Part shown: positions 1-64,000 of the stretch, piece after piece
Numbering within the stretch: the stretch's first letter is position 1
How the letters are laid out: every line of letters starts with the position of its first letter
Assembly (NCBI GenBank): GCA_944321725.1
Contig: CALUMI010000001.1
Span: 62,001 to 126,000 of the forward strand
DNA from: an uncultured Muribaculaceae bacterium
GTDB lineage: Bacteria; Bacteroidota; Bacteroidia; Bacteroidales; Muribaculaceae
DNA: 64,000 nt
Direction of reading: 5' to 3'
The notes under the pieces: model-generated
Database searches by the model: none
What the model saw: only the letters and a program-made list of their open reading frames with translations
Told to the model about the DNA's origin: nothing
Program-made: the position numbers and the translations under genes

Positions 1-1
1 T

Positions 2-403
2 TGCGAGCTTATGGGAACGGCCGACAACGGCAATAAGATATGGAAGTGGGTTTATGACGGTGATTGGTCGGCAGACAATATGCCTGCATACATCATTTTC
101 AACAATACGTCCAGCCCGCAAACCAAAGACCTTCCGTTCTCGAATGGCGGATACTATACTGTCGACGGCCTGCAATATACGGTAGAGCCAACAGTGGCCG
201 GTGTAGCCGGTGTAGATGCTGACGGGATGAAAGTGTATTCATACGGCGGGTCGATAATAATCGAGTCGGCCAAGCCGCGCACGGTGTGGATATACAGCAT
301 CGACGGAACCGGATTTCCACAGCAGGTGGACACCGGCAGAAATGTGGTTTCCGGTTTGAGCCATGGTGTGTATATCGTGGATGGAAAGAAGTTGATACTT
401 TGA
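2..403 (+). CDS. C-terminal part of a secreted protein with sorting-type tail (5' partial)
   Basis: The frame is already open at the left edge, so only the last about 133 codons are visible and the function of the main domain cannot be told. The last about 70 residues form a short beta-rich module with the pattern 'VYSYGG...VWIYSIDG...VVSGLSHGVYIVDGKKLIL'. The same pattern closes five other secreted proteins in this window and resembles type IX secretion C-terminal sorting domains. The protein was therefore probably exported and surface-attached or released. An intrinsic terminator follows 21 bp after the stop codon. No catalytic motif is seen in the visible part. Confidence 0.75.
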   Translation, partial: CELMGTADNGNKIWKWVYDGDWSADNMPAYIIFNNTSSPQTKDLPFSNGGYYTVDGLQYTVEPTVAGVAGVDADGMKVYSYGGSIIIESAKPRTVWIYSIDGTGFPQQVDTGRNVVSGLSHGVYIVDGKKLIL

Positions 404-424
404 TATATAGTTGGTATTGAGGCG

Positions 425-464
425 TTGGCTCAGAAGGATGTGCATCTTTCTGAGCCAATTTTTT
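425..464 (+). terminator. Intrinsic terminator after the first secreted-protein gene
   Basis: An 11-bp perfect outer stem TTGGCTCAGAA/TTCTGAGCCAA encloses a loop that can pair further (GATG/CATC). Six T follow directly. It lies between the stop codon at 403 and the ychF promoter. Confidence 0.9.
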
Positions 465-508
465 GTATAAGATACGCCGCATCTCGGCAAAGCAAATAGA
501 GCAAGCTC

Positions 509-539
509 TTTGCATTGCTCTCGATTTGCACTATCTTTG
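509..539 (+). promoter_or_regulatory. Bacteroidota-type promoter of ychF
   Basis: TTTG at 509-512 is followed after 19 nt by TATCTTTG at 532-539. This matches the -33 TTTG and -7 TAnnTTTG elements known for the primary sigma factor of Bacteroidota. Transcription would begin near 546, giving an untranslated leader of about 30 nt. Confidence 0.7.
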
Positions 540-575
540 CGCTTAAATTTCAAAAAGATAAAATTATAACTAAAT

Positions 576-1679
576 ATGGCGCTTCAATGTGGTATAGTGG
601 GGCTGCCCAATGTAGGCAAATCCACTCTTTTCAACTGTCTTTCAAATGCTAAGGCACAGTCGGCAAATTTCCCTTTCTGTACGATAGAACCCAATGTCGG
701 TGTAATCACCGTTCCCGATGAGCGGCTTAACCGGCTTGCCGAAATAGTTAATCCGCAGCGCATTGTGCCGGCTACGGTTGAGATTGTCGACATAGCCGGA
801 CTTGTGAAAGGCGCGTCGAAAGGCGAAGGGCTTGGCAACAAGTTTCTTGCCAATATCCGCGAAACTGATGCCATAATCCACGTTTTGCGCTGTTTCGACG
901 ACCCGAATGTAGTGCATGTCGACGGCTCTGTGAATCCTGTCCGCGATAAGGAAATCATCGACTACGAGTTGCAACTGAAGGACCTTGAGACTATCGACAG
1001 CCGCATAACCCGCGTGCAGAAGCAGGCTCAGACAGGTGGCGACAAAGCGGCCAAATTGCAGTATGAGGTGCTGAGCCGCTACAAAGAGGCTTTGGAGCAG
1101 GGGAAAGCTGCCCGAACCGTGAAATTCGACACTAAGGATGAGCAGAAATGCGCCCACGACTTGTTCCTGCTCACCAATAAGCCGGTGCTTTATGTTTGTA
1201 ATGTCGACGATAAGTCGGCTGTTACGGGCAACAGCTATGTGGAGCAGGTGCGCGAGGCTGTGAAGGACGAGGATGCCGAAATATTGATAGTGGCGGCGCA
1301 GACAGAGTCGGAAATAGCCGAATTCGAGACCTACGAGGAGCGACAGATGTTTCTTGAGGAGATAGGGCTGAAAGAGTCGGGTGTGTCGAGGCTGATACGC
1401 GCGGCGTTTCATTTGTTGAATCTTGAGACATATTTCACGGCCGGCCCGCTTGAGGTGCGCGCATGGACCTATTTGAAAGGCAGCAAGGCTCCGCAATGTG
1501 CGGGAGTTATACACAGTGACTTCGAAAAAGGATTTATTCGCGCGGAAGTGATAAAATACGATGATTATATCGCGCTTGGCGGCGAATCGCAATGCCGTGA
1601 GGCAGGAAAAATAGGCATAGAGGGGAAAGACTACGTGGTGCAGGACGGCGACATCATGCACTTCCGCTTCAATGTATAG
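576..1679 (+). CDS. ychF: Redox-regulated/ribosome-binding ATPase YchF
   Basis: This is a 367-residue Obg-family P-loop NTPase (YchF/OLA1), full length for the family. Members bind the ribosome, prefer ATP over GTP and act in stress responses. The P-loop GLPNVGKST is at residues 9-17. The G4 position reads NVDD near residue 209 rather than NKxD, as expected for the ATP-preferring YchF branch. The C-terminal TGS domain covers roughly residues 283-366 and includes the typical [15 protein letters not shown] stretch. A coiled-coil insertion lies near residues 130-200. The gene is monocistronic, with its own promoter 36 bp upstream, and ends in TAG, which shows TAG is an ordinary stop codon in this genome. 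Confidence 0.97.
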
Positions 1680-1686
1680 ACCGTGT

Positions 1687-1726
1687 AAGGTTATAAGGTT
1701 ATAAGGTTATGAGGTTATGAGGTTAT
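1687..1726 (+). repeat. Left octamer array, five copies, entering the four-helix-bundle gene
   Basis: Five adjoining 8-bp units are seen: AAGGTTAT three times, then GAGGTTAT twice. The array starts 7 bp after the ychF stop codon. It runs directly into the next gene: its last unit supplies the first two bases of the ATG at 1725, and the GAGG inside the units can act as a ribosome-binding sequence. The same unit appears in inverted orientation downstream at 2092-2243. Confidence 0.9.
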
Positions 1727-2098
1727 GGGTTTTTCATTTGATAAATTAGAAGCATATACGAGTTCTCGGAGGTTGGTGAAGGATGTGTATGATTTGACAG
1801 GTAAATTCCCTAATACAGAGAAATATGGTTTATCAGATCAATTACGCCGGGCTGTTATTTCTATACCTTCGAATATAGCTGAAGGTAGCGGACGTAGTTC
1901 AATCAAAGAGAAAATACATTTCATAGAAATAGCGTATGGCTCATTGATGGAAGTATATTGTCAGTTACAGCTCTGTCACTCGATTTGTCGTATGTTAGTA
2001 TTGACGATTTTGAAGTCGTAGCTGATAAAATTGATGTGGTGTCAAAATTGTTAAAAGGATTAAGGTATAGCTTTAAGAAACAATTGGCTATCCCATAA
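1725..2098 (+). pseudogene. Four-helix-bundle protein (S23/IVS family), frameshifted
   Basis: The first about 82 residues match the small four-helix-bundle family first described from 23S rRNA intervening sequences: 'FDKLEAYTSSRRLVKDVYDL', 'LSDQLRRAVISIPSNIAEG', 'GRSS', 'FIEIAYGSLMEV'. The open frame then drifts and stops at 2021. Reading shifts by one base near 1970-1976 and continues as 'LDLSYVSIDDFEVVADKID...LKGLRYSFKKQLAIP' to a stop at 2096-2098. The whole would be about 124 residues, normal for the family. One base appears to be missing. The start codon lies in the left octamer array and the stop codon in the right one. No 23S rRNA and no reverse transcriptase lie nearby, so neither the rRNA nor the diversity-generating role of relatives applies here. 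Confidence 0.8.
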
Positions 2099-2243
2099 TC
2101 CCATAACCTCATAACCCCATAACCTCATAACCTCATAACCTCATAACCTCATAACCTCATAACCTCATAACCTTATAACCCCATAACCTCATAACCTCAT
2201 AACCTCATAACCTTATAACCCCATAACCCCATAACCCCATAAC
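2092..2243 (-). repeat. Right octamer array, about 19 copies, inverted relative to the left array
   Basis: About nineteen contiguous 8-bp units of the form CTCATAAC, CCCATAAC or CTTATAAC are present. Read on the minus strand these are GTTATGAG, GTTATGGG and GTTATAAG, the same sequence as the left array. The two arrays face each other around the gene, like very repetitive terminal inverted repeats. The first unit contains the gene's stop codon (CCA TAA). Confidence 0.92.
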
Positions 2244-2460
2244 CCGGTACTTGTTACTGAAATTTAATATTAAGGGGAAGGGGCGGATATGATGTCATTT
2301 TGTCTGCGTAAAGCCGTAGGAAACGCCTGATTGAAAGCGGTTGGACGGGTAGAATTTCGGATGTTTACAGCGCGGTCTGTGGCTCAAAAAATAAAGGAGG
2401 AAATGTTTGTTTATCAGCGATTATCTGCCTAAATTTGCGGTAAACCAAAATTTTATGTTT

Positions 2461-4761
2461 ATGAAAAAATTACTACTTTCTACAATGATGGCTGCCGCCG
2501 GACTGTTTGCGGCAAACGCGGCGGAAGTTACTATCAGTTTCCCGGCAGTGCTTGGACCGGGCACTTCGGATGGTAAATATCCGTCAGGAGAAAACAACAT
2601 TGTTGTGACCACTTGTGAGGATCAGGGATTCTCGTTTGCTTTTGATAAAGGCGCCGGCTCAAGCGACCCGAAATATTATTCGTATATGAACAACGGAAAT
2701 GACGAGGGCTCTTTGCGTTTGTACTCGAATAATGTGATGACAATAACGGCTCCCGACGGCGCGACAATGACTAATATCGATTTCACCTTGCCGACAAATT
2801 CTTGGAATCATGCCGACAGCGACAGTGAGTATGCGTTCAGTACCGGCACGTTTACCGCAGGGTTCACTGCCGACAACCAGCCGGCTACCGCCAACTGGGC
2901 AGGTTCTGCCGATGTGCTTACGCTGAACATGCCGTCGCAGAAAAACTCCGCTGACGAATGGCCGCAGTTGCGTATTATGACAATGACTATCACCTACGAG
3001 CAAGGTGAGGTTACGCAGTGCTCTAATCCGCGTTTCAGCCTTGCCGAAGGAACATACTACGAGGCTCAGGAAGTTGCTATCTCTTGCACTACGGCAGGAG
3101 CTACTATCATGTATAAGATAAACGGCGGTGCAGAGCAAGCCTACAGCGAGCCTATAAGCCTTTCCGAAGTCGGAACTTACACTATCGAGGCTTACGCCAA
3201 GAAAGACGGCTTGGACAACAGCGCGACTGTCGAGGCTACTTACACAATAGCCAACCGTCCGGTCATCACTTTCCAAAAGATGGATCCTAACAACGTGGTT
3301 GAAGGACGGTATGTTATCGCTTACACGGAAGATGTCACCACTTATATAATGAAAAATGAGGTATACCAAAACTTTTATGTGAAAGGTGAGGAATATGATT
3401 TGACTGCGGGCGCTCCTTCCGAAGAGTATATCTTCACGGTGGCAAAATCGGGCAACGGATATACGATTCAAAATAATGATGGTACATACGTGGCTTTGGT
3501 AAAGAATGGAACGCATACAAATCTTAAGCCGGCTGAGGCTACTCCTTATGTGTGGACATTCAGCGGTACAGCCGACGCTGTAGTTGCTACCGGCGACGGT
3601 ATGGGCAACTCCTATTTGCAGTTCCAACTCTACAGCGGACGCACTCCGGAATTCTGTGCCGACAGCCGTTATGAGTCGCCGGTGTTCTATCTTGTTGACG
3701 ACAATACTCCGGAAAATCAGTGTAAAGCTCCTGTGTTCTCATTGGCCGGCGGTACATATTGGTCTGCGCAGAATGTGGAACTTACTACCGCAACCGAAGG
3801 AGCGGAGATTGTCTATACAATCAATGGCGGCGCTGAAACCGTATATAACGCGCCTATCGAATTGACTGTTGCCGAAGAGCCTTACGTAATTGAGGCATAC
3901 GCGAGAAAGTCCGGAATGGATAACAGTGTCACTGTTTCCGCTACTTACAGAATCAGTGCTCCTGTTGCGTGTGAAAATATCGACGAGTATATTGCATTGG
4001 CCGAAGTGGAGGGTGAAGGCGCAATGTTTGAATGGACATTCCCTGTAACTGTAACGGGCGTTATGCCGAGCTACACTTATGTGCGCGACGATGAGGGCGG
4101 TGCCATGTTGATTTATGGCAGAGAGGTTCCGGCTTACGAAGTTGGAGATGTGATTCCGGCAGGTATCATCGGCGGATTCTCAAATTATTACGGATTATAC
4201 GAGATGCAGAATGTGGTTGTGGAATCGTTTGGCGAATCTACTGCCACAGGCAATGGCAATCCTGTAGTGATGACTGCCGGCGCGATTACAGACGGAGATA
4301 TGAACAAGGTGGTTTATCTCGACAATGTGACATACGTTGAAACGAAGTCAGGCGAGTCAATTACGAGAACAGCAGAGGACGCAACAGGCTCAATTCGTTT
4401 GTGGATGCAGAAAAATTGGGATGTGCAGACTCCGGAGAACGGTACAGTCGTTGACCTCATTTGTGCCGTTGCTGTGAATAATGATGATTTGCAGGTTTAT
4501 CCGATGGAGTTCCTCGACGCTTCCAACACACCCGACTTTAGTGGAGTTGCAGGCGTGGTTGCGGGCAATACTGTTGTAACCGCAAATGCCGACGGTGTGG
4601 TTGTTGTAGCCGCTGAGGCTGTTAATGTAAGCGTTTACAATGCGGCAGGACAGCTTGTTGCAAGCGAGAACGTTGCCGCAGGCGAAAATGTGATTAACGT
4701 TCCGGCGGGATTCTATATCGTGAAAGCCGGTGACACAGTCGCTAAAGTTATCGTGAAATAA
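2461..4761 (+). CDS. Secreted multidomain protein with two chitobiase-C-like domains and a sorting tail
   Basis: The 766-residue product begins with a signal peptide (MKKLLLSTMMAAAGLFAANA). Two copies of an Ig-like domain of the chitobiase/hexosaminidase C-terminal type follow, at about residues 186-264 and 420-498. Each has the pattern 'CxxPxFSLAxGTYxxAQxVxxxxxxxGAxIxYxINGGAE' and ends 'IEAYAxKxGxDNSxTVxATY'. An OB-fold-like region covers about 510-690, and a sorting-type tail ends 'FYIVKAGDTVAKVIVK'. No catalytic site is recognised, so a binding or adhesin role is inferred. The start is uncertain: a strong AGGAGG at 2395-2400 sits 6 nt before an in-frame TTG at 2407, which would add 18 residues; I prefer 2461 (or 2455) because it gives a compact signal peptide. 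Confidence 0.82.
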   Translation: MKKLLLSTMMAAAGLFAANAAEVTISFPAVLGPGTSDGKYPSGENNIVVTTCEDQGFSFAFDKGAGSSDPKYYSYMNNGNDEGSLRLYSNNVMTITAPDGATMTNIDFTLPTNSWNHADSDSEYAFSTGTFTAGFTADNQPATANWAGSADVLTLNMPSQKNSADEWPQLRIMTMTITYEQGEVTQCSNPRFSLAEGTYYEAQEVAISCTTAGATIMYKINGGAEQAYSEPISLSEVGTYTIEAYAKKDGLDNSATVEATYTIANRPVITFQKMDPNNVVEGRYVIAYTEDVTTYIMKNEVYQNFYVKGEEYDLTAGAPSEEYIFTVAKSGNGYTIQNNDGTYVALVKNGTHTNLKPAEATPYVWTFSGTADAVVATGDGMGNSYLQFQLYSGRTPEFCADSRYESPVFYLVDDNTPENQCKAPVFSLAGGTYWSAQNVELTTATEGAEIVYTINGGAETVYNAPIELTVAEEPYVIEAYARKSGMDNSVTVSATYRISAPVACENIDEYIALAEVEGEGAMFEWTFPVTVTGVMPSYTYVRDDEGGAMLIYGREVPAYEVGDVIPAGIIGGFSNYYGLYEMQNVVVESFGESTATGNGNPVVMTAGAITDGDMNKVVYLDNVTYVETKSGESITRTAEDATGSIRLWMQKNWDVQTPENGTVVDLICAVAVNNDDLQVYPMEFLDASNTPDFSGVAGVVAGNTVVTANADGVVVVAAEAVNVSVYNAAGQLVASENVAAGENVINVPAGFYIVKAGDTVAKVIVK

Positions 4762-4801
4762 TCAGGCAAACTGATATGCGCTCCGGTTGGAGTGCGTTGG
4801 C

Positions 4802-4827
4802 AAAGGCGGGAGCAATCCCGCCTTTTT
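4802..4827 (+). terminator. Intrinsic terminator after the chitobiase-C-like protein gene
   Basis: The stem AAAGGCGGGA/TCCCGCCTTT has a 4-nt loop (GCAA) and runs into a T tract. Confidence 0.9.
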
Positions 4828-4834
4828 CATTGTG

Positions 4835-5040
4835 GCCATACCCCATGCAAGTGGAGCTCAGCGTAGGACAGCGGCATATATGGAGAGCCTCATGGAGGCT
4901 CCGGAGTTTTAACCCCATGCAAGCGGAGCGCGGCTTGGGGTGTCCGTGACTGTAAAATCCGGCCGCATAGTGGTCGCACTCCTCATTGAGTCGGTACAGC
5001 ACAGCAAGTGCGGCCTCCATGAGGACGATAGGTGTGCGGC
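4835..5040. repeat. Dispersed intergenic repeat, family A
   Basis: This gene-free, GC-rich segment contains 'ACCCCATGCAAGC' twice (near 4839 and 4911) and the imperfect palindrome formed by ACCCCATGCAAGC and GCTTGGGGT. The stretch 4917-4990 ('...GCTTGGGGTG...AAATCCGGCCGCATAGTGGTCG...') is closely matched, in the opposite orientation, by 16490-16562. Open frames here (for example minus strand 4748-5020) look like accidental translations of the repeat, not genes. Confidence 0.75.
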
Positions 5041-5743
5041 CATGTGGCGCATTGAGTATCTTTTTTCAAGATTTATTACGATTTGTAACTTGCTATAACA
5101 TTCTGATTGATATTGTGTTGTGGAAAATAGGACAAAAATTCCGACTATTAAATCTTAAATGTTAAAATTTAACACTTTATCAGCCTCTGCAAAAAAGCCT
5201 CAGGGCGTTATGATTTGGCGTTTTTTGAGCGCAAAATCTTTTGTTTTATTATAAAAATCCCGACTGATTCTGTCTGAATTCTGTTTTGAAACGCTTTTGT
5301 AATATCTTTTTTCTTCAGCCACACATATATAATATGCCGGATTTTTCGAGGTTTTCCGGAATGCTTTGTTTTTGGGATGTGACGCTATTTTGTTGTTTGA
5401 AAGCATGTTATTAAACATAGTTTTATGGCATTCGGTGCGTTGACACTCATAAAATCACATTTGGAAATAGTGTGCAAAAAAGTTTGAAAATGTTTTGTGT
5501 GATTGAAAAAAGATTTATAATTTAGCATAGTGCTACAGAAAGAACGAATTTTTGATGCAAGAGTATTGCAAATCGGATACGGTTTTAGAAATTTGTTATT
5601 CATAGCGTATGAAAAATGGCGGTCTAATCTTAATTCTGCCCCCGGAATTAACATTGGGGCTGCCAAGTGGCGGTTTCAGATTGAAATCGCGAGGTTTGAA
5701 TTTAATTTATTGTGTGTTATTATAATTATTTGATGTAGTTTTT
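5041..5743. other. AT-rich gap before the first susC, no supported gene
   Basis: About 700 bp with no convincing coding region. A short perfect palindrome, TGTTAAAATTTAACA, lies at 5160-5174. The strongly AT-rich part at 5480-5740 probably holds the promoter and leader of the SusC operon, but no clean TTTG/TAnnTTTG pair could be assigned. A 67-codon plus-strand frame at 5530-5733 has no recognisable features. Confidence 0.5.
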
Positions 5744-8700
5744 ATGAAACTTAAAAGATTTGTCATTTTGATAGCGATGGCTTTCCTCTCTCTGCCGGTG
5801 TTCGCGCAGATGAAAGTGACGGGCGTCGTTGTCTCCGCCGACGATGGCGAACCAATTATCGGTGCTACGGTAAGGGTGAAAGGACAAGAGGCGACAGGTA
5901 CGGCGACCGATCTCGACGGACGGTTTACGCTGACCGTGCCTTCGAGCGATTCACGGCTCGTTGTGACTTACGTTGGTATGGATACCAAAGAGGTCAAGGT
6001 CTCCTCGTCCGAGATGAAGATTGTTTTGGAGAGTAATTCACAAGTTCTGACAGAGGTCGTCGTTACCGGTATGGGTAAGATGGACAAGCGTCTGTTTACG
6101 GGTGCAACCACCCAAATCGACGCCGACGACGCCATGCTTTCCGGTGTGGCCGACATCAGCCGCTCGTTGGAGGGACGCTCCGCCGGTGTGTCGGTGCAGA
6201 ATGTGTCGGGTACGTTCGGTACGGCTCCTAAGATTCGTGTGCGCGGCGCCACATCTATCTATGGCGCGTCGAAGCCTTTGTGGGTTGTCGATGGTGTCGT
6301 AATGGAGGATGCTGTGGAGGTTTCCGCCGACGATTTGTCGTCAGGTGATGCCGTTACGCTGATTTCTTCGGCTATCGCCGGCCTTAACTCCGACGACATC
6401 GAGAGCTTCCAGATATTGAAAGACGGTTCGGCCACCTCTATATATGGTGCGCGCGCGATGGCCGGTGTGATTGTCGTTACCACCAAGAAAGGTAAGGCAG
6501 GCTCTACACGCGTCAGCTACACGGGCGAACTTACCACCCGCATGAAGCCGAAATACCGTAACTTCAACATATCCAATTCGCAGGAACAGATGGGTATCTA
6601 TAGCGAAATGGAGCAGAAAGGCTGGTTGGAGTTTGCCAACATCGCTTCGGCGTCCAACTCCGGTGTATACGGTAAGATGTACGATTTGATTGACCAATAC
6701 AACACGTCGAACGGCACTTACGGCTTGGCCCACACAGAGGCTGCCATGAACGGCTATTTGCGCTCGGCCGAATATCGCAACACTGACTGGTTCGACGAGC
6801 TGTTCAGCAACGCCATTATGCAAAACCACTCGGTGAGCATCGCCGGCGGTACTGAAAAAGGCAACTTCTATACATCGTTGTCGTTTATGAACGATCCGGG
6901 ATGGTATATATCGAGCGACGTCCGCCGCTACACGTTCAACGCCAACGCTTCGTATCAGATTTCTCCGACGGTGAGATTTACGGTGTTGACTTCCGACTCC
7001 TACCGTAAGCAGAAAGCTCCGGGTACGTTGAGTCAGGAAACCGATCCGGTGAGCGGCGAGGTGAAGCGCAGCTTCGACATCAACCCCTACAGCTACGCGT
7101 TGAATACTTCGCGCACGCTCGACCCGCACGAAACTTACAAACGCAACTGGTCGGATTTCAACATTTTCGACGAGTTGGAAAACAACTATATGGATATCGG
7201 TGTGACGGACTTGAAATTTCAGGCCGAATTGAACTGGAAACCTTTCGAGGGACTTGAGCTCAACGCTTTGGGAGCTTACCGCTATCAAAGCTCTGTTCAG
7301 GAGCACCACGTCATGGACCACTCCAACCAAGCCAACGCATACCGCGCCGGTATCGATCCGGAGGATGCCACTATACGCGACATCAACCCGTATCTTTACA
7401 CGGATCCCGACAATCCAAACGCGCTGCCTGTGTCGATTCTTCCGAAAGGTGGTATCTACTACAACGACACTTACACTGTTTCGCAGTACGACTTCCGCGG
7501 AACGGCAACATATAATAAGGTGTGGAACAACCAGCATATCTTCAACGCGTTGGTTGGTTTGGAAGTCAACAACACGGAGCGCACGGCTCTCAACTACACA
7601 GGTTGGGGATTTGTCTACGACAACGGCGGCATACCGTTTGTAGACTATAACTGGCTGAAGCAGCTCAACGAGGAAAACGGCTCTTACTATGGCCGCGAAT
7701 TGACCTACGACCGCTCGTTTGCATCGTTCGGCAACCTTACGTATTCATACGGCGGCCGTTACGTGTTGAACGGTACAATCCGCTACGAGGGTACCAATAA
7801 ACTCGGCAAGGCTCGTTCTGCCCGTTGGTTGCCCACATGGAACGTTTCCGGCGCATGGAACGCCCACGAGGAGAGCTGGTTCCGCGACAACAACGCGCTC
7901 AACCGCGTGTTGAACCACGCTACGTTGCGTCTGTCCTACTCGTTGACAGCCGACAGCGGCCCGGATTGGGTGTCAAATGCTACTGTGGTCTACAACCCGT
8001 ATCGCCCGTGGCGTCCTATCTCAGGCGTTCAGGAACTCGGTGTGCAGCTTACCGACCTTGCCAACACTGAGCTTACCTACGAGAAAAAGCGCGAGTTCAA
8101 CATCGGTGCTGATCTCGGTTTCATGCCGGGCAGCCGCATCAACGTTTCAGCCGACGTTTATTTCCGCGACAACTACGACCTGATTGGTGAAATCTACACT
8201 CAGGGTGTGGGTGGTGTCACGATGAAATATGCCAACGTTGCTTCGATGAAATCTCGTGGTGCGGAAGTGACGATTTCTACCCGCAACATCGAAACGAAAG
8301 ACTTCTCTTGGACAACCGACCTTACGTTTGCCAAGACAAAGAACGAGATTACCGAGCTCGATGCCCGCAGTAATGTGATGCAGCTCGTTTCCGGTCAGGG
8401 CTACGCTTTGCAGGGCTATCCTGTACGCGCCATCTTCTCAATTCCTTTCGTCGGATTGAGCGAGGAGGGTCTGCCGCAGTTCATCAACGAGGACGGCGAG
8501 GTGACTATCACCGACATCAACTTCCAAGAGTTCGAGAAAACCGACTATTTGAAATATGAGGGACCGACCGACCCGACTATCACCGGAGGTTTCGGCAACA
8601 TCTTCAAATGGAAGAACTTCCGCTTGAATGTGTTCATGACTTATTCGTTCGGCAACAAGATTCGTCTTGACCCGATATTCTCCAACGAGTACGACGACCT

Positions 8701-9088
8701 TACGGCGATGCCTAAGGAGTTCAAAAACCGTTGGACTTTGCCGGGCGACGAGAAATACACCACAATCCCGGTTATCGCCAGCAAGCGCCAAAACGAGAAC
8801 CACCTGTATCTCGACCGTGCCTACAGTGCCTACAACTATTCTACCGAGCGTATAGCCGACGGCGGTTTCATCCGTTTGAAAGAGGTTTCGCTGACCTACG
8901 ACCTTCCGAAGTCGTTCCTCGAAAAGATACGTTTCTCTTCGGCTTCCTTAAAGTTGCAGGCTACCAACTTGTGGCTTATCTATGCCGACAAGAAACTTAA
9001 CGGACAGGATCCGGAGTTCTTCAACGCCGGTGGTGTGGCTTCGCCTAACCCGCGCCAGTTCACGTTCACTTTGCGTTTCAGCTTGTAA
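5744..9088 (+). CDS. SusC-type TonB-dependent outer-membrane transporter
   Basis: This 1114-residue protein has the SusC/RagA layout. A signal peptide is at residues 1-21. A carboxypeptidase-regulatory-like domain follows at about 22-105 (VTGVVVSADDGEPIIGATV...DLDGRFTL...YVGM). The plug contains TEVVVTGMGK and ends near ATSIYGARAMAGVIVVTTKK, and a long barrel ends in an aromatic/hydrophobic strand (FTFTLRFSL). It should form the outer-membrane channel under the SusD lid encoded 30 bp downstream. The substrate is unknown. No glycoside hydrolase is nearby; the next gene is an HExxH lipoprotein, so a proteinaceous or other non-glycan substrate is a reasonable guess. The frame is intact, unlike the second susC at 38983. 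Confidence 0.97.
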   Translation: MKLKRFVILIAMAFLSLPVFAQMKVTGVVVSADDGEPIIGATVRVKGQEATGTATDLDGRFTLTVPSSDSRLVVTYVGMDTKEVKVSSSEMKIVLESNSQVLTEVVVTGMGKMDKRLFTGATTQIDADDAMLSGVADISRSLEGRSAGVSVQNVSGTFGTAPKIRVRGATSIYGASKPLWVVDGVVMEDAVEVSADDLSSGDAVTLISSAIAGLNSDDIESFQILKDGSATSIYGARAMAGVIVVTTKKGKAGSTRVSYTGELTTRMKPKYRNFNISNSQEQMGIYSEMEQKGWLEFANIASASNSGVYGKMYDLIDQYNTSNGTYGLAHTEAAMNGYLRSAEYRNTDWFDELFSNAIMQNHSVSIAGGTEKGNFYTSLSFMNDPGWYISSDVRRYTFNANASYQISPTVRFTVLTSDSYRKQKAPGTLSQETDPVSGEVKRSFDINPYSYALNTSRTLDPHETYKRNWSDFNIFDELENNYMDIGVTDLKFQAELNWKPFEGLELNALGAYRYQSSVQEHHVMDHSNQANAYRAGIDPEDATIRDINPYLYTDPDNPNALPVSILPKGGIYYNDTYTVSQYDFRGTATYNKVWNNQHIFNALVGLEVNNTERTALNYTGWGFVYDNGGIPFVDYNWLKQLNEENGSYYGRELTYDRSFASFGNLTYSYGGRYVLNGTIRYEGTNKLGKARSARWLPTWNVSGAWNAHEESWFRDNNALNRVLNHATLRLSYSLTADSGPDWVSNATVVYNPYRPWRPISGVQELGVQLTDLANTELTYEKKREFNIGADLGFMPGSRINVSADVYFRDNYDLIGEIYTQGVGGVTMKYANVASMKSRGAEVTISTRNIETKDFSWTTDLTFAKTKNEITELDARSNVMQLVSGQGYALQGYPVRAIFSIPFVGLSEEGLPQFINEDGEVTITDINFQEFEKTDYLKYEGPTDPTITGGFGNIFKWKNFRLNVFMTYSFGNKIRLDPIFSNEYDDLTAMPKEFKNRWTLPGDEKYTTIPVIASKRQNENHLYLDRAYSAYNYSTERIADGGFIRLKEVSLTYDLPKSFLEKIRFSSASLKLQATNLWLIYADKKLNGQDPEFFNAGGVASPNPRQFTFTLRFSL

Positions 9089-9118
9089 TGGTCAAATTTT
9101 AAATTAGTGATTACGAAA

Positions 9119-10846
9119 ATGAAAATCAAAAGTTTATTATATATGGCGGTTGCGGCGGCTGCGGTGTCGCTCTCATCGTGCAACGATTTTCTTGACAAAT
9201 TGCCCGACAACCGTTTGAATTCTGAGACGGTCAGCCCGGATCAGTTGCTGCTGATGCTGGTCGATGGCTATTCCACCGGCAACTACGCGAAGTATTGCGA
9301 ATTGAGCGGCGACAATATCATCGACAACAACTCTCCCGACGAAAACGGCGTGCGCTACAATCTTGAGGCCGACAACGTTATCGACGATGAGATGTTTGCG
9401 TGGGAAGACGCCAAATCGGATATGGATGTCGACTCTCCTTCTCACATTTGGGAGGGCGCTTACCACGGTATAGCCGTTGCCAACCATGTCCTTCAAATGA
9501 TTGAACAATGGCGTGCCGAAGGCCGCGAGTTTACCGATGAGGAAGAGGCAAAGATTTCTGCCGCCGAGGCTGAGGCTTATTTGGTTCGCGCCTACAACCA
9601 TTTCGTGCTTGTCAATGTGTTTGCGATGCCTTATGGTGAAAACAGCGAAACCGATTTGGGAGTGCCTTACGTTACGGAGCCTGAAACCGAAGTGCTTGTC
9701 CACTACGAGCGCAACACTGTCAAGGAAGTGTACGACAAGATTGAGGAAGACCTGTTGAAAGGTTTGGACGGGGTGGTCGACACTTATTATGATATTCCTA
9801 AATACCATTTTAATGTGAAGGCTGCCAACGCTTTTGCCGCGCGTTTCTATCTTTTCAAACGCGACTATAAGAAAGTGATAAAATATGCCGACGCCGTACT
9901 CGGCGAGGGTGTGGCTACTGCTCCGTCGATGATGCGCGATTATTGGTCGGTCAACTATTCCAATGCCGACGCCAACATTCAGGCTTATATCAGTGCCGAG
10001 TCGCAGAGCAACCTTATGCTTGTCGCCACCAATTCCGGTTTCTGGCGCACTATCGGTGTCGGAACGCGCTACGGAGTTAACCGTGATGCCGCTACTGAAA
10101 CTCTTTATGGATGGGGACCTACATGGTCGAACACGGGCTATATTTTGCATCCGTGCTATATCGGTAAGTTGTATATCAACGGTACACAGGAATATGGTGT
10201 GTATTTCTTGAAACTCGGAGAGTTGTTTGAGTACACCGACAAGGTTGCCGGTATTGGCTATGTGCATATTGTCCGCACTGAGTTTACTGCGGAGGAAACG
10301 CTCCTTTGCCGCGCGGAGGCCAAGATTTATACAGGTGATATACCCGGTGCTGTGGCCGACCTTAAAGTGTGGGACGATGCCCGCAAGAATCTTCCGGCTA
10401 AATACACTTTCGATGATTTGACGGATGAGCTGATAAGGAGTTATTATGACGAGAACGCCCATCAGACGGCTTCGAGCGAATATGATCCCCGTCCGGGAGT
10501 GTTCAAGAAATTGCATATTGATGAAATCTGCCCGAGCACTGAGTATTCTCTCACAGCAGACAAGTTGCCGTATATCTACTGTTTGCTGCATTTCCGTCGC
10601 ATAGAAACGATATTCGACGGCTACCGTTGGTTCGACATCAAGCGTTACGGCATTGAGATTACTCACCATATAGGCCGCACACGCGTCGAGACTCTTACAA
10701 TGGACGATCCCCGCCGGGCTCTTCAGATTCCGTCGGAGGTTATTTCAGCCGGAATGCAGGGCAACAACCGTTTCCCGTTGACGGATGGAGGCACAAGCGG
10801 ACAGTTCATCAAATATACCGGTTCATATAGAGTGTCTAACAAATAA
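9119..10846 (+). CDS. SusD/RagB-type outer-membrane lipoprotein
   Basis: A 575-residue lipoprotein with a signal peptide and lipobox (LSSC, Cys21), followed by the usual 'NDFLDKLPDN' start of SusD-like proteins. Helical TPR-like segments follow (AEAYLVRAYNHFVLVNVFA, AANAFAARFYLFKRDY), and the C-terminal region carries 'RRIETIFDGYRWFDIKRYG', which is typical of RagB/SusD. It would cap the SusC barrel and bind substrate at the cell surface. ATG 9119 is preferred over GTG 9107 because it gives a standard lipoprotein signal. It lies 30 bp after susC and 11 bp before the next gene, so the genes are co-transcribed. Confidence 0.95.
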   Translation: MKIKSLLYMAVAAAAVSLSSCNDFLDKLPDNRLNSETVSPDQLLLMLVDGYSTGNYAKYCELSGDNIIDNNSPDENGVRYNLEADNVIDDEMFAWEDAKSDMDVDSPSHIWEGAYHGIAVANHVLQMIEQWRAEGREFTDEEEAKISAAEAEAYLVRAYNHFVLVNVFAMPYGENSETDLGVPYVTEPETEVLVHYERNTVKEVYDKIEEDLLKGLDGVVDTYYDIPKYHFNVKAANAFAARFYLFKRDYKKVIKYADAVLGEGVATAPSMMRDYWSVNYSNADANIQAYISAESQSNLMLVATNSGFWRTIGVGTRYGVNRDAATETLYGWGPTWSNTGYILHPCYIGKLYINGTQEYGVYFLKLGELFEYTDKVAGIGYVHIVRTEFTAEETLLCRAEAKIYTGDIPGAVADLKVWDDARKNLPAKYTFDDLTDELIRSYYDENAHQTASSEYDPRPGVFKKLHIDEICPSTEYSLTADKLPYIYCLLHFRRIETIFDGYRWFDIKRYGIEITHHIGRTRVETLTMDDPRRALQIPSEVISAGMQGNNRFPLTDGGTSGQFIKYTGSYRVSNK

Positions 10847-10857
10847 TTTTGATTGAG

Positions 10858-11913
10858 ATGATAAAGAAATATATATTCAGGATTGCGATATGCGGGTGTG
10901 CGCTTTTTGCGCTTCCCGCCTGCAATGACGATGAGCTTGATCCGGAAAGCATCTTCTCTACAGAGAATCAGGAACTTGATCCAAATTCGGCATCATACGA
11001 GCTCGACAAATGGCTTGAGGACAACTATCTTAAGCCTTACAACCTGCAATTCCGTTATAAAATGCAGGATGTAGGCACGGATATGGACTACAATCTTGTG
11101 CCGGCCACTTACGCCAATTCCGTAGATTTGGCTGTGTTGACAAAATATCTGTGGTTTGATGTCTATGGCAAGGTGGTTTCGCCTGATTTCTTGAAAATCT
11201 ACGGGCCTCGCATCATCCATTTGATTGGCTCTCCGGCCTATAATCCGGCCAACGGTACGATGATTCTCGGTCTTGCCGAAGGCGGATTGAAAGTGTCGCT
11301 CTACCGTGTGAACGCTATGGATGTGACAAGTTTCGATCAGCTCAACGAGTTTTATTTCAAAACGATGCACCACGAGTTTGCGCATATCTTGCACCAAACG
11401 AAGACTTATCCGCGCGAGTTCGACGAGATTTCCGTCGATTACTACGACCCGATGGGGTGGCAAAACCGAAATATGGAGTTGTGCTACTCGCTTGGATTTA
11501 CTTCCGACTATGCAAGCTCTGAGGCGCGTGAGGACTTTGCCGAAACAATCGCCAACTACATCACCAAGACCGATGAGCAGTGGAATTATATGCTTGAGGC
11601 AGCTTCTTATGGTTGGCAGCAGCAATATGACGATGAGGGACTTCCTTTGGAAGATGAGCTTACCGGAAAGCCTGTTTGCGAGCAGGTTGAGGATTTTGAC
11701 GGAGTAGACGGCCCGACCGTAATTCTCCAAAAAGTGCAGATTGCCCGCGACTGGTTCCGCGACGCTTGGGGAATGGATCTCGACGCTTTGCGTGCTGAGG
11801 TGCAATACCGTCAGTTGAATTATGATATAGATGAGCTTCGCGCACAGGTCTATGATATTTTGCCTGACGGCGGCGATTCGGCTGCGGATGATAAAACAAG
11901 TGGAAACGAATAA
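10858..11913 (+). CDS. Substrate import-associated zinc metallohydrolase lipoprotein
   Basis: This 351-residue lipoprotein has the lipobox LPAC (Cys22). A zinc-binding HEFAH sits at residues 172-176 with a further His at 179. A possible third ligand lies in SSEAREDFAETI near residues 222-229. This matches the SusC/SusD-associated HExxH lipoprotein family (TIGR04549-like), whose substrate is unknown. It probably acts at the outer membrane, trimming material delivered to the SusCD pair; that role is inferred from context. The ATG at 10858 is preferred over TTG 10849. It lies 11 bp after susD and 23 bp before the DUF4302 gene, within one operon. Confidence 0.88.
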   Translation: MIKKYIFRIAICGCALFALPACNDDELDPESIFSTENQELDPNSASYELDKWLEDNYLKPYNLQFRYKMQDVGTDMDYNLVPATYANSVDLAVLTKYLWFDVYGKVVSPDFLKIYGPRIIHLIGSPAYNPANGTMILGLAEGGLKVSLYRVNAMDVTSFDQLNEFYFKTMHHEFAHILHQTKTYPREFDEISVDYYDPMGWQNRNMELCYSLGFTSDYASSEAREDFAETIANYITKTDEQWNYMLEAASYGWQQQYDDEGLPLEDELTGKPVCEQVEDFDGVDGPTVILQKVQIARDWFRDAWGMDLDALRAEVQYRQLNYDIDELRAQVYDILPDGGDSAADDKTSGNE

Positions 11914-11936
11914 TAATCTGTTAACTTGCGATTGAT

Positions 11937-13247
11937 ATGAAAAAAATATTTTCGATTATAATGTGTGGAGCTCTTGTTGCGGGATTTTCTTCCTGTAGCA
12001 ACGAGGAAGAGGATATCTTCGGCGAAAGCTCCGCTTTGCGTACTAACCATGCTGTGGCCACCTATAGCGAGTTGCTCACGTCGGCCGAGAATGGTTGGGT
12101 AATGGAATATTTTGCCAACGAGGAAAAGCCGGGCTATCCGATGCTTATGAAGTTTGACGCTAACGGGGCTGTGACCATTGCCGCGAAAAATAATTATTCC
12201 GACAATAATGTCTACACCACTGAGGAAAGCCTCTATGAGGTAATTGCCGATAACGGACCTGTGTTGACGTTCAACTCTTACAACACGCTGTTCCATGTGT
12301 TTGCAAACCCGGAAGACCTTCCGGAAACACCACAGCCGGAGGACGAGCAGGGCATAGGTCTTGGAGGCGACTATGAGTTTGTGATTTATGAGGCTGATGC
12401 CGACCATTTCCGCATGAAAGGCAAAAAGCACGGGCTTGAAATCAATATGTACAAACTCCCGGCCGACCAAGCGTGGGACACCTATTACGACCAAATCGAC
12501 GAGATAAAAAGTAGTTATTTCTCCGCTAAGATTCCTACATTGTGGTTGACTGTAGGTAATGAGCGTTACACGATAACCGACATGTCGGATGGTCTGTTCA
12601 GCTTTGTGCCGGAAGGTGGTGACCCTGTTTCGCAGACTGTGACAACGCCTTATATTGTCCGTCTTGACGGGACAGTGCATCTTTGCAACGCTTTCGAGGG
12701 AGAGAATGAAGACCTTGCTTTGCAGAATTTCAATCTTGCCGACGACGGAACATTGCAATGCGTTGACGAGGGACAGACCGCTAACATATCTTTCGGCACT
12801 CCGGTAGAATTCTTCAACGTATCTAATTGGCGTCTTGACACAGAAAATTCGGATGCCGCTGTGTTGGACGCTTATAATGCGCTTAACGCAAAAATGCGCG
12901 GTGACGGTTATGGAAATTTGCAGTATATGCAATTTCATTATAACACTATTCCGGAGAAATTGGAAGTTACTGTCCGTACTAACAGGGTTACTGCAATTAC
13001 CTATTTTAATTATACTGAGTCGAATGGTGGAGCGTCAATAGCTTTCACTGTGGATATGGCGGCAATGCAGGCATCGGAGGAGGCTAATGTTCAGAACGCT
13101 GTTGTGCTTTATGAAACTATGCCGGAGTTTAAGGCCATGATGGATATGGTTGCAACATCGTTCAATATTGTTACCGAATCACCGTTGCGTGTTGACGCTA
13201 TCAATTTGGAAGCGTCTGGCTATAAAATGGTATTGAATTTGCAATAA
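11937..13247 (+). CDS. DUF4302-family lipoprotein
   Basis: A 436-residue lipoprotein with lipobox FSSC (Cys20). The N-terminal part 'ATYSELLTSAENGWVMEYF', with the following 'YPMLMKFDANGAVTIAA', is the hallmark of DUF4302, a family of unknown function found in SusC/SusD loci. It is the fourth gene of the operon starting at 5744 and directly follows the HExxH lipoprotein, the arrangement known for this family pair. It probably binds ligand on the outer surface. An inverted repeat that could end the operon follows 14 bp after the stop codon. Confidence 0.88.
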   Translation: MKKIFSIIMCGALVAGFSSCSNEEEDIFGESSALRTNHAVATYSELLTSAENGWVMEYFANEEKPGYPMLMKFDANGAVTIAAKNNYSDNNVYTTEESLYEVIADNGPVLTFNSYNTLFHVFANPEDLPETPQPEDEQGIGLGGDYEFVIYEADADHFRMKGKKHGLEINMYKLPADQAWDTYYDQIDEIKSSYFSAKIPTLWLTVGNERYTITDMSDGLFSFVPEGGDPVSQTVTTPYIVRLDGTVHLCNAFEGENEDLALQNFNLADDGTLQCVDEGQTANISFGTPVEFFNVSNWRLDTENSDAAVLDAYNALNAKMRGDGYGNLQYMQFHYNTIPEKLEVTVRTNRVTAITYFNYTESNGGASIAFTVDMAAMQASEEANVQNAVVLYETMPEFKAMMDMVATSFNIVTESPLRVDAINLEASGYKMVLNLQ

Positions 13248-13261
13248 TATTTACAGACTAT

Positions 13262-13297
13262 CACGGGAGAGCCGAGAATTTTCGCATATCTCCCGTG
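13262..13297 (+). terminator. Hairpin ending the first SusCD operon
   Basis: A 9-bp perfect inverted repeat, CACGGGAGA/TCTCCCGTG, has an 18-nt spacer. There is no strong T tract, so termination is inferred from position rather than shown. Confidence 0.6.
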
Positions 13298-13355
13298 GTA
13301 ATTTCCAAAATAGCAAGAAAAAAATCAGCATAATGTAATTAATTTTGGATTTTTC

Positions 13356-13386
13356 TTTGATGTTTTAATGTTATCGTATAATTTTG
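13356..13386 (+). promoter_or_regulatory. Promoter of the choice-of-anchor-J protein gene
   Basis: TTTG at 13356-13359, a 19-nt spacer, and TAATTTTG at 13379-13386. The spacing is canonical for Bacteroidota, and the start codon is 35 bp downstream. Confidence 0.7.
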
Positions 13387-13420
13387 CTTTCAGTTTTATT
13401 GTTATATAAATGTTTTAATT

Positions 13421-15907
13421 ATGAAAAGAACAGTACTTTTGTCATTGGGATTTGCGGCCGCGTTGGTGGCAAATGCCGGTATTAAAGACGCTGTGATGAT
13501 GGAGTTGCCACAATCGGCAAACCGTCAGGCAGTGGAATTTAAGGAAAAAAAGGTTGTTGCGGCTCCGACTGTATATAACCAAAAAGTTGTTTCTGCCGGT
13601 AAATTGGTTAAGAGCTTCAAGAACATGGGTATTTATCAGACAAAGGATGGTAAATATGTGCGTGTGATTAATAAGAACAACAAATTGGATCTTAATAACT
13701 ATTCCAAGTCTAAGGCTGTTGAGGCTGCTGCCGACGCTTCTTTCTCCGAGAATTTTGACGGTTGGGATGGCGAAACTGCAAACTGGTTGCCTACAGGTTG
13801 GTCGCAAGAGTCGAAAGTAGGATCGGATGCAAATCTTATGTGGGGTGTTGCTGAAGGAAATTTCTATGCCATGGCTTATGAAGGATATTCTCTTAATATC
13901 ACAGCCGCAATGGATTTGGATCCGGAAACATTCGCATATATTTTCCCGGAGCAGGACGAATGGTGCTATTCCCCGGCGTTCACAGTGGCTGCCGGCGATT
14001 ATTTGTCGTTCATGCTCAATTACGACCCGGGTTTAACCCTTTTGAATTGGGATGTAATGCAGTCGACGTCGGAATATGTTTTTGATAAAGAAAACACTAA
14101 TCTTGAAGTGAAGATTTCTACAGACAATGGTGCAAATTGGACTACAATATGGGACGCTGTTTCCGACGCGAAAACCATGAGCGATGATGAATTGTATAGC
14201 GTAGTCGGTACATCTCCTTGGAAAGGCGTTGTTTGCGATTTGTCAGCTTATGCGGGGCAGAGCGTGAAGTTGGCTTTCCGTTTTGTAGGATCTGCCGGCA
14301 ACGACATGATGATTGACAATCTTTCTGTTGGTGAGGTTGTTCCGGTGGCTTCTTATTCTGTTCCTTACAACATGTTTGTAAACTCATCGGGTGTTAACTC
14401 AGGATATTATCCGTTCGCGCGTTTGGCTCCTGCTTATACGGACATTGAATTTGCGAATGAATCGCAGATGGCAGAAACGTATGAGTGGATGTACAACTCT
14501 CCGGAAGACGGTTCTGATATCTTCTCTGAAGAAGAGAATCTGACAGTTAACTATCCTTATTCTCAGTGGAGATATCCGACATTGACTGCCACTACCGGCT
14601 CCAACAGCTCAGAGCCTTACCAATTCGGTAGTTGGATTAATTCACAAGGGGCGCCTGCTTCTTCTTTTTGGCAGACAGGTGGATATATAGCCGCTGGTAA
14701 AGATGATGTTATGGATTATCCTGTTGTTAACTGGGAAAAGCATTATCATTCAAGGAATGTGTATTTCGGTGCAGATTTGGCGGTTAACTGTTCTGATGAA
14801 GCGGCTACATCTTTGCTCGGTAAAGAAGGTGTGGAGGCTACATTTGACTCTTATGCCACATTGATTCAGGCTCCGTCCGCTCCGTATGCTTTTTACGGTG
14901 TATATCTTACTATACCTGCTGTTTCTGTGACAGGTGACGAAAACCAAACCGTAACAGTTTCTGTATATTCTCTTACTGCGGAGGGTACACGAGGTGATTT
15001 GATTGGCTCGGGAGAATGTAAGTTGTCTGATAATATTTCATCGTCAGAAAGTACTTTATATGTTCCGTGTTATTTCACGCAAAAAATTGGTGCTTTGACG
15101 CAACAAGTTCCTTTGACAATCGATGAGCCGGTGCTTGTTTGTATAACTGCCGGTAAAGGTTTGGTATTTAATCTTATTAATGAACTTTCTGCACAGACAG
15201 GTTTGTCGGCTACAGGATGGGCTGACGGTTTGTTATACGAAAGCAATTATATGATTGTAAAAGATAAGGAAACAGGAGATTTCTATTATATACGTCTTTC
15301 TAGCTTTGGACTTAATCCTGAAGCAACTGAAACTCCTAATTGGGAGTTGATAACAGGTATAGGTGTAGAATTTGATGTGATCTACAACTGGTTGTATGAA
15401 AATACCGGGAACTATACTTATGAGGCTCCTGCTACTGGTGGTGACTCTGAGGCTTTCGTGATGAACTCATTGCTCAGCTCTGAGTATTGGACAGTTGAGG
15501 GTGACGGTCTGTTTGATTGGGTTGACTACACTATAGGCGACTTTGACACTTCGACAGGCGATACAGAATTGACATTCTCAGTTCAACCGCTTCCTGAAGG
15601 AGTAAGCGGACGTAAAACCGCAATCACAATCTCTACTTACGGTGCAGCTCCTGTGACCTTTGGTATTTTCCAGGGCGATGCGGGCGTGTCGGTTGTTGAG
15701 ACAAGCGCAAACCGCGTGAATGTGGTTAACGGCAACTTTGAGGTTGAGGCCGCTACGGCTACGGCTGTCGATGTTTACAACGTGGCAGGCCAGAAAGTCG
15801 CTTCTGCCGCTATTGAGGGCACTACGGTTGTTCCGGCTCAGGATTTGGCTAAAGGCATGTATATCCTGAAGTTCAACGACAACACTGCCGTTAAAGTGAT
15901 GAAGTAA
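13421..15907 (+). CDS. Secreted choice-of-anchor-J (cleaved-adhesin-like) protein with sorting tail
   Basis: An 828-residue exported protein with a signal peptide at about residues 1-19. A cleaved-adhesin/choice-of-anchor-J lectin-like domain covers about 105-305: it opens 'FSENFDGWDG...NWLPTGW', continues with 'WCYSPAFTVAAGDYLSFML' and closes 'MMIDNLSVGEVV'. A long beta-rich middle of unknown family follows, and the protein ends in a sorting-type tail 'VDVYNVAGQKVAS...GMYILKFNDNTAVKVMK'. Binding to a surface or glycan is inferred; there is no catalytic motif. It has its own promoter at 13356-13386 and a strong terminator, so it is separate from the SusCD operon upstream. Confidence 0.85.
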   Translation: MKRTVLLSLGFAAALVANAGIKDAVMMELPQSANRQAVEFKEKKVVAAPTVYNQKVVSAGKLVKSFKNMGIYQTKDGKYVRVINKNNKLDLNNYSKSKAVEAAADASFSENFDGWDGETANWLPTGWSQESKVGSDANLMWGVAEGNFYAMAYEGYSLNITAAMDLDPETFAYIFPEQDEWCYSPAFTVAAGDYLSFMLNYDPGLTLLNWDVMQSTSEYVFDKENTNLEVKISTDNGANWTTIWDAVSDAKTMSDDELYSVVGTSPWKGVVCDLSAYAGQSVKLAFRFVGSAGNDMMIDNLSVGEVVPVASYSVPYNMFVNSSGVNSGYYPFARLAPAYTDIEFANESQMAETYEWMYNSPEDGSDIFSEEENLTVNYPYSQWRYPTLTATTGSNSSEPYQFGSWINSQGAPASSFWQTGGYIAAGKDDVMDYPVVNWEKHYHSRNVYFGADLAVNCSDEAATSLLGKEGVEATFDSYATLIQAPSAPYAFYGVYLTIPAVSVTGDENQTVTVSVYSLTAEGTRGDLIGSGECKLSDNISSSESTLYVPCYFTQKIGALTQQVPLTIDEPVLVCITAGKGLVFNLINELSAQTGLSATGWADGLLYESNYMIVKDKETGDFYYIRLSSFGLNPEATETPNWELITGIGVEFDVIYNWLYENTGNYTYEAPATGGDSEAFVMNSLLSSEYWTVEGDGLFDWVDYTIGDFDTSTGDTELTFSVQPLPEGVSGRKTAITISTYGAAPVTFGIFQGDAGVSVVETSANRVNVVNGNFEVEAATATAVDVYNVAGQKVASAAIEGTTVVPAQDLAKGMYILKFNDNTAVKVMK

Positions 15908-15959
15908 ATAAATCTACATACACACGTAGCACCGTCCGGCTTCCGAGCCGGACACAAGG

Positions 15960-15990
15960 GGAGCACGGCGCGAGCCGCGCTCCTTTTTTT
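15960..15990 (+). terminator. Intrinsic terminator after the choice-of-anchor-J gene
   Basis: The stem GGAGCACGGC/GCCGCGCTCC has a 4-nt loop and is followed by seven T. A second hairpin, GTCCGGCT/AGCCGGAC, lies just upstream at 15934-15953. Confidence 0.92.
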
Positions 15991-16097
15991 GTGCCATCCT
16001 CTGCACAACCCCTATAGGCATAATCTTCCGCATAAACCCCTGTAGGCATGCTCCTCTGTATAATCCATGTATGCAAGGCTTTGGGAGAAAACGCATA

Positions 16098-16165
16098 TCC
16101 TCCCCTGTTCACGGAGCGCAGCGCAGTTAATAGGGGAGGTGTCACGAAGTGACGGAGGGGTTTGA
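16098..16165 (+). repeat. Dispersed intergenic repeat, family B, copy 1
   Basis: The 46 bp at 16098-16143 are identical to 28267-28312 (beginning TCCTCCCCTGTTCACGGAG). The match continues with one changed stretch into 'GACGGAGGGGTT'. The unit contains self-complementary parts (CTCCCCT/AGGGGAG) and can fold. Confidence 0.85.
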
Positions 16166-16181
16166 TGCCACTGTTGTGGCA

Positions 16182-16286
16182 GGTCATGAGGTTATATGGT
16201 TATGGGGTTATGAGGGGGTATATGGTTATGGGGTCATGAGGTAATATGGTTATGGGGTTATGAGGGGGTATATGGTTATGAGGTTA
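16182..16286 (+). repeat. Degenerate octamer array without an adjoining gene
   Basis: GGTTAT-type units like those around the four-helix-bundle gene recur here, but with a higher-order pattern. A 26-bp block reading ATGGTTATGGGGTTATGA plus GGGGGTAT occurs twice, and a 24-bp variant lies between the copies. All units are in one orientation and no inward-facing partner or four-helix-bundle gene is present. Confidence 0.8.
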
Positions 16287-16384
16287 GCCGCGCAGCGGCG
16301 GCATAGATATAGCTTCGCGCAAGCTGAGCGCGGCTTGTAGCAGCCGACGGGGCTGAGAGGCAAGGCCGCATGGCGGCCATGCAG

Positions 16385-16562
16385 CTGTAACCCCATGCAA
16401 GCCCAAAGGGCGCAGCTTGGGGTATGGTGACCCCTCCCTGCCGGCCTCGTGGAGGTCGCACATGCAGAGTTGTTTTGTCATAGTCCGGTCTGTGTCGGAG
16501 TTCGACCGCTATGCGGCCGGATTTTATATTTGTGTCCAACCCCAAGCCGCGCTGCGCTTGCT
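16385..16562. repeat. Dispersed intergenic repeat, family A, further copies
   Basis: 'AACCCCATGCAAGC...GCAGCTTGGGGT' at 16385-16425 repeats the palindrome seen at 4911-4941. The segment 16490-16562 is, on the minus strand, a close copy of 4917-4990 (shared AAATCCGGCCGCATAG and GCGCGGCTTGGGGT). Confidence 0.75.
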
Positions 16563-16817
16563 TAGGGTTACACTTGTCAAGCGGCTATGCCGCCGGTATA
16601 TGAGTGTCGCACTCTCACTTCCTACGGCTTCGCTCCGCTTACCATAGTGTTCAATGAAGTGCCGCCGCGTGGCAGCTCTCCTTTTATAGGCGGCTGATAG
16701 ATACTCATAACGGGCTTTACGCACAAAGCACGGCGTATGTGTATGTGTACCTTGAGCACGAGCTGTCAACAGGAAAGATGGCATAAGATAAGCCACCGCT
16801 ATCGCTGATTCGGCCGG

Positions 16818-17579
16818 TCAGCCGAGTATTGACAGATAGCGGCGCAGTGACAATAATTCCGATTCGGCGATGAGCTTCTGAAAATCATCCGGATTGCCGT
16901 CGACATGAGATGCCTCCAATGCCGTGTAATAAGTTAATTTTGATTCCGGAGAGCTTTTAAGGTTAATCATCACATAGCCGTTGCGCAGCAGATACAGATT
17001 CATCAGAAGACGTGCCGTGCGCCCGTTGCCGTCGATAAACGGGTGGATTCCAACAAGCCTGTCATGCAGGTATGCCGCAATCATGACAGGGTGGACATGC
17101 CGGGTTTCCATGTCGTTGAACCGCAACATGAAATCTTCCATTTGCTTTGTAATCAGATAAGGTTGTGGAGGTATGTGGTGGCTTCCGGAAATCATCACCG
17201 GTACCGAGCGGTAAGTTCCCGCATTTTTCCGGTCGATGCCGTGCAGTACGAGCGAGTGTATTTCCTTTATGGTTTTTTCGGTGACAGGCATTTCACCTTT
17301 TGCGAAATCGCGTATATAGTCTATTGCCTCCGCATGGTTTATGGCTTCCAAATGTTCCCGCATTGTTTTTCCGGCAATGGTGATGCCCTCATTCACCACA
17401 AGCTCGGTCTCTTGCATGGTGAGGGTATTGCCTTCAATCCGGTTGCTTTCATAGGTGTATTCGATGGCAAAGGCATTCTCTATCTTTCTTAAGGCCTCTG
17501 TGGGTAAAGGCCGCGTTTTTGAAAGACTGACTTTAAGATTGTCGCATTCTTGCAACAGCGCGGATAATTCATTGTTCAT
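16818..17579 (-). CDS. Fic-domain protein, class II
   Basis: A 253-residue protein with the complete Fic motif HPFIDGNGR at residues 179-187, preceded by the beta-hairpin 'flap' around 'SVPVMISGSHHIPP' (125-138). Fic proteins transfer AMP or related groups to hydroxyl side chains of target proteins. An inhibitory motif of the (S/T)xxxE(G/N) type, SNRIEG, is at residues 45-50, upstream of the Fic core, which makes this a class II, self-inhibited enzyme. The catalytic His is intact. No partner antitoxin gene is adjacent. Divergent -7-like elements and repeated sites lie upstream at 17627-17741. The target is unknown. Confidence 0.93.
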   Translation of the reverse strand: MNNELSALLQECDNLKVSLSKTRPLPTEALRKIENAFAIEYTYESNRIEGNTLTMQETELVVNEGITIAGKTMREHLEAINHAEAIDYIRDFAKGEMPVTEKTIKEIHSLVLHGIDRKNAGTYRSVPVMISGSHHIPPQPYLITKQMEDFMLRFNDMETRHVHPVMIAAYLHDRLVGIHPFIDGNGRTARLLMNLYLLRNGYVMINLKSSPESKLTYYTALEASHVDGNPDDFQKLIAESELLSLRRYLSILG

Positions 17580-17626
17580 GGAGCCTGTAGTTTTTCTGTT
17601 TCTGTAATTGCTTGTGTCGCATATTG

Positions 17627-17634
17627 CAAAAATA
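17627..17634 (-). promoter_or_regulatory. Candidate -7 element of the fic promoter
   Basis: Read on the minus strand this is TATTTTTG, matching TAnnTTTG, 48 bp upstream of the fic start codon. No clear -33 TTTG is visible at the right distance, so the call is tentative. Confidence 0.4.
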
Positions 17635-17680
17635 CGAAATCATTGTCAGACGCGCAACTTAAAGACGCGGTTGGAAAAAA

Positions 17681-17741
17681 TGAAATGTATTTCACTTTTT
17701 TCGAATAATCGGGTTATATTTGCAATGTATTTCATTTTTTT
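17681..17741. promoter_or_regulatory. Two 18-bp direct repeats with a dyad, between fic and the GSCFA gene
   Basis: AATGTATTTCACTTTTTT at 17684-17701 and AATGTATTTCATTTTTTT at 17724-17741 differ at one position and start 40 bp apart. The first overlaps a dyad, TGAAAT-GT-ATTTCA, at 17681-17694. A TATATTTG box (17715-17722) sits between them on the plus strand. The arrangement suggests an operator for a divergent promoter region; the protein that would bind is unknown. Confidence 0.5.
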
Positions 17742-17745
17742 GACG

Positions 17746-17863
17746 ATGATTGAGCGCGACAATTACATTCCCGAAATATCTTTTGACAATGGATAATGAC
17801 TCTGTGGTTACGCATAACGGGATAATGCAGATGAATGTGTTGGACTGGTTGTTGGGACGATGA
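17746..17863 (+). other. Two tiny overlapping frames, possible gene remnant
   Basis: A 16-codon frame (17746-17796, product MIERDNYIPEISFDNG) overlaps a 24-codon frame (17789-17863). Neither has a recognisable family or a clear ribosome-binding site. They may be a degraded gene, a leader of the GSCFA gene, or chance. Confidence 0.25.
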
Positions 17864-17881
17864 ACGATAAAAATTGAGGAG

Positions 17882-18847
17882 ATGGATTTCAGGACGAGGG
17901 TAGAGATTGAGGACAGCGGCTTGCGTATAGGTTATGGCGACGGAATCCTGATGCTCGGGTCGTGTTTCTCCGACAACATAGGCGAGCGGTTGCGGCGGCG
18001 GTTGATGAATGTGTGTGTCAATCCGTTCGGCACGCTATATAATCCGGCAAGCATTGCCATGGCGGTTGAGCGCATTGCGGAAAGGCGAATGTTTTCGGCG
18101 GCGGAACTTTTTGAGCATAACGGGATGTGGCACAGCTTTGCGCATCATTCGCGCTTTTCGAGCGCGGACAAGGGAAAGGCTTTGGAAAAAATCAACGCCG
18201 GATATGGCGAGGCGGTGGCATCGTTGCTTGGTTGCAAGGTGATGGTTGTCACTTTCGGTACGGCTTTCGTGTTTACGCGCGGAGGGGAGATTGTGGCCAA
18301 CTGCCATAAATTGCCGCAGCGGAAGTTTGTACGCAGGCGGCTCGGTGTCGACGATATAGTCGGGATGTGGAGCAAGACGATAGATTTGCTCGGCCGCGTC
18401 AACAACGGCGCGACAGTGATATTCACGGTCAGCCCGATTCGCCATTTGGCAGACGGTATGCACGGCAATCAGGCGAGCAAGGCCTCGCTTTTGCTTGCCG
18501 TGGATGAATTGACGCGTAAATTTCCGCAATGCCGCTATTTCCCGTCCTACGAGATTGTGCTCGACGAGCTGCGCGACTACCGTTTTTATGCGGCTGACAT
18601 GGTGCATCCGTCGGATGTGGCTGTAGATTATGTGTTTGAGCGTTTTTCCGATGTCTGTTTTTCCGATGCGACGCGCAGTCAAGCCGCCGCATGCGAGAAA
18701 CTTTACCGTATGGCAGCCCATCGTCCGCTTACCGACAATACCGTTGAAATAGAGAAATTTCGCGAAAGTGTGCGGCGGTATGCCCGCGAGCTTGCGGCGG
18801 CACTGCCTGAGGCAAGACCGCAAATTGAGGCGTTGACCGGTTTATAG
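17882..18847 (+). CDS. GSCFA-domain protein
   Basis: A 321-residue protein of the GSCFA family, named after the motif seen here as 'LMLGSCFSDNIG' near residues 24-35 (with C where the family name has SCFA). Conserved blocks such as 'NPFGTLYNPASIA' and 'FTVSPIRHLADGMHGNQASK' are present. The 'TVSPIRH' block resembles an SGNH/GDSL-type hydrolase scaffold. The reaction is not established. A GAGGAG directly precedes the ATG. It lies upstream of murF-alr, but that gene has its own promoter, so a shared function in the cell envelope is only suggestive. Confidence 0.9.
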   Translation: MDFRTRVEIEDSGLRIGYGDGILMLGSCFSDNIGERLRRRLMNVCVNPFGTLYNPASIAMAVERIAERRMFSAAELFEHNGMWHSFAHHSRFSSADKGKALEKINAGYGEAVASLLGCKVMVVTFGTAFVFTRGGEIVANCHKLPQRKFVRRRLGVDDIVGMWSKTIDLLGRVNNGATVIFTVSPIRHLADGMHGNQASKASLLLAVDELTRKFPQCRYFPSYEIVLDELRDYRFYAADMVHPSDVAVDYVFERFSDVCFSDATRSQAAACEKLYRMAAHRPLTDNTVEIEKFRESVRRYARELAAALPEARPQIEALTGL

Positions 18848-18863
18848 TCGTATCTATTTTTAT

Positions 18864-18894
18864 TTTGCGGGTTTTTGCCGATTCTGTAATTTTG
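18864..18894 (+). promoter_or_regulatory. Promoter of murF-alr
   Basis: TTTG at 18864-18867, 19-nt spacer, TAATTTTG at 18887-18894. The start codon is 26 bp downstream. Confidence 0.7.
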
Positions 18895-18920
18895 CGCCGA
18901 AGAAAACCGGAGGATAGAAA

Positions 18921-21392
18921 ATGAAATATTCCATTATAGAGATTGCCGGAATGCTCGATGCCGACCCGACAAGTCTGCATGAGGCGGAAATTGATGTGCT
19001 GCTGACCGACTCACGGTCGTTGACATATCCGGAACGCTCATTGTTTTTTGCGATACGCACGGCCAGCAATGACGGGCATCGTTATGTGGCGCGGCTCTAC
19101 GACAAAGGGGTGCGTAATTTTGTAGTCGAGCGCATTCCTGACGGCAGTTATGACGAAAAAACGAATTTTATTGTCGTGGACGACACCACTGCCGCCTTGC
19201 AGCGGTTGGCTTATTGTCACAGGCATCGTTTCAAGATTCCGGTTGTCGGGATAACCGGCAGCCGTGGAAAAACGGTCGTGAAAGAGTGGCTTTATCAGCT
19301 GTTGCGCGACGATTACCGCATTGTGAGAAGTCCGCGCAGCTATAATTCGCAGATAGGCGTGCCGTTGTCGTTGTGGGATATCGACGACCGCACGGAGCTT
19401 GCAATCATTGAGGCCGGCATTTCGCATACGGGCGAGATGCGGCGGCTTGCCGATATGATAGACCCTGACATAACGGTGATTACCAATATCGGCGATGAGC
19501 ATGACGACGGGTTTGCCTCAACAGTTGAGAAATGTGAAGAGAAATTGCAGTTGTCGAGAAACAGCAGTTGTGTGGTTTATGACAACGACGATTCTACGGT
19601 GTGCAACGGCATAATGGCTCTTGCCTACGGTGTGCAGGAGTTGAGCTGGTCGAAAAAAATACAGGATGCCCCGCTTTTTATCTCCTCGATTATCAGGCAT
19701 GAGCACTCTACGGACATACATTTCACGTATCTGATGTATGCCCGGACGGTCACTATCCCGTTTACGTCGGACATCGACATAGAGAACGCCATTACTTGCC
19801 TCGCGGTGCTGCTTGCTTTGCGCGTACCTGTTGACGACAAAATGGCGCGGCGGTTTGCCCTCCTTGCGCCGGTAGGCACGCGTATCGATGTCATTGAAGG
19901 TGTGAACAAATGTATGCTTGTTTACGACACATATACATGCGATTATTTGTCGCTTGCTCCCTCGCTCGATTTCATGATGCGGCGCATTACCGCAGGAAAA
20001 ACGGCTACAGTGGTGCTTTCCGATGTGTTGGGAGAGAGTATGCCTGCCGCTGATGTCTACAAAGAGATATCCAGGTTGCTGAAAGTTTGGCATGTAAGCC
20101 GTTTTATAGGTATCGGCAAGGAAATTTCATCATATAAAGATTTGTTTCCGGATTTTTCTGAGTTTTTCGACAATACGGCTGATTTCTTGAAGGAATTGTC
20201 GCCGGGCGATTTTTCCAATGAGCTGATATTGATTAAAGGCACGCCGGAAGCAGGCTTCGGAGCAATCAACGACATGCTTGAGGCCCGGCAACACGAAACG
20301 GTGTTGGAGGTTAATCTCGACGCGTTGGTACATAACTTCAATTTTTACAAATCGCGTTTGCGGCCTGCAACCAAAATAGTGTGCATGCTTAAAGCCTCAG
20401 GCTATGGGGCAGGCTCATACGAGCTTGCGAAAACACTTCAGGCGCAGGGTGCGGCATATATAGCAGTCGCCGCGCACGACGAGGGCGCAGGCTTGCGCAG
20501 TGCCGGCATAACGATGCCTATAATGGTGCTTAATCCTAAGGTTGTGAATTATAAGGCATTGTTCGACAACCGTCTTGAGCCGGAGATTTTCAGTTTCGAT
20601 ATTTGCCGCGAATTTATACATGCGGCGGAAAAATATGGTGTTGAGAATTATCCGGTGCATATAAAAATCGATTCTGGAATGCACAGGTTGGGATTTCTTT
20701 ATGAGGAATTGCCCGAACTAATCAGATTGCTGAAATCACAGAAGGCGGTGCGTCCGGCATCGGTGTTCTCGCATCTCGCTACTGCCGACGACTTCGGCAA
20801 GACGCAATATGCAGAAATGCAGCTCGGCTATTTCGACAAGTGCTGTAACCGTCTGACGGAGGCTTTCGATTTTCCGATAATGCGCCATATATTGAACACC
20901 GACGGCATTCTCCGTTTTCCTGAGCATCAATATGAGATGGTAAGGCTTGGAATCGGGCTTTACGGAATACCGACACTCGGCAGCGGATGGGATGACGGGT
21001 TGCGTCCGGTATCGTCGCTGCGCTCGGTAATCATCCAGATACGCGAATGGGAAGAGGGTACAGCAATAGGCTATGGCTGCTACGGCAAACTCGGACGACA
21101 CTCGAAAATAGCCACCATACCGATTGGTTATGCCGACGGATTTAACCGCAGGCTTGGCAGGGGTGTGGGAGAAGTGTTTATTAACGGGAAACGTGTGCCG
21201 ACGGTTGGCAATATTTGTATGGACTTGTTTATGGCGGATGTGACCGATGTGGACTGCAAAGTAGGTGATAAGGTGGAAATATTTGGAGAGCATATCACTG
21301 CCACTGAAATTGCCGACAAACTCGGAACTATTCCATACGAAGTGCTGACATCGGTTTCCGAGCGTGTGAAACGTATCTATTATCGCGAATGA
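18921..21392 (+). CDS. murF-alr: Bifunctional UDP-MurNAc-tripeptide:D-Ala-D-Ala ligase / alanine racemase
   Basis: An 823-residue fusion of two peptidoglycan-precursor enzymes. The N-terminal half (about 1-450) is a Mur ligase with the ATP-binding loop GITGSRGKT near residues 110-118 and the TNIGDEHDDGF central motif; it adds D-Ala-D-Ala to UDP-MurNAc-tripeptide. The C-terminal half (about 455-823) is a PLP-dependent alanine racemase with the PLP lysine in LKASGYGAG near residue 488 and the IGYGCYGKLG and IPIGYADGF blocks. It thus makes D-Ala and uses D-Ala-D-Ala in one polypeptide; the fusion is characteristic of Bacteroidota. Its stop codon overlaps the start of the methyltransferase gene (ATGA). 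Confidence 0.96.
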   Translation: MKYSIIEIAGMLDADPTSLHEAEIDVLLTDSRSLTYPERSLFFAIRTASNDGHRYVARLYDKGVRNFVVERIPDGSYDEKTNFIVVDDTTAALQRLAYCHRHRFKIPVVGITGSRGKTVVKEWLYQLLRDDYRIVRSPRSYNSQIGVPLSLWDIDDRTELAIIEAGISHTGEMRRLADMIDPDITVITNIGDEHDDGFASTVEKCEEKLQLSRNSSCVVYDNDDSTVCNGIMALAYGVQELSWSKKIQDAPLFISSIIRHEHSTDIHFTYLMYARTVTIPFTSDIDIENAITCLAVLLALRVPVDDKMARRFALLAPVGTRIDVIEGVNKCMLVYDTYTCDYLSLAPSLDFMMRRITAGKTATVVLSDVLGESMPAADVYKEISRLLKVWHVSRFIGIGKEISSYKDLFPDFSEFFDNTADFLKELSPGDFSNELILIKGTPEAGFGAINDMLEARQHETVLEVNLDALVHNFNFYKSRLRPATKIVCMLKASGYGAGSYELAKTLQAQGAAYIAVAAHDEGAGLRSAGITMPIMVLNPKVVNYKALFDNRLEPEIFSFDICREFIHAAEKYGVENYPVHIKIDSGMHRLGFLYEELPELIRLLKSQKAVRPASVFSHLATADDFGKTQYAEMQLGYFDKCCNRLTEAFDFPIMRHILNTDGILRFPEHQYEMVRLGIGLYGIPTLGSGWDDGLRPVSSLRSVIIQIREWEEGTAIGYGCYGKLGRHSKIATIPIGYADGFNRRLGRGVGEVFINGKRVPTVGNICMDLFMADVTDVDCKVGDKVEIFGEHITATEIADKLGTIPYEVLTSVSERVKRIYYRE

Positions 21393-22795
21393 GCATGGAG
21401 TTTGACAGTAAGTTTGCCGATGAAATCATCGGATTGCTCGGAGAAAAAGAGGGATACGACTTGTTGGGGGCATTGTCGGGTGAGCCGGCAGTGTCGGTGC
21501 GCGTCAACGAGGCAAAAAGCCGTTTGACGGTCAACGGACGCAGAGTGGCGTGGTGCGGCAACGGGTTTTATCTTGACAACAGGCCGACGTTCACGTTCGA
21601 CCCTCTGCTGCATGCAGGATTATATTACGTGCAGGATGCCTCGTCGATGTTTATTGGCCATGTTCTGCGGCAGATAGCCGGAGACAAGGCAGTCACCTAT
21701 CTTGATTTGTGCGCCGCTCCGGGCGGAAAGACCACGGCGGCGTTAGATGTGGTTTCAGGCAAATCGTTGGTTGTCGCCAACGAGATTGACAGACAGCGCG
21801 CGCAAATATTGCGTGAGAACGTCATAAAATGGGGGCGTGCGAATTGTGTCGTCACAAATGACACTCCGGAGAAATTAGGACAGTTGAAAAATTTTTTCGA
21901 TATAGTGGCCGCTGACATGCCATGCTCTGGCGAAGGAATGTTCCGTAAGGACGAGGAGGCGGTGAGACAGTGGTCGCCGGCTCTTGTCGAAAGGTGCGCC
22001 GCGCGGCAGCGTGATATAGTCGACAGTGTATGGGACGCCTTGAAACCCGGCGGTTTCTTTGTCTATAGCACATGCACTTTCAACCGCAGTGAGAATGAGG
22101 AGATTATAGACTACATTATCGACAACTACGGGGCGGAACCAATAGAAATCTCTGTGCCTTCTGAATGGAAAATACATGGCGGAATAGGCACATCGGCATA
22201 TTGTTACAGGTTTCTGCCGCATCTGACGGAGGGCGAAGGATTGTTTATGGCCGTATTGAGAAAGCCGGGACAAAATCAGGGCTGCCGCATCAGGATTGGC
22301 AAGGAAAAGAATGTGGCTGTGCCGAAGCAGTGCAAGGCTCTCATAAAAGCCGGTTGCGGAGTGGAGCCGTGTGCGGATGGCGACTTGGTTGTGGCGCGTC
22401 CGTCGGAAATGAGGCAACAGATTCTGGCTGTGACGCAGAATGTCAACACAATTCTTTCGGGTGTCCCTATGGCCACAATAAAAGGCAACGACATCGTTCC
22501 GGAGCACTCGCTTGCCGTAAGCACTATTCTTGACAGGGAATATTTTCCGGTAGTTGACGTGGACTACGGTGAAACTGTCGATTTTCTGCGAGGCGTCATT
22601 TTGCGGCCGCGGCAAAATTTGGCACGTGGGTATTGCCTTGTGTCATATAAGGGCTCGCCATTGGGCTGGGTTAAAAATATAGGCAACCGCATGAATAATT
22701 GCTATCCGAAAGAGTGGCGCATACGCAGCTCGTTTGTCCCCGATGTTTCTCCTGAGGTTCTTTACGGCTTCTATCGCGAAGAATCGGCAGAATAA
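21389..22795 (+). CDS. rRNA (cytosine-C5) methyltransferase, RsmB/RsmF family
   Basis: A 468-residue SAM-dependent RNA m5C methyltransferase. The SAM-binding site is at 'LDLCAAPGGKTTAAL' (about residues 108-122). The two catalytic cysteines lie in DMPCSGEGMF and in YSTCTFNRSENEE. A C-terminal PUA/RNA-binding-like extension (about 300-468) gives the RsmF/NolA-like architecture. It probably modifies 16S rRNA; the exact base cannot be told from sequence. It overlaps murF-alr by 4 bp (ATGA), suggesting coupled translation. A second in-frame ATG lies 6 bp further on. Confidence 0.93.
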   Translation: MSMEFDSKFADEIIGLLGEKEGYDLLGALSGEPAVSVRVNEAKSRLTVNGRRVAWCGNGFYLDNRPTFTFDPLLHAGLYYVQDASSMFIGHVLRQIAGDKAVTYLDLCAAPGGKTTAALDVVSGKSLVVANEIDRQRAQILRENVIKWGRANCVVTNDTPEKLGQLKNFFDIVAADMPCSGEGMFRKDEEAVRQWSPALVERCAARQRDIVDSVWDALKPGGFFVYSTCTFNRSENEEIIDYIIDNYGAEPIEISVPSEWKIHGGIGTSAYCYRFLPHLTEGEGLFMAVLRKPGQNQGCRIRIGKEKNVAVPKQCKALIKAGCGVEPCADGDLVVARPSEMRQQILAVTQNVNTILSGVPMATIKGNDIVPEHSLAVSTILDREYFPVVDVDYGETVDFLRGVILRPRQNLARGYCLVSYKGSPLGWVKNIGNRMNNCYPKEWRIRSSFVPDVSPEVLYGFYREESAE

Positions 22796-22814
22796 GTATT
22801 CAATTTCAAACGAG

Positions 22815-22849
22815 TTTGATTGTTCTGCACTCTATTTGCATTATCTTTG
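22815..22849 (+). promoter_or_regulatory. Promoter of the nitroreductase gene
   Basis: TATCTTTG at 22842-22849 is a good -7 element. TTTG at 22815-22818 lies 23 nt upstream, longer than usual. The same long-spaced form, 'AGTTTGATTG...ATTTGCATTATCTTTG', occurs before the glycosyltransferase gene at 44249-44283. Confidence 0.5.
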
Positions 22850-22883
22850 ACATTGTGTAATTAATGTATTAAAATTTGGTTTT

Positions 22884-23513
22884 ATGAAAATGAAAGTGTC
22901 GATATTGTTGAATGTGCTGCTTGCGATTGTAGTTGTCGTGCTTGCGGTGAAAACATTTATGGCAGGAAGCAGCGGAAACACAAATCCCGCCATTGAGAAT
23001 ATGATTACGCGTACAAGCGTCAGGGCTTACGAGGCGAAGGCGGTTGAGGACGCGAAAGTGGAGCAAATGCTCCGTGCCGCCATGTCGGCTCCCACAGCTA
23101 TCAACAAGCAGCCATGGGATTTTGTGATAGTCGACGACCCCGCTAAGCTGAAAGAGCTTGCCGACAGTCTTTCCAACGCAAAAATGGCAGCCGGAGCTCC
23201 GTTGGCAATAGTGGTTTGCGGAAATATGCAGAAGGCTATCGAGGGCGAGGGACGCGATAATTGGATTGCCGATGCCTCAGCCGCCACCGAGAATCTTTTG
23301 CTTGCGGCTCACTCGTTGGGATTGGGGGCGGTTTGGACAGGTGTATATCCGTCGGCCCATCGTGTGGATGTCATCCGTGATGTGTTGGAATTGCCGGGCT
23401 ATGTAGTTCCGCTCAGCCTTGTGCCGATAGGCTATCCGGCCGAGAATCCGCAGCCGAAAGACAAGTGGAAACCGGAAAATGTTCATCGTAACGGTTGGAG
23501 CGCGGCCTATTAA
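22884..23513 (+). CDS. Membrane-anchored nitroreductase-family protein
   Basis: A 209-residue flavin reductase of the nitroreductase fold. FMN-contacting blocks include 'TRTSVRAYEAKAV', 'AAMSAPTAINKQPWDFVIV', 'ASAATENLLLAAHSLGLGAVWTG' and the C-terminal 'PLSLVPIGYPAENPQPKDKW'. A hydrophobic N-terminal segment (about 6-25, ILLNVLLAIVVVVLAVKTFM) precedes the domain and is not part of the usual cytosolic enzyme. It predicts export or an inner-membrane anchor. The substrate is unknown. The gene stands alone and converges on the lipoprotein gene at 23544. Confidence 0.93.
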   Translation: MKMKVSILLNVLLAIVVVVLAVKTFMAGSSGNTNPAIENMITRTSVRAYEAKAVEDAKVEQMLRAAMSAPTAINKQPWDFVIVDDPAKLKELADSLSNAKMAAGAPLAIVVCGNMQKAIEGEGRDNWIADASAATENLLLAAHSLGLGAVWTGVYPSAHRVDVIRDVLELPGYVVPLSLVPIGYPAENPQPKDKWKPENVHRNGWSAAY

Positions 23514-23543
23514 TTATGGCAAATTGGCCGACTGCCATTCTTG

Positions 23544-24182
23544 TCAAAAAAACAAAAGAGGCACCCATGATGATGTTTCCGCTTTGAGATTTATTGTTCC
23601 TGATATGGTTGACGCCTCATTATATTTGCGCAGATATTCTATGGCTTTTTCTTTTGTGACCTCCATGTTGCTTATCGAGAATGAAAGATTTCCGTACAGG
23701 CCGCCTTCATCGTCGATTACGTAAGAGAATACTTCAGGGTCGCTGATGTTGTATCTAAGAGTGTTGTCATCCGGCAGAGCGGCTATTTTGTCCTCATTTA
23801 TTGTGCATTTGATTGATGCCTCATATTTCATTCCGTCCTTTATATCGTCAGCGATGTGATAATATACGAAATCATTGTTGGCATCGAACTGGTGCAGTAT
23901 TGCGGCAATTTTCAAATAGTTGTCGAACAGCTCGTATCCTTCAGCCCCGAACATGTTGTTGTAGGTATTGCTGATATTATATGTCGTTGTTTTGTCGGTG
24001 GCGGGGTCGTAGACGGAGAGCTCAACATCGGCGAACTTCAATAAATCGGTCGGCATCCAAGCGTTATACACCAACTTATAGTTTTTCTCGCCGTCGCCTT
24101 TTCCTTCAGGCTCATCTTCTCCGCAACTTGTAAAGCTCAAAGTCATTGCAAATGCAACAAGTGATAAAAATAATTTTTTCAT
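23544..24182 (-). CDS. Hypothetical lipoprotein
   Basis: A 212-residue protein with a lipoprotein signal peptide (lipobox SFTSC, Cys20) followed by an acidic, Gly-rich linker (GEDEPEGKGDGEK). The rest is beta-rich with no family I recognise. It shows 'DLLKFADVELSVYDPATDKT' and a C-terminal stretch rich in Ser/Thr. It sits alone between the nitroreductase and the LRR gene, divergent from the latter. A small ligand-binding or adhesive surface lipoprotein is possible, but there is no direct evidence. Confidence 0.8.
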   Translation of the reverse strand: MKKLFLSLVAFAMTLSFTSCGEDEPEGKGDGEKNYKLVYNAWMPTDLLKFADVELSVYDPATDKTTTYNISNTYNNMFGAEGYELFDNYLKIAAILHQFDANNDFVYYHIADDIKDGMKYEASIKCTINEDKIAALPDDNTLRYNISDPEVFSYVIDDEGGLYGNLSFSISNMEVTKEKAIEYLRKYNEASTISGTINLKAETSSWVPLLFF

Positions 24183-24420
24183 ATTGATTATTGTGTTTTA
24201 AATTGTTCCGAAAGTTAGATAATTTGATGTCTATCGCCAAAGTATGCGGATTTACTTTTGTGCGAAATGTCTGTATATAATGAAAATACCACGAAAATGA
24301 CAAAACAAGAGAAGCAAATGACAAAATGAGAGAACAACGGGCTCGCTTCCCGGAAGTAAGAAATCCGCTATGGCTATTTTTGTCCGCACAAACTAAAAAC
24401 CTAAATAACAAAAAAATCAA
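24183..24420. other. Divergent intergenic region before the LRR gene
   Basis: About 240 bp of AT-rich sequence between divergent genes. It must hold both promoters, but no element pair with canonical spacing could be fixed. There is no gene in it. Confidence 0.4.
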
Positions 24421-27400
24421 ATGAAGAAAAAATTTTTACTGCTATTGGCGGCTACGCTCGCCTCTGCCTCCGGATGGGCAACCAATTTGGAAGTGGGCGA
24501 AACAATTGTGTACAACGACTTGGTTTTCCGTGTCATTTCCACATCGGAAAACGAGGGCAACGTGGAGGTGGTAGGCTTCGAGGTGCCCGGTCACGAACAA
24601 AGATTAATAATACCCGGCACGGTGACGCAAAGTGACGACACCTTTACGGTAGTGTCGATTGTTGAAAACGCCTTTCAGGGAACAGGGCTGAGTGAGATTA
24701 GCATACCTGTCACAGTCAAGACTATCGGTAAAGACGCTTTTGCCGGCATTTGGTCACAATATCAAAGCGGTTGCAAGATTGCATACGAGGGAAGCATGGC
24801 CGACTGGTGCGACATCGATTTTGCCAACGGCGGCTCCAATCCGTTATCGGTCTATAAGGATGTGACCAAAATCACCATGAAATACATGTATGAAAATATC
24901 ACATTTGCAGGAAATCATATATTTGAAGAAACAGTTGACGGTTCTAACAGTTTCTATACGTTCCGTATTCCTGATGACGTGAAAGTGATAAAGCCGTATG
25001 CTTTCTATGGCATTGGCGCGACTTCCGTTGAAATTCCGGGTACGGTGGAGGAGATAGGGGAAAGCGCATTCGGCGAGATTCGCCTTTTGGGTATCAGTTC
25101 TTATGGTGAGATGGATCGCGTGGTGACATTCGAGAAAGGCGATAAGCCGTTGGTACTCGAAAGGAAGCCTTTCAGCACCTCCCGGTGGGCGGATGAAGAC
25201 GCTCCTTTGGAGATGCCACTTGTCAAGGCGGAAGTGTATTATGGCAGGGAATTGTCAGGCACCAGCGGTCTTGACCATCTGGCAGGAATAGTCATAAGCC
25301 CTGACGTAGACACGTTCGGGGAGACTTATCAGGACTTGGGATTCCTTGAATCTTTCACGGTGGAGGACAGAACAGAGCCTATTGCGTTCGAGAACGCGCC
25401 GTTGTCAGGCCGTAATACCTACTACGACTTCTATCTCGGAAGGGATTTCACCGGCGCGCTGTTCACCGGCGACCAGTTCACCTACGCGCAAATCGATTTG
25501 ACAATAGGCGGCAACGTCACGGAAATAACACCCGGACAGTTTGAAAAATTCAGGGTGTTTGGTCTGAATTTCCTCTATGGACCCTATGCGCTTGAACTCG
25601 TGGCTACACCTTTCAAGCAGGACACTTATCTCTCCGTGTCAATCGACCGCAACATCAACAGACAATTAGGACTGAACAACATCAACGGGTCGCTCAGCTT
25701 CGGCGAGCACTTGACGGTAATCGGCGACAACCTGTTCAGGGAATGCATCATAAACCCGATAAGCCCGATTGACCTTACCATCCCCGACAATGTGAGAAAA
25801 ATCGGAAATTCCGCTTTCCAGAATTGCTCCGGTATCAGTACCCTGACGCTCGGCAGCGGGCTTACCGAAATCGGCAGCAATGCTTTTGAAGGATGCACTG
25901 GCATCACTTCCGTAGCGATTCCCGATGCGGTGACAACGCTCGGGCAGTCGGCTTTTTCCGGCTGCACTTCTTTGGCAACAGCGAATATAGGGCTGTCGGT
26001 AGATATTGTCCGCAACGATACTTTCAACGGATGCACCGCCTTAAAACAGGTTTCTATGCCTGACGGCATCTTGACCATCGGCAACAACGTTTTCAACGGA
26101 TGCACCGCTTTGGAACAAATCACCATTCCGGGCTCGGTAACTTCTGTAGGGCAGAACGCCTTCAACGGATGCAAAAGCATGCGTTCCGTAATTTTTGCCG
26201 AAGGCGATGCAGAACTTATGCTTATGGAAACGCCTTTCAACGGATGTACCTTGCTTGGCAATTTGTATCTTGGGCGAAATTTGATGTCCGACATCAAGTT
26301 CGGCTTGGAATCGTCTCTACATACTCTTATCATCAGCGATAACGTTAAATCCATCGGCGACAACGCTTTCAAGGACTACACCTCGCTCCGCAACATCAGC
26401 ATAGGCACAGGCCTTGAAGAGTCAGGTGTGGATGCCTTTGCGGGATGCCCGGTCAGCGAAGTGAGAATATCCGATTTGGCAAAATGGTGTGCCATCGACT
26501 TTGCAAACACCAACGCCAACCCGGCTTCGATTTCGCGTACCATCTACCTTAACAATTCCGTTGTCGAGAATTTGGAGATTCCTGACGGTGTTGAGGAAGT
26601 GAAGCCTTTCGTGTTCTACAACAATTTGGCGAAGATTGTCACGCTGGGAAGCGATGTGAAGAAGATCGGGCAAAGCGCTTTCGACAACAACACGGAACTC
26701 GCCGTGGTAGTGTTCAACAATGATTTGGCTGAAATCGGCAGCTATGCGTTCAAAGGATGCGTAAAGTTGCAGGAACTTGAACTGAAAGACCATGTGGAAA
26801 CCATCGGCGACAACGCCTTCTTCGGCTGCTCCGCCATAACTTCAGTGACTTTGCCGGCCTCTGTGAAGTCGATAGGCACCGGAGCGTTCGGAGGATGCAT
26901 CTTGCTCTCCACCACCAACATTTCCGACCTTACGGCTTGGTTCGGCATAGATTTTGCTAACTACGACTCCAATCCGCTCCACATCGGCGGAGAGTTGATG
27001 CTCGGCAACGAAATGGTGACGCGCCTGAAGATTCCGGAAGGGATAACAGCGGTGAAGCCGTATGCTTTCTACGGGGCCAACGCCATTGTTTCTGTCGCTG
27101 CTCCTGACGGACTTCTGACAGTCGGCGACTATGCTTTCTATGGCAACAAGATGCTCGAGCTGGTGGATTTTGCGGAAGAGGACGCGCACTCGGTAGGTGC
27201 GCACGCTTTTGAGGCATGCCCCCGCCTGTCGTCGATTTTCCTTGGCTGCAATGTCAGCGAAATAGGTGAGAATGCTTTCGTGGAATGCCCAGCTTTGAAA
27301 ACTGTGGACGCTTATAATCTTACTCCGGCCGAAGTTGCCAAGTTCGACGATGTTGTATATGCCAATGCCACTCTGACAGTGCCCGCCGGCTCATCGTTCG

Positions 27401-27921
27401 ACTACGGGAAGGCCGAAGGCTGGAAAGAGTTTGCCAACATAGAAGAAGGAGCGGAAGTATATGACATTACTATCGGCTGGGACGAAGCGTATGGCATGGT
27501 GCTTTATCTCGGTGAAAAACGGGAGGAATTCAATGTGATGCAGCGTTCTGTCGAGCTCTACATCTATCCGGACGAAGGTTATAAAATCGGGTCAATCACT
27601 GTCAATGGAAATGAGATGCTGTCATTGTACGACGAGCAAAATAATCTGTTCGACCTTGGAGAAATAGATGAGGACAAGGATATTGTAGTCTATTTCGAGG
27701 ATAAGGATGGCGGTATTGGTGAAGTAGGCAGCGGCGATGTCAGTGTGCGCGGAGCAAGCGGGGCAATCCTTGTCGACGGGCTCGGACATGAGGATACGGT
27801 AAATGTCTACAACACCGCAGGACAGCTCGTCTACAGCGGAAACGACTCCGTAATCAATACGGTTTCCGGCGTCTACGTAATCGAAATTTCCGGAAAAGTG
27901 TATAAGACCGTAGTTCGCTAA
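24421..27921 (+). CDS. BspA-like leucine-rich-repeat surface protein
   Basis: A 1166-residue exported protein with a signal peptide at about residues 1-20. Many LRR_5/BspA-type repeats (about residues 60-990) follow the pattern 'IPxxVxxIGxxAFxxCxxL'. At the C-terminus are a region with 'DEGYKIGSITVNG' and a sorting-type tail 'VNVYNTAGQLVYSG...GVYVIEISGKVYKTVV'. The family mediates adhesion to host proteins or other bacteria; the ligand here is unknown. Some adjoining repeats are nearly identical at DNA level, with TTCAACGGATG occurring four times between 26026 and 26247 at about 68-76 bp intervals, which points to recent repeat duplication. A strong terminator follows. Confidence 0.93.
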   Translation: MKKKFLLLLAATLASASGWATNLEVGETIVYNDLVFRVISTSENEGNVEVVGFEVPGHEQRLIIPGTVTQSDDTFTVVSIVENAFQGTGLSEISIPVTVKTIGKDAFAGIWSQYQSGCKIAYEGSMADWCDIDFANGGSNPLSVYKDVTKITMKYMYENITFAGNHIFEETVDGSNSFYTFRIPDDVKVIKPYAFYGIGATSVEIPGTVEEIGESAFGEIRLLGISSYGEMDRVVTFEKGDKPLVLERKPFSTSRWADEDAPLEMPLVKAEVYYGRELSGTSGLDHLAGIVISPDVDTFGETYQDLGFLESFTVEDRTEPIAFENAPLSGRNTYYDFYLGRDFTGALFTGDQFTYAQIDLTIGGNVTEITPGQFEKFRVFGLNFLYGPYALELVATPFKQDTYLSVSIDRNINRQLGLNNINGSLSFGEHLTVIGDNLFRECIINPISPIDLTIPDNVRKIGNSAFQNCSGISTLTLGSGLTEIGSNAFEGCTGITSVAIPDAVTTLGQSAFSGCTSLATANIGLSVDIVRNDTFNGCTALKQVSMPDGILTIGNNVFNGCTALEQITIPGSVTSVGQNAFNGCKSMRSVIFAEGDAELMLMETPFNGCTLLGNLYLGRNLMSDIKFGLESSLHTLIISDNVKSIGDNAFKDYTSLRNISIGTGLEESGVDAFAGCPVSEVRISDLAKWCAIDFANTNANPASISRTIYLNNSVVENLEIPDGVEEVKPFVFYNNLAKIVTLGSDVKKIGQSAFDNNTELAVVVFNNDLAEIGSYAFKGCVKLQELELKDHVETIGDNAFFGCSAITSVTLPASVKSIGTGAFGGCILLSTTNISDLTAWFGIDFANYDSNPLHIGGELMLGNEMVTRLKIPEGITAVKPYAFYGANAIVSVAAPDGLLTVGDYAFYGNKMLELVDFAEEDAHSVGAHAFEACPRLSSIFLGCNVSEIGENAFVECPALKTVDAYNLTPAEVAKFDDVVYANATLTVPAGSSFDYGKAEGWKEFANIEEGAEVYDITIGWDEAYGMVLYLGEKREEFNVMQRSVELYIYPDEGYKIGSITVNGNEMLSLYDEQNNLFDLGEIDEDKDIVVYFEDKDGGIGEVGSGDVSVRGASGAILVDGLGHEDTVNVYNTAGQLVYSGNDSVINTVSGVYVIEISGKVYKTVVR

Positions 27922-27957
27922 CGCGGCACAATCTTTTCAATTATCGCACAAATTCAA

Positions 27958-28008
27958 GGCGGCATAGCCGTCGCGCCTCACGGGCGCGGCACTATGCCGC
28001 CCTTTTTT
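27958..28008 (+). terminator. Intrinsic terminator after the LRR gene
   Basis: The outer stem GGCGGCATAG/CTATGCCGCC and an inner GCGCC/GGGCGC pairing form a long hairpin, followed by six T. Confidence 0.92.
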
Positions 28009-28087
28009 GCCCCCTCAGAATTCCCTTATCCATAATTATCTGATATTCCGCACGTTTATACGTGCTATTACATTTTACTCAGTATGC

Positions 28088-28125
28088 TTAGTATTTTTAC
28101 TCAATCGGTTGAGTAAAAATACTAA
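28088..28125. repeat. 38-nt perfect hairpin, 17-bp arms
   Basis: TTAGTATTTTTACTCAA (28088-28104) and its exact complement TTGAGTAAAAATACTAA (28109-28125) are separated by TCGG. Neither flank carries a T tract, so it is not a standard terminator. A partial copy of one arm ('TTTTACTCAGTATGCTTAGTAT') lies just upstream. Confidence 0.9.
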
Positions 28126-28266
28126 ATCCCTCTCAATGCCATATTGGGTTGGCAGATAGCGGCACCTGCTTTCCATAGGGCGAGAATCCTGTCAGGTGTT
28201 TCTCTCTGTTTGCAGAGCTTGCGCAGCAAATTAGAATTAGAATGATTACCTTATGCCATTCAGGTG

Positions 28267-28335
28267 TCCTCCCCTGTTCACGGAGCGCAGCGCAGTTAAT
28301 AGGGGAGGTGTCCCAACAGGACGGAGGGGTTGCCC
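28267..28335 (+). repeat. Dispersed intergenic repeat, family B, copy 2
   Basis: The first 46 bp are identical to 16098-16143. Then 'CCAACAGG' replaces 'ACGAAGT' before the shared GACGGAGGGGTT. Confidence 0.85.
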
Positions 28336-28571
28336 GATTCACCGTCTTGCGGTGAAAACAGACAGTGTGCGGATTCCACTGCTCCGCAGTGATTGGGCAA
28401 CCCCCTCGACACTTCGTGCCACTCCCCCTATTTGCTGCGCAAACAGAGGGAGATACCCCGATACCACTGTAGCATATAGCAAATAGATTTCGTCTTTCAG
28501 CACACGTATACTATACTTTCAAGCATATTAGAATAGTCTAACGAGCGATTTGGGTTTAGCGGACAGCATTT

Positions 28572-28612
28572 AAAAACAAGAGAACCCGCTTGAGAATAAA
28601 GCGGGTCCTCTC
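28572..28612 (-). terminator. Intrinsic terminator of the C10-like peptidase gene
   Basis: On the minus strand the stem GAGAGGACCCGCTT/AAGCGGGTTCTC, with one bulge, is followed by five T. It lies 27 bp after the stop codon at 28639. Confidence 0.85.
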
Positions 28613-28638
28613 AACCGTAACATTTTATTTGACAATCT

Positions 28639-30405
28639 CTATTTGATTGTGATTTTCTCGATTTTGTTGCCGGCTTTCACGATGTATATGCCGCTTTCTC
28701 CTATGCTGAATTCTCTTTTGGCAGTCTTTATCACAGTCCGTCCGCTTATGTCGAACACTTCCGCTGTGGCGTCAGTGCCGGCCACTTTCACATTGTGTCC
28801 GTTGGCCGTTATGCTTATTCCCTTTCCGGTAGCGGTTTTAACGCCTGACACGTCTTCCACAGTGAACGTAGCCTCTGTTTCTCCCTCTATGTCGAACATC
28901 CGGCCGTCGGTCCCCTTGAATTCTCTCAGCCACAACATATATTCGCCTTCTTGTCCATAAACGTACTCGTCGATGTATTCGCTGAACTCCATTTCATATT
29001 TGCCATCCTCTTCGAACACTATATCTTCGCTTCCGTTTTTCACGACACGGCCTTCCGGATTAAGTATCATCCAGTCCAGCACACCTGAATCGGCATTATC
29101 AGATTTGTTTGACACGGTTACAGAGATATCCAAGAATTCGTCGTATCCGGCAGTGCTGTTGATGTTGATTTCGTCGATGCTGACAGCGTATGTAGGGGTG
29201 TAGAGAGTGGCTATCCCGTCGTTTACCTGCACAGATATTTTCTCGTTAGACACGAGGCGTTGCCAGTCTTCGCGGCCGTCTTCCCGCGATACCGCGCGCA
29301 ACGTGTAGTTGCCGTTTTCAAGCCCTGAAAGCAGCCCGTCTACAGTGATTACCGGTGCCTCATGGTCTATGTCCAAGTATCTGTTCGCCCCGAGTGCGCT
29401 GATTTTAAAAGCGTTGTCCCCGTCCACGGAAAGCAGATTATCGTCCGCGTCAAACAAAGCCATCGCAATCTCCCCGTTGTACTCGACGCTGTTAAGGTTG
29501 TTGATACTGTGGCACTCAACGTCGAAACTGCCGTTAAGTTCCACCTCATCCACGCTCGTGCGGTAGCCGACGCGCCTTCCGTATGCGGGATACACCTCGT
29601 CGGCTAGCATCCACAGGTAGCGCTGCGTCTTTACAGTGGGAGTGTCGTATGTGTGGTTGATTGTCACAAAGCTCTGGTGATAGTTGAAATTCAGCGAATC
29701 GTCGCCTCCCTCGATGTCAGGACACATGAAATCTATGTCGTAGTATCCGTCGCCAACGCCGTTCCATCCCCAGTTGATGTGGACGAAGCCGTTGCTGTCA
29801 TAGCCGTCGACCACATACTGGTGTCCGCCCTGCATTGAGTCGTCGTGCACGTAAGTATGCGTGCCTGTGCTTTCTGGCGGCCACTTCCAAAAATGGAATA
29901 TCTGCGCCATCGATATGGCCACGCAGCCGGCCATAGCGTGCTGATCGTACGATATGTCGAACGGACACAGATTGTTGAACAGCTCCATCTGTCCCCATTT
30001 TGCAGTCACAAGCGGCTCTATCCAGACCGTCCCTGCCGTCAATTCTTTCTTGTACGGCTTTGCCTCGCCTTTACGCACTTTTTCCACATAGCCGGAATAT
30101 GCGCCGAGCCACGACATCATATTCTCGTTGCTGCTGTCGAAACTGCTTTCGTCGGAATAAGCCACCAATTCTGTCATCTCGCTGTCGCCGGAAACGATTA
30201 CGAATCCTCCGCTTTCGGTTGCAAACACATAGTATTCCGCCGCCTTCGGTTGCGCATATCTCAATGTTCCGGATTCCTTTCCGGACAATACCGCATATTT
30301 CGAGGCAATAGCCTCTGCCTCCGCGATGCTTATCTGGCGGGCTGCCAGATTTCCCGCCGCAATCGCAGTTGCGGTAAGGAGCAACACTGTTTTCTTAACG
30401 TTCAT
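28639..30405 (-). CDS. C10 (streptopain/interpain-type) peptidase with shortened catalytic domain
   Basis: A 588-residue exported protein. In order it has a signal peptide (about 1-22), a Spi-type propeptide inhibitor domain (about 23-115, 'FVIVSGDSEMTELVAYS'), a C10 catalytic region, Ig-like beta-domains and a sorting-type tail (GIYIVKAGNKIEKITIK). The nucleophile block AGCVAISMAQ has Cys161 and the histidine block GGHQYVVDGYD has His195, followed by HINWGWNG. Only 34 residues separate Cys and His; in streptopain the distance is about 148. The middle of the fold is therefore missing although the frame is open. Activity is doubtful. The TPR/AraC regulator gene lies 107 bp upstream on the same strand. 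Confidence 0.88.
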   Translation of the reverse strand: MNVKKTVLLLTATAIAAGNLAARQISIAEAEAIASKYAVLSGKESGTLRYAQPKAAEYYVFATESGGFVIVSGDSEMTELVAYSDESSFDSSNENMMSWLGAYSGYVEKVRKGEAKPYKKELTAGTVWIEPLVTAKWGQMELFNNLCPFDISYDQHAMAGCVAISMAQIFHFWKWPPESTGTHTYVHDDSMQGGHQYVVDGYDSNGFVHINWGWNGVGDGYYDIDFMCPDIEGGDDSLNFNYHQSFVTINHTYDTPTVKTQRYLWMLADEVYPAYGRRVGYRTSVDEVELNGSFDVECHSINNLNSVEYNGEIAMALFDADDNLLSVDGDNAFKISALGANRYLDIDHEAPVITVDGLLSGLENGNYTLRAVSREDGREDWQRLVSNEKISVQVNDGIATLYTPTYAVSIDEININSTAGYDEFLDISVTVSNKSDNADSGVLDWMILNPEGRVVKNGSEDIVFEEDGKYEMEFSEYIDEYVYGQEGEYMLWLREFKGTDGRMFDIEGETEATFTVEDVSGVKTATGKGISITANGHNVKVAGTDATAEVFDISGRTVIKTAKREFSIGESGIYIVKAGNKIEKITIK

Positions 30406-30512
30406 AGATTTGTTGTCTGTTTCTGAAATGATTTTCCCACGAAATTACTAACCGGGTTTATAATCAAAAAGAAACGCCGGCAACTACTTCTCTTTTTTTG
30501 TCACCGGATTCT

Positions 30513-32201
30513 CTACTTTACGCCCAAGTAGTTGTTTGACAGGTTGTTGCGAAACGCCGATGGCGTGATGCCGAATTTCTTCTGAAACAGCTTGTAGAAT
30601 TGTGCGCTCGATAGTCCAACCTCTTTGGCCACGGCCTCTATCGTGAATTGCGGATTGTCTTTCAGCAGTTGGGCTGCATATTCCATGCGCTTGCCGTTAA
30701 CGTAGTCGGTAAACGATATGCCGGCATTCTCTTTGAACATTTGGGCAAATTTGTTTTTCGGCACACGTGCCATGCGGATTATGTCGTCTCTCGACAAATT
30801 CGGGTCGAGAAACAGCTTGTCTTTATCAAGAATTCGGCAGACCCGCTCGAAATCGCCGCATATATCCTGCTCATCCGCCGGATCGGCGCTTTCCGGTGGC
30901 GCGATGTGCGCTTTTTCTCTCTCCAGCTCGGCCTTGCTTTCGAGCAGCTCCTCGATGGTGCGTGTCTGTATCCGGTTTTTCTCCTTTATTACAAGGTGAT
31001 GTTTCCAAATGCGCCAAATGGCGAAGATGAGGAGCAGCACGATGGTCGATATTGTCCATAGCAGCACGTTGCGCACACGCAATTTTGCGGCATCTTTCTC
31101 AATCCTCATGTCCTTGCGGGCGATGTCGTACACGGTGGCAAGCTCTATCGCCGCGCTGCGTTGCTCGCGGTCTTTCAGGCTGTCGCGCAACTCGGCCAAC
31201 CGCTCGAATTGCAAGGCTGCTCTCTTGTAGTCGCCCTTTATGAAATAAGCCTTGCCGAGCGAATGGCGTATGGAGGTCATATAATAGTTTATGGTGTCGC
31301 CGGACTCGGAATATTCCTTTTCCCGCTCGCTGTTGAGTTTTATCACCTCGTCGTAGCGGCCTCGCTTGAAAAGATAAGGCACAATCAGATAATTGTCCTT
31401 GCTGTCGCCCAGCGAAAGAAACTTGCGGTAGCACTCATCGGCCTCTTCCGTGCGGTAGAGCCTTGCCAAAGCCACCGCGCGGTTGGCATAAAGCTGCTTC
31501 AGCTCTTTTTTGTCCAATCCGGAAATGGCGGTTTCTTTTCCTGTTTTCGACGTGACCACCTCCTCCAATTTGTCGAGGGCTTCGAGCGATTCTTCCAATC
31601 GTTCGTCCCACAGCAGATACAGTATGATGGTGTTGTAATAGTAGCGCAGGTTGCCGTATTTCAGGTCGTAGTCAGTCTTTTCCATCATCGCAAGCGCCTC
31701 GTAAAGATATTTGTAGCCGCGCTCCTTCTCGCCTTGATAGTACATCATTTTTCCGAGTTCGAACAGTGCGGCGGAGTGCATCGCCCGGTCGCCGCATTGT
31801 TTGGCTTTTTCCAGCAGAAGCTCCACGCATTCCGACTTTTTTGAGTCGAGTTTCAGGTAGTCGTAGCAGGAAATGAGCCGGTGCAGCACTTTCATATAGT
31901 TGTGCGGATTGAGGCGCGCGGAATCGCTGTCGAGGGCGTGGTTGTACAGATTCAGTGCCTGATACGTATGCCCTGTATTATAATAGAGGTCGCCTTCTGT
32001 CATGTCAAGCGTGTAGGAAGGCAAGTCGCCGCGTTTGCGGAGCTCGCCCATGATGCGGTATGCTTTGCCGTAGTCAGTGAAAGTGTATTCATACACGGCA
32101 TCTTCGTTGATGATGCTGTCGGGCAGGGTCTTTGCGTCGCCTGCGTAAGAAAAGGGAACAAATGTGAGTATAAAGAATAAGGTAAGGTGAAAGTATCTCA
32201 T
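30513..32201 (-). CDS. TPR / one-membrane-helix / AraC-type HTH regulator
   Basis: A 562-residue protein with a signal peptide (about 1-20). A periplasmic TPR-like helical domain covers about 30-350 ('LNLYNHALDSDSARLN', 'YKYLYEALAMMEKTD', 'AALQFERLAELRDSL'). A single membrane helix lies at about 378-396 (VLLWTISTIVLLLIFAIW), followed by a coiled-coil segment (IEELLESKAELEREKA). A cytoplasmic AraC-family HTH covers about 460-555 ('MEYAAQLLKDNPQFTIEAV', 'GLSSAQFYKLFQKKFGITPS'). It would sense an envelope signal and bind DNA while held in the membrane. The likely target is the C10 peptidase gene directly downstream on the same strand. A second, frameshifted gene of the same layout is at 49890. 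Confidence 0.92.
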   Translation of the reverse strand: MRYFHLTLFFILTFVPFSYAGDAKTLPDSIINEDAVYEYTFTDYGKAYRIMGELRKRGDLPSYTLDMTEGDLYYNTGHTYQALNLYNHALDSDSARLNPHNYMKVLHRLISCYDYLKLDSKKSECVELLLEKAKQCGDRAMHSAALFELGKMMYYQGEKERGYKYLYEALAMMEKTDYDLKYGNLRYYYNTIILYLLWDERLEESLEALDKLEEVVTSKTGKETAISGLDKKELKQLYANRAVALARLYRTEEADECYRKFLSLGDSKDNYLIVPYLFKRGRYDEVIKLNSEREKEYSESGDTINYYMTSIRHSLGKAYFIKGDYKRAALQFERLAELRDSLKDREQRSAAIELATVYDIARKDMRIEKDAAKLRVRNVLLWTISTIVLLLIFAIWRIWKHHLVIKEKNRIQTRTIEELLESKAELEREKAHIAPPESADPADEQDICGDFERVCRILDKDKLFLDPNLSRDDIIRMARVPKNKFAQMFKENAGISFTDYVNGKRMEYAAQLLKDNPQFTIEAVAKEVGLSSAQFYKLFQKKFGITPSAFRNNLSNNYLGVK

Positions 32202-32227
32202 AAATCATGACTTGTCGGATTCGTTGT

Positions 32228-32235
32228 CAAAGTTA
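32228..32235 (-). promoter_or_regulatory. Candidate -7 element of the TPR/AraC regulator gene
   Basis: Read on the minus strand this is TAACTTTG, 27 bp upstream of the start codon. No clear -33 element is visible. Confidence 0.4.
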
Positions 32236-32262
32236 CGACAAATTTTTCATTTAAGCGCGGAT

Positions 32263-32293
32263 TTTGCGGGTTCGGATTTAAGAGTTAATTTTG
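32263..32293 (+). promoter_or_regulatory. Promoter of the DUF4105 gene
   Basis: TTTG at 32263-32266, 19-nt spacer, TAATTTTG at 32286-32293. The start codon is 26 bp downstream. Confidence 0.7.
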
Positions 32294-32319
32294 AGCCGTA
32301 ATTTATTTGACCTTGATAT

Positions 32320-33495
32320 ATGTTTAGGAAATTGATGGCAGTTTTATGCGCGGTAGCCTTTTTTGTTATGCCAGCCAATGCCGGCGACTATCGTGTGAGC
32401 CTTGTGACTTGCTATCCCGGGCAGATTGTGTATGAGCTTTACGGGCATACCGCAATCAGAATACAGCACGGCGGGATGGACAAGGCATATAATTTCGGGA
32501 TGTTTTCGTTCAGCAAACCGAATTTCATATATCGTTTTGTCAAAGGCGAAACTGATTACGCGCTTGCGGGATATCCGTTTGTGTATTTTATGCCCGAATA
32601 TGTTGAGAGAAACTCCAAAGTGGTGGAGCAGGTGCTCAATCTCAGCCAAAAGCAGGCTGAGGAGCTGTACTTGCGGCTTGAATGGCTGAGCCTGCCGGAG
32701 AACCGTGAATATCGGTATAATTATGTGCTTGATAATTGCGCTACCCGCCCGCGGGATATGATAGAGGCTGTGACAGGCGGGTTGAATTATCCGCAGCCCG
32801 CAGACACCACACTGACTTTCCGTAAAATGATGCGTAGCTATAGTGAGAACTATCCGTGGTATCAGTTTGGCGTCGATTTGGCTTTAGGCTCCGGGATAGA
32901 TTACCGGTTGGACGCGCGTGAGCAGATGTTTGCTCCTATTTATTTGATGAACGCCTTTCAAGGTGCCACTTTTACGGATGAGTCAGGCAGGGTTGTGCCG
33001 CTTGTGAAAGAAAAAATCGTGTTGTTCGACGGCAGTGAGTCGCCCGTGTTGCCGCCAACCCCATGGTATCTTTCTCCGGTGTTCATCTCTTTGTTGGTAC
33101 TTGCTGCCTCGTTGGCTGTCACGGTGAAAGACATCAAAAGGAGAAAAATTTCCCGATGGTTTGATTTTATATGGTTTCTGACGACAGGATTGGCGGGATG
33201 TCTTGTGTTTTTTCTTGTGTTCGTTTCTGTGCATGAGGCCACTTCTCCCAATTATCTCGCGTTTTGGCTTAATCCGTTCTGTCTTGTCGTGCCATTGCTT
33301 ATTTTCATAAAATCAATGAGGAAGTGGTTGTATTTCTATCATTTTATTAACTTTGCAATCGTTTTGATTTTGCTTGCGGCATGGGGATTTTTACCGCAAT
33401 GTGCGAATGCGGCGTTTTTTCCGCTTATGTTATGCAGCATAATCAGGTCGGCTAACTATGTTTATATAGAGAAATGCGCAAGAAAAAGCAGGTAA
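32320..33495 (+). CDS. DUF4105 domain protein with C-terminal membrane helices
   Basis: A 391-residue protein with a signal peptide (about 1-21, ending PANAG). An N-terminal DUF4105 domain (about 22-200) has 'VSLVTCYPGQIVYELYGHTAIRI' and 'YNYVLDNCATRPRDMI'; the Cys and His in these blocks are the conserved ones of this periplasmic, papain-like (NlpC/P60-related) family. The C-terminal 150 residues hold about five membrane helices (247-265, 280-305, 310-330, 335-355, 360-385). The reaction is unknown. The gene overlaps the next by 22 bp, so the two are translated together. Confidence 0.9.
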   Translation: MFRKLMAVLCAVAFFVMPANAGDYRVSLVTCYPGQIVYELYGHTAIRIQHGGMDKAYNFGMFSFSKPNFIYRFVKGETDYALAGYPFVYFMPEYVERNSKVVEQVLNLSQKQAEELYLRLEWLSLPENREYRYNYVLDNCATRPRDMIEAVTGGLNYPQPADTTLTFRKMMRSYSENYPWYQFGVDLALGSGIDYRLDAREQMFAPIYLMNAFQGATFTDESGRVVPLVKEKIVLFDGSESPVLPPTPWYLSPVFISLLVLAASLAVTVKDIKRRKISRWFDFIWFLTTGLAGCLVFFLVFVSVHEATSPNYLAFWLNPFCLVVPLLIFIKSMRKWLYFYHFINFAIVLILLAAWGFLPQCANAAFFPLMLCSIIRSANYVYIEKCARKSR

Positions 33496-35066
33496 ACAGA
33501 CTGATTTCATCGGTGATATTTTCGTTGGTCGCTCTGTCGGCGTTGTCGCAGACAGTTGCCAACGGAAAGCCTACTCTTATCGTTGGCATAACCATCGACC
33601 AGTTGCGCAGCGATTACATACAGCTGTTGCAGTCGCATTTCGGTGAAAACGGGTTCAAGCGTTTGCTGCGTGACGGTATCTGCATTGAGAACGCGGTTTT
33701 CAAAATAGCCGATGTCAACAAAATCACATCTACTGCGTTGCTTTATTCCGGAGCGTTTCCGAATGTCAACGGAATAACAGGCGAGATGCTTTATGATGAG
33801 GCGGCGAAGAAAGCCTCGAAGATATTCAACGACACAAAGTATATAGGCAACACAACCGACGAAACCTATTCGCCGATGGCCTTGAAAGTGTCGACTATCT
33901 CCGACGAGTTGAGGATGGACAATAACGGCATAGGAAGCGTCTATGCCATCGCTCCCGACGCGCAGCAGGCTTTGATAATAGCCGGCCATGCCGCCAACGG
34001 GGCTTTTTGGATTAACGGAGAAACAGGCAAATGGGCATCCACAACTTTCTATAAGGAATTTCCGTCGGCTGTGATGCTGCGCAATCTCAATCATCCGCTT
34101 TCATCGCGTATCGACACATTGCATTGGTCGCCGGCGATAAGCGTCAACGATTATCCCGACATTCCGCTTCATCGCACATTGTTTCCATTCAGGTACACAT
34201 TCAGCGGCAAGGATAAGTATGAGCAGTTCAAATCGTCGGCTTTGGTCAACGAGGAAGTGACATCGTTGGCCGTGGATTGCATCAACGATTTGAAATTGGG
34301 GAAACGCGCCGCCGTTGATATGCTTAATGTGGCATATACAGCCGCTCCTTATCCTTACGCGGAAGATGCCGACCGCAGGATAGAGTTGCAGGATGAATAT
34401 ATCCGTCTTGACAAGGAGCTTGCAAGATTGTTCGCCTCTATCGATGGAGCTACAGGCGGCAACGCTTTCGTTTTTGTGGCCTCTACGGGATATTTCGACA
34501 ACACTTTTGCCACCGAGCCGCGTTTCAATATTCCTTCGGGAGAATTTTCCTCGAAGAAGGCGGTGTCGCTGCTCAACATGTATCTTATGGCCATTTACGG
34601 CAATGGTAATTGGGTAAGCGGATATTTTAACGAGCAGATTTTCCTCAATGAGAAACTTGCGAAAGAAAAGAATATACCTATAGAGGAGCTTCGCGCCAAG
34701 TCGGGCGAGTTTCTGCGCAGAATGTCGGGGGTCAACGAGGCCTACACGTTCGATGAGATTCTTAATAATCCTGTCGGAGAGAATTTGGAGTGCCTTCACC
34801 GCTCTGTCTACAATGAAACGGCCGGAGATGTCTATCTTGAAATAGCTCCGGGTTGGACTATAGTCGACGATTTCAACTCTCAAACGCCCGCTTCTAAGCA
34901 GGTGCGCGGCAATGCCGTCAATACACCGATATTCATATTGTCGCCCGGTGTGGAGCCTCAAAAAATTTCCACACCTGTCGATGCGACTCTGTTGGCTCCG
35001 ACTGTAGCCCGGCTGTTGCGTATCCGTTCTCCCAATGCCGCAAAAAGAATGCCTATCGCTTTTTAG
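33474..35066 (+). CDS. Alkaline-phosphatase-superfamily protein (PafA-like), apparently inactive
   Basis: A 530-residue exported protein with the fold blocks of PafA-type phosphatases: 'VGITIDQLRSDYIQLLQSHFGENGFKRLLRDG', 'LLYSGAFPNVNGITG', 'YIRLDKELARLFASID' and 'DATLLAPTVARLL'. The first metal-ligand Asp (TIDQLRSDY) is present. The nucleophile block aligns as 'DVNKITSTALLYSG' with no Thr in the expected place. The DxxxH block is replaced by 'YTAAPYPYAED', the DH pair by 'VASTGYFD', and the late His block has no His. It therefore looks like a pseudo-phosphatase. It overlaps the DUF4105 gene by 22 bp and lies 91 bp before secA. Confidence 0.85.
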   Translation: MRKKKQVNRLISSVIFSLVALSALSQTVANGKPTLIVGITIDQLRSDYIQLLQSHFGENGFKRLLRDGICIENAVFKIADVNKITSTALLYSGAFPNVNGITGEMLYDEAAKKASKIFNDTKYIGNTTDETYSPMALKVSTISDELRMDNNGIGSVYAIAPDAQQALIIAGHAANGAFWINGETGKWASTTFYKEFPSAVMLRNLNHPLSSRIDTLHWSPAISVNDYPDIPLHRTLFPFRYTFSGKDKYEQFKSSALVNEEVTSLAVDCINDLKLGKRAAVDMLNVAYTAAPYPYAEDADRRIELQDEYIRLDKELARLFASIDGATGGNAFVFVASTGYFDNTFATEPRFNIPSGEFSSKKAVSLLNMYLMAIYGNGNWVSGYFNEQIFLNEKLAKEKNIPIEELRAKSGEFLRRMSGVNEAYTFDEILNNPVGENLECLHRSVYNETAGDVYLEIAPGWTIVDDFNSQTPASKQVRGNAVNTPIFILSPGVEPQKISTPVDATLLAPTVARLLRIRSPNAAKRMPIAF

Positions 35067-35157
35067 GGGCGTTCTGCCTTGAAGTCTTGGAGATTGGGAG
35101 TCTGCCTTTTTCGGGCGGCGTTCATAAACATTAATCAGAAAAATAAAAACAATAAAT

Positions 35158-38100
35158 ATGGGAGTAAACGATTTTCTGAAAAAAATTTTCGGAAACAAAT
35201 CACAACGCGACTTGAGGGAGATACAGCCGATAGTCGACAAAATCAACGCAATTTATCCCACACTCGCTGCTTTGTCGAACGATGAATTGCGTGCGCGTGT
35301 GACAAAAGTGAGAGAGGAGCTAAAGGCGAGCAAAGCCGACAAGGAAAAAGAAATCAGCGATTTGAAGGCTGAAATCGAAACACTCGACTACGACAAGCGC
35401 GAGCCGCTTTGGGAGAAGGTGGATAATCTGAAGTCGGAAATTCTCGACATTCTGGAGAAAGAGCTCGACAAGCATTTGCCTGAAGTGTTTGCCGTGGTCC
35501 GCGAAACGGCCCGCCGGTTCAAGGAAAACGAGGAGCTGACGGTCACAGCCACCGATTTCGACCGCGAGCTTGCGGCGCAAGGCAAGGATTTTCTGCGTAT
35601 CGAGGGCGACAACGCAATCTATAAAAATCATTGGATGGCCGGCGGCAATGAGGTGACATGGGACATGGTGCACTATGATGTGCAGCTCATCGGCGGTATT
35701 GTGCTTCATCGCGGTAAAATAGCCGAAATGGCAACCGGTGAGGGAAAGACGCTCGTGGCCACATTGCCGGTATTCCTTAACGCTTTGACAGGAAACGGTG
35801 TGCACATGGTGACGGTCAACGACTATCTGTCGAAACGCGACTCGGAATGGATGGGGCCGCTTTATATGTTCCACGGACTGTCGGTCGATTGCATCGACAA
35901 GCACGAGCCAAACTCCGCTGCGCGCCGGAGAGCATACAATGCCGACATCACTTTCGGTACGAATAATGAGTTCGGTTTCGATTATCTGCGCGATAATATG
36001 GCCACATCGCCGGAGGATCTTGTGCAGCGCGCTCATAATTACGCCATTGTCGACGAGGTCGACTCCGTGCTTATCGATGACGCGCGTACTCCGCTTATCA
36101 TTTCCGGCCCTGTGCCTAAGGGCGACGACCAAATGTTCATGGAGTTTAAGCCCAATGTGGAGAAGGTGGTCAACGCGCAGCGTAAACTTGTCACGTCTTT
36201 GCTTGTAGAGGCGAAAGCGAAAATCGCTTCTGACGACAAAGAGGTGCGCAAAGAGGGCGCGTTGTTGCTCTACAGGGCTTATAAAGGACTTCCGAAATAC
36301 AATCCTCTCATCAAATACTTGAGTCAGGACGGCATAAAGCCGCTGATGCTTGAAACAGAGGCTTTCTACATGCAGGACAACAGCCGCCAGATGCATATTG
36401 TCACCGACCCGCTTTATTTCATTATCGATGAGAAGAACCGCAGCATAGAGTTGACCGATAAGGGTATCGACGTGCTGACAGGCTCAAGCGACGACCCTCA
36501 GTTCTTTGTGCTGCCTGACATTGCCGCCCAGCTTTCCGCTCTTGAGAATGAGCCGCTTGGCGATGAGGAGCGTCAGGAAAAGAAAGACGCGCTTATGCAG
36601 AACTACGCGGTGAAAGCGGAGCGTGTGCATACGGTAAACCAGCTTTTGAAGGCTTATACGTTGTTCGATAAGGATATCGAATACGTAATCGACGACAACA
36701 AGGTGAAAATTGTCGACGAGCAGACCGGACGTATCATGGAAGGCCGCCGCTACAGCGACGGGTTGCATCAGGCCATTGAGGCCAAAGAGGGCGTAAAGGT
36801 CGAGGCGGCCACGCAGACCTTTGCCACAATCACGTTGCAGAACTACTTCCGCATGTATCATAAACTTGCCGGCATGACAGGTACTGCGGAAACGGAGGCG
36901 GGAGAGTTTTGGGACATCTACAAGTTGGATGTTGTCACCATCCCCACCAACCGGCCTGTGGCGCGTATCGATATGAACGACCGTGTCTACAAGACCAAGA
37001 AAGAAAAATACAACGCTGTAATCGAAGAGATACAGAAGATGATAGACGAGGGACGTCCGGTGTTGGTCGGTACCACGTCTGTTGAGATTTCCGAATTGCT
37101 GAGCCGCATGTTGCAGCAACGCCACATACCGCACAATGTGCTCAACGCCAAGTTGCACCAGAAAGAGGCCGAGATTGTGGCTCAGGCCGGACAGAAAGCC
37201 GTTGTCACGATTGCCACCAACATGGCCGGACGCGGTACGGACATCAAGTTGGCGCCTGAGGTGCGCGCTGCCGGCGGTCTGGCGATTATAGGCACCGAGC
37301 GTCACGAGTCGCGCCGTGTCGACCGTCAGCTTCGCGGTCGTGCCGGCCGTCAGGGCGACCCGGGCTCTTCGGTATTTTATGTGTCGTTTGAGGATACTGT
37401 GATGCGCCTGTTCGCCACCGACCGCGTTGTCAAGATGCTCGACAGGCTCGGACTGAAAGAGGGCGAGCGGATAGAGGCCAACATGGTGACCAAATCGATT
37501 GAGAACGCGCAGAAACGTGTGGAGGAAAACAATTTCGGAATCCGCAAGCGTTTGTTGGAATACGATGATGTGATGAACGCGCAGCGCAAGGTGGTTTATT
37601 CGCGCCGTCACCACGCGTTGATGGGTGAGCGTATCGGAATCGACATAATGAATATGATTTACGACACGGTGGAGAATATCGTAAACACCTACGACAGCGC
37701 GGACGATTATGATAATTTGAAGATGGAGGCGTTGAAAACGCTTGCGATAGAGTTGCCTTTCTCTGAGGAGGAAAACAGAGGCCTGTCGAACGAGAAGAAA
37801 ATCGATGCTCTCTATCAGGCGGCTGTAGTGGCGTTTAAACGCAAGATGGAACGCTTGGCAGAAGTGGCTCATCCTATCATAAAAGACATTGTCGAGAACC
37901 GTGGCGGAAAAGGGTTGGTAAGAGTGCCTATCGCCGACGGAAAGCGTGTCTATGGCATCGCGGTCGATTTGGTCGAGGCTTATAACAGCGGAAGCCAAAA
38001 TATCGCGAAGGCATGGCAGAAGGCTATTTTGCTAATGTCGATTGACGAGGCGTGGAAAGAGCATTTGCGTGAGCTTGACCAGTTGAGGCAGTCGGTTCAA

Positions 38101-38553
38101 AACGCAAGCTATGAGCAGAAAGACCCGTTGTTGATTTATAAGCTCGAGTCGTTCAACCTGTTTAAGACAATGGTCAATACGATGAACTCGAAGGCGGTTT
38201 CAATATTGATGCGCGGACAGATACCTGTACAGGTGCAGGCGGCGCCTGCTCCGCAGGGACAGCCTCATGGCAACGGCGGAGGGGTGTCGGTGTCGCCGAG
38301 TCGTCCGTCGGCTGAGCCTGTTGCGGCTGTAAGTCCCGCGATGCCGGAGCGTCGGCAGGACTACTCGCGCTACACCGCCCATAAAGAGGAATATCCGGGA
38401 CAGGACGCGCAGCGGCAGGCAGCTTCTGCTCCTCAGGGACAACGCCATGTGACGCAGCCTATCAAGGCCGAGCCCAAGGTTGGGCGCAACGACCCGTGTC
38501 CTTGTGGCAGCGGAAAGAAGTACAAAAACTGTCACGGGCGCGGACTTGTGTAA
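35158..38553 (+). CDS. secA: Protein translocase ATPase SecA
   Basis: A 1131-residue preprotein translocase motor, longer than the about 900-residue E. coli enzyme as is usual in Bacteroidota. It drives secreted proteins through SecYEG. The Walker A block [10 protein letters not shown] is near residues 190-199 and the DEAD-type box [17 protein letters not shown] near 298-314. NBD2 shows '[12 protein letters not shown]' and '[12 protein letters not shown]'. The helical wing and scaffold fill the rest, and a flexible Pro/Gln-rich linker precedes a zinc-binding SEC-C motif [13 protein letters not shown] at the end. An insertion rich in Lys/Glu is seen at about 50-100. A terminator-like hairpin follows. 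Confidence 0.98.
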
Positions 38554-38566
38554 TGTAAGTTTTGAA

Positions 38567-38642
38567 AGTTAAAAAGTTGGGAGTTGAAAGTTTGGGGTTG
38601 AGAGAAGTGCAACCTTTTAGCTTTCAACTTTCGGCTTTTTAA
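38567..38642 (+). terminator. Long imperfect terminator hairpin after secA
   Basis: GTTAAAAAG near the left end pairs with CTTTTTAAC at the right end, and GTTGAAAG pairs with CTTTCAAC inside. The right arm itself is T-rich. Confidence 0.65.
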
Positions 38643-38982
38643 CATTATAAATACCGACATGCGTTGTTGCTTTTTGTAACGATTGGAAAGTTAAATATTG
38701 CAAAATTGTTGATGAGGCTTTTTTGTGGCGTTGTTTTGCAAATTAGTATAAATGACGGGATAAAAATTCTGTTTATCGATTTTTTATGGGATAATATCAA
38801 ATTGTTTTTATCAAAAATTGATTGTTAGAAAAATAAATTTCTGCCGGAATATTTTTTTGTTTAATACAAATTCATTTTCTTTGCCATAGTTTTAATATAG
38901 TGTCGGAGGATACTGACTTATCGATAAATAAATTTTACAAACCGAAACATTACTTATTACCCAATATCTAATAATGTAGTAT
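38643..38982. other. AT-rich gap before the second susC
   Basis: About 340 bp, very AT-rich, without a plausible gene. It should hold the promoter of the second SusCD locus; no pair of elements with canonical spacing could be assigned. Confidence 0.45.
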
Positions 38983-41900
38983 ATGGACGAAAATCGAAAC
39001 AAAACAAAATCCAATCGGAGGTTGATTGCGGCTCTGACTGTGTGTTCGTTGCTTGCAAGCGGCGGAACAGTCTGTGCTGCAGAGGCTTCCCCTCAAACTC
39101 AAAGGGGGTAGAAGTTAACCAAACGTCTTCCATCTCAGGAAGAGTGTTCGACAAAAACGGAAATCCCGTAATCGGAGCGAGTGTCCTTGTCAAAGGGACC
39201 AATGTCGGTGGAATGACCGATGTCGACGGCAGATTTACAATCAAAGCCGCTCCGGGCGAAACATTGCAGATTTCTTATGTGGGCTTTGAAACTCGTGAAG
39301 TGAAAGCCAAACAGGACATGGAAATAACCATGTCGGAAAATCCGGAACTCTTGGACGAAGTGGTAGTCGTTGGTTACGGTACTCAGAAGAAAGTTAACCT
39401 TACAGGTGCCGTGGCAAACATCGATGTCGATGAGGCGGTGGGCAGCCGTCCTATCACCGACGTGGCCAAAGCCCTTCAAGGCGTGTCGCCGGGTCTGTCG
39501 ATTACCACTAACGTCGGTGGACTTGGAATCGAGTCAAATATCCGTTTGCGTGGTACTACCGGCTCGTTGAACGCTACCGGCGGTACATCCCCTCTTATTC
39601 TTGTCGACAATGTGGAAGTGCCGAGCATCAGCCTTGTCAATCCCAACGACATTTAGAGCATCTCCGTGCTGAAAGACGCGGCTTCGGCGGCTATCTACGG
39701 TACGCGTGCGGCATGGGGTGTGATTCTTATCACGACAAAGCAAGGAAAGAAAAATGAGAAACCGACAGTGAAGTACTCCAACAACTTCGCTTGGAACACT
39801 CCGACGATGATGCCGCAGGTGGCAACGTCGTGGGGCAGCGCGCAGGCAGCCCTTATTGCGGCGCAACGCTCGGGAAGCAATACGGTTTCATCCATCGGTT
39901 ATAATATCGACGAGCTTGCTATTCAGAAAATGAAAGAATGGGATGCGATGTACGGCGGAATGTCGCAGGAAGAGCTCGGCGAGATGCAGCTTGGCCGTGA
40001 CTTCGAGATGCGCGACGGCAAATATTATTTCTACCGCAGCTTCGACCCGCTGGAAATGTTCATGAAGGATTGGACACCGCAACAGAAACACGATCTTTCC
40101 GTGTCGGGCGGCAGCGACAAGACGACTTACAATGTGAATCTCGGCTATCTGAAGCAGGACGGTATCATTAAGGTAAATCCCGACAAATACGAGCGGTTTA
40201 CGTTGAACGCCACTGTCAATACTCAGATACGCGACTGGTGGTCGTTCCATTCCAATGTGATGTTCTCGCGCAGCCAAAAGAAAGAGCCGTATCCTTATAC
40301 CAGTGGTTATACCGACATGTGGTATTATCTGCTCCGTTGGCCGGCATTCTATCCGTATGCCGATTATCAGGGCATACCGTTCCGCTCGGCTGTGACGGAA
40401 GCCGCACAGGCAAAGGATATGAAGACCACTACTAACTATACCCGCGCCAACGTTGGTACGGTGATTTCTCCGATTGAGGGGCTGAGCATCAATTTCGACT
40501 ATACTTTCGGCCTTTACAACACCTATCAGAAGCGAGAAGGCGGCAGAGTGGCAGGTTGGGATATGTTCAACACCACAAGCCCGTTGACTTATAACGATAA
40601 TTTTTACGGTGAAAATCATAACCGTGTGCAGGAGTACGACACCTATACGATGACCAACGTGTTCAAGGCATACGCAACCTACGACAAGAGCTTCAACGAG
40701 AAACACAACTTGAAGGTAATGGTAGGTATGGATGCCGAGTCGCGCGAGAATATCGGAAACTATTCGGAAGCCCGCACATTGGTGAATTTCGACAATCCGG
40801 AGATACCTCTTACAATCGGCGACGAATATGCGAGAAACAGTACTTCAGCCTACCATAACGATTATGCGTCAGCCGGTGTGTTCGGACGTGTGAACTATGA
40901 CTATATGGGCAAATATCTTGTTGAGGTCAATGCGCGTTACGATGGCTCTTCGAAGTTCCCCGATGGCGACAAGTGGGCATTCTTCCCGTCGGCGTCGGCA
41001 GGTTGGCGTCTGAGCGATGAGGCGTTTATGGAATGGACCAAGCCGGCTTTGACCAACTTCAAGATACGCGGCTCTTACGGTACTATTGGCAATCAGGACG
41101 TTGAGGCCAACGCATTCCTCTCGACCATCGCTGTTGGAACAGGTTCGGGCTGGGTAGTCGACGGCTCACAGCTTCCTTATCTCGGCGTGCCGTCGGTCAT
41201 CTCTCCGTCGTTGACTTGGGAACGGGTGTCGACGGTTGACATCGGTTTCGACGCGCGGTTCTTCGACAACGCTTTCGGCATTACATTCGACTGGTATCAG
41301 CGCATGACTACCGGAATGCACTCTCCGGGTGAAACTTTGCCTGCCACTTTCGGCGGTGATTCTCCCAACATGAACGAGGGCGAGCTTCGCGGACGCGGTT
41401 TCGAGATAGCGTTGGACTACAACCACATGTTCGATTGCGGGCTTGGCCTGACAGTTACGGCCAACCTTTCCAAAGTGCGTGAGGAAATTACTAAGTACAA
41501 CAACCCGAACAAGAATATCTACGGCAACTATGAGGGCAAAATCATAGGCGAAATATGGGGTTACGAAACCGACCGCCTTTTCCAATATGAGGATTGCTAT
41601 CAGGATGCCGACGGAAAATGGTTTGTCGACTATAGCAAGGTGCCGGACCAGACGCTTTACGAGACAGGCTCATTCAAGTACGGGCCGGGCGACGTGAAGT
41701 ATAAGGACCTTGACGGCAACGGCGTAATAGATTATGGTGAGGAAACTCTTGAGGACCATGGCGATTTGAAGCGCATCGGCAACACTACTCCCAACTTTGA
41801 GTATGGTTTCTCCATCGGTCTTACTTATAAGGGATTTGATTTCTACACGTTCTTCCATGGCGTAGGTTCGCGCGATGTATGGGTAGTAGGTCAGACAGGT

Positions 41901-42302
41901 ATACCGGGCTTTATGCCGACTGAAGGCTGGCTTGAACACCAAATGGACTATTGGACGCCTGACAATACCGACGCGTTCTATCCTACTCCTACCAACCACG
42001 CTTGGCTCAACAACAACCAAAACTTCTTGCGCCAGACGCGTTACTTGCAGGATATGTCTTACTTGCGTTGCAAGAACATAACTCTCGGATACACATTCCC
42101 GGAAAAATGGATGAAGAAAATCACGTTTACTTCCGGCCGTGTGTATGTCAGCGCGGAAAACGTGTTTGAGTTCTACAACGGATATATTCCTGTAGACCCG
42201 GAAACTACCGAGAATGCGTCCGCTTCCAACGGCCAGTATAAGTTCGGTAAGAGCTATCCGTTTATGAGAACTGTTTCTTTCGGTGTTCAACTTACATTCT
42301 AA
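38983..42302 (+). pseudogene. SusC-type transporter gene with a frameshift and an in-frame TAG
   Basis: The signal-peptide frame starts at ATG 38983 (MDENRNKTKSNRRLIAALTV...) and stops at 39109-39111. The body continues one frame away from about 39102 ('VNQTSSISGRVFDKNGNPVIGASV'). The break is at AAAGGGGG (39101-39108) and is repaired by adding one base (likely one A). The body then has TAG at 39654-39656, where the family has 'NPNDIESISVLKDAAS'; one base change from GAG would explain it. Downstream the frame is open for 878 codons to a normal SusC end (FMRTVSFGVQLTF). Other conserved parts are the carboxypeptidase-regulatory domain, DEVVVVGYGTQKK and AAIYGTRAAWGVILITTK. The paired susD, 10 bp downstream, is intact. 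Confidence 0.88.
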
Positions 42303-42312
42303 TATTCAATTT

Positions 42313-44166
42313 ATGAAAGCAAAAATATTTTCAGCAATATTATTGGCAGCGGCGTTTTCGTCCTGCTCCGACTTCCTTGACCGTCCGCCGATGGATGAGG
42401 TGGTCAATAATCCGGAGTTCTATAATAACGAGAACAATGTCAGATCGACGGTGGATGGTTGGTACGACATATATTTCATTGGCTATAGTTCCGGATGGAC
42501 CCGTTCTCCGTTTTTTGAGAGTCAGGGTAGCCAGGGTGCGAATTATGCGATGTATTCGGAATGGTGCGACGACTTTGTGCAGGAAAAAGCCACATTCTTC
42601 ACCACTGTGGCTCCGAGTGAACCTGACGAGGCCACTTCTGATTGGAGTTTCGACAATGTGCGCCGCATCAACATCCTTATTGCCGGTGTTGAAAACTCGG
42701 CTCTTGAGCAGGAGGCCAAAGAGCATTGGCTTGGTGTGGGCCGTTTCTTCCGCGGCATGGAATATTCGCGGTTGGTGCGCATGTTCGGCGACGTGCCTTT
42801 CTATGACAAGGAAGTTAGCAACACCGATGTTGAGCAGCTTTACAAGCCCCGCGACAGCCGCGAGTATGTAATGGACAAAGTGCTTGAGGATTTTGAGTAT
42901 GCCTCGCAATACGTGCGCACAACCGACGGCACCGATGGCTTGACCGTCAACCGCTCGGTGGTAGACGCTTATATGTCGAAAGTGTTCTTGTTCGAGGGCA
43001 CTTGGCAGAAATACCGCGAGAAAAACAACGATTATGCGGCCAAATATCTTGAGGTGGCTAAAGATGCCGCAGCCCGTGTTATGGACGGCACATCGGGCAA
43101 GAACTACAGCATTTCCGACGATTATAAGGCGTTGACAACTTCTCTCGACCTTGCCGGAAATCCGGAGATTCTGCTTTACCGCTCATACGTGGCCGGCGTG
43201 CTGACACATGCCGAAATGTCGTGGCAGTTGGAGTATGTGCAGACATCCTCGCCATCGAAGTCTTTGATAGACAGCTATCTTACCAAGAACGGTCTGTCTA
43301 TCAGCCAAAGCGGAAACACTGACTATAAGGGTGACAAGAATATCAAGGATGTGTTGGAAAACCGCGACCCGCGTCTTTCTGCAAATATAGCCGACTCGTT
43401 GTGCCTCAATGGTGTTGTCGGGCTTTATGCGATAGGCGGCTATCTTGGCAACCGCTTTGTCAACGAAAGTCTTATCGGCACGGCCGACGGGTCGAGCAAC
43501 ACTAACACCACCGACGCTCCTATAATGAAGCTCAATGAGGTGATGCTCAACTACATCGAGGCTGCCGCCGAGTTGGCCGACATGGGACAGTACACTTTGA
43601 CACAAGGCGACTTTGACAACACTATTGATAAGATTCGCGCACGCGCTTCTGTGAATATGCCGGCGTTGACGCTCTCAGGCAGCCGACTTATGGTCAACGG
43701 CGTGGCAATCGATGACCCTGCCCGCGACAAAGGCAATCCGGAAGTGGCGGGAGATTATGAGGTTAGCCCGATATTGTGGGAGATACGCCGCGAGCGTCGT
43801 GTTGAGCTCGTTTACGAGGGTATCCGTTTTGACGACATCCGCCGTTGGGGCAAACTTTGGTACTCCGACATGGTGCTTAATGAGGATGTCAACAAGGGAG
43901 CTTATGTCGACAAGGGCGCATACGTGGCTGAATACAACGCGGCGCATCCGGGCACAACAATCACCGTTGACCAACTGTCGATTAATCTTGAGGGTGGCGG
44001 CAACGCGGGATATATTGTCCCGATTCAGGCACAGTCGCTGAAGCGTACATACAGCGAGAAGGATTATCTCTATCCGATTCCTACGGGACAGATTTCGCTT
44101 TACAAGAGCAAATCCGCTCAAGTAGGCAATCCTGATTTGGTGCTTGAGCAGAATCCGGGCTGGTAG
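42313..44166 (+). CDS. SusD/RagB-type outer-membrane lipoprotein
   Basis: A 617-residue lipoprotein with lipobox FSSC (Cys18), followed by SDFLDRPPMDEV. The SusD-type helical core includes 'EHWLGVGRFFRGMEYSRLVRMFGDVPFYDKE' split over TPR-like helices, and the C-terminal blocks 'WEIRRERRVELVYEGIRFDDIRRWG' and 'YLYPIPTGQI' are diagnostic. It should form the substrate-binding lid of the SusC encoded upstream. Because that SusC is broken, this lid may have no channel unless it pairs with another SusC. The ATG at 42313 gives the standard signal peptide; the longer frame from 42283 overlaps susC. The gene ends in TAG. Confidence 0.95.
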   Translation: MKAKIFSAILLAAAFSSCSDFLDRPPMDEVVNNPEFYNNENNVRSTVDGWYDIYFIGYSSGWTRSPFFESQGSQGANYAMYSEWCDDFVQEKATFFTTVAPSEPDEATSDWSFDNVRRINILIAGVENSALEQEAKEHWLGVGRFFRGMEYSRLVRMFGDVPFYDKEVSNTDVEQLYKPRDSREYVMDKVLEDFEYASQYVRTTDGTDGLTVNRSVVDAYMSKVFLFEGTWQKYREKNNDYAAKYLEVAKDAAARVMDGTSGKNYSISDDYKALTTSLDLAGNPEILLYRSYVAGVLTHAEMSWQLEYVQTSSPSKSLIDSYLTKNGLSISQSGNTDYKGDKNIKDVLENRDPRLSANIADSLCLNGVVGLYAIGGYLGNRFVNESLIGTADGSSNTNTTDAPIMKLNEVMLNYIEAAAELADMGQYTLTQGDFDNTIDKIRARASVNMPALTLSGSRLMVNGVAIDDPARDKGNPEVAGDYEVSPILWEIRRERRVELVYEGIRFDDIRRWGKLWYSDMVLNEDVNKGAYVDKGAYVAEYNAAHPGTTITVDQLSINLEGGGNAGYIVPIQAQSLKRTYSEKDYLYPIPTGQISLYKSKSAQVGNPDLVLEQNPGW

Positions 44167-44190
44167 TCTGAGAAAGCATACTGATTTTTG

Positions 44191-44227
44191 GGAGGGACAT
44201 GTTTTTTGCGTGTCCCTCCTGTTTTTT
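44191..44227 (+). terminator. Intrinsic terminator after the second susD
   Basis: The 9-bp perfect stem GGAGGGACA/TGTCCCTCC is followed after one base by six T. Confidence 0.92.
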
Positions 44228-44248
44228 CCAAAAACAATTTTAAACAAG

Positions 44249-44283
44249 TTTGATTGCTTTGCGCCCGATTTGCATTATCTTTG
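44249..44283 (+). promoter_or_regulatory. Promoter of the glycosyltransferase gene
   Basis: TATCTTTG at 44276-44283 is a good -7 element; TTTG at 44249-44252 lies 23 nt upstream. The sequence strongly resembles the promoter at 22815-22849. Confidence 0.5.
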
Positions 44284-44355
44284 TTGACAACCCGCCTGAC
44301 AGTCGCCGTATCGGTGTCGGGCGGATATGAATGAATGGTTTTTAAATAAGGAGTG

Positions 44356-45354
44356 ATGTCGTATTTTTCAATAATAGTGCCTGTATATAACAGGGTTGGA
44401 GAAGTTGAGGATTTGCTTGAGAGTCTTTCTGTGCAGTCGTCGAAGGATTTCGAGGTGGTGCTTGTGGAGGATGGCTCTACGGAGCGTTGTGGCGAGGTGG
44501 CCGCCAAATATTCCGGCAAAATCGACGTGAAGTATTTTTATAAGGAGAATGAGGGGCGCAGCATAGCGAGAAACTACGGAATGGAGCGCGCATCGGGAGA
44601 ATACTTTCTGTTTTTTGATTCGGATTGCGTTATCCCACCGGAGTATATAGCAGTGCTTTCCGACGCTTTAAAACGCAATTATACGGATTGTTTCGGAGGC
44701 CCCGACGCGGCTCACGACTCGTTTACCGACATGCAGAAGGCGATTAATTATTCGATGACATCGTTTCTCACAACCGGAGGCATACGGGGAGGAAAGGTGC
44801 AGCTTGAGAAATTTGTGCCGCGCACTTTCAATATGGGATTTTCGCGTAAGGTATGGGAAACGGTCGGAGGATTTCGCGAGATGTTCTCGGAGGATATCGA
44901 CATGAGCACGCGGATTCGTCAGGCAGGCTTTTCTGTTTCGTTGATAAGGGAGGCATACGTTTATCATAAAAGGCGTACAAATCTGAAGGCGTTTTGCCGG
45001 CAGATTTATGTGTTCGGCATGTCGCGCGTCACGCTTTACATTCTTTATCCGGATTCTTTGAAACCGGTGCATCTGCTGCCGGCGGTGTTTGTCGTGGGTG
45101 TTGTTGCCATGATTGTATTGTCGTTGTGCCTGTCGTGGTGGTTTATCGTCCCGTTGGCGGCATATTTGGCGGCTGTGTTTGTATGCGCTCTTGTTTCGAC
45201 AAAGAATTTGAAAATCTCGCTGCTTTCGGTCGTTACAAGCATGGTTCAGCTCGGTGGGTACGGAGTAGGCTTTATAAAGGCTTTTTTCTGGAAAATATTG
45301 TTGCGGCACGGACGCGACGAGAAAGAGGAGATAGAGATACGCAAGGGCAAATAG
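44356..45354 (+). CDS. Family 2 glycosyltransferase with C-terminal membrane helices
   Basis: A 332-residue GT-A enzyme. The nucleotide-sugar-binding start is 'FSIIVPVYNRVGEVEDLLES'; a DGSTE block, 'NEGRSIARNYG' and the DxD motif DSDC (in 'YFLFFDSDCVIPPEY') follow. The acceptor region contains 'FSEDIDMSTRIRQAG' (ED-type catalytic block). Two or three hydrophobic helices occupy about 225-310. Membrane-associated transfer of a sugar to a lipid-linked or surface glycan is likely; donor and acceptor are unknown. The ATG at 44356 (or GTG 44353) follows AAGGAG very closely. radC begins 8 bp after its stop codon. Confidence 0.93.
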   Translation: MSYFSIIVPVYNRVGEVEDLLESLSVQSSKDFEVVLVEDGSTERCGEVAAKYSGKIDVKYFYKENEGRSIARNYGMERASGEYFLFFDSDCVIPPEYIAVLSDALKRNYTDCFGGPDAAHDSFTDMQKAINYSMTSFLTTGGIRGGKVQLEKFVPRTFNMGFSRKVWETVGGFREMFSEDIDMSTRIRQAGFSVSLIREAYVYHKRRTNLKAFCRQIYVFGMSRVTLYILYPDSLKPVHLLPAVFVVGVVAMIVLSLCLSWWFIVPLAAYLAAVFVCALVSTKNLKISLLSVVTSMVQLGGYGVGFIKAFFWKILLRHGRDEKEEIEIRKGK

Positions 45355-45361
45355 GCCGGTT

Positions 45362-46066
45362 ATGGAGCAACAAGGAGAGTATATGCGGCGCATTGCCGAT
45401 TTGATGAAGGAAGACCGTCCGAGGGAAAAAGCGTTGGCCAACGGGATGCAGTCGCTTACTACGGCCGAGCTGATAGCCATACTGCTTGGCAGCGGCTCGA
45501 AAGGCGAGTCGGTGATAGATTTGGCACAACGGATATTGAGGACTTCGGACAACAAGCTGTCGAATATAGCCAAGCGGTCGGTGCGCGGCCTGATGAAGTC
45601 GTTTAAGGGTGTTGGCGAGGCGAAGGCAATCACATTGCTTGCCGCGATAGAGCTTGGCAAACGCTATCGCGATGAAGAACCCGACACTGTGCCGGTGATA
45701 CGCGATCCGGAATCGGCCTATAATATTATGCGCTACCAAATGGAGAATCTTTCGCATGAGGAGTTTTGGGCGCTGTATATGAATAATGCCAAGCATGTGA
45801 TAGCGAAGAAGAAAATTAGTGTTGGCGGAGTGTCGGCGACAGTGGCGGATGTGAAGATTATAATGAAAGAGGGCATAGAAAATCTTGCCTCATCTCTGAT
45901 TCTTGTGCATAACCATCCATCCGGCAACCTTGTGCCGAGCAGGCAGGACGATGATTTGACAACGCGTGTCAGGAAAGCCGGAGAATTGGTGGATATTTCG
46001 GTGGTTGACCATATAATTATAGGGCGTGGCGGTTATTACAGTTATGCCTGTGAAGGAAGATTATAG
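45362..46066 (+). CDS. radC: RadC-type JAB domain protein
   Basis: A 234-residue protein with an N-terminal UPF0758/helix-hairpin-helix region (about 1-100, 'LTTAELIAILLGSGSKGESV', 'FKGVGEAKAITLLAAIELG'). The C-terminal RadC JAB/MPN domain has the metal-binding set His183, His185 and Asp196 in 'LVHNHPSGNLVPSRQDDD'. The name comes from an old DNA-repair assignment that is now doubted; a metal-dependent nuclease or peptidase activity is possible. The full set of metal ligands is present. The gene lies between the glycosyltransferase and a small membrane peptide gene. Confidence 0.95.
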   Translation: MEQQGEYMRRIADLMKEDRPREKALANGMQSLTTAELIAILLGSGSKGESVIDLAQRILRTSDNKLSNIAKRSVRGLMKSFKGVGEAKAITLLAAIELGKRYRDEEPDTVPVIRDPESAYNIMRYQMENLSHEEFWALYMNNAKHVIAKKKISVGGVSATVADVKIIMKEGIENLASSLILVHNHPSGNLVPSRQDDDLTTRVRKAGELVDISVVDHIIIGRGGYYSYACEGRL

Positions 46067-46075
46067 GAGAGGAAA

Positions 46076-46168
46076 ATGAAAGTTGATATAAAGAGGTTGG
46101 TTTACAGCATATTGCTTATGCTTTTCATATTGTTTGTATTTCCATTGATTTTAAACGCGATATTTTAG
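46076..46168 (+). CDS. 30-residue single-helix membrane peptide
   Basis: A 31-codon frame starting 9 bp after radC, with a strong purine-rich site (AGGAGAGGAAA) directly before the ATG. The product has a charged start (MKVDIKRL) and one hydrophobic helix (about 9-29, VYSILLMLFILFVFPLILNA). It ends 8 bp before the next gene. The ribosome-binding site and compact spacing support a real gene; no family is known to me. A role in the membrane is the only inference. Confidence 0.5.
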   Translation: MKVDIKRLVYSILLMLFILFVFPLILNAIF

Positions 46169-46176
46169 ATTTTGAT

Positions 46177-47319
46177 ATGAGAAATATATTCGGAACGATA
46201 TTGGCTGTCGCGGCGTTGCCGGCTGTTGCGGAAACGCTTGAGCCTGAAATCTGCATACCGGAGGGGTGCTATTTGTCGCCTGACGCCGGTTGCTATGTGC
46301 CTGTAGGTGAGGCAATCACTTTCAGTGGGATGTCGTCAGGCGAGCCTGATGAATGGAGTTGGACATTTGAGGGAGGAAATCCCGCTGTCGTTTTCGGGCA
46401 AGAGGCAGAAGTGGTGTTTGAGAAAGAGGGGCGTTATGACGTGACGCTTACGGTGTCCGGCGGCGCGTCGCAAAGCCGTTGCTCGTTGGAGGGCGGATTG
46501 CAGGCCGGCGGAACGGCAGGCGTGTGGAATATCTTTCCGGATGAGAAGAATTTGCTTGCTTCCGTGCCGTTGGATGTGAGCGATTATGGCTATTATGCCG
46601 GTTCTAACATCTATGGCGATGCCTTTGCGGAAAAGTATTCCAAGCCTGTCATGCGTGCGGAAATAAGCGGAGTGAGTGTGTATTTCGCCTCTACCGCGTG
46701 TATTACGGAGGATGCCGCGATAGAGGTGTCGGTCTGCGGCGCGGACATGCAGGGTATGCCGGGTGAGGCGTTGGCAAGCGTGTCGCTTCCGGCTGCGGAA
46801 TTGTTGCCATACGACAGCGGTGTGCCTACGGTGTTTGAGTTTGACAATCCGGTGGCTGTCGATGATGATTTTTTCATTGTTGTGGGTGGCATACCGTGCT
46901 CCATGAGGGGCAGTGTGGCCGATGAGATAGCGATACTTTGCTCGCCTGACAGGGGCGAAAACGGAAGCTCAACGGTGTTCAGTCATGTGGATTATGATGG
47001 GCAGAGCTATTGGCGGAAAGACAGCGACAGGCATTTGTCGATGGCCGTGTCTCCAAATCTTACGTTTGTGGGCAATGAGGGGCCTCAAGGCGCGGTTGGA
47101 AACATTGTTGATGTGCCCGGATTGTCGGTGCTTGGCGATGAATTGTGTTTTAATGCAAAGTATTCGTGGGTAATGGTTTACGATTTGTCGGGCAAGGCGG
47201 TCAAGCGGATTTTGCTGCCGTCGGGGCGCGTGCCGTTGTCGGATTTGCCGCGCGGGGTTTATGTAATTGCTGCTGAAAGCAACTATTCTGTGGATACATT
47301 GAAATTTGTAAAGAGATGA
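46177..47319 (+). CDS. Secreted PKD-domain protein with sorting tail
   Basis: A 380-residue exported protein with a signal peptide (about 1-18). A PKD domain (about 35-100) has 'GEAITFSGMSSGEPDEWSWTFEGG' and 'GRYDVTLTVSGG'. A beta-rich region follows in which 'VSVYFAS' and 'DDFFIVVGG' resemble the jelly-roll domain often fused to PKD in Bacteroidota proteins. The tail 'VMVYDLSGKAVKRIL...GVYVIAAESNYSVDTLKFVKR' is of the sorting type. A binding or adhesive role is inferred. It overlaps argB by 4 bp (ATGA), an odd partnership that probably reflects operon history only. Confidence 0.82.
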   Translation: MRNIFGTILAVAALPAVAETLEPEICIPEGCYLSPDAGCYVPVGEAITFSGMSSGEPDEWSWTFEGGNPAVVFGQEAEVVFEKEGRYDVTLTVSGGASQSRCSLEGGLQAGGTAGVWNIFPDEKNLLASVPLDVSDYGYYAGSNIYGDAFAEKYSKPVMRAEISGVSVYFASTACITEDAAIEVSVCGADMQGMPGEALASVSLPAAELLPYDSGVPTVFEFDNPVAVDDDFFIVVGGIPCSMRGSVADEIAILCSPDRGENGSSTVFSHVDYDGQSYWRKDSDRHLSMAVSPNLTFVGNEGPQGAVGNIVDVPGLSVLGDELCFNAKYSWVMVYDLSGKAVKRILLPSGRVPLSDLPRGVYVIAAESNYSVDTLKFVKR

Positions 47320-48095
47320 TGAAGGATAGTCTTACGATAATAAAAGTAGGCGGTAAAATTGTCGAGGACGAAGCGGCGTTGCGGCGTTTGCTTGCCGACT
47401 TCTCCGGGATAAAGGGGAGAAAACTGCTTGTGCACGGCGGAGGACGGTCGGCAACAAAACTTGCCTCCAAACTTGGGGTGGCGACAAAAATGGTTGATGG
47501 CCGGCGTATCACCGATGATGCCATGCTGCGCATAGTGACAATGGTCTACGGGGGACTGGTCAATAAAAATATAGTCGCCGGTTTGCAGTCGGTGGGAGTG
47601 AACGCCATCGGACTGACGGGCGCGGACATGAATGTGGTGCTTAGCGGGCGGCGTCCTGCCGGTGTGGTGGACTATGGTTGGGTAGGAGATGTGAAAAGTG
47701 TGGACACCGGTGCGCTGTCGATGCTTCTTGAAAACGGGTATTGTCCTGTAATCGCACCTTTGACACACGACGGTTGCGGACATTTGCTCAACACTAACGC
47801 CGACACTATGGCCGGAGAGGCTGCAAAGTCGCTTTCCGGACGCTATGATGTGGAGTTGGTGTATTGTTTTGAGAAAGCCGGAGTGCTTTACGATGAGAAT
47901 GACGAAGGAAGTGTCATTCCTGTAATTACGCCCGCTGAATATGATAGGTTGAAATCGTCGGGCGTGGTTTCCGGCGGGATGATACCGAAATTGGACAATG
48001 CTTTTGCCTGTGTGTCGAAAGGGGTGAGCCGGGTGGTAATTACCCGTGCGGATTTGATAGCCAACAATGGGGCTGGAACAAAGATTGTGGGTTGA
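47316..48095 (+). CDS. argB: Acetylglutamate kinase family (N-acyl-glutamate kinase)
   Basis: A 259-residue amino-acid kinase with the ATP-phosphate-binding start 'TIIKVGGKIV' (residues 7-16), 'LLVHGGGRSATKLASKLG' (glycine loop at about 40-43), the N-acylglutamate-site block 'VNAIGLTGADMNVV' and a C-terminal 'GGMIPKLDNAFACVSKGVSRV'. It phosphorylates N-acetyl-glutamate, or N-succinyl-glutamate in some Bacteroidota, in arginine synthesis. Other arg genes are not adjacent; a deacylase of the same pathway type is at 59258. It overlaps the PKD gene by 4 bp. Confidence 0.95.
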   Translation: MMKDSLTIIKVGGKIVEDEAALRRLLADFSGIKGRKLLVHGGGRSATKLASKLGVATKMVDGRRITDDAMLRIVTMVYGGLVNKNIVAGLQSVGVNAIGLTGADMNVVLSGRRPAGVVDYGWVGDVKSVDTGALSMLLENGYCPVIAPLTHDGCGHLLNTNADTMAGEAAKSLSGRYDVELVYCFEKAGVLYDENDEGSVIPVITPAEYDRLKSSGVVSGGMIPKLDNAFACVSKGVSRVVITRADLIANNGAGTKIVG

Positions 48096-48133
48096 GGTGC
48101 CGGTTTTTGCGGAATTTTTGATTGCTTTAAGTT

Positions 48134-48916
48134 GTGGAAAAACAGAGCTTTACGATAGATGTCATATATTTTTCTCCGACTCATTCTTCAGGAAAGACAG
48201 CCAAAGCGATTGCGTCGGGGATGGGTGAGCCACGAAGGAAAATAGTGGATTTCACTCTTGACGAGAAAACCGACGATATTCTTGTCGGGGAAGGCGAGTT
48301 GGCCGTGATATGCGTGCCTGTTTATGCGGGGCGTGTGGCTCCTGTCGCTGCGGAGCGGTTGAGCCGGCTGAAAGCTGACGGGACTCCGGCTGTGATAGCT
48401 GTTTCCTACGGTAACCGTGATTACGACGACGCTCTTGTTGAGCTTTATGATATTGCTGTGGCTGCCGGATTTAAGCCTGTGGCTGCCGGAGCTTTCATAG
48501 GAGAGCACAGCTATAGCCGTAAAGACATGCCTGTGGCAGCCGGAAGGCCTGACGCGGCGGATATAGAGATAGCGAAGCGGTTTGGGCGTGACTGTATGCG
48601 GAAATTATTGTCGGGGAATGTTGGCAATGACTTGCGGTTGAAAGGCAACCGTCCGTATCGGGATGTCAAGCCGTCGCCTCCTGTCGCTCCGCATTCCACC
48701 GGCGATTGCGCGGGATGCGGCGAGTGTATTAATGTTTGTCCCACACATGCAATTTCGCTGTCGAGCGGGGCACTGCAAACCGACGCGGAGAAATGCGTCA
48801 GATGCTGCGCGTGTGTCAAGTATTGTCCGATAGGGGCGAGGGTATTCGATACACCGTTTACGGAATTTCTTTATAAGAATTTTTCTGTGCGTCGAGAACC
48901 TGAATTGTTTATTTAA
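48134..48916 (+). CDS. EFR1-family flavodoxin/ferredoxin fusion
   Basis: A 260-residue protein with an N-terminal flavodoxin-like domain (about 1-165, phosphate loop 'YFSPTHSSGKTAKAIA'). A C-terminal two-cluster ferredoxin has Cys192, 195, 198, 202 and Cys221, 224, 227, 231 (CAGCGECINVCP and CVRCCACVKYCP). It should shuttle electrons between an FMN and two [4Fe-4S] clusters in the cytoplasm. The physiological partner is unknown. The TSCPD gene follows 13 bp later. Confidence 0.93.
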   Translation: MEKQSFTIDVIYFSPTHSSGKTAKAIASGMGEPRRKIVDFTLDEKTDDILVGEGELAVICVPVYAGRVAPVAAERLSRLKADGTPAVIAVSYGNRDYDDALVELYDIAVAAGFKPVAAGAFIGEHSYSRKDMPVAAGRPDAADIEIAKRFGRDCMRKLLSGNVGNDLRLKGNRPYRDVKPSPPVAPHSTGDCAGCGECINVCPTHAISLSSGALQTDAEKCVRCCACVKYCPIGARVFDTPFTEFLYKNFSVRREPELFI

Positions 48917-48929
48917 AAATTAAAAAATT

Positions 48930-49172
48930 ATGAGGCATACATATTTTACGAGCGGCACATGTTGCCGGCAATTTGATATAGAAGTGGAAGACGGTGTGAT
49001 TAAAGATGTGGTTTTCCACGGCGGGTGCAACGGCAATCTGCAAGGCATTTGCGCGTTGGTCAAAGGAATGAAGGCAGAGGAAGTGGCGCGGAAATTCTCC
49101 GGAATACGTTGCGGCTACAAATCCACTTCCTGCCCCGACCAACTGAGCCGAGCCTTGAAAGAAATTTTGTGA
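48930..49172 (+). CDS. TSCPD-domain protein (TIGR03905-like)
   Basis: An 80-residue protein with the full-length small TSCPD domain: Cys pair at 'TSGTCCRQFDIEV', 'HGGCNGNLQGICALVKGM' and the name-giving 'STSCPDQLSRAL' at the C-terminus. Conserved cysteines suggest metal or cluster binding, but the biochemical role is not established. It follows the EFR1 gene in the same direction with a 13-bp gap, so a link to redox metabolism is possible. Confidence 0.92.
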   Translation: MRHTYFTSGTCCRQFDIEVEDGVIKDVVFHGGCNGNLQGICALVKGMKAEEVARKFSGIRCGYKSTSCPDQLSRALKEIL

Positions 49173-49214
49173 CAAGCCCTCTTTTTGTCAGAATAGATGA
49201 AACGTTTAAGTAGA

Positions 49215-49646
49215 TTACTTTTGTGATTGTTTTTTCAGAGCCTCAAGCACTAATACGGCATCTAAATGCGATGTGCCTGAAGGGAAAGTTATCATGAAAT
49301 TACCGTTGTCGATGCGCGCGTTGATTTTTGGGGCGCAAACCATTTTGCCGTCGAAAAGAAAAGCTATGTGATTGCCGATGGCGTTTTCTGTGGCGTCGGC
49401 GAATTTTTGGGTGTCACCACACTTTCCGGTAATCGTGTATATTGTTTGATATGAGCCGTCTATGCGCATCGAGTCGAGCTTAAGATCCTGAAAATCGTCG
49501 GCTTTTGCTATAGGGCGGTTTTCCACTATATTGTTTTGCGTATCGGTTACGCGATACCATCCGTCGGCAAGTTTGCGGTTGCCGAAATGGGTAGTGCATG
49601 ATGCGGCTAACAGGCCGGCTGCTATTGCGAGGACTTTTAATTTCAT
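49215..49646 (-). CDS. Lipoprotein resembling the SecD P1 head subdomain
   Basis: A 143-residue lipoprotein with lipobox LAASC (Cys17). Residues about 85-135 ('ENAIGNHIAFLFDGKMVCAP', 'INARIDNGNFMITFPS') match the head of the first periplasmic domain of SecD/SecDF, where 'IGKxLAIVLDGKVxSAP' is conserved. It lacks all membrane helices of SecD. Stand-alone head-like lipoproteins occur in Bacteroidota; the role is unknown. It has a -7 element and two possible -33 elements upstream and converges on the TSCPD gene. Confidence 0.8.
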   Translation of the reverse strand: MKLKVLAIAAGLLAASCTTHFGNRKLADGWYRVTDTQNNIVENRPIAKADDFQDLKLDSMRIDGSYQTIYTITGKCGDTQKFADATENAIGNHIAFLFDGKMVCAPKINARIDNGNFMITFPSGTSHLDAVLVLEALKKQSQK

Positions 49647-49668
49647 AGCTTTTTGAAATCTTATGTTG

Positions 49669-49702
49669 CAAATATAGTGAAAGGTAAGCGCAAAGTTTCA
49701 AA
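49669..49702 (-). promoter_or_regulatory. Promoter of the SecD-head-like lipoprotein gene
   Basis: On the minus strand TATATTTG (49676-49669) lies 22 bp upstream of the start codon. TTTG elements are at 14 and 22 nt further upstream, so the -33 assignment is uncertain. Confidence 0.5.
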
Positions 49703-49828
49703 CTTGTTTGAAAAACTTAGCCGAACCGCCTCCTGTATTATACAAATATAGCGAGATTTGAACGCAGAAACAAATCTGAAAACTCTGTTTTCATTTGCTT
49801 CTGCCGTTTTAGGCTTAGGCATTATTTG

Positions 49829-49860
49829 TTTGTTTCGGGTGTGAATTTGATGTAAATTTG
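49829..49860 (+). promoter_or_regulatory. Promoter of the frameshifted TPR/AraC regulator
   Basis: TTTG at 49829-49832, 20-nt spacer, TAAATTTG at 49853-49860. The lipoprotein start codon is 29 bp downstream. Confidence 0.6.
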
Positions 49861-49889
49861 TATAAATGAAAATAAATTTGTTCAGGCAC

Positions 49890-51493
49890 ATGAATTATTT
49901 AAGATTGAGTATTATTGTAGGCGTATTTGTTGTATTGCTGTTTTGTTCCTGTAATGTCGGACATACAGGGGATAAAGATGCGGTAGGCCAAGACAGCCTG
50001 CATACGGCGCTGAAAAATTTTTGTCATTGATAGTGATGATGGCGGATGAGTGTCACATCTGCGGTGATTATGCCGGCAGTGTGGATTTTTGTGCGGATGG
50101 GCTTGAATTGGCAAAAGAGATTGGTGATGTTTCGACCGCGGCCAATTTGCATGTTACGTGGGGGTTGAACCTGTTGGAAATGGAGCAATATGAAGATGCG
50201 TTTCGCCATATAGATTTTGCCGTCGATATTTTGAGCGGAGAGGCACATAAAAATCCTTGTTATGAGGCATGGGACGATTTATTCTATGCGCTCGGGATGA
50301 AATTGAACCTGTTGTATGAAAAAGGGTGCTATGACGAGGCGGTTGGCATGCGTCGTTTGATGGAAGAGGCTATTAGAGGTATGGAGTCAAGTAAAGACAC
50401 ACCTGACGGCATTGTCGATATGCGTCGTGCGGAAATGGACGCATGCTATTGCTGTATTGCTTATACTACAGGCAGAAACGCGGAAGGCGACAGCTTGTGC
50501 CGTGTGGTTGAAGACAATCCTTATGCTTCAACGCCCGACGGCGAATATATCCGTATCCCTTGTCTGATTCTGGCGAAACGTTATGATGAGGCTCTTTATT
50601 ATGTGCGCCGTGAGAAGAAATTGCTACAGGAAACCACGGATACAGTGAATTGGGATTATATCAATCCTCATCTTCAGACAGAGCTTGAGGCGTATGTTGG
50701 AAAAAATGACTATCGTTCGGTGGCGCGTGTGCAGGCTACTATGTTCGCTTTGGCTGATACCCTGCGGAAAAGAGAGCGTGGCGAGGACGCATTGGAACTT
50801 GCTGAAATTTACAAAACAAATGAAAAAGAGAGAGAAATAGAGCGGCAGGCCGACTCTTTGCAACGTCATCAGATTGTATTTTCGCTTTTGGCTCCGATTG
50901 TCATATTGCTTGTTCTGTATATTTGGTATATTTTAAGGACAGGCCGTGTAATCAGGCGAAAAAATGAGGCTATGGTAAAGACAATCGATGAGCTGATCTC
51001 GTATAAGGGTAAGTTTGTGGAATTACAGGAGGAAAACATTCGTTTGTCGGAAGAATTGCGGCGTATTTGTGAAATAAGCGGGCACTGCGACGCGGATAAT
51101 GAGGAGCGGGAGGACGAAACCGGAGCCGGGCCGGAAGATGGAGCGTCGATGTCTAAGATGACGGAAAAATATCGCTCATTGTTTGAGAGGGTGAATTATG
51201 AGATAGTCAGTCGCAAATTGTATCTGCAGCCTAATTTTAATAAGCAGGAGCTATTGAAAGAAATCCATATACCGGCAAATAAGTTTGCCGCATTGTTCAG
51301 GGAATTTGCCGGATGTGGCTTTTCGCAATACATACAAGATTTGCGTCTTGATTATGCTGTACGCCTTATGAAGGAGCAGCCTTTGTGGAGTTTAGAGGCG
51401 ATAGCTAAGGAGGCACAAATGTCGAAAGCCGCTTTTTATTCTCAATTTCAAAAGAAGTATGGCATGAAACCTTCCCAATACCGTTTGAAATAA
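49890..51493 (+). pseudogene. TPR / one-membrane-helix / AraC-type HTH regulator, frameshifted after the signal peptide
   Basis: The first 46 codons encode a lipoprotein-type signal (MNYLRLSIIVGVFVVLLFCSC) and stop at 50028-50030. The remainder is open one frame away from about 50012 to 51493. The break is at AAAAATTTTT (50013-50022) and restoring one base gives 'LHTALKKFLSLIVMMADECH'. The joined protein would have a TPR-like domain (about 45-310), one membrane helix (about 328-350, SLLAPIVILLVLYIWYIL), a coiled coil and an AraC-type HTH (about 447-530, 'DYAVRLMKEQPLWSLEAIA', 'SKAAFYSQFQKKYGMKPS'). The layout equals that of the intact regulator at 30513. The regulatory part could still be made from an internal start without membrane targeting of the N-terminus. 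The fimbrial genes follow. Confidence 0.82.
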
Positions 51494-51544
51494 GCGAGGC
51501 TGACTTTGTGGTGAAAATCTGTGAAATCCAACAGGTTGAGTCGC

Positions 51545-51588
51545 GAAAGTGATTTCTGTGGACTGTAAAAGTGATTTTCATAGACTTC
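51545..51588 (+). promoter_or_regulatory. Two 22-bp direct repeats upstream of the fimbrial operon promoter
   Basis: GAAAGTGATTTCTGTGGACT at 51545 and AAAAGTGATTTTCATAGACT at 51567 are imperfect direct repeats with a period of exactly 22 bp, two helical turns. The second ends 17 bp before the -33 element. This geometry fits an AraC-family activator site; the candidate regulator is encoded directly upstream. Confidence 0.5.
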
Positions 51589-51605
51589 TATCGGCTTGAA
51601 ATTTC

Positions 51606-51635
51606 TTTGTGTTAACCGTTGTAGGAGTATATTTG
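51606..51635 (+). promoter_or_regulatory. Promoter of the fimbrial operon
   Basis: TTTG at 51606-51609, 18-nt spacer, TATATTTG at 51628-51635. The predicted start site falls inside the inverted repeat at 51631-51673. Confidence 0.6.
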
Positions 51636-51673
51636 TTCCATATCGATGATGTTTCAGTCGATATGGAACAAAT
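51631..51673. repeat. 16-bp perfect inverted repeat over the fimbrial start site and leader
   Basis: ATTTGTTCCATATCGA (51631-51646) and TCGATATGGAACAAAT (51658-51673) are exact complements separated by 11 nt. The left arm overlaps the -7 element and the right arm ends 13 bp before the start codon. It could be an operator for a dimeric repressor or, if transcribed, a leader hairpin. Confidence 0.9.
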
Positions 51674-51686
51674 TATTTATCTTAAA

Positions 51687-52763
51687 ATGAAAAATAATAT
51701 GCTGAAGAAACTGATGTTCCTGTCTGTTGTCTTTTTGTTTGAGGTGTGTATGGCTGCGGCACAGGAACACGACACTGTCTATTTATTCCGTTTTAAGCCG
51801 GAAAAGGATATGTTCTATGTGCCTTACAGTGGTAACGACGCGGAATTGGCCCGATTGGAGAGCTGTGTGGAGCGGTATAAGGAAAAAATTCTTTCAGGAG
51901 AAGTTCCTTTATATGTAGATGGACATGCGTCCACCGTAAAAATGGCATATACGCGTTCCAACCGGGTAAAGTCGGAGCTGATTTTGCGCTGCCAACTTAT
52001 GGAAAGCTGTTTCATAACTCGCAATCATGCTGATAATGGCGATTATGTCACAGTGAGTTTTACTGTTCCTGTTGCCGGTAATGGTGACGAGGAACAAGAC
52101 AAGCGCGACAAAGACGATGTTGCTGTGGAAGAGCCTGTTGCGCCCGATGAAACCGACGAGCCGGACACATCCGGTGAAATAGGCGATGTAGAGCAAAACA
52201 CGCTTGACAGACAGGCAGACAATCGGACTGCTGTAAGCGATGAGCGGCAGCTCGTGGATGAGGAAGCTGATGCCGGACAGAAATTCGGTTTAGCTGTATA
52301 CGCTAATTTGTTGCGTTGGGCTACATTGACTCCGGATTTGGGAATAGAATGGCGGATAAATAGTAATGTAGGTGTGGCTGTAAAAGGCTCATGGACATCG
52401 TGGTTGTGGGACAATAAAAACCGTCGCTATGCTTTGTGGGAGATTACTCCGGAAGTGCGCTGGTATTTGGGAAAAGAGCGGCGCGGCTATGTCGGCGCAA
52501 TGTATAAGGCAGGCTCATTCAACTATAAGCTGTCGGAACAAGGACGGCAGGGCGATATTATGGGTGGCGGCATCACCGGCGGCTATCGGCTAAGACTGAA
52601 TAATGCGTTGTCGGTTGATTTCTCTGTAGGCATCGGTTGTTTGCATGCCGCTTACGATAAATATGTGGTTATCGGCGGTACTCGTGTTTTGCGCGGCGGT
52701 GACCATAAAAATTGGTGGGGTCCGGTAGATGCCGGAATAACTTTGGTATGGCAAATTTTCTAA
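51687..52763 (+). CDS. DUF3575 outer-membrane protein of the fimbrial locus
   Basis: A 358-residue exported protein with a signal peptide (about 1-25, ending AAAQ). An N-terminal region (about 30-130) has an OmpA-like alpha/beta pattern ('DAELARLESCVERYKEKILS', 'VDGHASTVKMAYTRSNRVKSEL', as in peptidoglycan-binding folds). An acidic linker follows, and a C-terminal DUF3575 beta-barrel-like domain (about 200-358) has 'ANLLRWATLTPDLGIEWRI', 'WEITPEVRWYLG' and 'GGDHKNWWGPVDAGI'. DUF3575 genes commonly precede fimbrillin genes in Bacteroidales. It is the first gene of a three-gene operon. ATG 51687 is chosen; the frame stays open back to 51609, but that would place the start inside the promoter. 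Confidence 0.88.
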   Translation: MKNNMLKKLMFLSVVFLFEVCMAAAQEHDTVYLFRFKPEKDMFYVPYSGNDAELARLESCVERYKEKILSGEVPLYVDGHASTVKMAYTRSNRVKSELILRCQLMESCFITRNHADNGDYVTVSFTVPVAGNGDEEQDKRDKDDVAVEEPVAPDETDEPDTSGEIGDVEQNTLDRQADNRTAVSDERQLVDEEADAGQKFGLAVYANLLRWATLTPDLGIEWRINSNVGVAVKGSWTSWLWDNKNRRYALWEITPEVRWYLGKERRGYVGAMYKAGSFNYKLSEQGRQGDIMGGGITGGYRLRLNNALSVDFSVGIGCLHAAYDKYVVIGGTRVLRGGDHKNWWGPVDAGITLVWQIF

Positions 52764-52776
52764 AAGCAAGAAAATT

Positions 52777-53616
52777 ATGGGTAAGACGATTTTAATTATG
52801 TGTGCATTGTCGGTGTTGACGCTGACATCATGTGTGAAAGACGAGCTATATAATACGCCTCATCCCGGCAAGGGCGCTTTGGTGGTTGCCGCTGATTTTA
52901 CGGAACGGACGGAAGGCAATGCCGTGCCGGATGAATATGTGGTGTCTGTTGCCGGAATTGATTGTGCCGCGACTTCTGATGCCGCTGTTTGTTTTCCTGA
53001 GCTGTTGCCAGCCGGGCGACATCCAATAGAGGCCTATAATAATCCGGAATGTGTCGGTATTGAGGACGGCATTGCGGCTGTCGACGTGTTGCCTGACGGG
53101 ACTATTGAGGCTTTGCCTCAAGTTTTGTACACATATTCCGGTATGGCGGATGTGGCGGCAGACGATACCGTTAGGATTACGATGCCAATGGGGCAGCGTA
53201 TGCGCGATTTATATATGAAATTTACTGTTACGGAAGGCGATGCCGGCAGATTGGTATCGGTCGATGGCTCTCTTTCCGGTGTTGCCGGAAGTTTTGATGT
53301 TGGCGGTGGAACCGTAGTTGGCGACGCAATGACAGTCGCTCCCGGATTTGAGATAAAAGGCGATTGTGTGGAGGGGCACGTGCGGCTGTTGGGCATGAGC
53401 GGAGGGGTGCAGACCCTTTCGATGAGTATTATTTTCAATGACGGAACGACGCAGACTGTCGAAAGCGATGTGAGCGGATTTTTGCAAAATTTCAATGCTG
53501 ATATGCTCACGCCTCTTGAGTTGAGAGGGAATTTGCTCTTGCCGCTTGCCTCCGGTTTCAACTTTACTATAACCGATATTGAAACCGGCGATGTGGAAAA
53601 TGTGGAATTATATTAA
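52777..53616 (+). CDS. Fimbrial anchor-like lipoprotein (Mfa2/FimB or DUF5119 type)
   Basis: A 279-residue lipoprotein with lipobox TLTSC (Cys19). The following 'HPGKGALVVAADFTERTEG', 'YVVSVAGID', 'FPELLPAGRHPIEAYNNPE' and 'MRDLYMKFTVTEGD' fit the two-domain beta-sandwich proteins that anchor or cap fimbriae in Bacteroidales. Assignment to the DUF5119 or the Mfa2/FimB family is not settled by eye. It lies 13 bp after the DUF3575 gene and 34 bp before the fimbrillin gene, so it probably forms the base or terminus of the fimbria they would build. Confidence 0.78.
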   Translation: MGKTILIMCALSVLTLTSCVKDELYNTPHPGKGALVVAADFTERTEGNAVPDEYVVSVAGIDCAATSDAAVCFPELLPAGRHPIEAYNNPECVGIEDGIAAVDVLPDGTIEALPQVLYTYSGMADVAADDTVRITMPMGQRMRDLYMKFTVTEGDAGRLVSVDGSLSGVAGSFDVGGGTVVGDAMTVAPGFEIKGDCVEGHVRLLGMSGGVQTLSMSIIFNDGTTQTVESDVSGFLQNFNADMLTPLELRGNLLLPLASGFNFTITDIETGDVENVELY

Positions 53617-53650
53617 AAAATCAATTATTTATAATTAATTAAAAATCAGA

Positions 53651-54579
53651 ATGATGAAGAAAAAAATTTTTTGTTCGTTTTTTGCTGTGGGCACATTATT
53701 GTTTGCGGGCTGCAGCAACGAGAATGGCGAGATGTTGGATGAACAGCCGGAAGTGTTGCCGGATGGGAGAGTTGAGGTGCGGTTCGCCGCAGGTAATACG
53801 GGTGGATAGAGGCGGTTGACGGCACCCGCGCGTCGAGTGAGTGGAGCTCTTCTTTCGACAATAACATCGGTATAATCGCATATACAGAGAATGGCGATAT
53901 ATTTAATGGTTATGCCAATGAGGAATATAGACCGAGATATAGCCAGGGCTATGTGTTTGAGGCTGTAGGCGATGGAATTTATTATTCCGCTGATGCCAAT
54001 GAGAGGATAAAATTCTCGGCCTATTATCCGTATCAGGAGCTTACTGACGGCAATATTTATAAGGTGGATCTCACACAGGGATATAACAATATTGACGAGC
54101 TGCTTTGGGCAGGCATGTCCACTGAGTCGTATAACAAGGATAGCGGCGTGGTGGCTCTTAACATGCTGCGCCAATATTCCACAGTGCGCATAACCCTTGA
54201 GGAGGGCGACGGATACGAGTCGGGTGATGTCAACGGAGCGACAGTAACGATTTCGAACATTACTTTGAAAGCTGATTTCAATGTCAAGACAGGTGAAGTT
54301 GCCGCGACAGAAACGGGTTCGCTAACTTTTGAAGACCGTGGCGTTTCAGCCGGTTGGTTTATTTATGTGTTGCCGACTGCTGCCGACGTAAATCGTATTG
54401 TTACCGTCACGCTTGCATCGGGAGAATCGTTTGATTGGGCGATTGGTGACAAGGCGTTTGAGGCAGGACGTTATTATCAATACAATTTGAGAGTTAACAA
54501 AGTGGGCTCATCGTTCTCGTTCACTGTTGAGGACAGGGTGAATGAAATAATGGCGCCGAATGAGTATATAGATTTGTAG
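53651..54579 (+). pseudogene. Fimbrillin-family lipoprotein, frameshifted
   Basis: The first frame (53651-53809) gives a lipoprotein signal (lipobox LFAGC, Cys21) and 'GRVEVRFAAGNTGG' before a TAG. From 53806 the next frame continues 'IEAVDGTRASSEWSSSFDNNIGI', then 'KFSAYYPYQE', 'RQYSTVRITLEEGD', 'ATVTISNITLKADFNVKTG', and the end 'FEAGRYYQYNLRVNK...MAPNEYIDL'. This is the fimbrillin (FimA/Mfa-like) pattern, including the 'KTG' and 'YQYNLRV' blocks. One base is missing in GGTGG near 53801-53805. The joined protein would be about 309 residues, normal for the family. The fimbrial shaft is therefore not made in this sequence unless the base is restored. Confidence 0.83.
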
Positions 54580-54604
54580 TGTGACTGTTATACCATTGAT
54601 TATG

Positions 54605-54636
54605 GCGGGATTGCGGTTGTTTGGCCGCAATCCCGC
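54605..54636 (+). terminator. Terminator hairpin after the fimbrillin gene
   Basis: The 12-bp perfect stem GCGGGATTGCGG/CCGCAATCCCGC has an 8-nt loop. The tail TTCGTTAATT is only partly T-rich. Confidence 0.75.
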
Positions 54637-54735
54637 TTCGTTAATTGAGGATTTAATGCCGTTAAGGTGGCGGGTTGCGGTCGGCATAATGGATTTTAGT
54701 CCCAAATGAGGTGGCTGTGCGGTTTTGCAGACATT

Positions 54736-54752
54736 CAGCATTCGGAATGCTG
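54736..54752. promoter_or_regulatory. 17-bp palindrome upstream of the DUF2461 gene
   Basis: CAGCATTC-G-GAATGCTG is a perfect palindrome around one central base. It lies about 80 bp before the start codon and may be an operator. Confidence 0.35.
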
Positions 54753-54830
54753 TTGTAAAACATAAAGGAAAATTGTTGTGATAATGGCGGAAATGGCTAA
54801 ATTCGCTATGTTGAAAAATTGCAAACGCTG

Positions 54831-55502
54831 ATGACAGGAATAAGTAGAATGCTGAAATTTCTCGCGGAACTGCGGGATAATAACAACCGTGAATGGTTTG
54901 CGTCCGTTAAGCCGGAATATGAATTGATTAGGAAAGAATGCTATAAGGAGATTGACAAACTGATAAATTTGATTTCCGCTTTCGATGAGCGTCTTGTCGG
55001 TGTGGAAGCCCGCGAGTGTGTCTATCGTATTTATCGCGACATACGGTTTTCCGCCGACAAATCGCCGTATAAGACTTATTTTGGTATCGTGCTTGGCAAG
55101 GGCGGCAGAAAGTGCTGGGATGCGGCCTACTATCTTCACATAGAGCCGGGCGGGTGTGCGCTTTATGGCGGAGTATGGTTTCCCGAACAGCCTGTGTTGA
55201 CTCGTTTGCGCCACGATATAGATGACAATATCGACGAGTTTTTGGAGATATTGGATAATCCGCTGTTGAAAGCCAAATTCGGTGGACTGACAGGCGATTC
55301 GCTGAAGACGATGCCTAAAGGGTTTCCGAAAGATTGTCCGCATGGCGACATCATAAAGATGAAGGAATATTTGCTGATGGAAAGTTTTCCTGACAGCTAT
55401 TTTGACCGTGAGGACTGGCAGGATGGCATAGCCTCTGACGTGAAACTGCTGAAACCGTTTATTGACTTTTTGAATTATACGTTTGAGGAGATGCGCAGTT
55501 AG
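54831..55502 (+). CDS. DUF2461-family protein
   Basis: A 223-residue cytosolic protein of the DUF2461/TIGR02453 family, full length. Conserved blocks are 'FLAELRDNNNREWFASVKPEY', 'VYRIYRDIRFSADKSPYKTYFG', 'AAYYLHIEPGGCALYGGVWFPE' and 'PKGFPKDCPHGDIIKMKEYL'. The function is not known. ATG 54831 is chosen over a TTG 12 bp upstream. It stands alone, with no recognisable terminator before the oxidoreductase operon. Confidence 0.9.
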   Translation: MTGISRMLKFLAELRDNNNREWFASVKPEYELIRKECYKEIDKLINLISAFDERLVGVEARECVYRIYRDIRFSADKSPYKTYFGIVLGKGGRKCWDAAYYLHIEPGGCALYGGVWFPEQPVLTRLRHDIDDNIDEFLEILDNPLLKAKFGGLTGDSLKTMPKGFPKDCPHGDIIKMKEYLLMESFPDSYFDREDWQDGIASDVKLLKPFIDFLNYTFEEMRS

Positions 55503-55649
55503 CCGGATTGTGTGCATAAAACTGTAACTTTATTGCACATGGAAAGCTGATTTGGGCAATAAAATATTACACAAAATCAGGCTTAATGTGCGAAAAATTA
55601 AATAGTTATAAAAAGATTACCGGCAGGTTACGATTTTAGGTTTTTATGG

Positions 55650-55657
55650 TAATTTTG
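55650..55657 (+). promoter_or_regulatory. Candidate -7 element of the 2-oxoacid oxidoreductase operon
   Basis: TAATTTTG, 27 bp before the start codon of the first gene. No TTTG occurs at the expected distance upstream, so the call is partial. Confidence 0.45.
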
Positions 55658-55684
55658 CAATATAATAATTAAACACAAAGAGAT

Positions 55685-55915
55685 ATGGCAAAAATAAGAG
55701 GTGCCGTTGTGGTTAACGAGGAAAGATGTAAAGGCTGCAGCCTGTGTGTTGTGGCTTGTCCTACGCATACTCTCGCCCTTCAGCCGAAGGAGGTGAACGA
55801 CAGAGGGTATCATTACGCTTATATGGCGGACGCTCCGTCGTGTATCGGATGCGCAAGCTGTGCGCTTGTGTGTCCCGACGCTTGTATAGAGGTTTATAAA
55901 GTGCGTGTGGATTAA
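55685..55915 (+). CDS. 2-oxoacid:ferredoxin oxidoreductase, delta (ferredoxin) subunit
   Basis: A 76-residue two-cluster ferredoxin with Cys15, 18, 21, 25 and Cys53, 56, 59, 63, each in CxxCxxCxxxCP form. It passes electrons from the TPP-bound intermediate to free ferredoxin within a multi-subunit oxidoreductase. It is the first gene of a four-gene operon (delta, alpha, beta, gamma). The exact substrate, 2-oxoglutarate or branched 2-oxoacid, cannot be told from this subunit. Confidence 0.93.
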   Translation: MAKIRGAVVVNEERCKGCSLCVVACPTHTLALQPKEVNDRGYHYAYMADAPSCIGCASCALVCPDACIEVYKVRVD

Positions 55916-55945
55916 AGTGGTTGGAACATTAAAAAGCGATTTTCT

Positions 55946-57031
55946 ATGGAAGAAGAAATAAAATTGATGAAAGGTAACGAGGCGTTGGCCATGGCTATGA
56001 TACGCTATGGAGCCGACGGCTATTTCGGATACCCCATCACGCCGCAGTCGGAGGTGCTGGAAACTCTGATGGCGCAAAAGCCGTGGGAAACCACCGGAAT
56101 GGTTGTGCTTCAGGCCGAGAGTGAGGTTGCGTCCATAAACATGGTATACGGTGGAGCAGCTTCCGGAAAAGTGGTGTGCACGTCATCGTCGAGCCCGGGC
56201 ATAAGCCTGATGCAGGAAGGCATTTCCTACATGGCGGCAAGCGAATTGCCGGCGTTGATTATCAACGTGATGCGCGGAGGTCCCGGACTTGGAACGATAC
56301 AACCTTCGCAAGCCGATTATTTTCAGGCGACAAAAGGAGGCGGACACGGTGATTATCATCTTATCACATTGGCTCCTTCGTCGGTGCAGGAAATGTGCGA
56401 CTTCGTAGGCTTGGGATGGGATTTGGCTTTTAAATATCTTACACCGGCCATCATATTGGCTGATGGTGTGGTAGGCCAAATGATGGAAAAAGTGGTGCTG
56501 CCGCCGCAGCGCAAGCGGCTGACCGACGAGGAAGTGCGTCAACGCTGTCCGTGGGCGGCAAACGGGCGTAAGGGTATGCGCAAGAAAAACGTGATTACAT
56601 CGTTGGAGCTTGACCCTTCGTTAATGGAAGTCAACAATGAGCGTTTCCAGCGCACGTATAAGAAGATAGAGGAGAACGAGGTGCGTTTTGAGAGTATAGG
56701 CACGGAGGATTGCGACTATCTGATAGTGGCTTTCGGCTCGTTGGCGCGAATCAGCCAAAAAGCTGTGGAAATGGCTCGTAAACGCGGATTGAAAATAGGC
56801 ATTCTCCGCCCGATAACCCTTTGGCCATTCCCGAAAGCGGAAGTGGCCCGTTTGTCGGAGCGTGTGAAAGGCATTTTGGTGCCGGAGTTGAACGCCGGGC
56901 AGATGATAGAGGATGTGCGTCTTGCCGCAGGCAGTGGCGTGCGTGTGGAGCATTTCGGGCGATTGGGCGGCATAGTGCCCTCTCCCGATGAGATATTGGA
57001 TGCGTTCGAGAAATTGTTTCTTGGCAAATAG
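55946..57031 (+). CDS. vorB: 2-oxoacid:ferredoxin oxidoreductase, alpha subunit (VorB/KorA-like)
   Basis: A 361-residue alpha subunit. The N-terminal pyrimidine-binding domain has 'LMKGNEALAMAMIRYGADGYFGYPITPQSEV' in segments and 'SVASS'-type phosphate contacts 'CTSSSSPGISLMQEGISYMA'; the C-terminal domain has 'DYLIVAFGSLARISQKAVE' and 'KIGILRPITLWPFP'. It converts a 2-oxoacid plus CoA to acyl-CoA, CO2 and reduced ferredoxin together with the beta subunit. Similar Bacteroidota proteins are called VorB (3-methyl-2-oxobutanoate), but the substrate here is not proven. Gaps of 30 and 27 bp separate it from its neighbours. Confidence 0.92.
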   Translation: MEEEIKLMKGNEALAMAMIRYGADGYFGYPITPQSEVLETLMAQKPWETTGMVVLQAESEVASINMVYGGAASGKVVCTSSSSPGISLMQEGISYMAASELPALIINVMRGGPGLGTIQPSQADYFQATKGGGHGDYHLITLAPSSVQEMCDFVGLGWDLAFKYLTPAIILADGVVGQMMEKVVLPPQRKRLTDEEVRQRCPWAANGRKGMRKKNVITSLELDPSLMEVNNERFQRTYKKIEENEVRFESIGTEDCDYLIVAFGSLARISQKAVEMARKRGLKIGILRPITLWPFPKAEVARLSERVKGILVPELNAGQMIEDVRLAAGSGVRVEHFGRLGGIVPSPDEILDAFEKLFLGK

Positions 57032-57058
57032 GTATTAATAAAGAAAAACTTTTCCATT

Positions 57059-57820
57059 ATGGATGTCAATGATATAATTAAGCCGGAAAATAAAGTTTAT
57101 GGAAAGCCGGTGTTGATGAACGACAACAATATGCACTATTGTCCCGGTTGCAGCCATGGCGTCGTGCATAAACTTGTCGCCGAGCTGTTGGATGAAATGG
57201 GCGTGGCGGAAAAGGCTGTCGGGATTGCCCCGGTCGGCTGTGCCGTGTTTGCCTATAATTATTTGGACATAGACTGGGTGGAAGCCGCTCACGGGCGCGC
57301 TCCGGCTTTGGCTACAGCAATCAGCCGCCTGTATCCGGAGAATTTGGTGTTTACGTATCAGGGCGATGGCGACTTGGCCGCTATTGGCACTTGCGAAACC
57401 ATCCATGCCGCCAACCGTGGCGAGAATATCACGATAATATTTATCAACAACGCCATTTACGGCATGACAGGCGGACAGATGGCGCCTACTACCCTTATAG
57501 GCATGAAGACCGCCACGACACCTTACGGTCGCCGTGTGGATTTGAACGGCTATCCGCTTGCCATTACCGACTTGTTGGCTCGTCTTGACGGCACGTGCTA
57601 TGTGACACGCCAAAGCGTGCATACTCCAGCCGCCGTCCGCAAGGCTAAAGCGGCGATAAAGAAAGCTTTCCAAAACAGTCTTGACAAAAAAGGGACTTCG
57701 ATTGTTGAGATTGTCAGCACTTGCAACTCAGGGTGGAAGATGAGTCCGGCAGCCGCGAACGATTGGATGGCTGAGCACATGTTTGAGAAGTATCCGTTGG
57801 GTGATTTGAAAAATGTATAA
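57059..57820 (+). CDS. 2-oxoacid:ferredoxin oxidoreductase, beta (TPP-binding) subunit
   Basis: A 253-residue TPP-binding subunit. The CPGCSHG block near residues 25-31 and the GDGDLAAIG...NN motif (about 102-131, the Mg-TPP site) are complete, followed by 'YGMTGGQMAPTTLIGMKT'. It carries the thiamine diphosphate that attacks the 2-oxoacid. It sits between the alpha and gamma genes; the gamma gene starts 3 bp after its stop codon. Confidence 0.94.
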   Translation: MDVNDIIKPENKVYGKPVLMNDNNMHYCPGCSHGVVHKLVAELLDEMGVAEKAVGIAPVGCAVFAYNYLDIDWVEAAHGRAPALATAISRLYPENLVFTYQGDGDLAAIGTCETIHAANRGENITIIFINNAIYGMTGGQMAPTTLIGMKTATTPYGRRVDLNGYPLAITDLLARLDGTCYVTRQSVHTPAAVRKAKAAIKKAFQNSLDKKGTSIVEIVSTCNSGWKMSPAAANDWMAEHMFEKYPLGDLKNV

Positions 57821-57823
57821 GCT

Positions 57824-58363
57824 ATGAAAGTAGAGATAGTTATAGCCGGTTTCGGCGGACAAGGTGTGCTGTCGATGGGTAAGATTTTGGCATATTCCGG
57901 GCTGATGGAGGACAAGGAAGTGACGTGGATGCCTGCTTATGGCCCGGAGCAACGTGGAGGTACAGCGAATGTCACTGTAATATTGAGTGACGAGAAAATC
58001 AGTTCTCCGATTCTCAATTCTTATGACATCGCTATTGTGCTCAATCAGCAAAGTCTTGATAAATTTGAGAGCAAGGTTAAGCCGGGCGGCGTGCTGATTT
58101 ATGACAACTATGGTATTCATCATGCTCCCTCCCGCAAGGACATTTCTGTTTACAATGTCAACGCGATGGAGGCCACTTTTGATTTGAAGAACGACAAGGC
58201 TTATAATATGGTAGTGCTTGGCGCGTTGTTGAAAGTATGCCCTGTGGTCAGCCTTGAGAGTGTGTTGAAAGGTTTGAAGAAATCGTTGCCGGAACGTCAC
58301 CATCATTTGATCCCTCTCAATGAGGAGGCAATAAAGAAAGGCATGTCGCTAATCGACAAATAA
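57824..58363 (+). CDS. 2-oxoacid:ferredoxin oxidoreductase, gamma subunit
   Basis: A 179-residue gamma subunit with the glycine-rich start 'IVIAGFGGQGVLSMGKILA' and 'VTWMPAYGPEQRGGTANVTV', the family hallmark, and the CoA-domain block 'NAYNMVVLGALLKVCPVVS'-like 'KAYNMVVLGALLK'. It completes the alpha-beta-gamma-delta complex. It is the last gene of the operon and is followed by a strong bidirectional terminator. Confidence 0.94.
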   Translation: MKVEIVIAGFGGQGVLSMGKILAYSGLMEDKEVTWMPAYGPEQRGGTANVTVILSDEKISSPILNSYDIAIVLNQQSLDKFESKVKPGGVLIYDNYGIHHAPSRKDISVYNVNAMEATFDLKNDKAYNMVVLGALLKVCPVVSLESVLKGLKKSLPERHHHLIPLNEEAIKKGMSLIDK

Positions 58364-58444
58364 TACAGTCGCTCGCACGCTTTGCGTGACCGGAACCTGA
58401 GCCGCTTGCGCGGCAGGCTCCCATGAAAAGGGCGGCAGAAAAAG

Positions 58445-58490
58445 AGATGCGGAATATTGCTCTTGTAGCAGTATTCCGCATCTCTTTTTT
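58445..58490. terminator. Bidirectional intrinsic terminator
   Basis: The 13-bp perfect stem GAGATGCGGAATA/TATTCCGCATCTC (58445-58457, 58472-58484) has six T on its right and five A on its left. It can therefore end both the oxidoreductase operon and the convergent DUF4923 gene. Confidence 0.93.
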
Positions 58491-58508
58491 ATGCGATACG
58501 CATGAGGA

Positions 58509-59147
58509 TTATTTTTTCATGCGCAGCCCGATACATATTTGGTCGTAGCTTTCAAGAAGGTTGGCAACGGTGGTGATTGTGGCTTTGTCTGAAAGGCTTG
58601 CCACTTTTTCTACAAGGTTGACCAATTTTGTGGCGTCGGCGGCAATGGCAAGATCTGACATAGATTTTTGGAAATATACGGTGATGGATTTGTCAGAGCC
58701 GAGTTTCTCAAGCAATTTCGATGCTCCGAGCTGCATCCCGAATGAGCCGTCGCCGTTGTCGGCCACGGTGCCTTTAATCTCTTTTCCTTTGACGGAAAGG
58801 GTGAAATTGCCGTTGTTGTCGAAAGTGATTTTCGTGTTGTCCACTCCCAACTTGCTGTATAGCGGAGCCAATTTTTCCTCTACTATCGATGATGCCGCCG
58901 CTCCTCCGGCTTTTTCCAATAAGTCGTCGGAGCGGAATATAACGGCCGGGCCTGAGGTTGTCCATGAGCCTTGCAGGTCGGAGAGTTTTACGTCGGAAGA
59001 GCTTAAAGCGTTGTTTACGATACCGCCTATGTTGCTGTCTTTCAGTTTGCCGAGCAAGTCTGTCAGTGAGCCGTCGGCTTTTGCCGCCGGAGCCGCATAC
59101 GCGATTGCGATGGCCGCAATCGTCAGAATTTTAGAATAATTTTTCAT
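58509..59147 (-). CDS. DUF4923-family exported protein
   Basis: A 212-residue protein with a cleavable signal peptide (about 1-24, ending AAKA). The family pattern includes 'LTDLLGKLKDSNIGGIVNNAL', 'LQGSWTTSGPAVIFRSDDLLEKAGG', 'KLAPLYSKLGVDNTKITFDNNG' and the end 'LLESYDQICIGLRMKK'. DUF4923 is a lipocalin-like family of unknown function found in Bacteroidales. Met at 59147 is chosen; 59153 is equally possible. The gene is monocistronic and ends at the bidirectional terminator. Confidence 0.88.
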   Translation of the reverse strand: MKNYSKILTIAAIAIAYAAPAAKADGSLTDLLGKLKDSNIGGIVNNALSSSDVKLSDLQGSWTTSGPAVIFRSDDLLEKAGGAAASSIVEEKLAPLYSKLGVDNTKITFDNNGNFTLSVKGKEIKGTVADNGDGSFGMQLGASKLLEKLGSDKSITVYFQKSMSDLAIAADATKLVNLVEKVASLSDKATITTVANLLESYDQICIGLRMKK

Positions 59148-59229
59148 TGTCATTTGATTTATTGATGTAAAAATACACAATAATCGTGCCGCAAACAATC
59201 TGATATTGCCTGAATTTATGTTTTTTGTT

Positions 59230-59237
59230 TACTTTTG
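59230..59237 (+). promoter_or_regulatory. Candidate -7 element of the M20 peptidase gene
   Basis: TACTTTTG matches TAnnTTTG, 20 bp before the start codon. The -33 candidate (TATTG near 59204) is weak. Confidence 0.4.
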
Positions 59238-59257
59238 TCTTTATATAATCTTAAAAC

Positions 59258-60322
59258 ATGGACGAATTGTACTATAATGCGATAGATTTGTTGAAATCAT
59301 TGATTTCAGTGCCATCCATAAGCCGTGAAGAAAAAGAGGCGGCGGATATTTTATCCGGTTTTCTTGAAGGCAGCGGCTGCAAGGTGGGGCGCAAGGGCAA
59401 CAATGTGTGGTGTGTTTCGGAAGACTATTCTGAGGAAAAACCTACATTGCTGCTTAATTCGCATATCGATACGGTGAGGCCTGTGGCCGGGTGGACTCGC
59501 GATCCTTTCATGGCGACGGAGGATGATGAGGGACGAATTTTCGGGCTTGGCAGCAATGACGCGGGAGCGTCTTTGGTGAGTCTTGCCGCAGCATACCTTA
59601 TTTTATCGTCAAAATCGCAGCCATACAACTTGATATTTCTTGCCTCGTGCGAGGAGGAGGTGAGCGGCAAGGGCGGCATAGAGTCTGTGTTGCCATTGCT
59701 TCCCACGGTTGACTTTGCCGTTGTTGGAGAGCCTACGGATATGCGTCCGGCAGTTGCCGAGAAAGGGCTGATGGTGCTCGACGGGAAAGTTGCCGGTGTA
59801 TCCGGGCATGCTGCCCGCGAAGAGGGAGTAAATGCCATTTACAAGGCGGTGGATGTGATTGCTGCTTTGCGCGGATTGCGTTTGCAGCCGGTCTCGGAAT
59901 TTCTCGGCCCTGTGAAAATCAGTGTGACGCAGATAGAAGCCGGCAGACAGCATAATGTTGTGCCTGATTTATGCAGAATGGTTGTAGATGTGCGGACTAC
60001 GGATGTCTACACCAATGAGCAGACTTTGCGGCTGATACGTGAGGCTGTGCCTGATTGCGACCTTGAGCCGCGCAGTTTGCGCCTGCGTCCGTCGTCGGTT
60101 TCTGTAAATCATCCTGTGGTGCGGCGTTTGGTATTTGCCGGTAAAGAGCCTTTCGGCTCTCCCACGTTGAGCGATCAGGCGTTGATGCCTTTTCCGTCGG
60201 TGAAGTTCGGTCCCGGTGATTCGGCCCGCTCTCATACGGCTGACGAATATGTGTATGCCGATGAAATACGCGAGGCCATACAGTTGTATGTGACTGTTCT
60301 TGATGGTGTCACGTTAAAATGA
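59258..60322 (+). CDS. M20-family deacylase (ArgE-like)
   Basis: A 354-residue M20 metallohydrolase. The two-zinc site is visible as NSHIDT (His69, Asp71), GSNDAG (Asp101), SCEEEVSG (Glu132-Glu133) and GEPTD (Asp near 158), with a C-terminal His in the 'SHTADEYV' block. Family members remove acyl groups from amino acids. In Bacteroidota such enzymes act on N-acyl-ornithine or N-acyl-citrulline in arginine synthesis, which would pair with argB at 47316. That assignment is inferred, and a peptidase role is possible. The gene converges on typA. Confidence 0.88.
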   Translation: MDELYYNAIDLLKSLISVPSISREEKEAADILSGFLEGSGCKVGRKGNNVWCVSEDYSEEKPTLLLNSHIDTVRPVAGWTRDPFMATEDDEGRIFGLGSNDAGASLVSLAAAYLILSSKSQPYNLIFLASCEEEVSGKGGIESVLPLLPTVDFAVVGEPTDMRPAVAEKGLMVLDGKVAGVSGHAAREEGVNAIYKAVDVIAALRGLRLQPVSEFLGPVKISVTQIEAGRQHNVVPDLCRMVVDVRTTDVYTNEQTLRLIREAVPDCDLEPRSLRLRPSSVSVNHPVVRRLVFAGKEPFGSPTLSDQALMPFPSVKFGPGDSARSHTADEYVYADEIREAIQLYVTVLDGVTLK

Positions 60323-60325
60323 ATA

Positions 60326-60367
60326 ATAAAAAAACGAGGGTGCTTGTTTTTGGATAGCACCCTCGTT
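60326..60367 (-). terminator. Intrinsic terminator of typA
   Basis: The 12-bp perfect stem AACGAGGGTGCT/AGCACCCTCGTT is followed on the minus strand by a T tract (60332-60326). Confidence 0.9.
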
Positions 60368-60389
60368 AAATCGCAAAAGCTGTGATTGG

Positions 60390-62189
60390 TTAGTTTTTGT
60401 TGGCGCGTTTGCGCTCAGTTTCGTCGAGTATGATTTTGCGGATGCGCAGATGATTTGGAGTCACTTCCACATACTCATCATTCTTGATGTATTCCAAAGC
60501 CTCTTCAAGGCTGAACACCACAGGCGGTATTATCCTTGCCTTGTCGTCGGCTCCGGAAGCGCGCATGTTGGTGAGCTTTTTGGATTTTGTCACATTCACC
60601 ACAATGTCGTTGTCTTTTGCGTTCTCGCCGACTACCTGTCCGGCATAAACTTCTTCTTGCGGGAAGATGAAGAAACGTCCGCGGTCTTGCAGTTTGTCGA
60701 TTGCGTAAGCGTATGCAGTGCCTGACTCCATCGCTATGAGCGAGCCGTTTGTGCGTCGCTCTATGTCGCCTTTCCACGGCTCGTATTGCAGGAATTGATG
60801 AGCCATGATTGCTTCGCCGGCCGATACGGTGAGCACGTTTGTGCGCAGTCCGATGATGCCTCTCGACGGTATGTGGAACTCCATCTGTATGCGGTCGTTT
60901 TGTGTCACCATTGAGGTGAGCTCGCCGCGCCGGCGTGTGACCATGTCGATTATTTTGCTCGAGTACTCTTCCGGCACGTTTACCGTCATCAGCTCGATTG
61001 GCTCGCATTTTTGCCCGTCGATTTCTTTTATGATGACTTGTGGCTGACCCACTTGCAGCTCGTAGCCTTCGCGGCGCATGGTCTCAATTAGAACGGAAAG
61101 GTGCAGCACACCGCGCCCGTAGACTGTCCATACATCCTCGTGCGGCTCTTTTTTCACACGTAAGGCGAGATTTCTGTCGAGCTCGCGCTCCAACCGCTCT
61201 CCGATATGCCGGGATGTCACATATTTGCCGTCTTTTCCGAAAAAAGGCGAGTCGTTGATGGTGAATGTCATCGACATGGTCGGCTCGTCGATTGCTATGC
61301 GCGGCAGGGCTTCCGGATTTTCCGGGTCGGTGACGGTGTCGCCTATCTCGAATCCCTCAATGCCGATGAGCGCGCAAATGTCGCCTGATTGCACGCTTTT
61401 CACGCGTTTCCGTCCCATGCCTTCGAAGGTGTGCAGCTCTTTTATGCGCTGTCTTGACACGGTGCCGTCTTTTTTGCATAGCCCTATGTCCATTCCTTCG
61501 CGGATTTCGCCCCTGTGTACGCGTCCGATGGCTATCCGCCCCACGTATGATGAATAGTCGAGCGAGGTTATCAGCATTTGCGGAGTGCCTTCCAATGTTT
61601 TCGGAGCGGGGATGTATTTTATTATTGCGTTGAGCAGCGGGATGATGTTGTCGGTGGGTTTTGTCCAGTCCTCACTCATCCAACCTTGCTTGGCGGAGCC
61701 GTAAATAGTGGGAAAATCAAGCTGTTCCTCAGTGGCATTGAGGTTGAACATCAGGTCGAAGACCATTTCATTCACCTCTTCCGGGCGACAGTTTGGCTTG
61801 TCGACTTTGTTGATTACAACAATAGGTTTCAGTCCTATCTGTATCGCTTTCTGCAATACGAATCTTGTTTGTGGCATAGGACCCTCAAAAGCGTCGACAA
61901 GCAGCAGGCATCCGTCGGCCATGTTCAGCACACGTTCCACCTCGCCTCCGAAATCCGAGTGTCCCGGAGTGTCGATTATATTGATTTTATATCCGTTGTA
62001 ATTGATTGAAACGTTTTTTGAAAGGATTGTTATGCCGCGTTCTCTCTCAAGGTCGTTGTTGTCGAGCATTAGCTCGCCTGTGGCCTGATTGTCGCGGAAT
62101 AAATGCCCCGCGAGCAGCATTTTGTCGACTAACGTGGTTTTCCCATGGTCGACATGGGCAATGATTGCAATATTTCTAATGTTTTGCAT
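60390..62189 (-). CDS. typA: Translational GTPase TypA/BipA
   Basis: A 599-residue GTPase related to EF-G and LepA that acts on the ribosome under stress and in ribosome assembly. G1 AHVDHGKT is at residues 11-18, G3 DTPGHSDF and G4 NKVDKPN follow. Domains II, III and V are present, with the family-specific C-terminal region ('SGTAYAYAIDKLQDRGRFFI', 'KKLTNMRASGADDKA'). Met at 62189 gives the usual MQNIRNIAIIAHVDHGK start; the frame extends upstream but would add 20 residues with no counterpart. It has its own terminator. Confidence 0.97.
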   Translation of the reverse strand: MQNIRNIAIIAHVDHGKTTLVDKMLLAGHLFRDNQATGELMLDNNDLERERGITILSKNVSINYNGYKINIIDTPGHSDFGGEVERVLNMADGCLLLVDAFEGPMPQTRFVLQKAIQIGLKPIVVINKVDKPNCRPEEVNEMVFDLMFNLNATEEQLDFPTIYGSAKQGWMSEDWTKPTDNIIPLLNAIIKYIPAPKTLEGTPQMLITSLDYSSYVGRIAIGRVHRGEIREGMDIGLCKKDGTVSRQRIKELHTFEGMGRKRVKSVQSGDICALIGIEGFEIGDTVTDPENPEALPRIAIDEPTMSMTFTINDSPFFGKDGKYVTSRHIGERLERELDRNLALRVKKEPHEDVWTVYGRGVLHLSVLIETMRREGYELQVGQPQVIIKEIDGQKCEPIELMTVNVPEEYSSKIIDMVTRRRGELTSMVTQNDRIQMEFHIPSRGIIGLRTNVLTVSAGEAIMAHQFLQYEPWKGDIERRTNGSLIAMESGTAYAYAIDKLQDRGRFFIFPQEEVYAGQVVGENAKDNDIVVNVTKSKKLTNMRASGADDKARIIPPVVFSLEEALEYIKNDEYVEVTPNHLRIRKIILDETERKRANKN

Positions 62190-62369
62190 ATAAAGATTAT
62201 ACCTATTTTCGGCTGCAAAATTACGATTTTTTTGCAAATAAACTTGCACATGATATAAAAAAGGAGTTACTTTGCCAACGATAAATATTAGACAATGATT
62301 TTGCCGCCCTTATAATGACTGTTAAAATATGCAAAGTGGGGGGGGGTAGAAGTAAAAATTAATTTTCTT

Positions 62370-62540
62370 ATGAAGAATAGAAACATAGTATTAATTCTTG
62401 TGGGGATTATAGTTGTTACCTGCGGGGTTGGTTTGCTCAGTCTAAATTACTGCAATAGCAAGAAAGTGTTGGACGACAGTAACGCGCATCATAGCCAGGT
62501 GGTTGTGATGGAGGATTCTTTGAGCCATAAACTTAATTAG
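62370..62540 (+). CDS. 56-residue single-helix membrane protein
   Basis: A 57-codon frame. The product begins MKNRNIVLI and has one hydrophobic helix (about 6-26, VLILVGIIVVTCGVGLLSLNY) that ends near Cys28, then a hydrophilic tail (SKKVLDDSNAHHSQVVVMED). No strong ribosome-binding site is seen; A-rich sequence precedes the ATG. A run of eight G lies about 24 bp upstream. A terminator-like hairpin is 164 bp downstream. No family is known to me. Confidence 0.45.
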   Translation: MKNRNIVLILVGIIVVTCGVGLLSLNYCNSKKVLDDSNAHHSQVVVMEDSLSHKLN

Positions 62541-62703
62541 TGTTTGGATATTGTTTGCGCCGACAGGATTATTGCGCCTGTGTATGAACCGTTTTGTGAA
62601 ATTCCATAGCTGTATTTTTAATGTATGATTGTGCTTCTGATGTGTCCGTTGCGCTTTTGTGCGCATAGGTGCGGATAGTTGTGTCGGTGTGAAATGCTAT
62701 ATC

Positions 62704-62775
62704 AGAGAGGGTGGTAATGTGGCCGTTCCGACGTTTTCCTGTTCGACGGCACGGCACAAACGCCCTCTCTTTTTT
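62704..62775 (+). terminator. Terminator-like hairpin with a long loop
   Basis: AGAGAGGG (62704-62711) pairs with CCCTCTCT (62763-62770), followed by T. The 51-nt loop contains further short complementary parts (GGCCGTTCCGACG/CGACGGC). It would end transcription from 62370. Confidence 0.65.
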
Positions 62776-62779
62776 GTTG

Positions 62780-63454
62780 TTATAGTAGCGGCATTATTGC
62801 GGAGTAGATTGCCATGCAGGCAGCAGTGGCTATGAAAACGGCGGGTGTCATCCATGTGTGCGAGAACCGTTTGTTGCCAATTTCGCAGTACAGGGCTTTC
62901 CTGCATAATTGTTTCGACGCTGCGGTTATGAGGATTGCGTAGAAGGAGCCGATTATCGCTCCCGCTATCAGGTCGCCGGGATAGTGTACTCCCAAATATA
63001 TTCGTGAATATGAGTTTATTATTGCCCAAAGTACTATTGTTGTTGAAAACAGGTGGCGGCGGACTATCATTGCCGCGGATATTGCAAGTGCAAAAGAGTT
63101 GGCGGCGTGGCATGACGGAAATCCGAACGCTCCTCCGCGATAACCGTTGACAATGTGGATGAATGCTGATATCCCGTTGTCGGGATTCGACGGGCGCAGC
63201 CGCTCAACAAAAGGGCGTATGGCCTTTGCGCATGTCATGTCGGACAGCCCTACTGCTATTGCTATGGCTATTATGAACAGAGTTGCCTCTTTCCAATCAA
63301 GATTTTTGAAAAGCAGGTATGCGATGGAAAGGTATAGCGGAATCCAGATTAATTTGCCGGAAAACGCTTCCATGAACAAGTCCCAATACGGAGTGTGCAG
63401 TCCGTTGAGCGCGAGCATGGTGTTTGTGTCGATGCTGTTGAGCTGTTCTATCAT
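62780..63454 (-). CDS. PAP2-family membrane phosphatase
   Basis: A 224-residue membrane protein with about five to six helices and the three PAP2 motifs. Motif 1 is around residues 80-88 (RPFVERLRP), with Arg80 where the family usually has Lys. Motif 2 is PSCHAAN (113-119, His116). Motif 3 is SRIYLGVHYPGD (150-161, His157). It removes phosphate from a lipid or lipid-linked substrate such as undecaprenyl diphosphate or a phosphatidyl lipid; the substrate is not certain. It lies 14 bp downstream of the sulfatase-like gene on the same strand, so the two probably form one operon acting on the envelope. Confidence 0.92.
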   Translation of the reverse strand: MIEQLNSIDTNTMLALNGLHTPYWDLFMEAFSGKLIWIPLYLSIAYLLFKNLDWKEATLFIIAIAIAVGLSDMTCAKAIRPFVERLRPSNPDNGISAFIHIVNGYRGGAFGFPSCHAANSFALAISAAMIVRRHLFSTTIVLWAIINSYSRIYLGVHYPGDLIAGAIIGSFYAILITAASKQLCRKALYCEIGNKRFSHTWMTPAVFIATAACMAIYSAIMPLL

Positions 63455-63468
63455 AGTTGAAAAGTGTT

Positions 63469-64000
63469 TTATAATGATTCCAAATCGTCGTAAAGTTTTT
63501 GTAAGAACGCTTTGCCCTTTTCAATGTTTTCGCCTTTATTCATGCCTTCATCGGATATTATGGCATTGGCGTCGCAATTATATAGCAGGCAGTTGCCCGA
63601 TGTTATCATTCCGAACAGCGAGGGTCCTGTGAAGTAGGCAAAATGCGGTGACGCCGGATTCAGCATGTTTTTGCTGAATTTAAAATCCGAATGATTAATG
63701 CCAAGCTGTGCCAAGAGTGTGGCAGCTATGTCGATTTGCGAGGCGAACGTGTCGTTGCGGCCTTTGAGCCTCAATGCGCCGCCTGTCATTATGAGGGGGA
63801 TTTGGTGCCGTGCCACTTGGTCGTCGGTATCGGGATATACGCCGTAATGGTCGGGGACAAGCAGTATCAGGGTGTTGTCCCATTTGCCGGATGTTTTTAT
63901 TTTCTCAATGAAATGCCCTATGCAACTGTCGGCATAGGCAAACGCGTTTATTCGCTTGTCGTCGAATTTGTGGTATGGCACATCGAACGGCTCGTGGCTG
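63469..64000 (-). CDS. Sulfatase/LTA-synthase-like phosphotransferase, C-terminal part (5' end beyond window)
   Basis: The frame is open to the right edge, so only the last 177 codons are seen. They show the alkaline-phosphatase-superfamily core of LtaS/phosphoglycerol- or phosphoethanolamine-transferase type: 'YADSCIGHFIEKIKTSGKWDNTLILLVPDH' (in segments, metal-binding DH pair) and 'VARHQIPLIMTGG' with a conserved His. 'QIDIAATLLAQLGI' is also typical. The N-terminal membrane domain, expected upstream, is outside the window. The protein probably works with the PAP2 phosphatase 14 bp downstream on an envelope lipid or glycan. Confidence 0.88.
   Translation of the reverse strand, partial: SHEPFDVPYHKFDDKRINAFAYADSCIGHFIEKIKTSGKWDNTLILLVPDHYGVYPDTDDQVARHQIPLIMTGGALRLKGRNDTFASQIDIAATLLAQLGINHSDFKFSKNMLNPASPHFAYFTGPSLFGMITSGNCLLYNCDANAIISDEGMNKGENIEKGKAFLQKLYDDLESL

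Follow-up and report, generated by a model that had tools for sequence, protein, structure and literature searches.

Genes of the S23 family, which is known mainly from inserts in rRNA genes, likely form, together with the short tandem-repeat arrays that flank them, an unrecognized family of selfish elements. In our preferred reading, to which we assign a probability of roughly 0.6, an S23 gene and its two matched arrays make up one element that likely spreads selfishly, with the S23 protein predicted to recognize its own repeat at both ends. We describe this arrangement for a gene in a stretch of 64,000 nucleotides from an uncultured Muribaculaceae bacterium (the window; Table 1), in relatives from the same bacterial family and across bacteria.

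In the window, Tandem Repeats Finder reports two arrays, one of 5.6 copies of AGGTTATG (1688-1731) and one of 18.9 copies of CATAACCT (2094-2244), which are mutual reverse complements and face inward. As the first-pass annotation had described, the arrays include the start and stop codons of the gene between them: the left array reaches the ATG at 1725, and the right array begins at the last codons, where the shifted frame ends in a TAA (2096-2098). The PF05635 match of the first frame (1725-2021) covers positions 2-81 of 106, with an E value of 1.1e-29 and 103.2 bits, relative to a curated cut-off of 33.8, and the gene is also matched by TIGR02436, 'four helix bundle protein'. By eye, the second frame (1958-2098) holds the C-terminal part of S23, and the gene is therefore frameshifted in this assembly, again as previously noted, with an error in the draft assembly as a possible alternative source of the shift.

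PF05635 is the sole Pfam family found for the window protein at E <= 0.01, with no match to the Y1 (HuH) tyrosine transposases, and the unit contains no recognized nuclease, transposase or reverse transcriptase. The protein had no match in phage records. The gene that we take to be ychF, a name that derives from sequence recognition and the first-pass annotation rather than from a family search, precedes the S23 gene, and a codirectional ORF follows it. The S23 gene thus lies outside any rRNA gene, and RVT_1 (reverse transcriptase) has 0 matches in the window genome, in agreement with the earlier statement that neither of the partners with which such proteins occur is present. The sole sequence match to a solved structure at E <= 0.01 is 2gsc_A (XCC0516; E 1.7e-18), which is described as a pentamer of four-helix bundles (PMC4990558).

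Table 1. Features of the window discussed in the text
Feature	Position	Strand	Remarks
ychF, codirectional upstream gene	576..1679	+	stop codon adjoins left arm
Left arm, 5-6 tandem units GGTTATNN	1686..1731	+	6 nt past ychF stop, into S23 start codon
S23 / four-helix-bundle gene (PF05635, TIGR02436), frameshifted	1725..2098	+	frames 1725-2021 and 1958-2098
Right arm, ~19 tandem units, reverse complement of left arm	2094..2244	-	
Gene-less array, same repeat family as window element	16181..16286	+	

The array coordinates and a predicted RNA fold together place the ORF within a terminal inverted-repeat stem: in the fold of 1676-2250 the arms pair, with a minimum free energy of -164.7 kcal/mol and a z score of -6.68. 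The arrays are not a product of chance, as three successive units (GGTTATNN x3) yield 33 matches in the window genome and the same query read backward yields 0. Nineteen of these matches fall within the S23 element and 14 at seven other places, and by eye the arrays on contigs C13, C24 and C34 are gene-less inward pairs of GGTTATNN. The gene-less GGTTAT array elsewhere in the window follows a long gene and is itself followed by a GCCGCGCAGCGGC palindrome; GC-rich stretches resembling GCCGCGCAGCGGC also lie near other solo arrays (L035, L036 and L038). The window genome has a second S23 gene (C11:31096), between two genes that we named by eye as sugar-nucleotide genes, and its flanks are weakly arm-like, with a score of 24 that lies under the threshold of 28 defined below.

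Inverted arms around S23 genes

We surveyed PF05635 in 198 genomes of the same family, of which 133 contain a match at E <= 0.001 and 88 a match above the cut-off. The family set comprised 110 S23 records, including that of the window, taken from the better-scoring among the matches listed; omitting three near a contig end and two duplicates (L042, identical to L090, and L051, identical to L094) left 105 loci, in which the near-identical L045-L047, all under threshold, were retained. Arms were scored by local alignment of the 250 bp upstream with the reverse complement of the 350 bp downstream, and the threshold of 28 is the 95th percentile of 2,954 mismatched flank pairs from different genomes. 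Arrays of different loci have words in common, which made coverage by exact 8-mers a poor measure of arms, and it was set aside in favor of the alignment.

The median inverted-arm score of the 105 S23 loci is 46. It is 18 in each of three comparisons, with the flanks in direct orientation, with mismatched flanks of other genomes and with mismatched flanks of the same genome, and 17 for 320 control genes (other genes of the same regions). The threshold is exceeded at 88 of the 105 loci, the remaining 17 being without clear arms, and by only 6/320 control genes, 4 of which also pass at the 99% line. In direct orientation it is exceeded at 9/105 S23 loci, and by 7/156 mismatched flank pairs from the same genome. 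An added family set of 21 places, three of them cut by a contig end, contributes another 15 of 18 usable loci, for a total of 103/123. The arrangement noticed in the first pass is real and is one case of a larger pattern.

Two of the six passing control genes are Y1_Tnp and DUF559 genes by Pfam, and a third looks RAYT-like by eye with no Pfam hit; the arm test thus also detects other genes that lie within inverted repeats. The Y1_Tnp gene (L091 1892-2338, minus strand) and the RAYT-looking gene (L086 3994-4518, plus strand) each lie between inverted repeats. The DUF559 gene (L096 7512-7883, minus strand), which has other genes on either side, lies within long inverted repeats of the GGAGAGGGG type and may be another single-gene element in the style of the S23 elements.

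The low rate among controls bears on the idea that arms are a mutational by-product, in which slippage generates tandem repeats, template switching keeps the two arms inverted, and any small dispensable intergenic gene of an operon would acquire them. Consistent with this idea, 7-bp repeats have been proposed to favor polymerase slippage (PMC4679880), and the S23 arms are noisy and variable in length. We nevertheless judge it highly improbable, given how few controls pass, the identity of two of those that do, and the fact that related S23 genes at different sites share array sequence.

Arms also accompany S23 genes outside the family. PF05635 is present in 232/296 sampled Bacteroidota genomes, and at 30 loci, from the best-scoring 30 of those 232 genomes, the median score is 25 as compared with 18 for mismatched flanks (p 7e-13), and 15/30 loci rank within the top 5% relative to their own mismatches. 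Just 11/30 of these best-scoring loci pass the family threshold of 28, indicating that arms there are shorter or more degenerate. We also scanned one genome per species of bacteria and archaea and took the best 80 of at least 590 matched stretches, five of which were too near an end. Among the 75 usable loci from this best-scoring set, 59 exceed the 95% null of their own group: 32/44 in Bacteroidota, where the other 12 fail, 7/8 in Firmicutes and 20/23 in others, which include Syntrophus, Planctomycetales, SAR324, Patescibacteria, Kiritimatiellaeota, Nitrospirae and more. In direct orientation the corresponding counts for the same best 80 are 11/44, 0/8 and 1/23. In 20 low-scoring loci of these 80, Rfam found rRNA in 0/20, and only FMN and SAM riboswitches. 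Homologues elsewhere thus carry arrays, a point on which the first-pass annotation had made its reading depend.

Repeat units, protein lineage and dispersed arrays

The repeats around S23 genes have a dominant period of seven. In the family, matching at a lag of 7 reaches 0.42 on the upstream side of S23 and 0.41 on the downstream side, compared with 0.26 farther upstream, and 0.36 and 0.34 compared with 0.24 in the phylum. In a count of 105 arms, in which two loci are counted twice since duplicates were kept, 77 have a period of 7, 14 or 21, eight a period of 8 or 16, and 14 no clear period. The octamer on which the first-pass annotation focused is thus correct for the window and a minority form in general, as in most relatives within the family the unit is 7 bp long and differs in sequence. 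Examples of units are TAGTTTT, GGTTAAT, CAGTTGT, TTTAGGC, CTAGTCA and AATGCAT, and G exceeds C in the upstream arm in 84 of the same 105. The unit sequence varies by locus, even inside one genome, but the two sides of an S23 gene usually match. This difference from locus to locus was not foreseen in the first pass. Taken alone, the arrays of the window genome could be seen as a repeat family of the host beside which S23 happens to lie, an idea that we dropped as relatives carry other arrays that are also matched.

In the best-sampled family, the array sequence tracks the S23 lineage rather than the host genome. Among 88 family loci with clear arms, the mean for shared array words between S23 genes at different sites is 0.034 at 20-30% protein identity, 0.102 at 50-60% and 0.267 above 60%. 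None of 500 permutations reaches the observed correlation between protein and array (Mantel test), which also holds within each of two protein classes, and arrays of these 88 loci are no more similar within a genome (0.050) than between different genomes (0.051). The window element shares its arrays with that of L106, although the two lie in different genera and at different sites and their S23 proteins are ~56% identical (window gene read through the frameshift). A correlation of this kind could also arise if the unit were inherited by common descent and no binding took place. In eight S23 pairs, pN is 0.06-0.23 and pS 0.42-0.88, with dS saturated in two, indicating purifying selection on the S23 protein, although individual copies, such as those of the window and G145, are broken.

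Arrays also occur away from S23 genes, and they are most abundant where a cognate S23 gene is present. Matches to GGTTATNN x3 are found in 13/198 family genomes, with 33 in G000, 31 in G116, 20 in G190 and 1-3 in each of the other ten, whereas the backward-read control gives 0 in every one of the 198. Among the S23 genes that we retrieved, those with the GGTTATNN array on both sides come from G000, G116 and G098, the last with two matches. At least one match is thus present in 3/3 cognate-S23 genomes compared with 7/68 that have other retrieved S23 genes, and at least five in 2/3 compared with 1/68. Against this, G190 has 20 GGTTAT matches, yet its sole S23 gene among the matches listed has another unit.

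A second unit, AATKCAY, allows the comparison to be made in larger numbers. Three successive units (AATKCAY x3) match in 46/198 genomes, with a non-zero backward-read control in 5/198. At least five matches are present in 14/14 cognate-S23 genomes, in 8/57 genomes with other retrieved S23 genes only, and in 11/127 with no usable retrieved S23; the corresponding counts for at least ten matches are 13/14, 6/57 and 7/127. Between cognate and other-S23 genomes, Fisher tests give 1.3e-9 (at least five) and 5.9e-9 (at least ten). When the flanks of the S23 genes themselves are excluded, 12/14 cognate genomes keep at least ten matches and all keep at least two. The array is also present in 19/127 genomes without a usable retrieved S23, and G029, in which PF05635 has no match, contains 65 array matches. 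The suggestion that arrays might occur at random beside unrelated genes is thus not borne out for AATKCAY, though some array-bearing genomes are without a detected S23 gene.

We read 20 gene-less AATKCAY places, hand-picked from the matches listed, and found six inward pairs, no outward pairs, and single or same-strand arms at the rest; as several places were chosen for a visible pair, these numbers do not give a frequency of pairs. None of the 20 contains an S23 motif. At L355-L371, several gene-less arms adjoin TTTGCAAAG..TAC-like stretches, which we take to resemble Bacteroidota promoter boxes read backwards.

These gene-less arrays would also be expected if the arrays belonged to the host and S23 were a passenger that recombines into existing inward array pairs. 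The gene-less inward pairs, the array-bearing genomes in which no S23 gene was detected, and a genome (G529) that has both arms and no S23 at the yidC site described below are all consistent with such a passenger, but the arrays track the S23 lineage and not the genome, and the S23 genes of one genome mostly differ in their arrays, as the few same-genome cross pairs above threshold indicate. We consider the passenger explanation improbable. The preferred reading, an element of gene and arrays together, agrees with the earlier alternative in which the arrays are the protein's own predicted sites and spread with it: the spread is supported by the sequence comparisons, in that arrays are most abundant with the cognate S23, and recognition by the protein stays a prediction.

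Filled and empty insertion sites

Related genomes include filled and empty versions of the same site. We probed one genus with SdhB, which is present in 57/61 genomes, and read the best 30 loci, in which the gap between sdhA and sdhB contains an S23 element in six and is empty in 24. The site is filled in G121 and empty in G525 although their SdhB proteins are 100% identical, and G017 and G533, in which it is empty, keep what appears to be a right arm left by a lost element. Leaving G145 aside, the other five filled genomes have SdhB proteins that are 92-96% identical, but their S23 proteins fall into three groups, 85-88% identical within and 51-55% between, and each group has arrays of its own. 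G145 differs from these five in its array, and its S23 is broken; there (L319) the gene seems frameshifted, with PF05635 matched in two overlapping pieces and no intact ORF found. In-situ replacement of arrays under a stable orthologous S23 was considered from pairs at one site and not retained as the main account, as the identities of host genes relative to those of S23 favor repeated arrival of different lineages.

The same site is used at greater distance. Among the best 80 of at least 590 matched stretches, a distant Bacteroidales contig (L278) carries between sdhA and sdhB an S23 gene of the same clade (support 0.965). In Prevotella (L223), Lacinutrix (L281) and Flavobacteriales (L283), S23 genes of distant lineages precede sdhB, at loci read on the sdhB side only. 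Filled and empty versions compared by eye place the insertion near the sdhA stop codon with no clear target-site duplication.

A second site, at yidC, was examined at 26 of 30 loci, the four with <60% identity being left out. Six of the 26 genomes are filled, and three array families match three S23 groups, with TTTAGG and CTAGTCA lineages among those at this site. Three further genomes (G529, G497 and G539) have arm-like sequence and no S23, with both arms in G529. In filled genomes of three array families (L322-L347), S23 and the right arm are separated, in the gap downstream of yidC, by a promoter-like host stretch, and this enclosed stretch is conserved in empty genomes too, which argues against a simple compact insertion. 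It suggests that the two arms can be placed separately, or that anything between two arms travels.

At ychF, we looked for an empty site in three other genomes of the same genus, of which only G046 keeps the neighborhood, with a GAGGTT remnant and another insert. The earlier expectation of empty sites in related strains thus holds for sdhA and sdhB, next to an identical neighbor protein, and falls short at ychF, where the relative is free of S23 but carries other sequence. That insert (L070) has GCAAGCGGAGC / GCGGCTTGGGG repeats in place of the S23 element. For the C24 pair, an empty counterpart was looked for in G046, where one side alone aligned next to the array. The proposal of a small non-autonomous mobile cassette is likewise upheld in part: sequence comparison supports mobility, but 'non-autonomous' is a better description of the pairs that lack a gene than of the copy that bears it.

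The arms fit closely between codirectional genes, at a median of 2 nt from the codirectional upstream stop codon (80 loci) and 6 nt from the codirectional downstream start codon (66 loci). The upstream neighbor is codirectional at 93/105 S23 genes compared with 184/267 control genes (p 3.5e-5), and both neighbors at 75/103 compared with 138/267 (p 1.5e-4); for the downstream neighbor alone there is no difference (79/106 and 191/267).

This placement is also compatible with arms that act at the RNA level only, the elements being intergenic counterparts of rRNA intervening sequences whose stem RNase III would cut out of operon transcripts and whose repeats S23 does not recognize. In support of such a role, a stem with S23 in its loop is predicted for the window, a stem of this kind is reported for the intervening sequence of Coxiella with RNase III cleavage in vitro (PMC4990558), and S23 is sense-oriented and often lies between codirectional genes. 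An exclusive role in RNA would leave unexplained the tandem 7-bp periodicity, the lineage-specific repeats and the dispersed gene-less arrays in cognate genomes, and we regard it as unlikely.

Proposed mechanism and known systems

Returning to the reading of gene and arrays as one element, the best description in our analysis is a selfish single-gene element that would follow RAYT/REPIN-like logic with a non-nuclease protein. The four-helix S23 protein would bind its own arrays, as hairpin DNA or as RNA, and would help to place gene-bearing or gene-less copies in the gaps that separate a stop codon from the start codon of the following gene. As the unit has no recognized nuclease, host factors would be needed for strand cutting and joining. 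In the operon transcript, pairing of the arms would form a long stem whose loop contains S23, an arrangement known from rRNA intervening sequences, and host RNase III could excise this stem, such that the insertion is tolerated. With its gene broken, the window copy would be decaying while its arrays persist.

The element resembles RAYT/REPIN systems, as described in PMC3116915, in that a single protein gene lies beside its own repeat family, each family with its protein, and in that non-autonomous inverted pairs are dispersed, as seen in S23 for the AATKCAY and window families. It differs in that S23 is not a tyrosine transposase, in that the ends are short tandem arrays rather than one palindrome, and in that insertion hotspots are common to several S23 lineages. 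With rRNA intervening sequences the element shares the protein family, encoded in the loop of a terminal-inverted-repeat stem, and a scattered presence. Intervening sequences in 23S rRNA with an S23 ORF are reported from Coxiella, where the stem is 28 bp, and others (PMC4990558), and 23S_rRNA_IVP ORFs from rRNA insertions of CPR bacteria (PMC11270868). Whereas those lie within rRNA genes and have a single stem, elements of the window type lie in gaps between protein genes and have locus-specific tandem 7-8 bp arrays and dispersed gene-less copies.

A related four-helix protein, Avd, belongs to diversity-generating retroelements (PMC10053308). The NCBIfam Avd model matches the relative L058 with an E value of 2.9e-9 and 37.2 bits, relative to a cut-off of 80, but unlike those retroelements the window genome has no reverse transcriptase match. 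The TAACTGA heptamer repeats of Beggiatoaceae, cyanobacteria and some Bacteroidetes are likewise patchy intergenic heptamer arrays near start codons, of origin described as unexplained (PMC4679880). They differ in being, as far as that report describes them, nearly all direct arrays with no inverted partner, and its main text contains 0 occurrences of 'S23', '23S' or 'four helix'. Our literature search, mainly of open-access work by its best-ranked titles and abstracts, found no link of S23/PF05635 to tandem or inverted repeat arrays.

More broadly, we tentatively suggest that S23 proteins may be the trans-acting factors of a large, unrecognized, cross-phylum class of selfish elements, in which each protein lineage would read a 7-8 bp repeat of its own by a recognition code open to change, copy it as inverted arms into the stop/start gaps of operons and seed gene-less hairpins; rRNA intervening sequences, without an explanation for decades, would be the branch that entered rRNA genes. 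PF05635 was still termed functionally uncharacterized in 2024 (PMC11270868). If the protein reads the arrays, a very common gene of unknown role would gain a function, many dispersed bacterial heptamer arrays could be traced to a source, and ideas on where rRNA intervening sequences come from would become testable. The pairs of protein and array would then also be a ready set in which to see how a small four-helix bundle shifts its nucleic-acid specificity.
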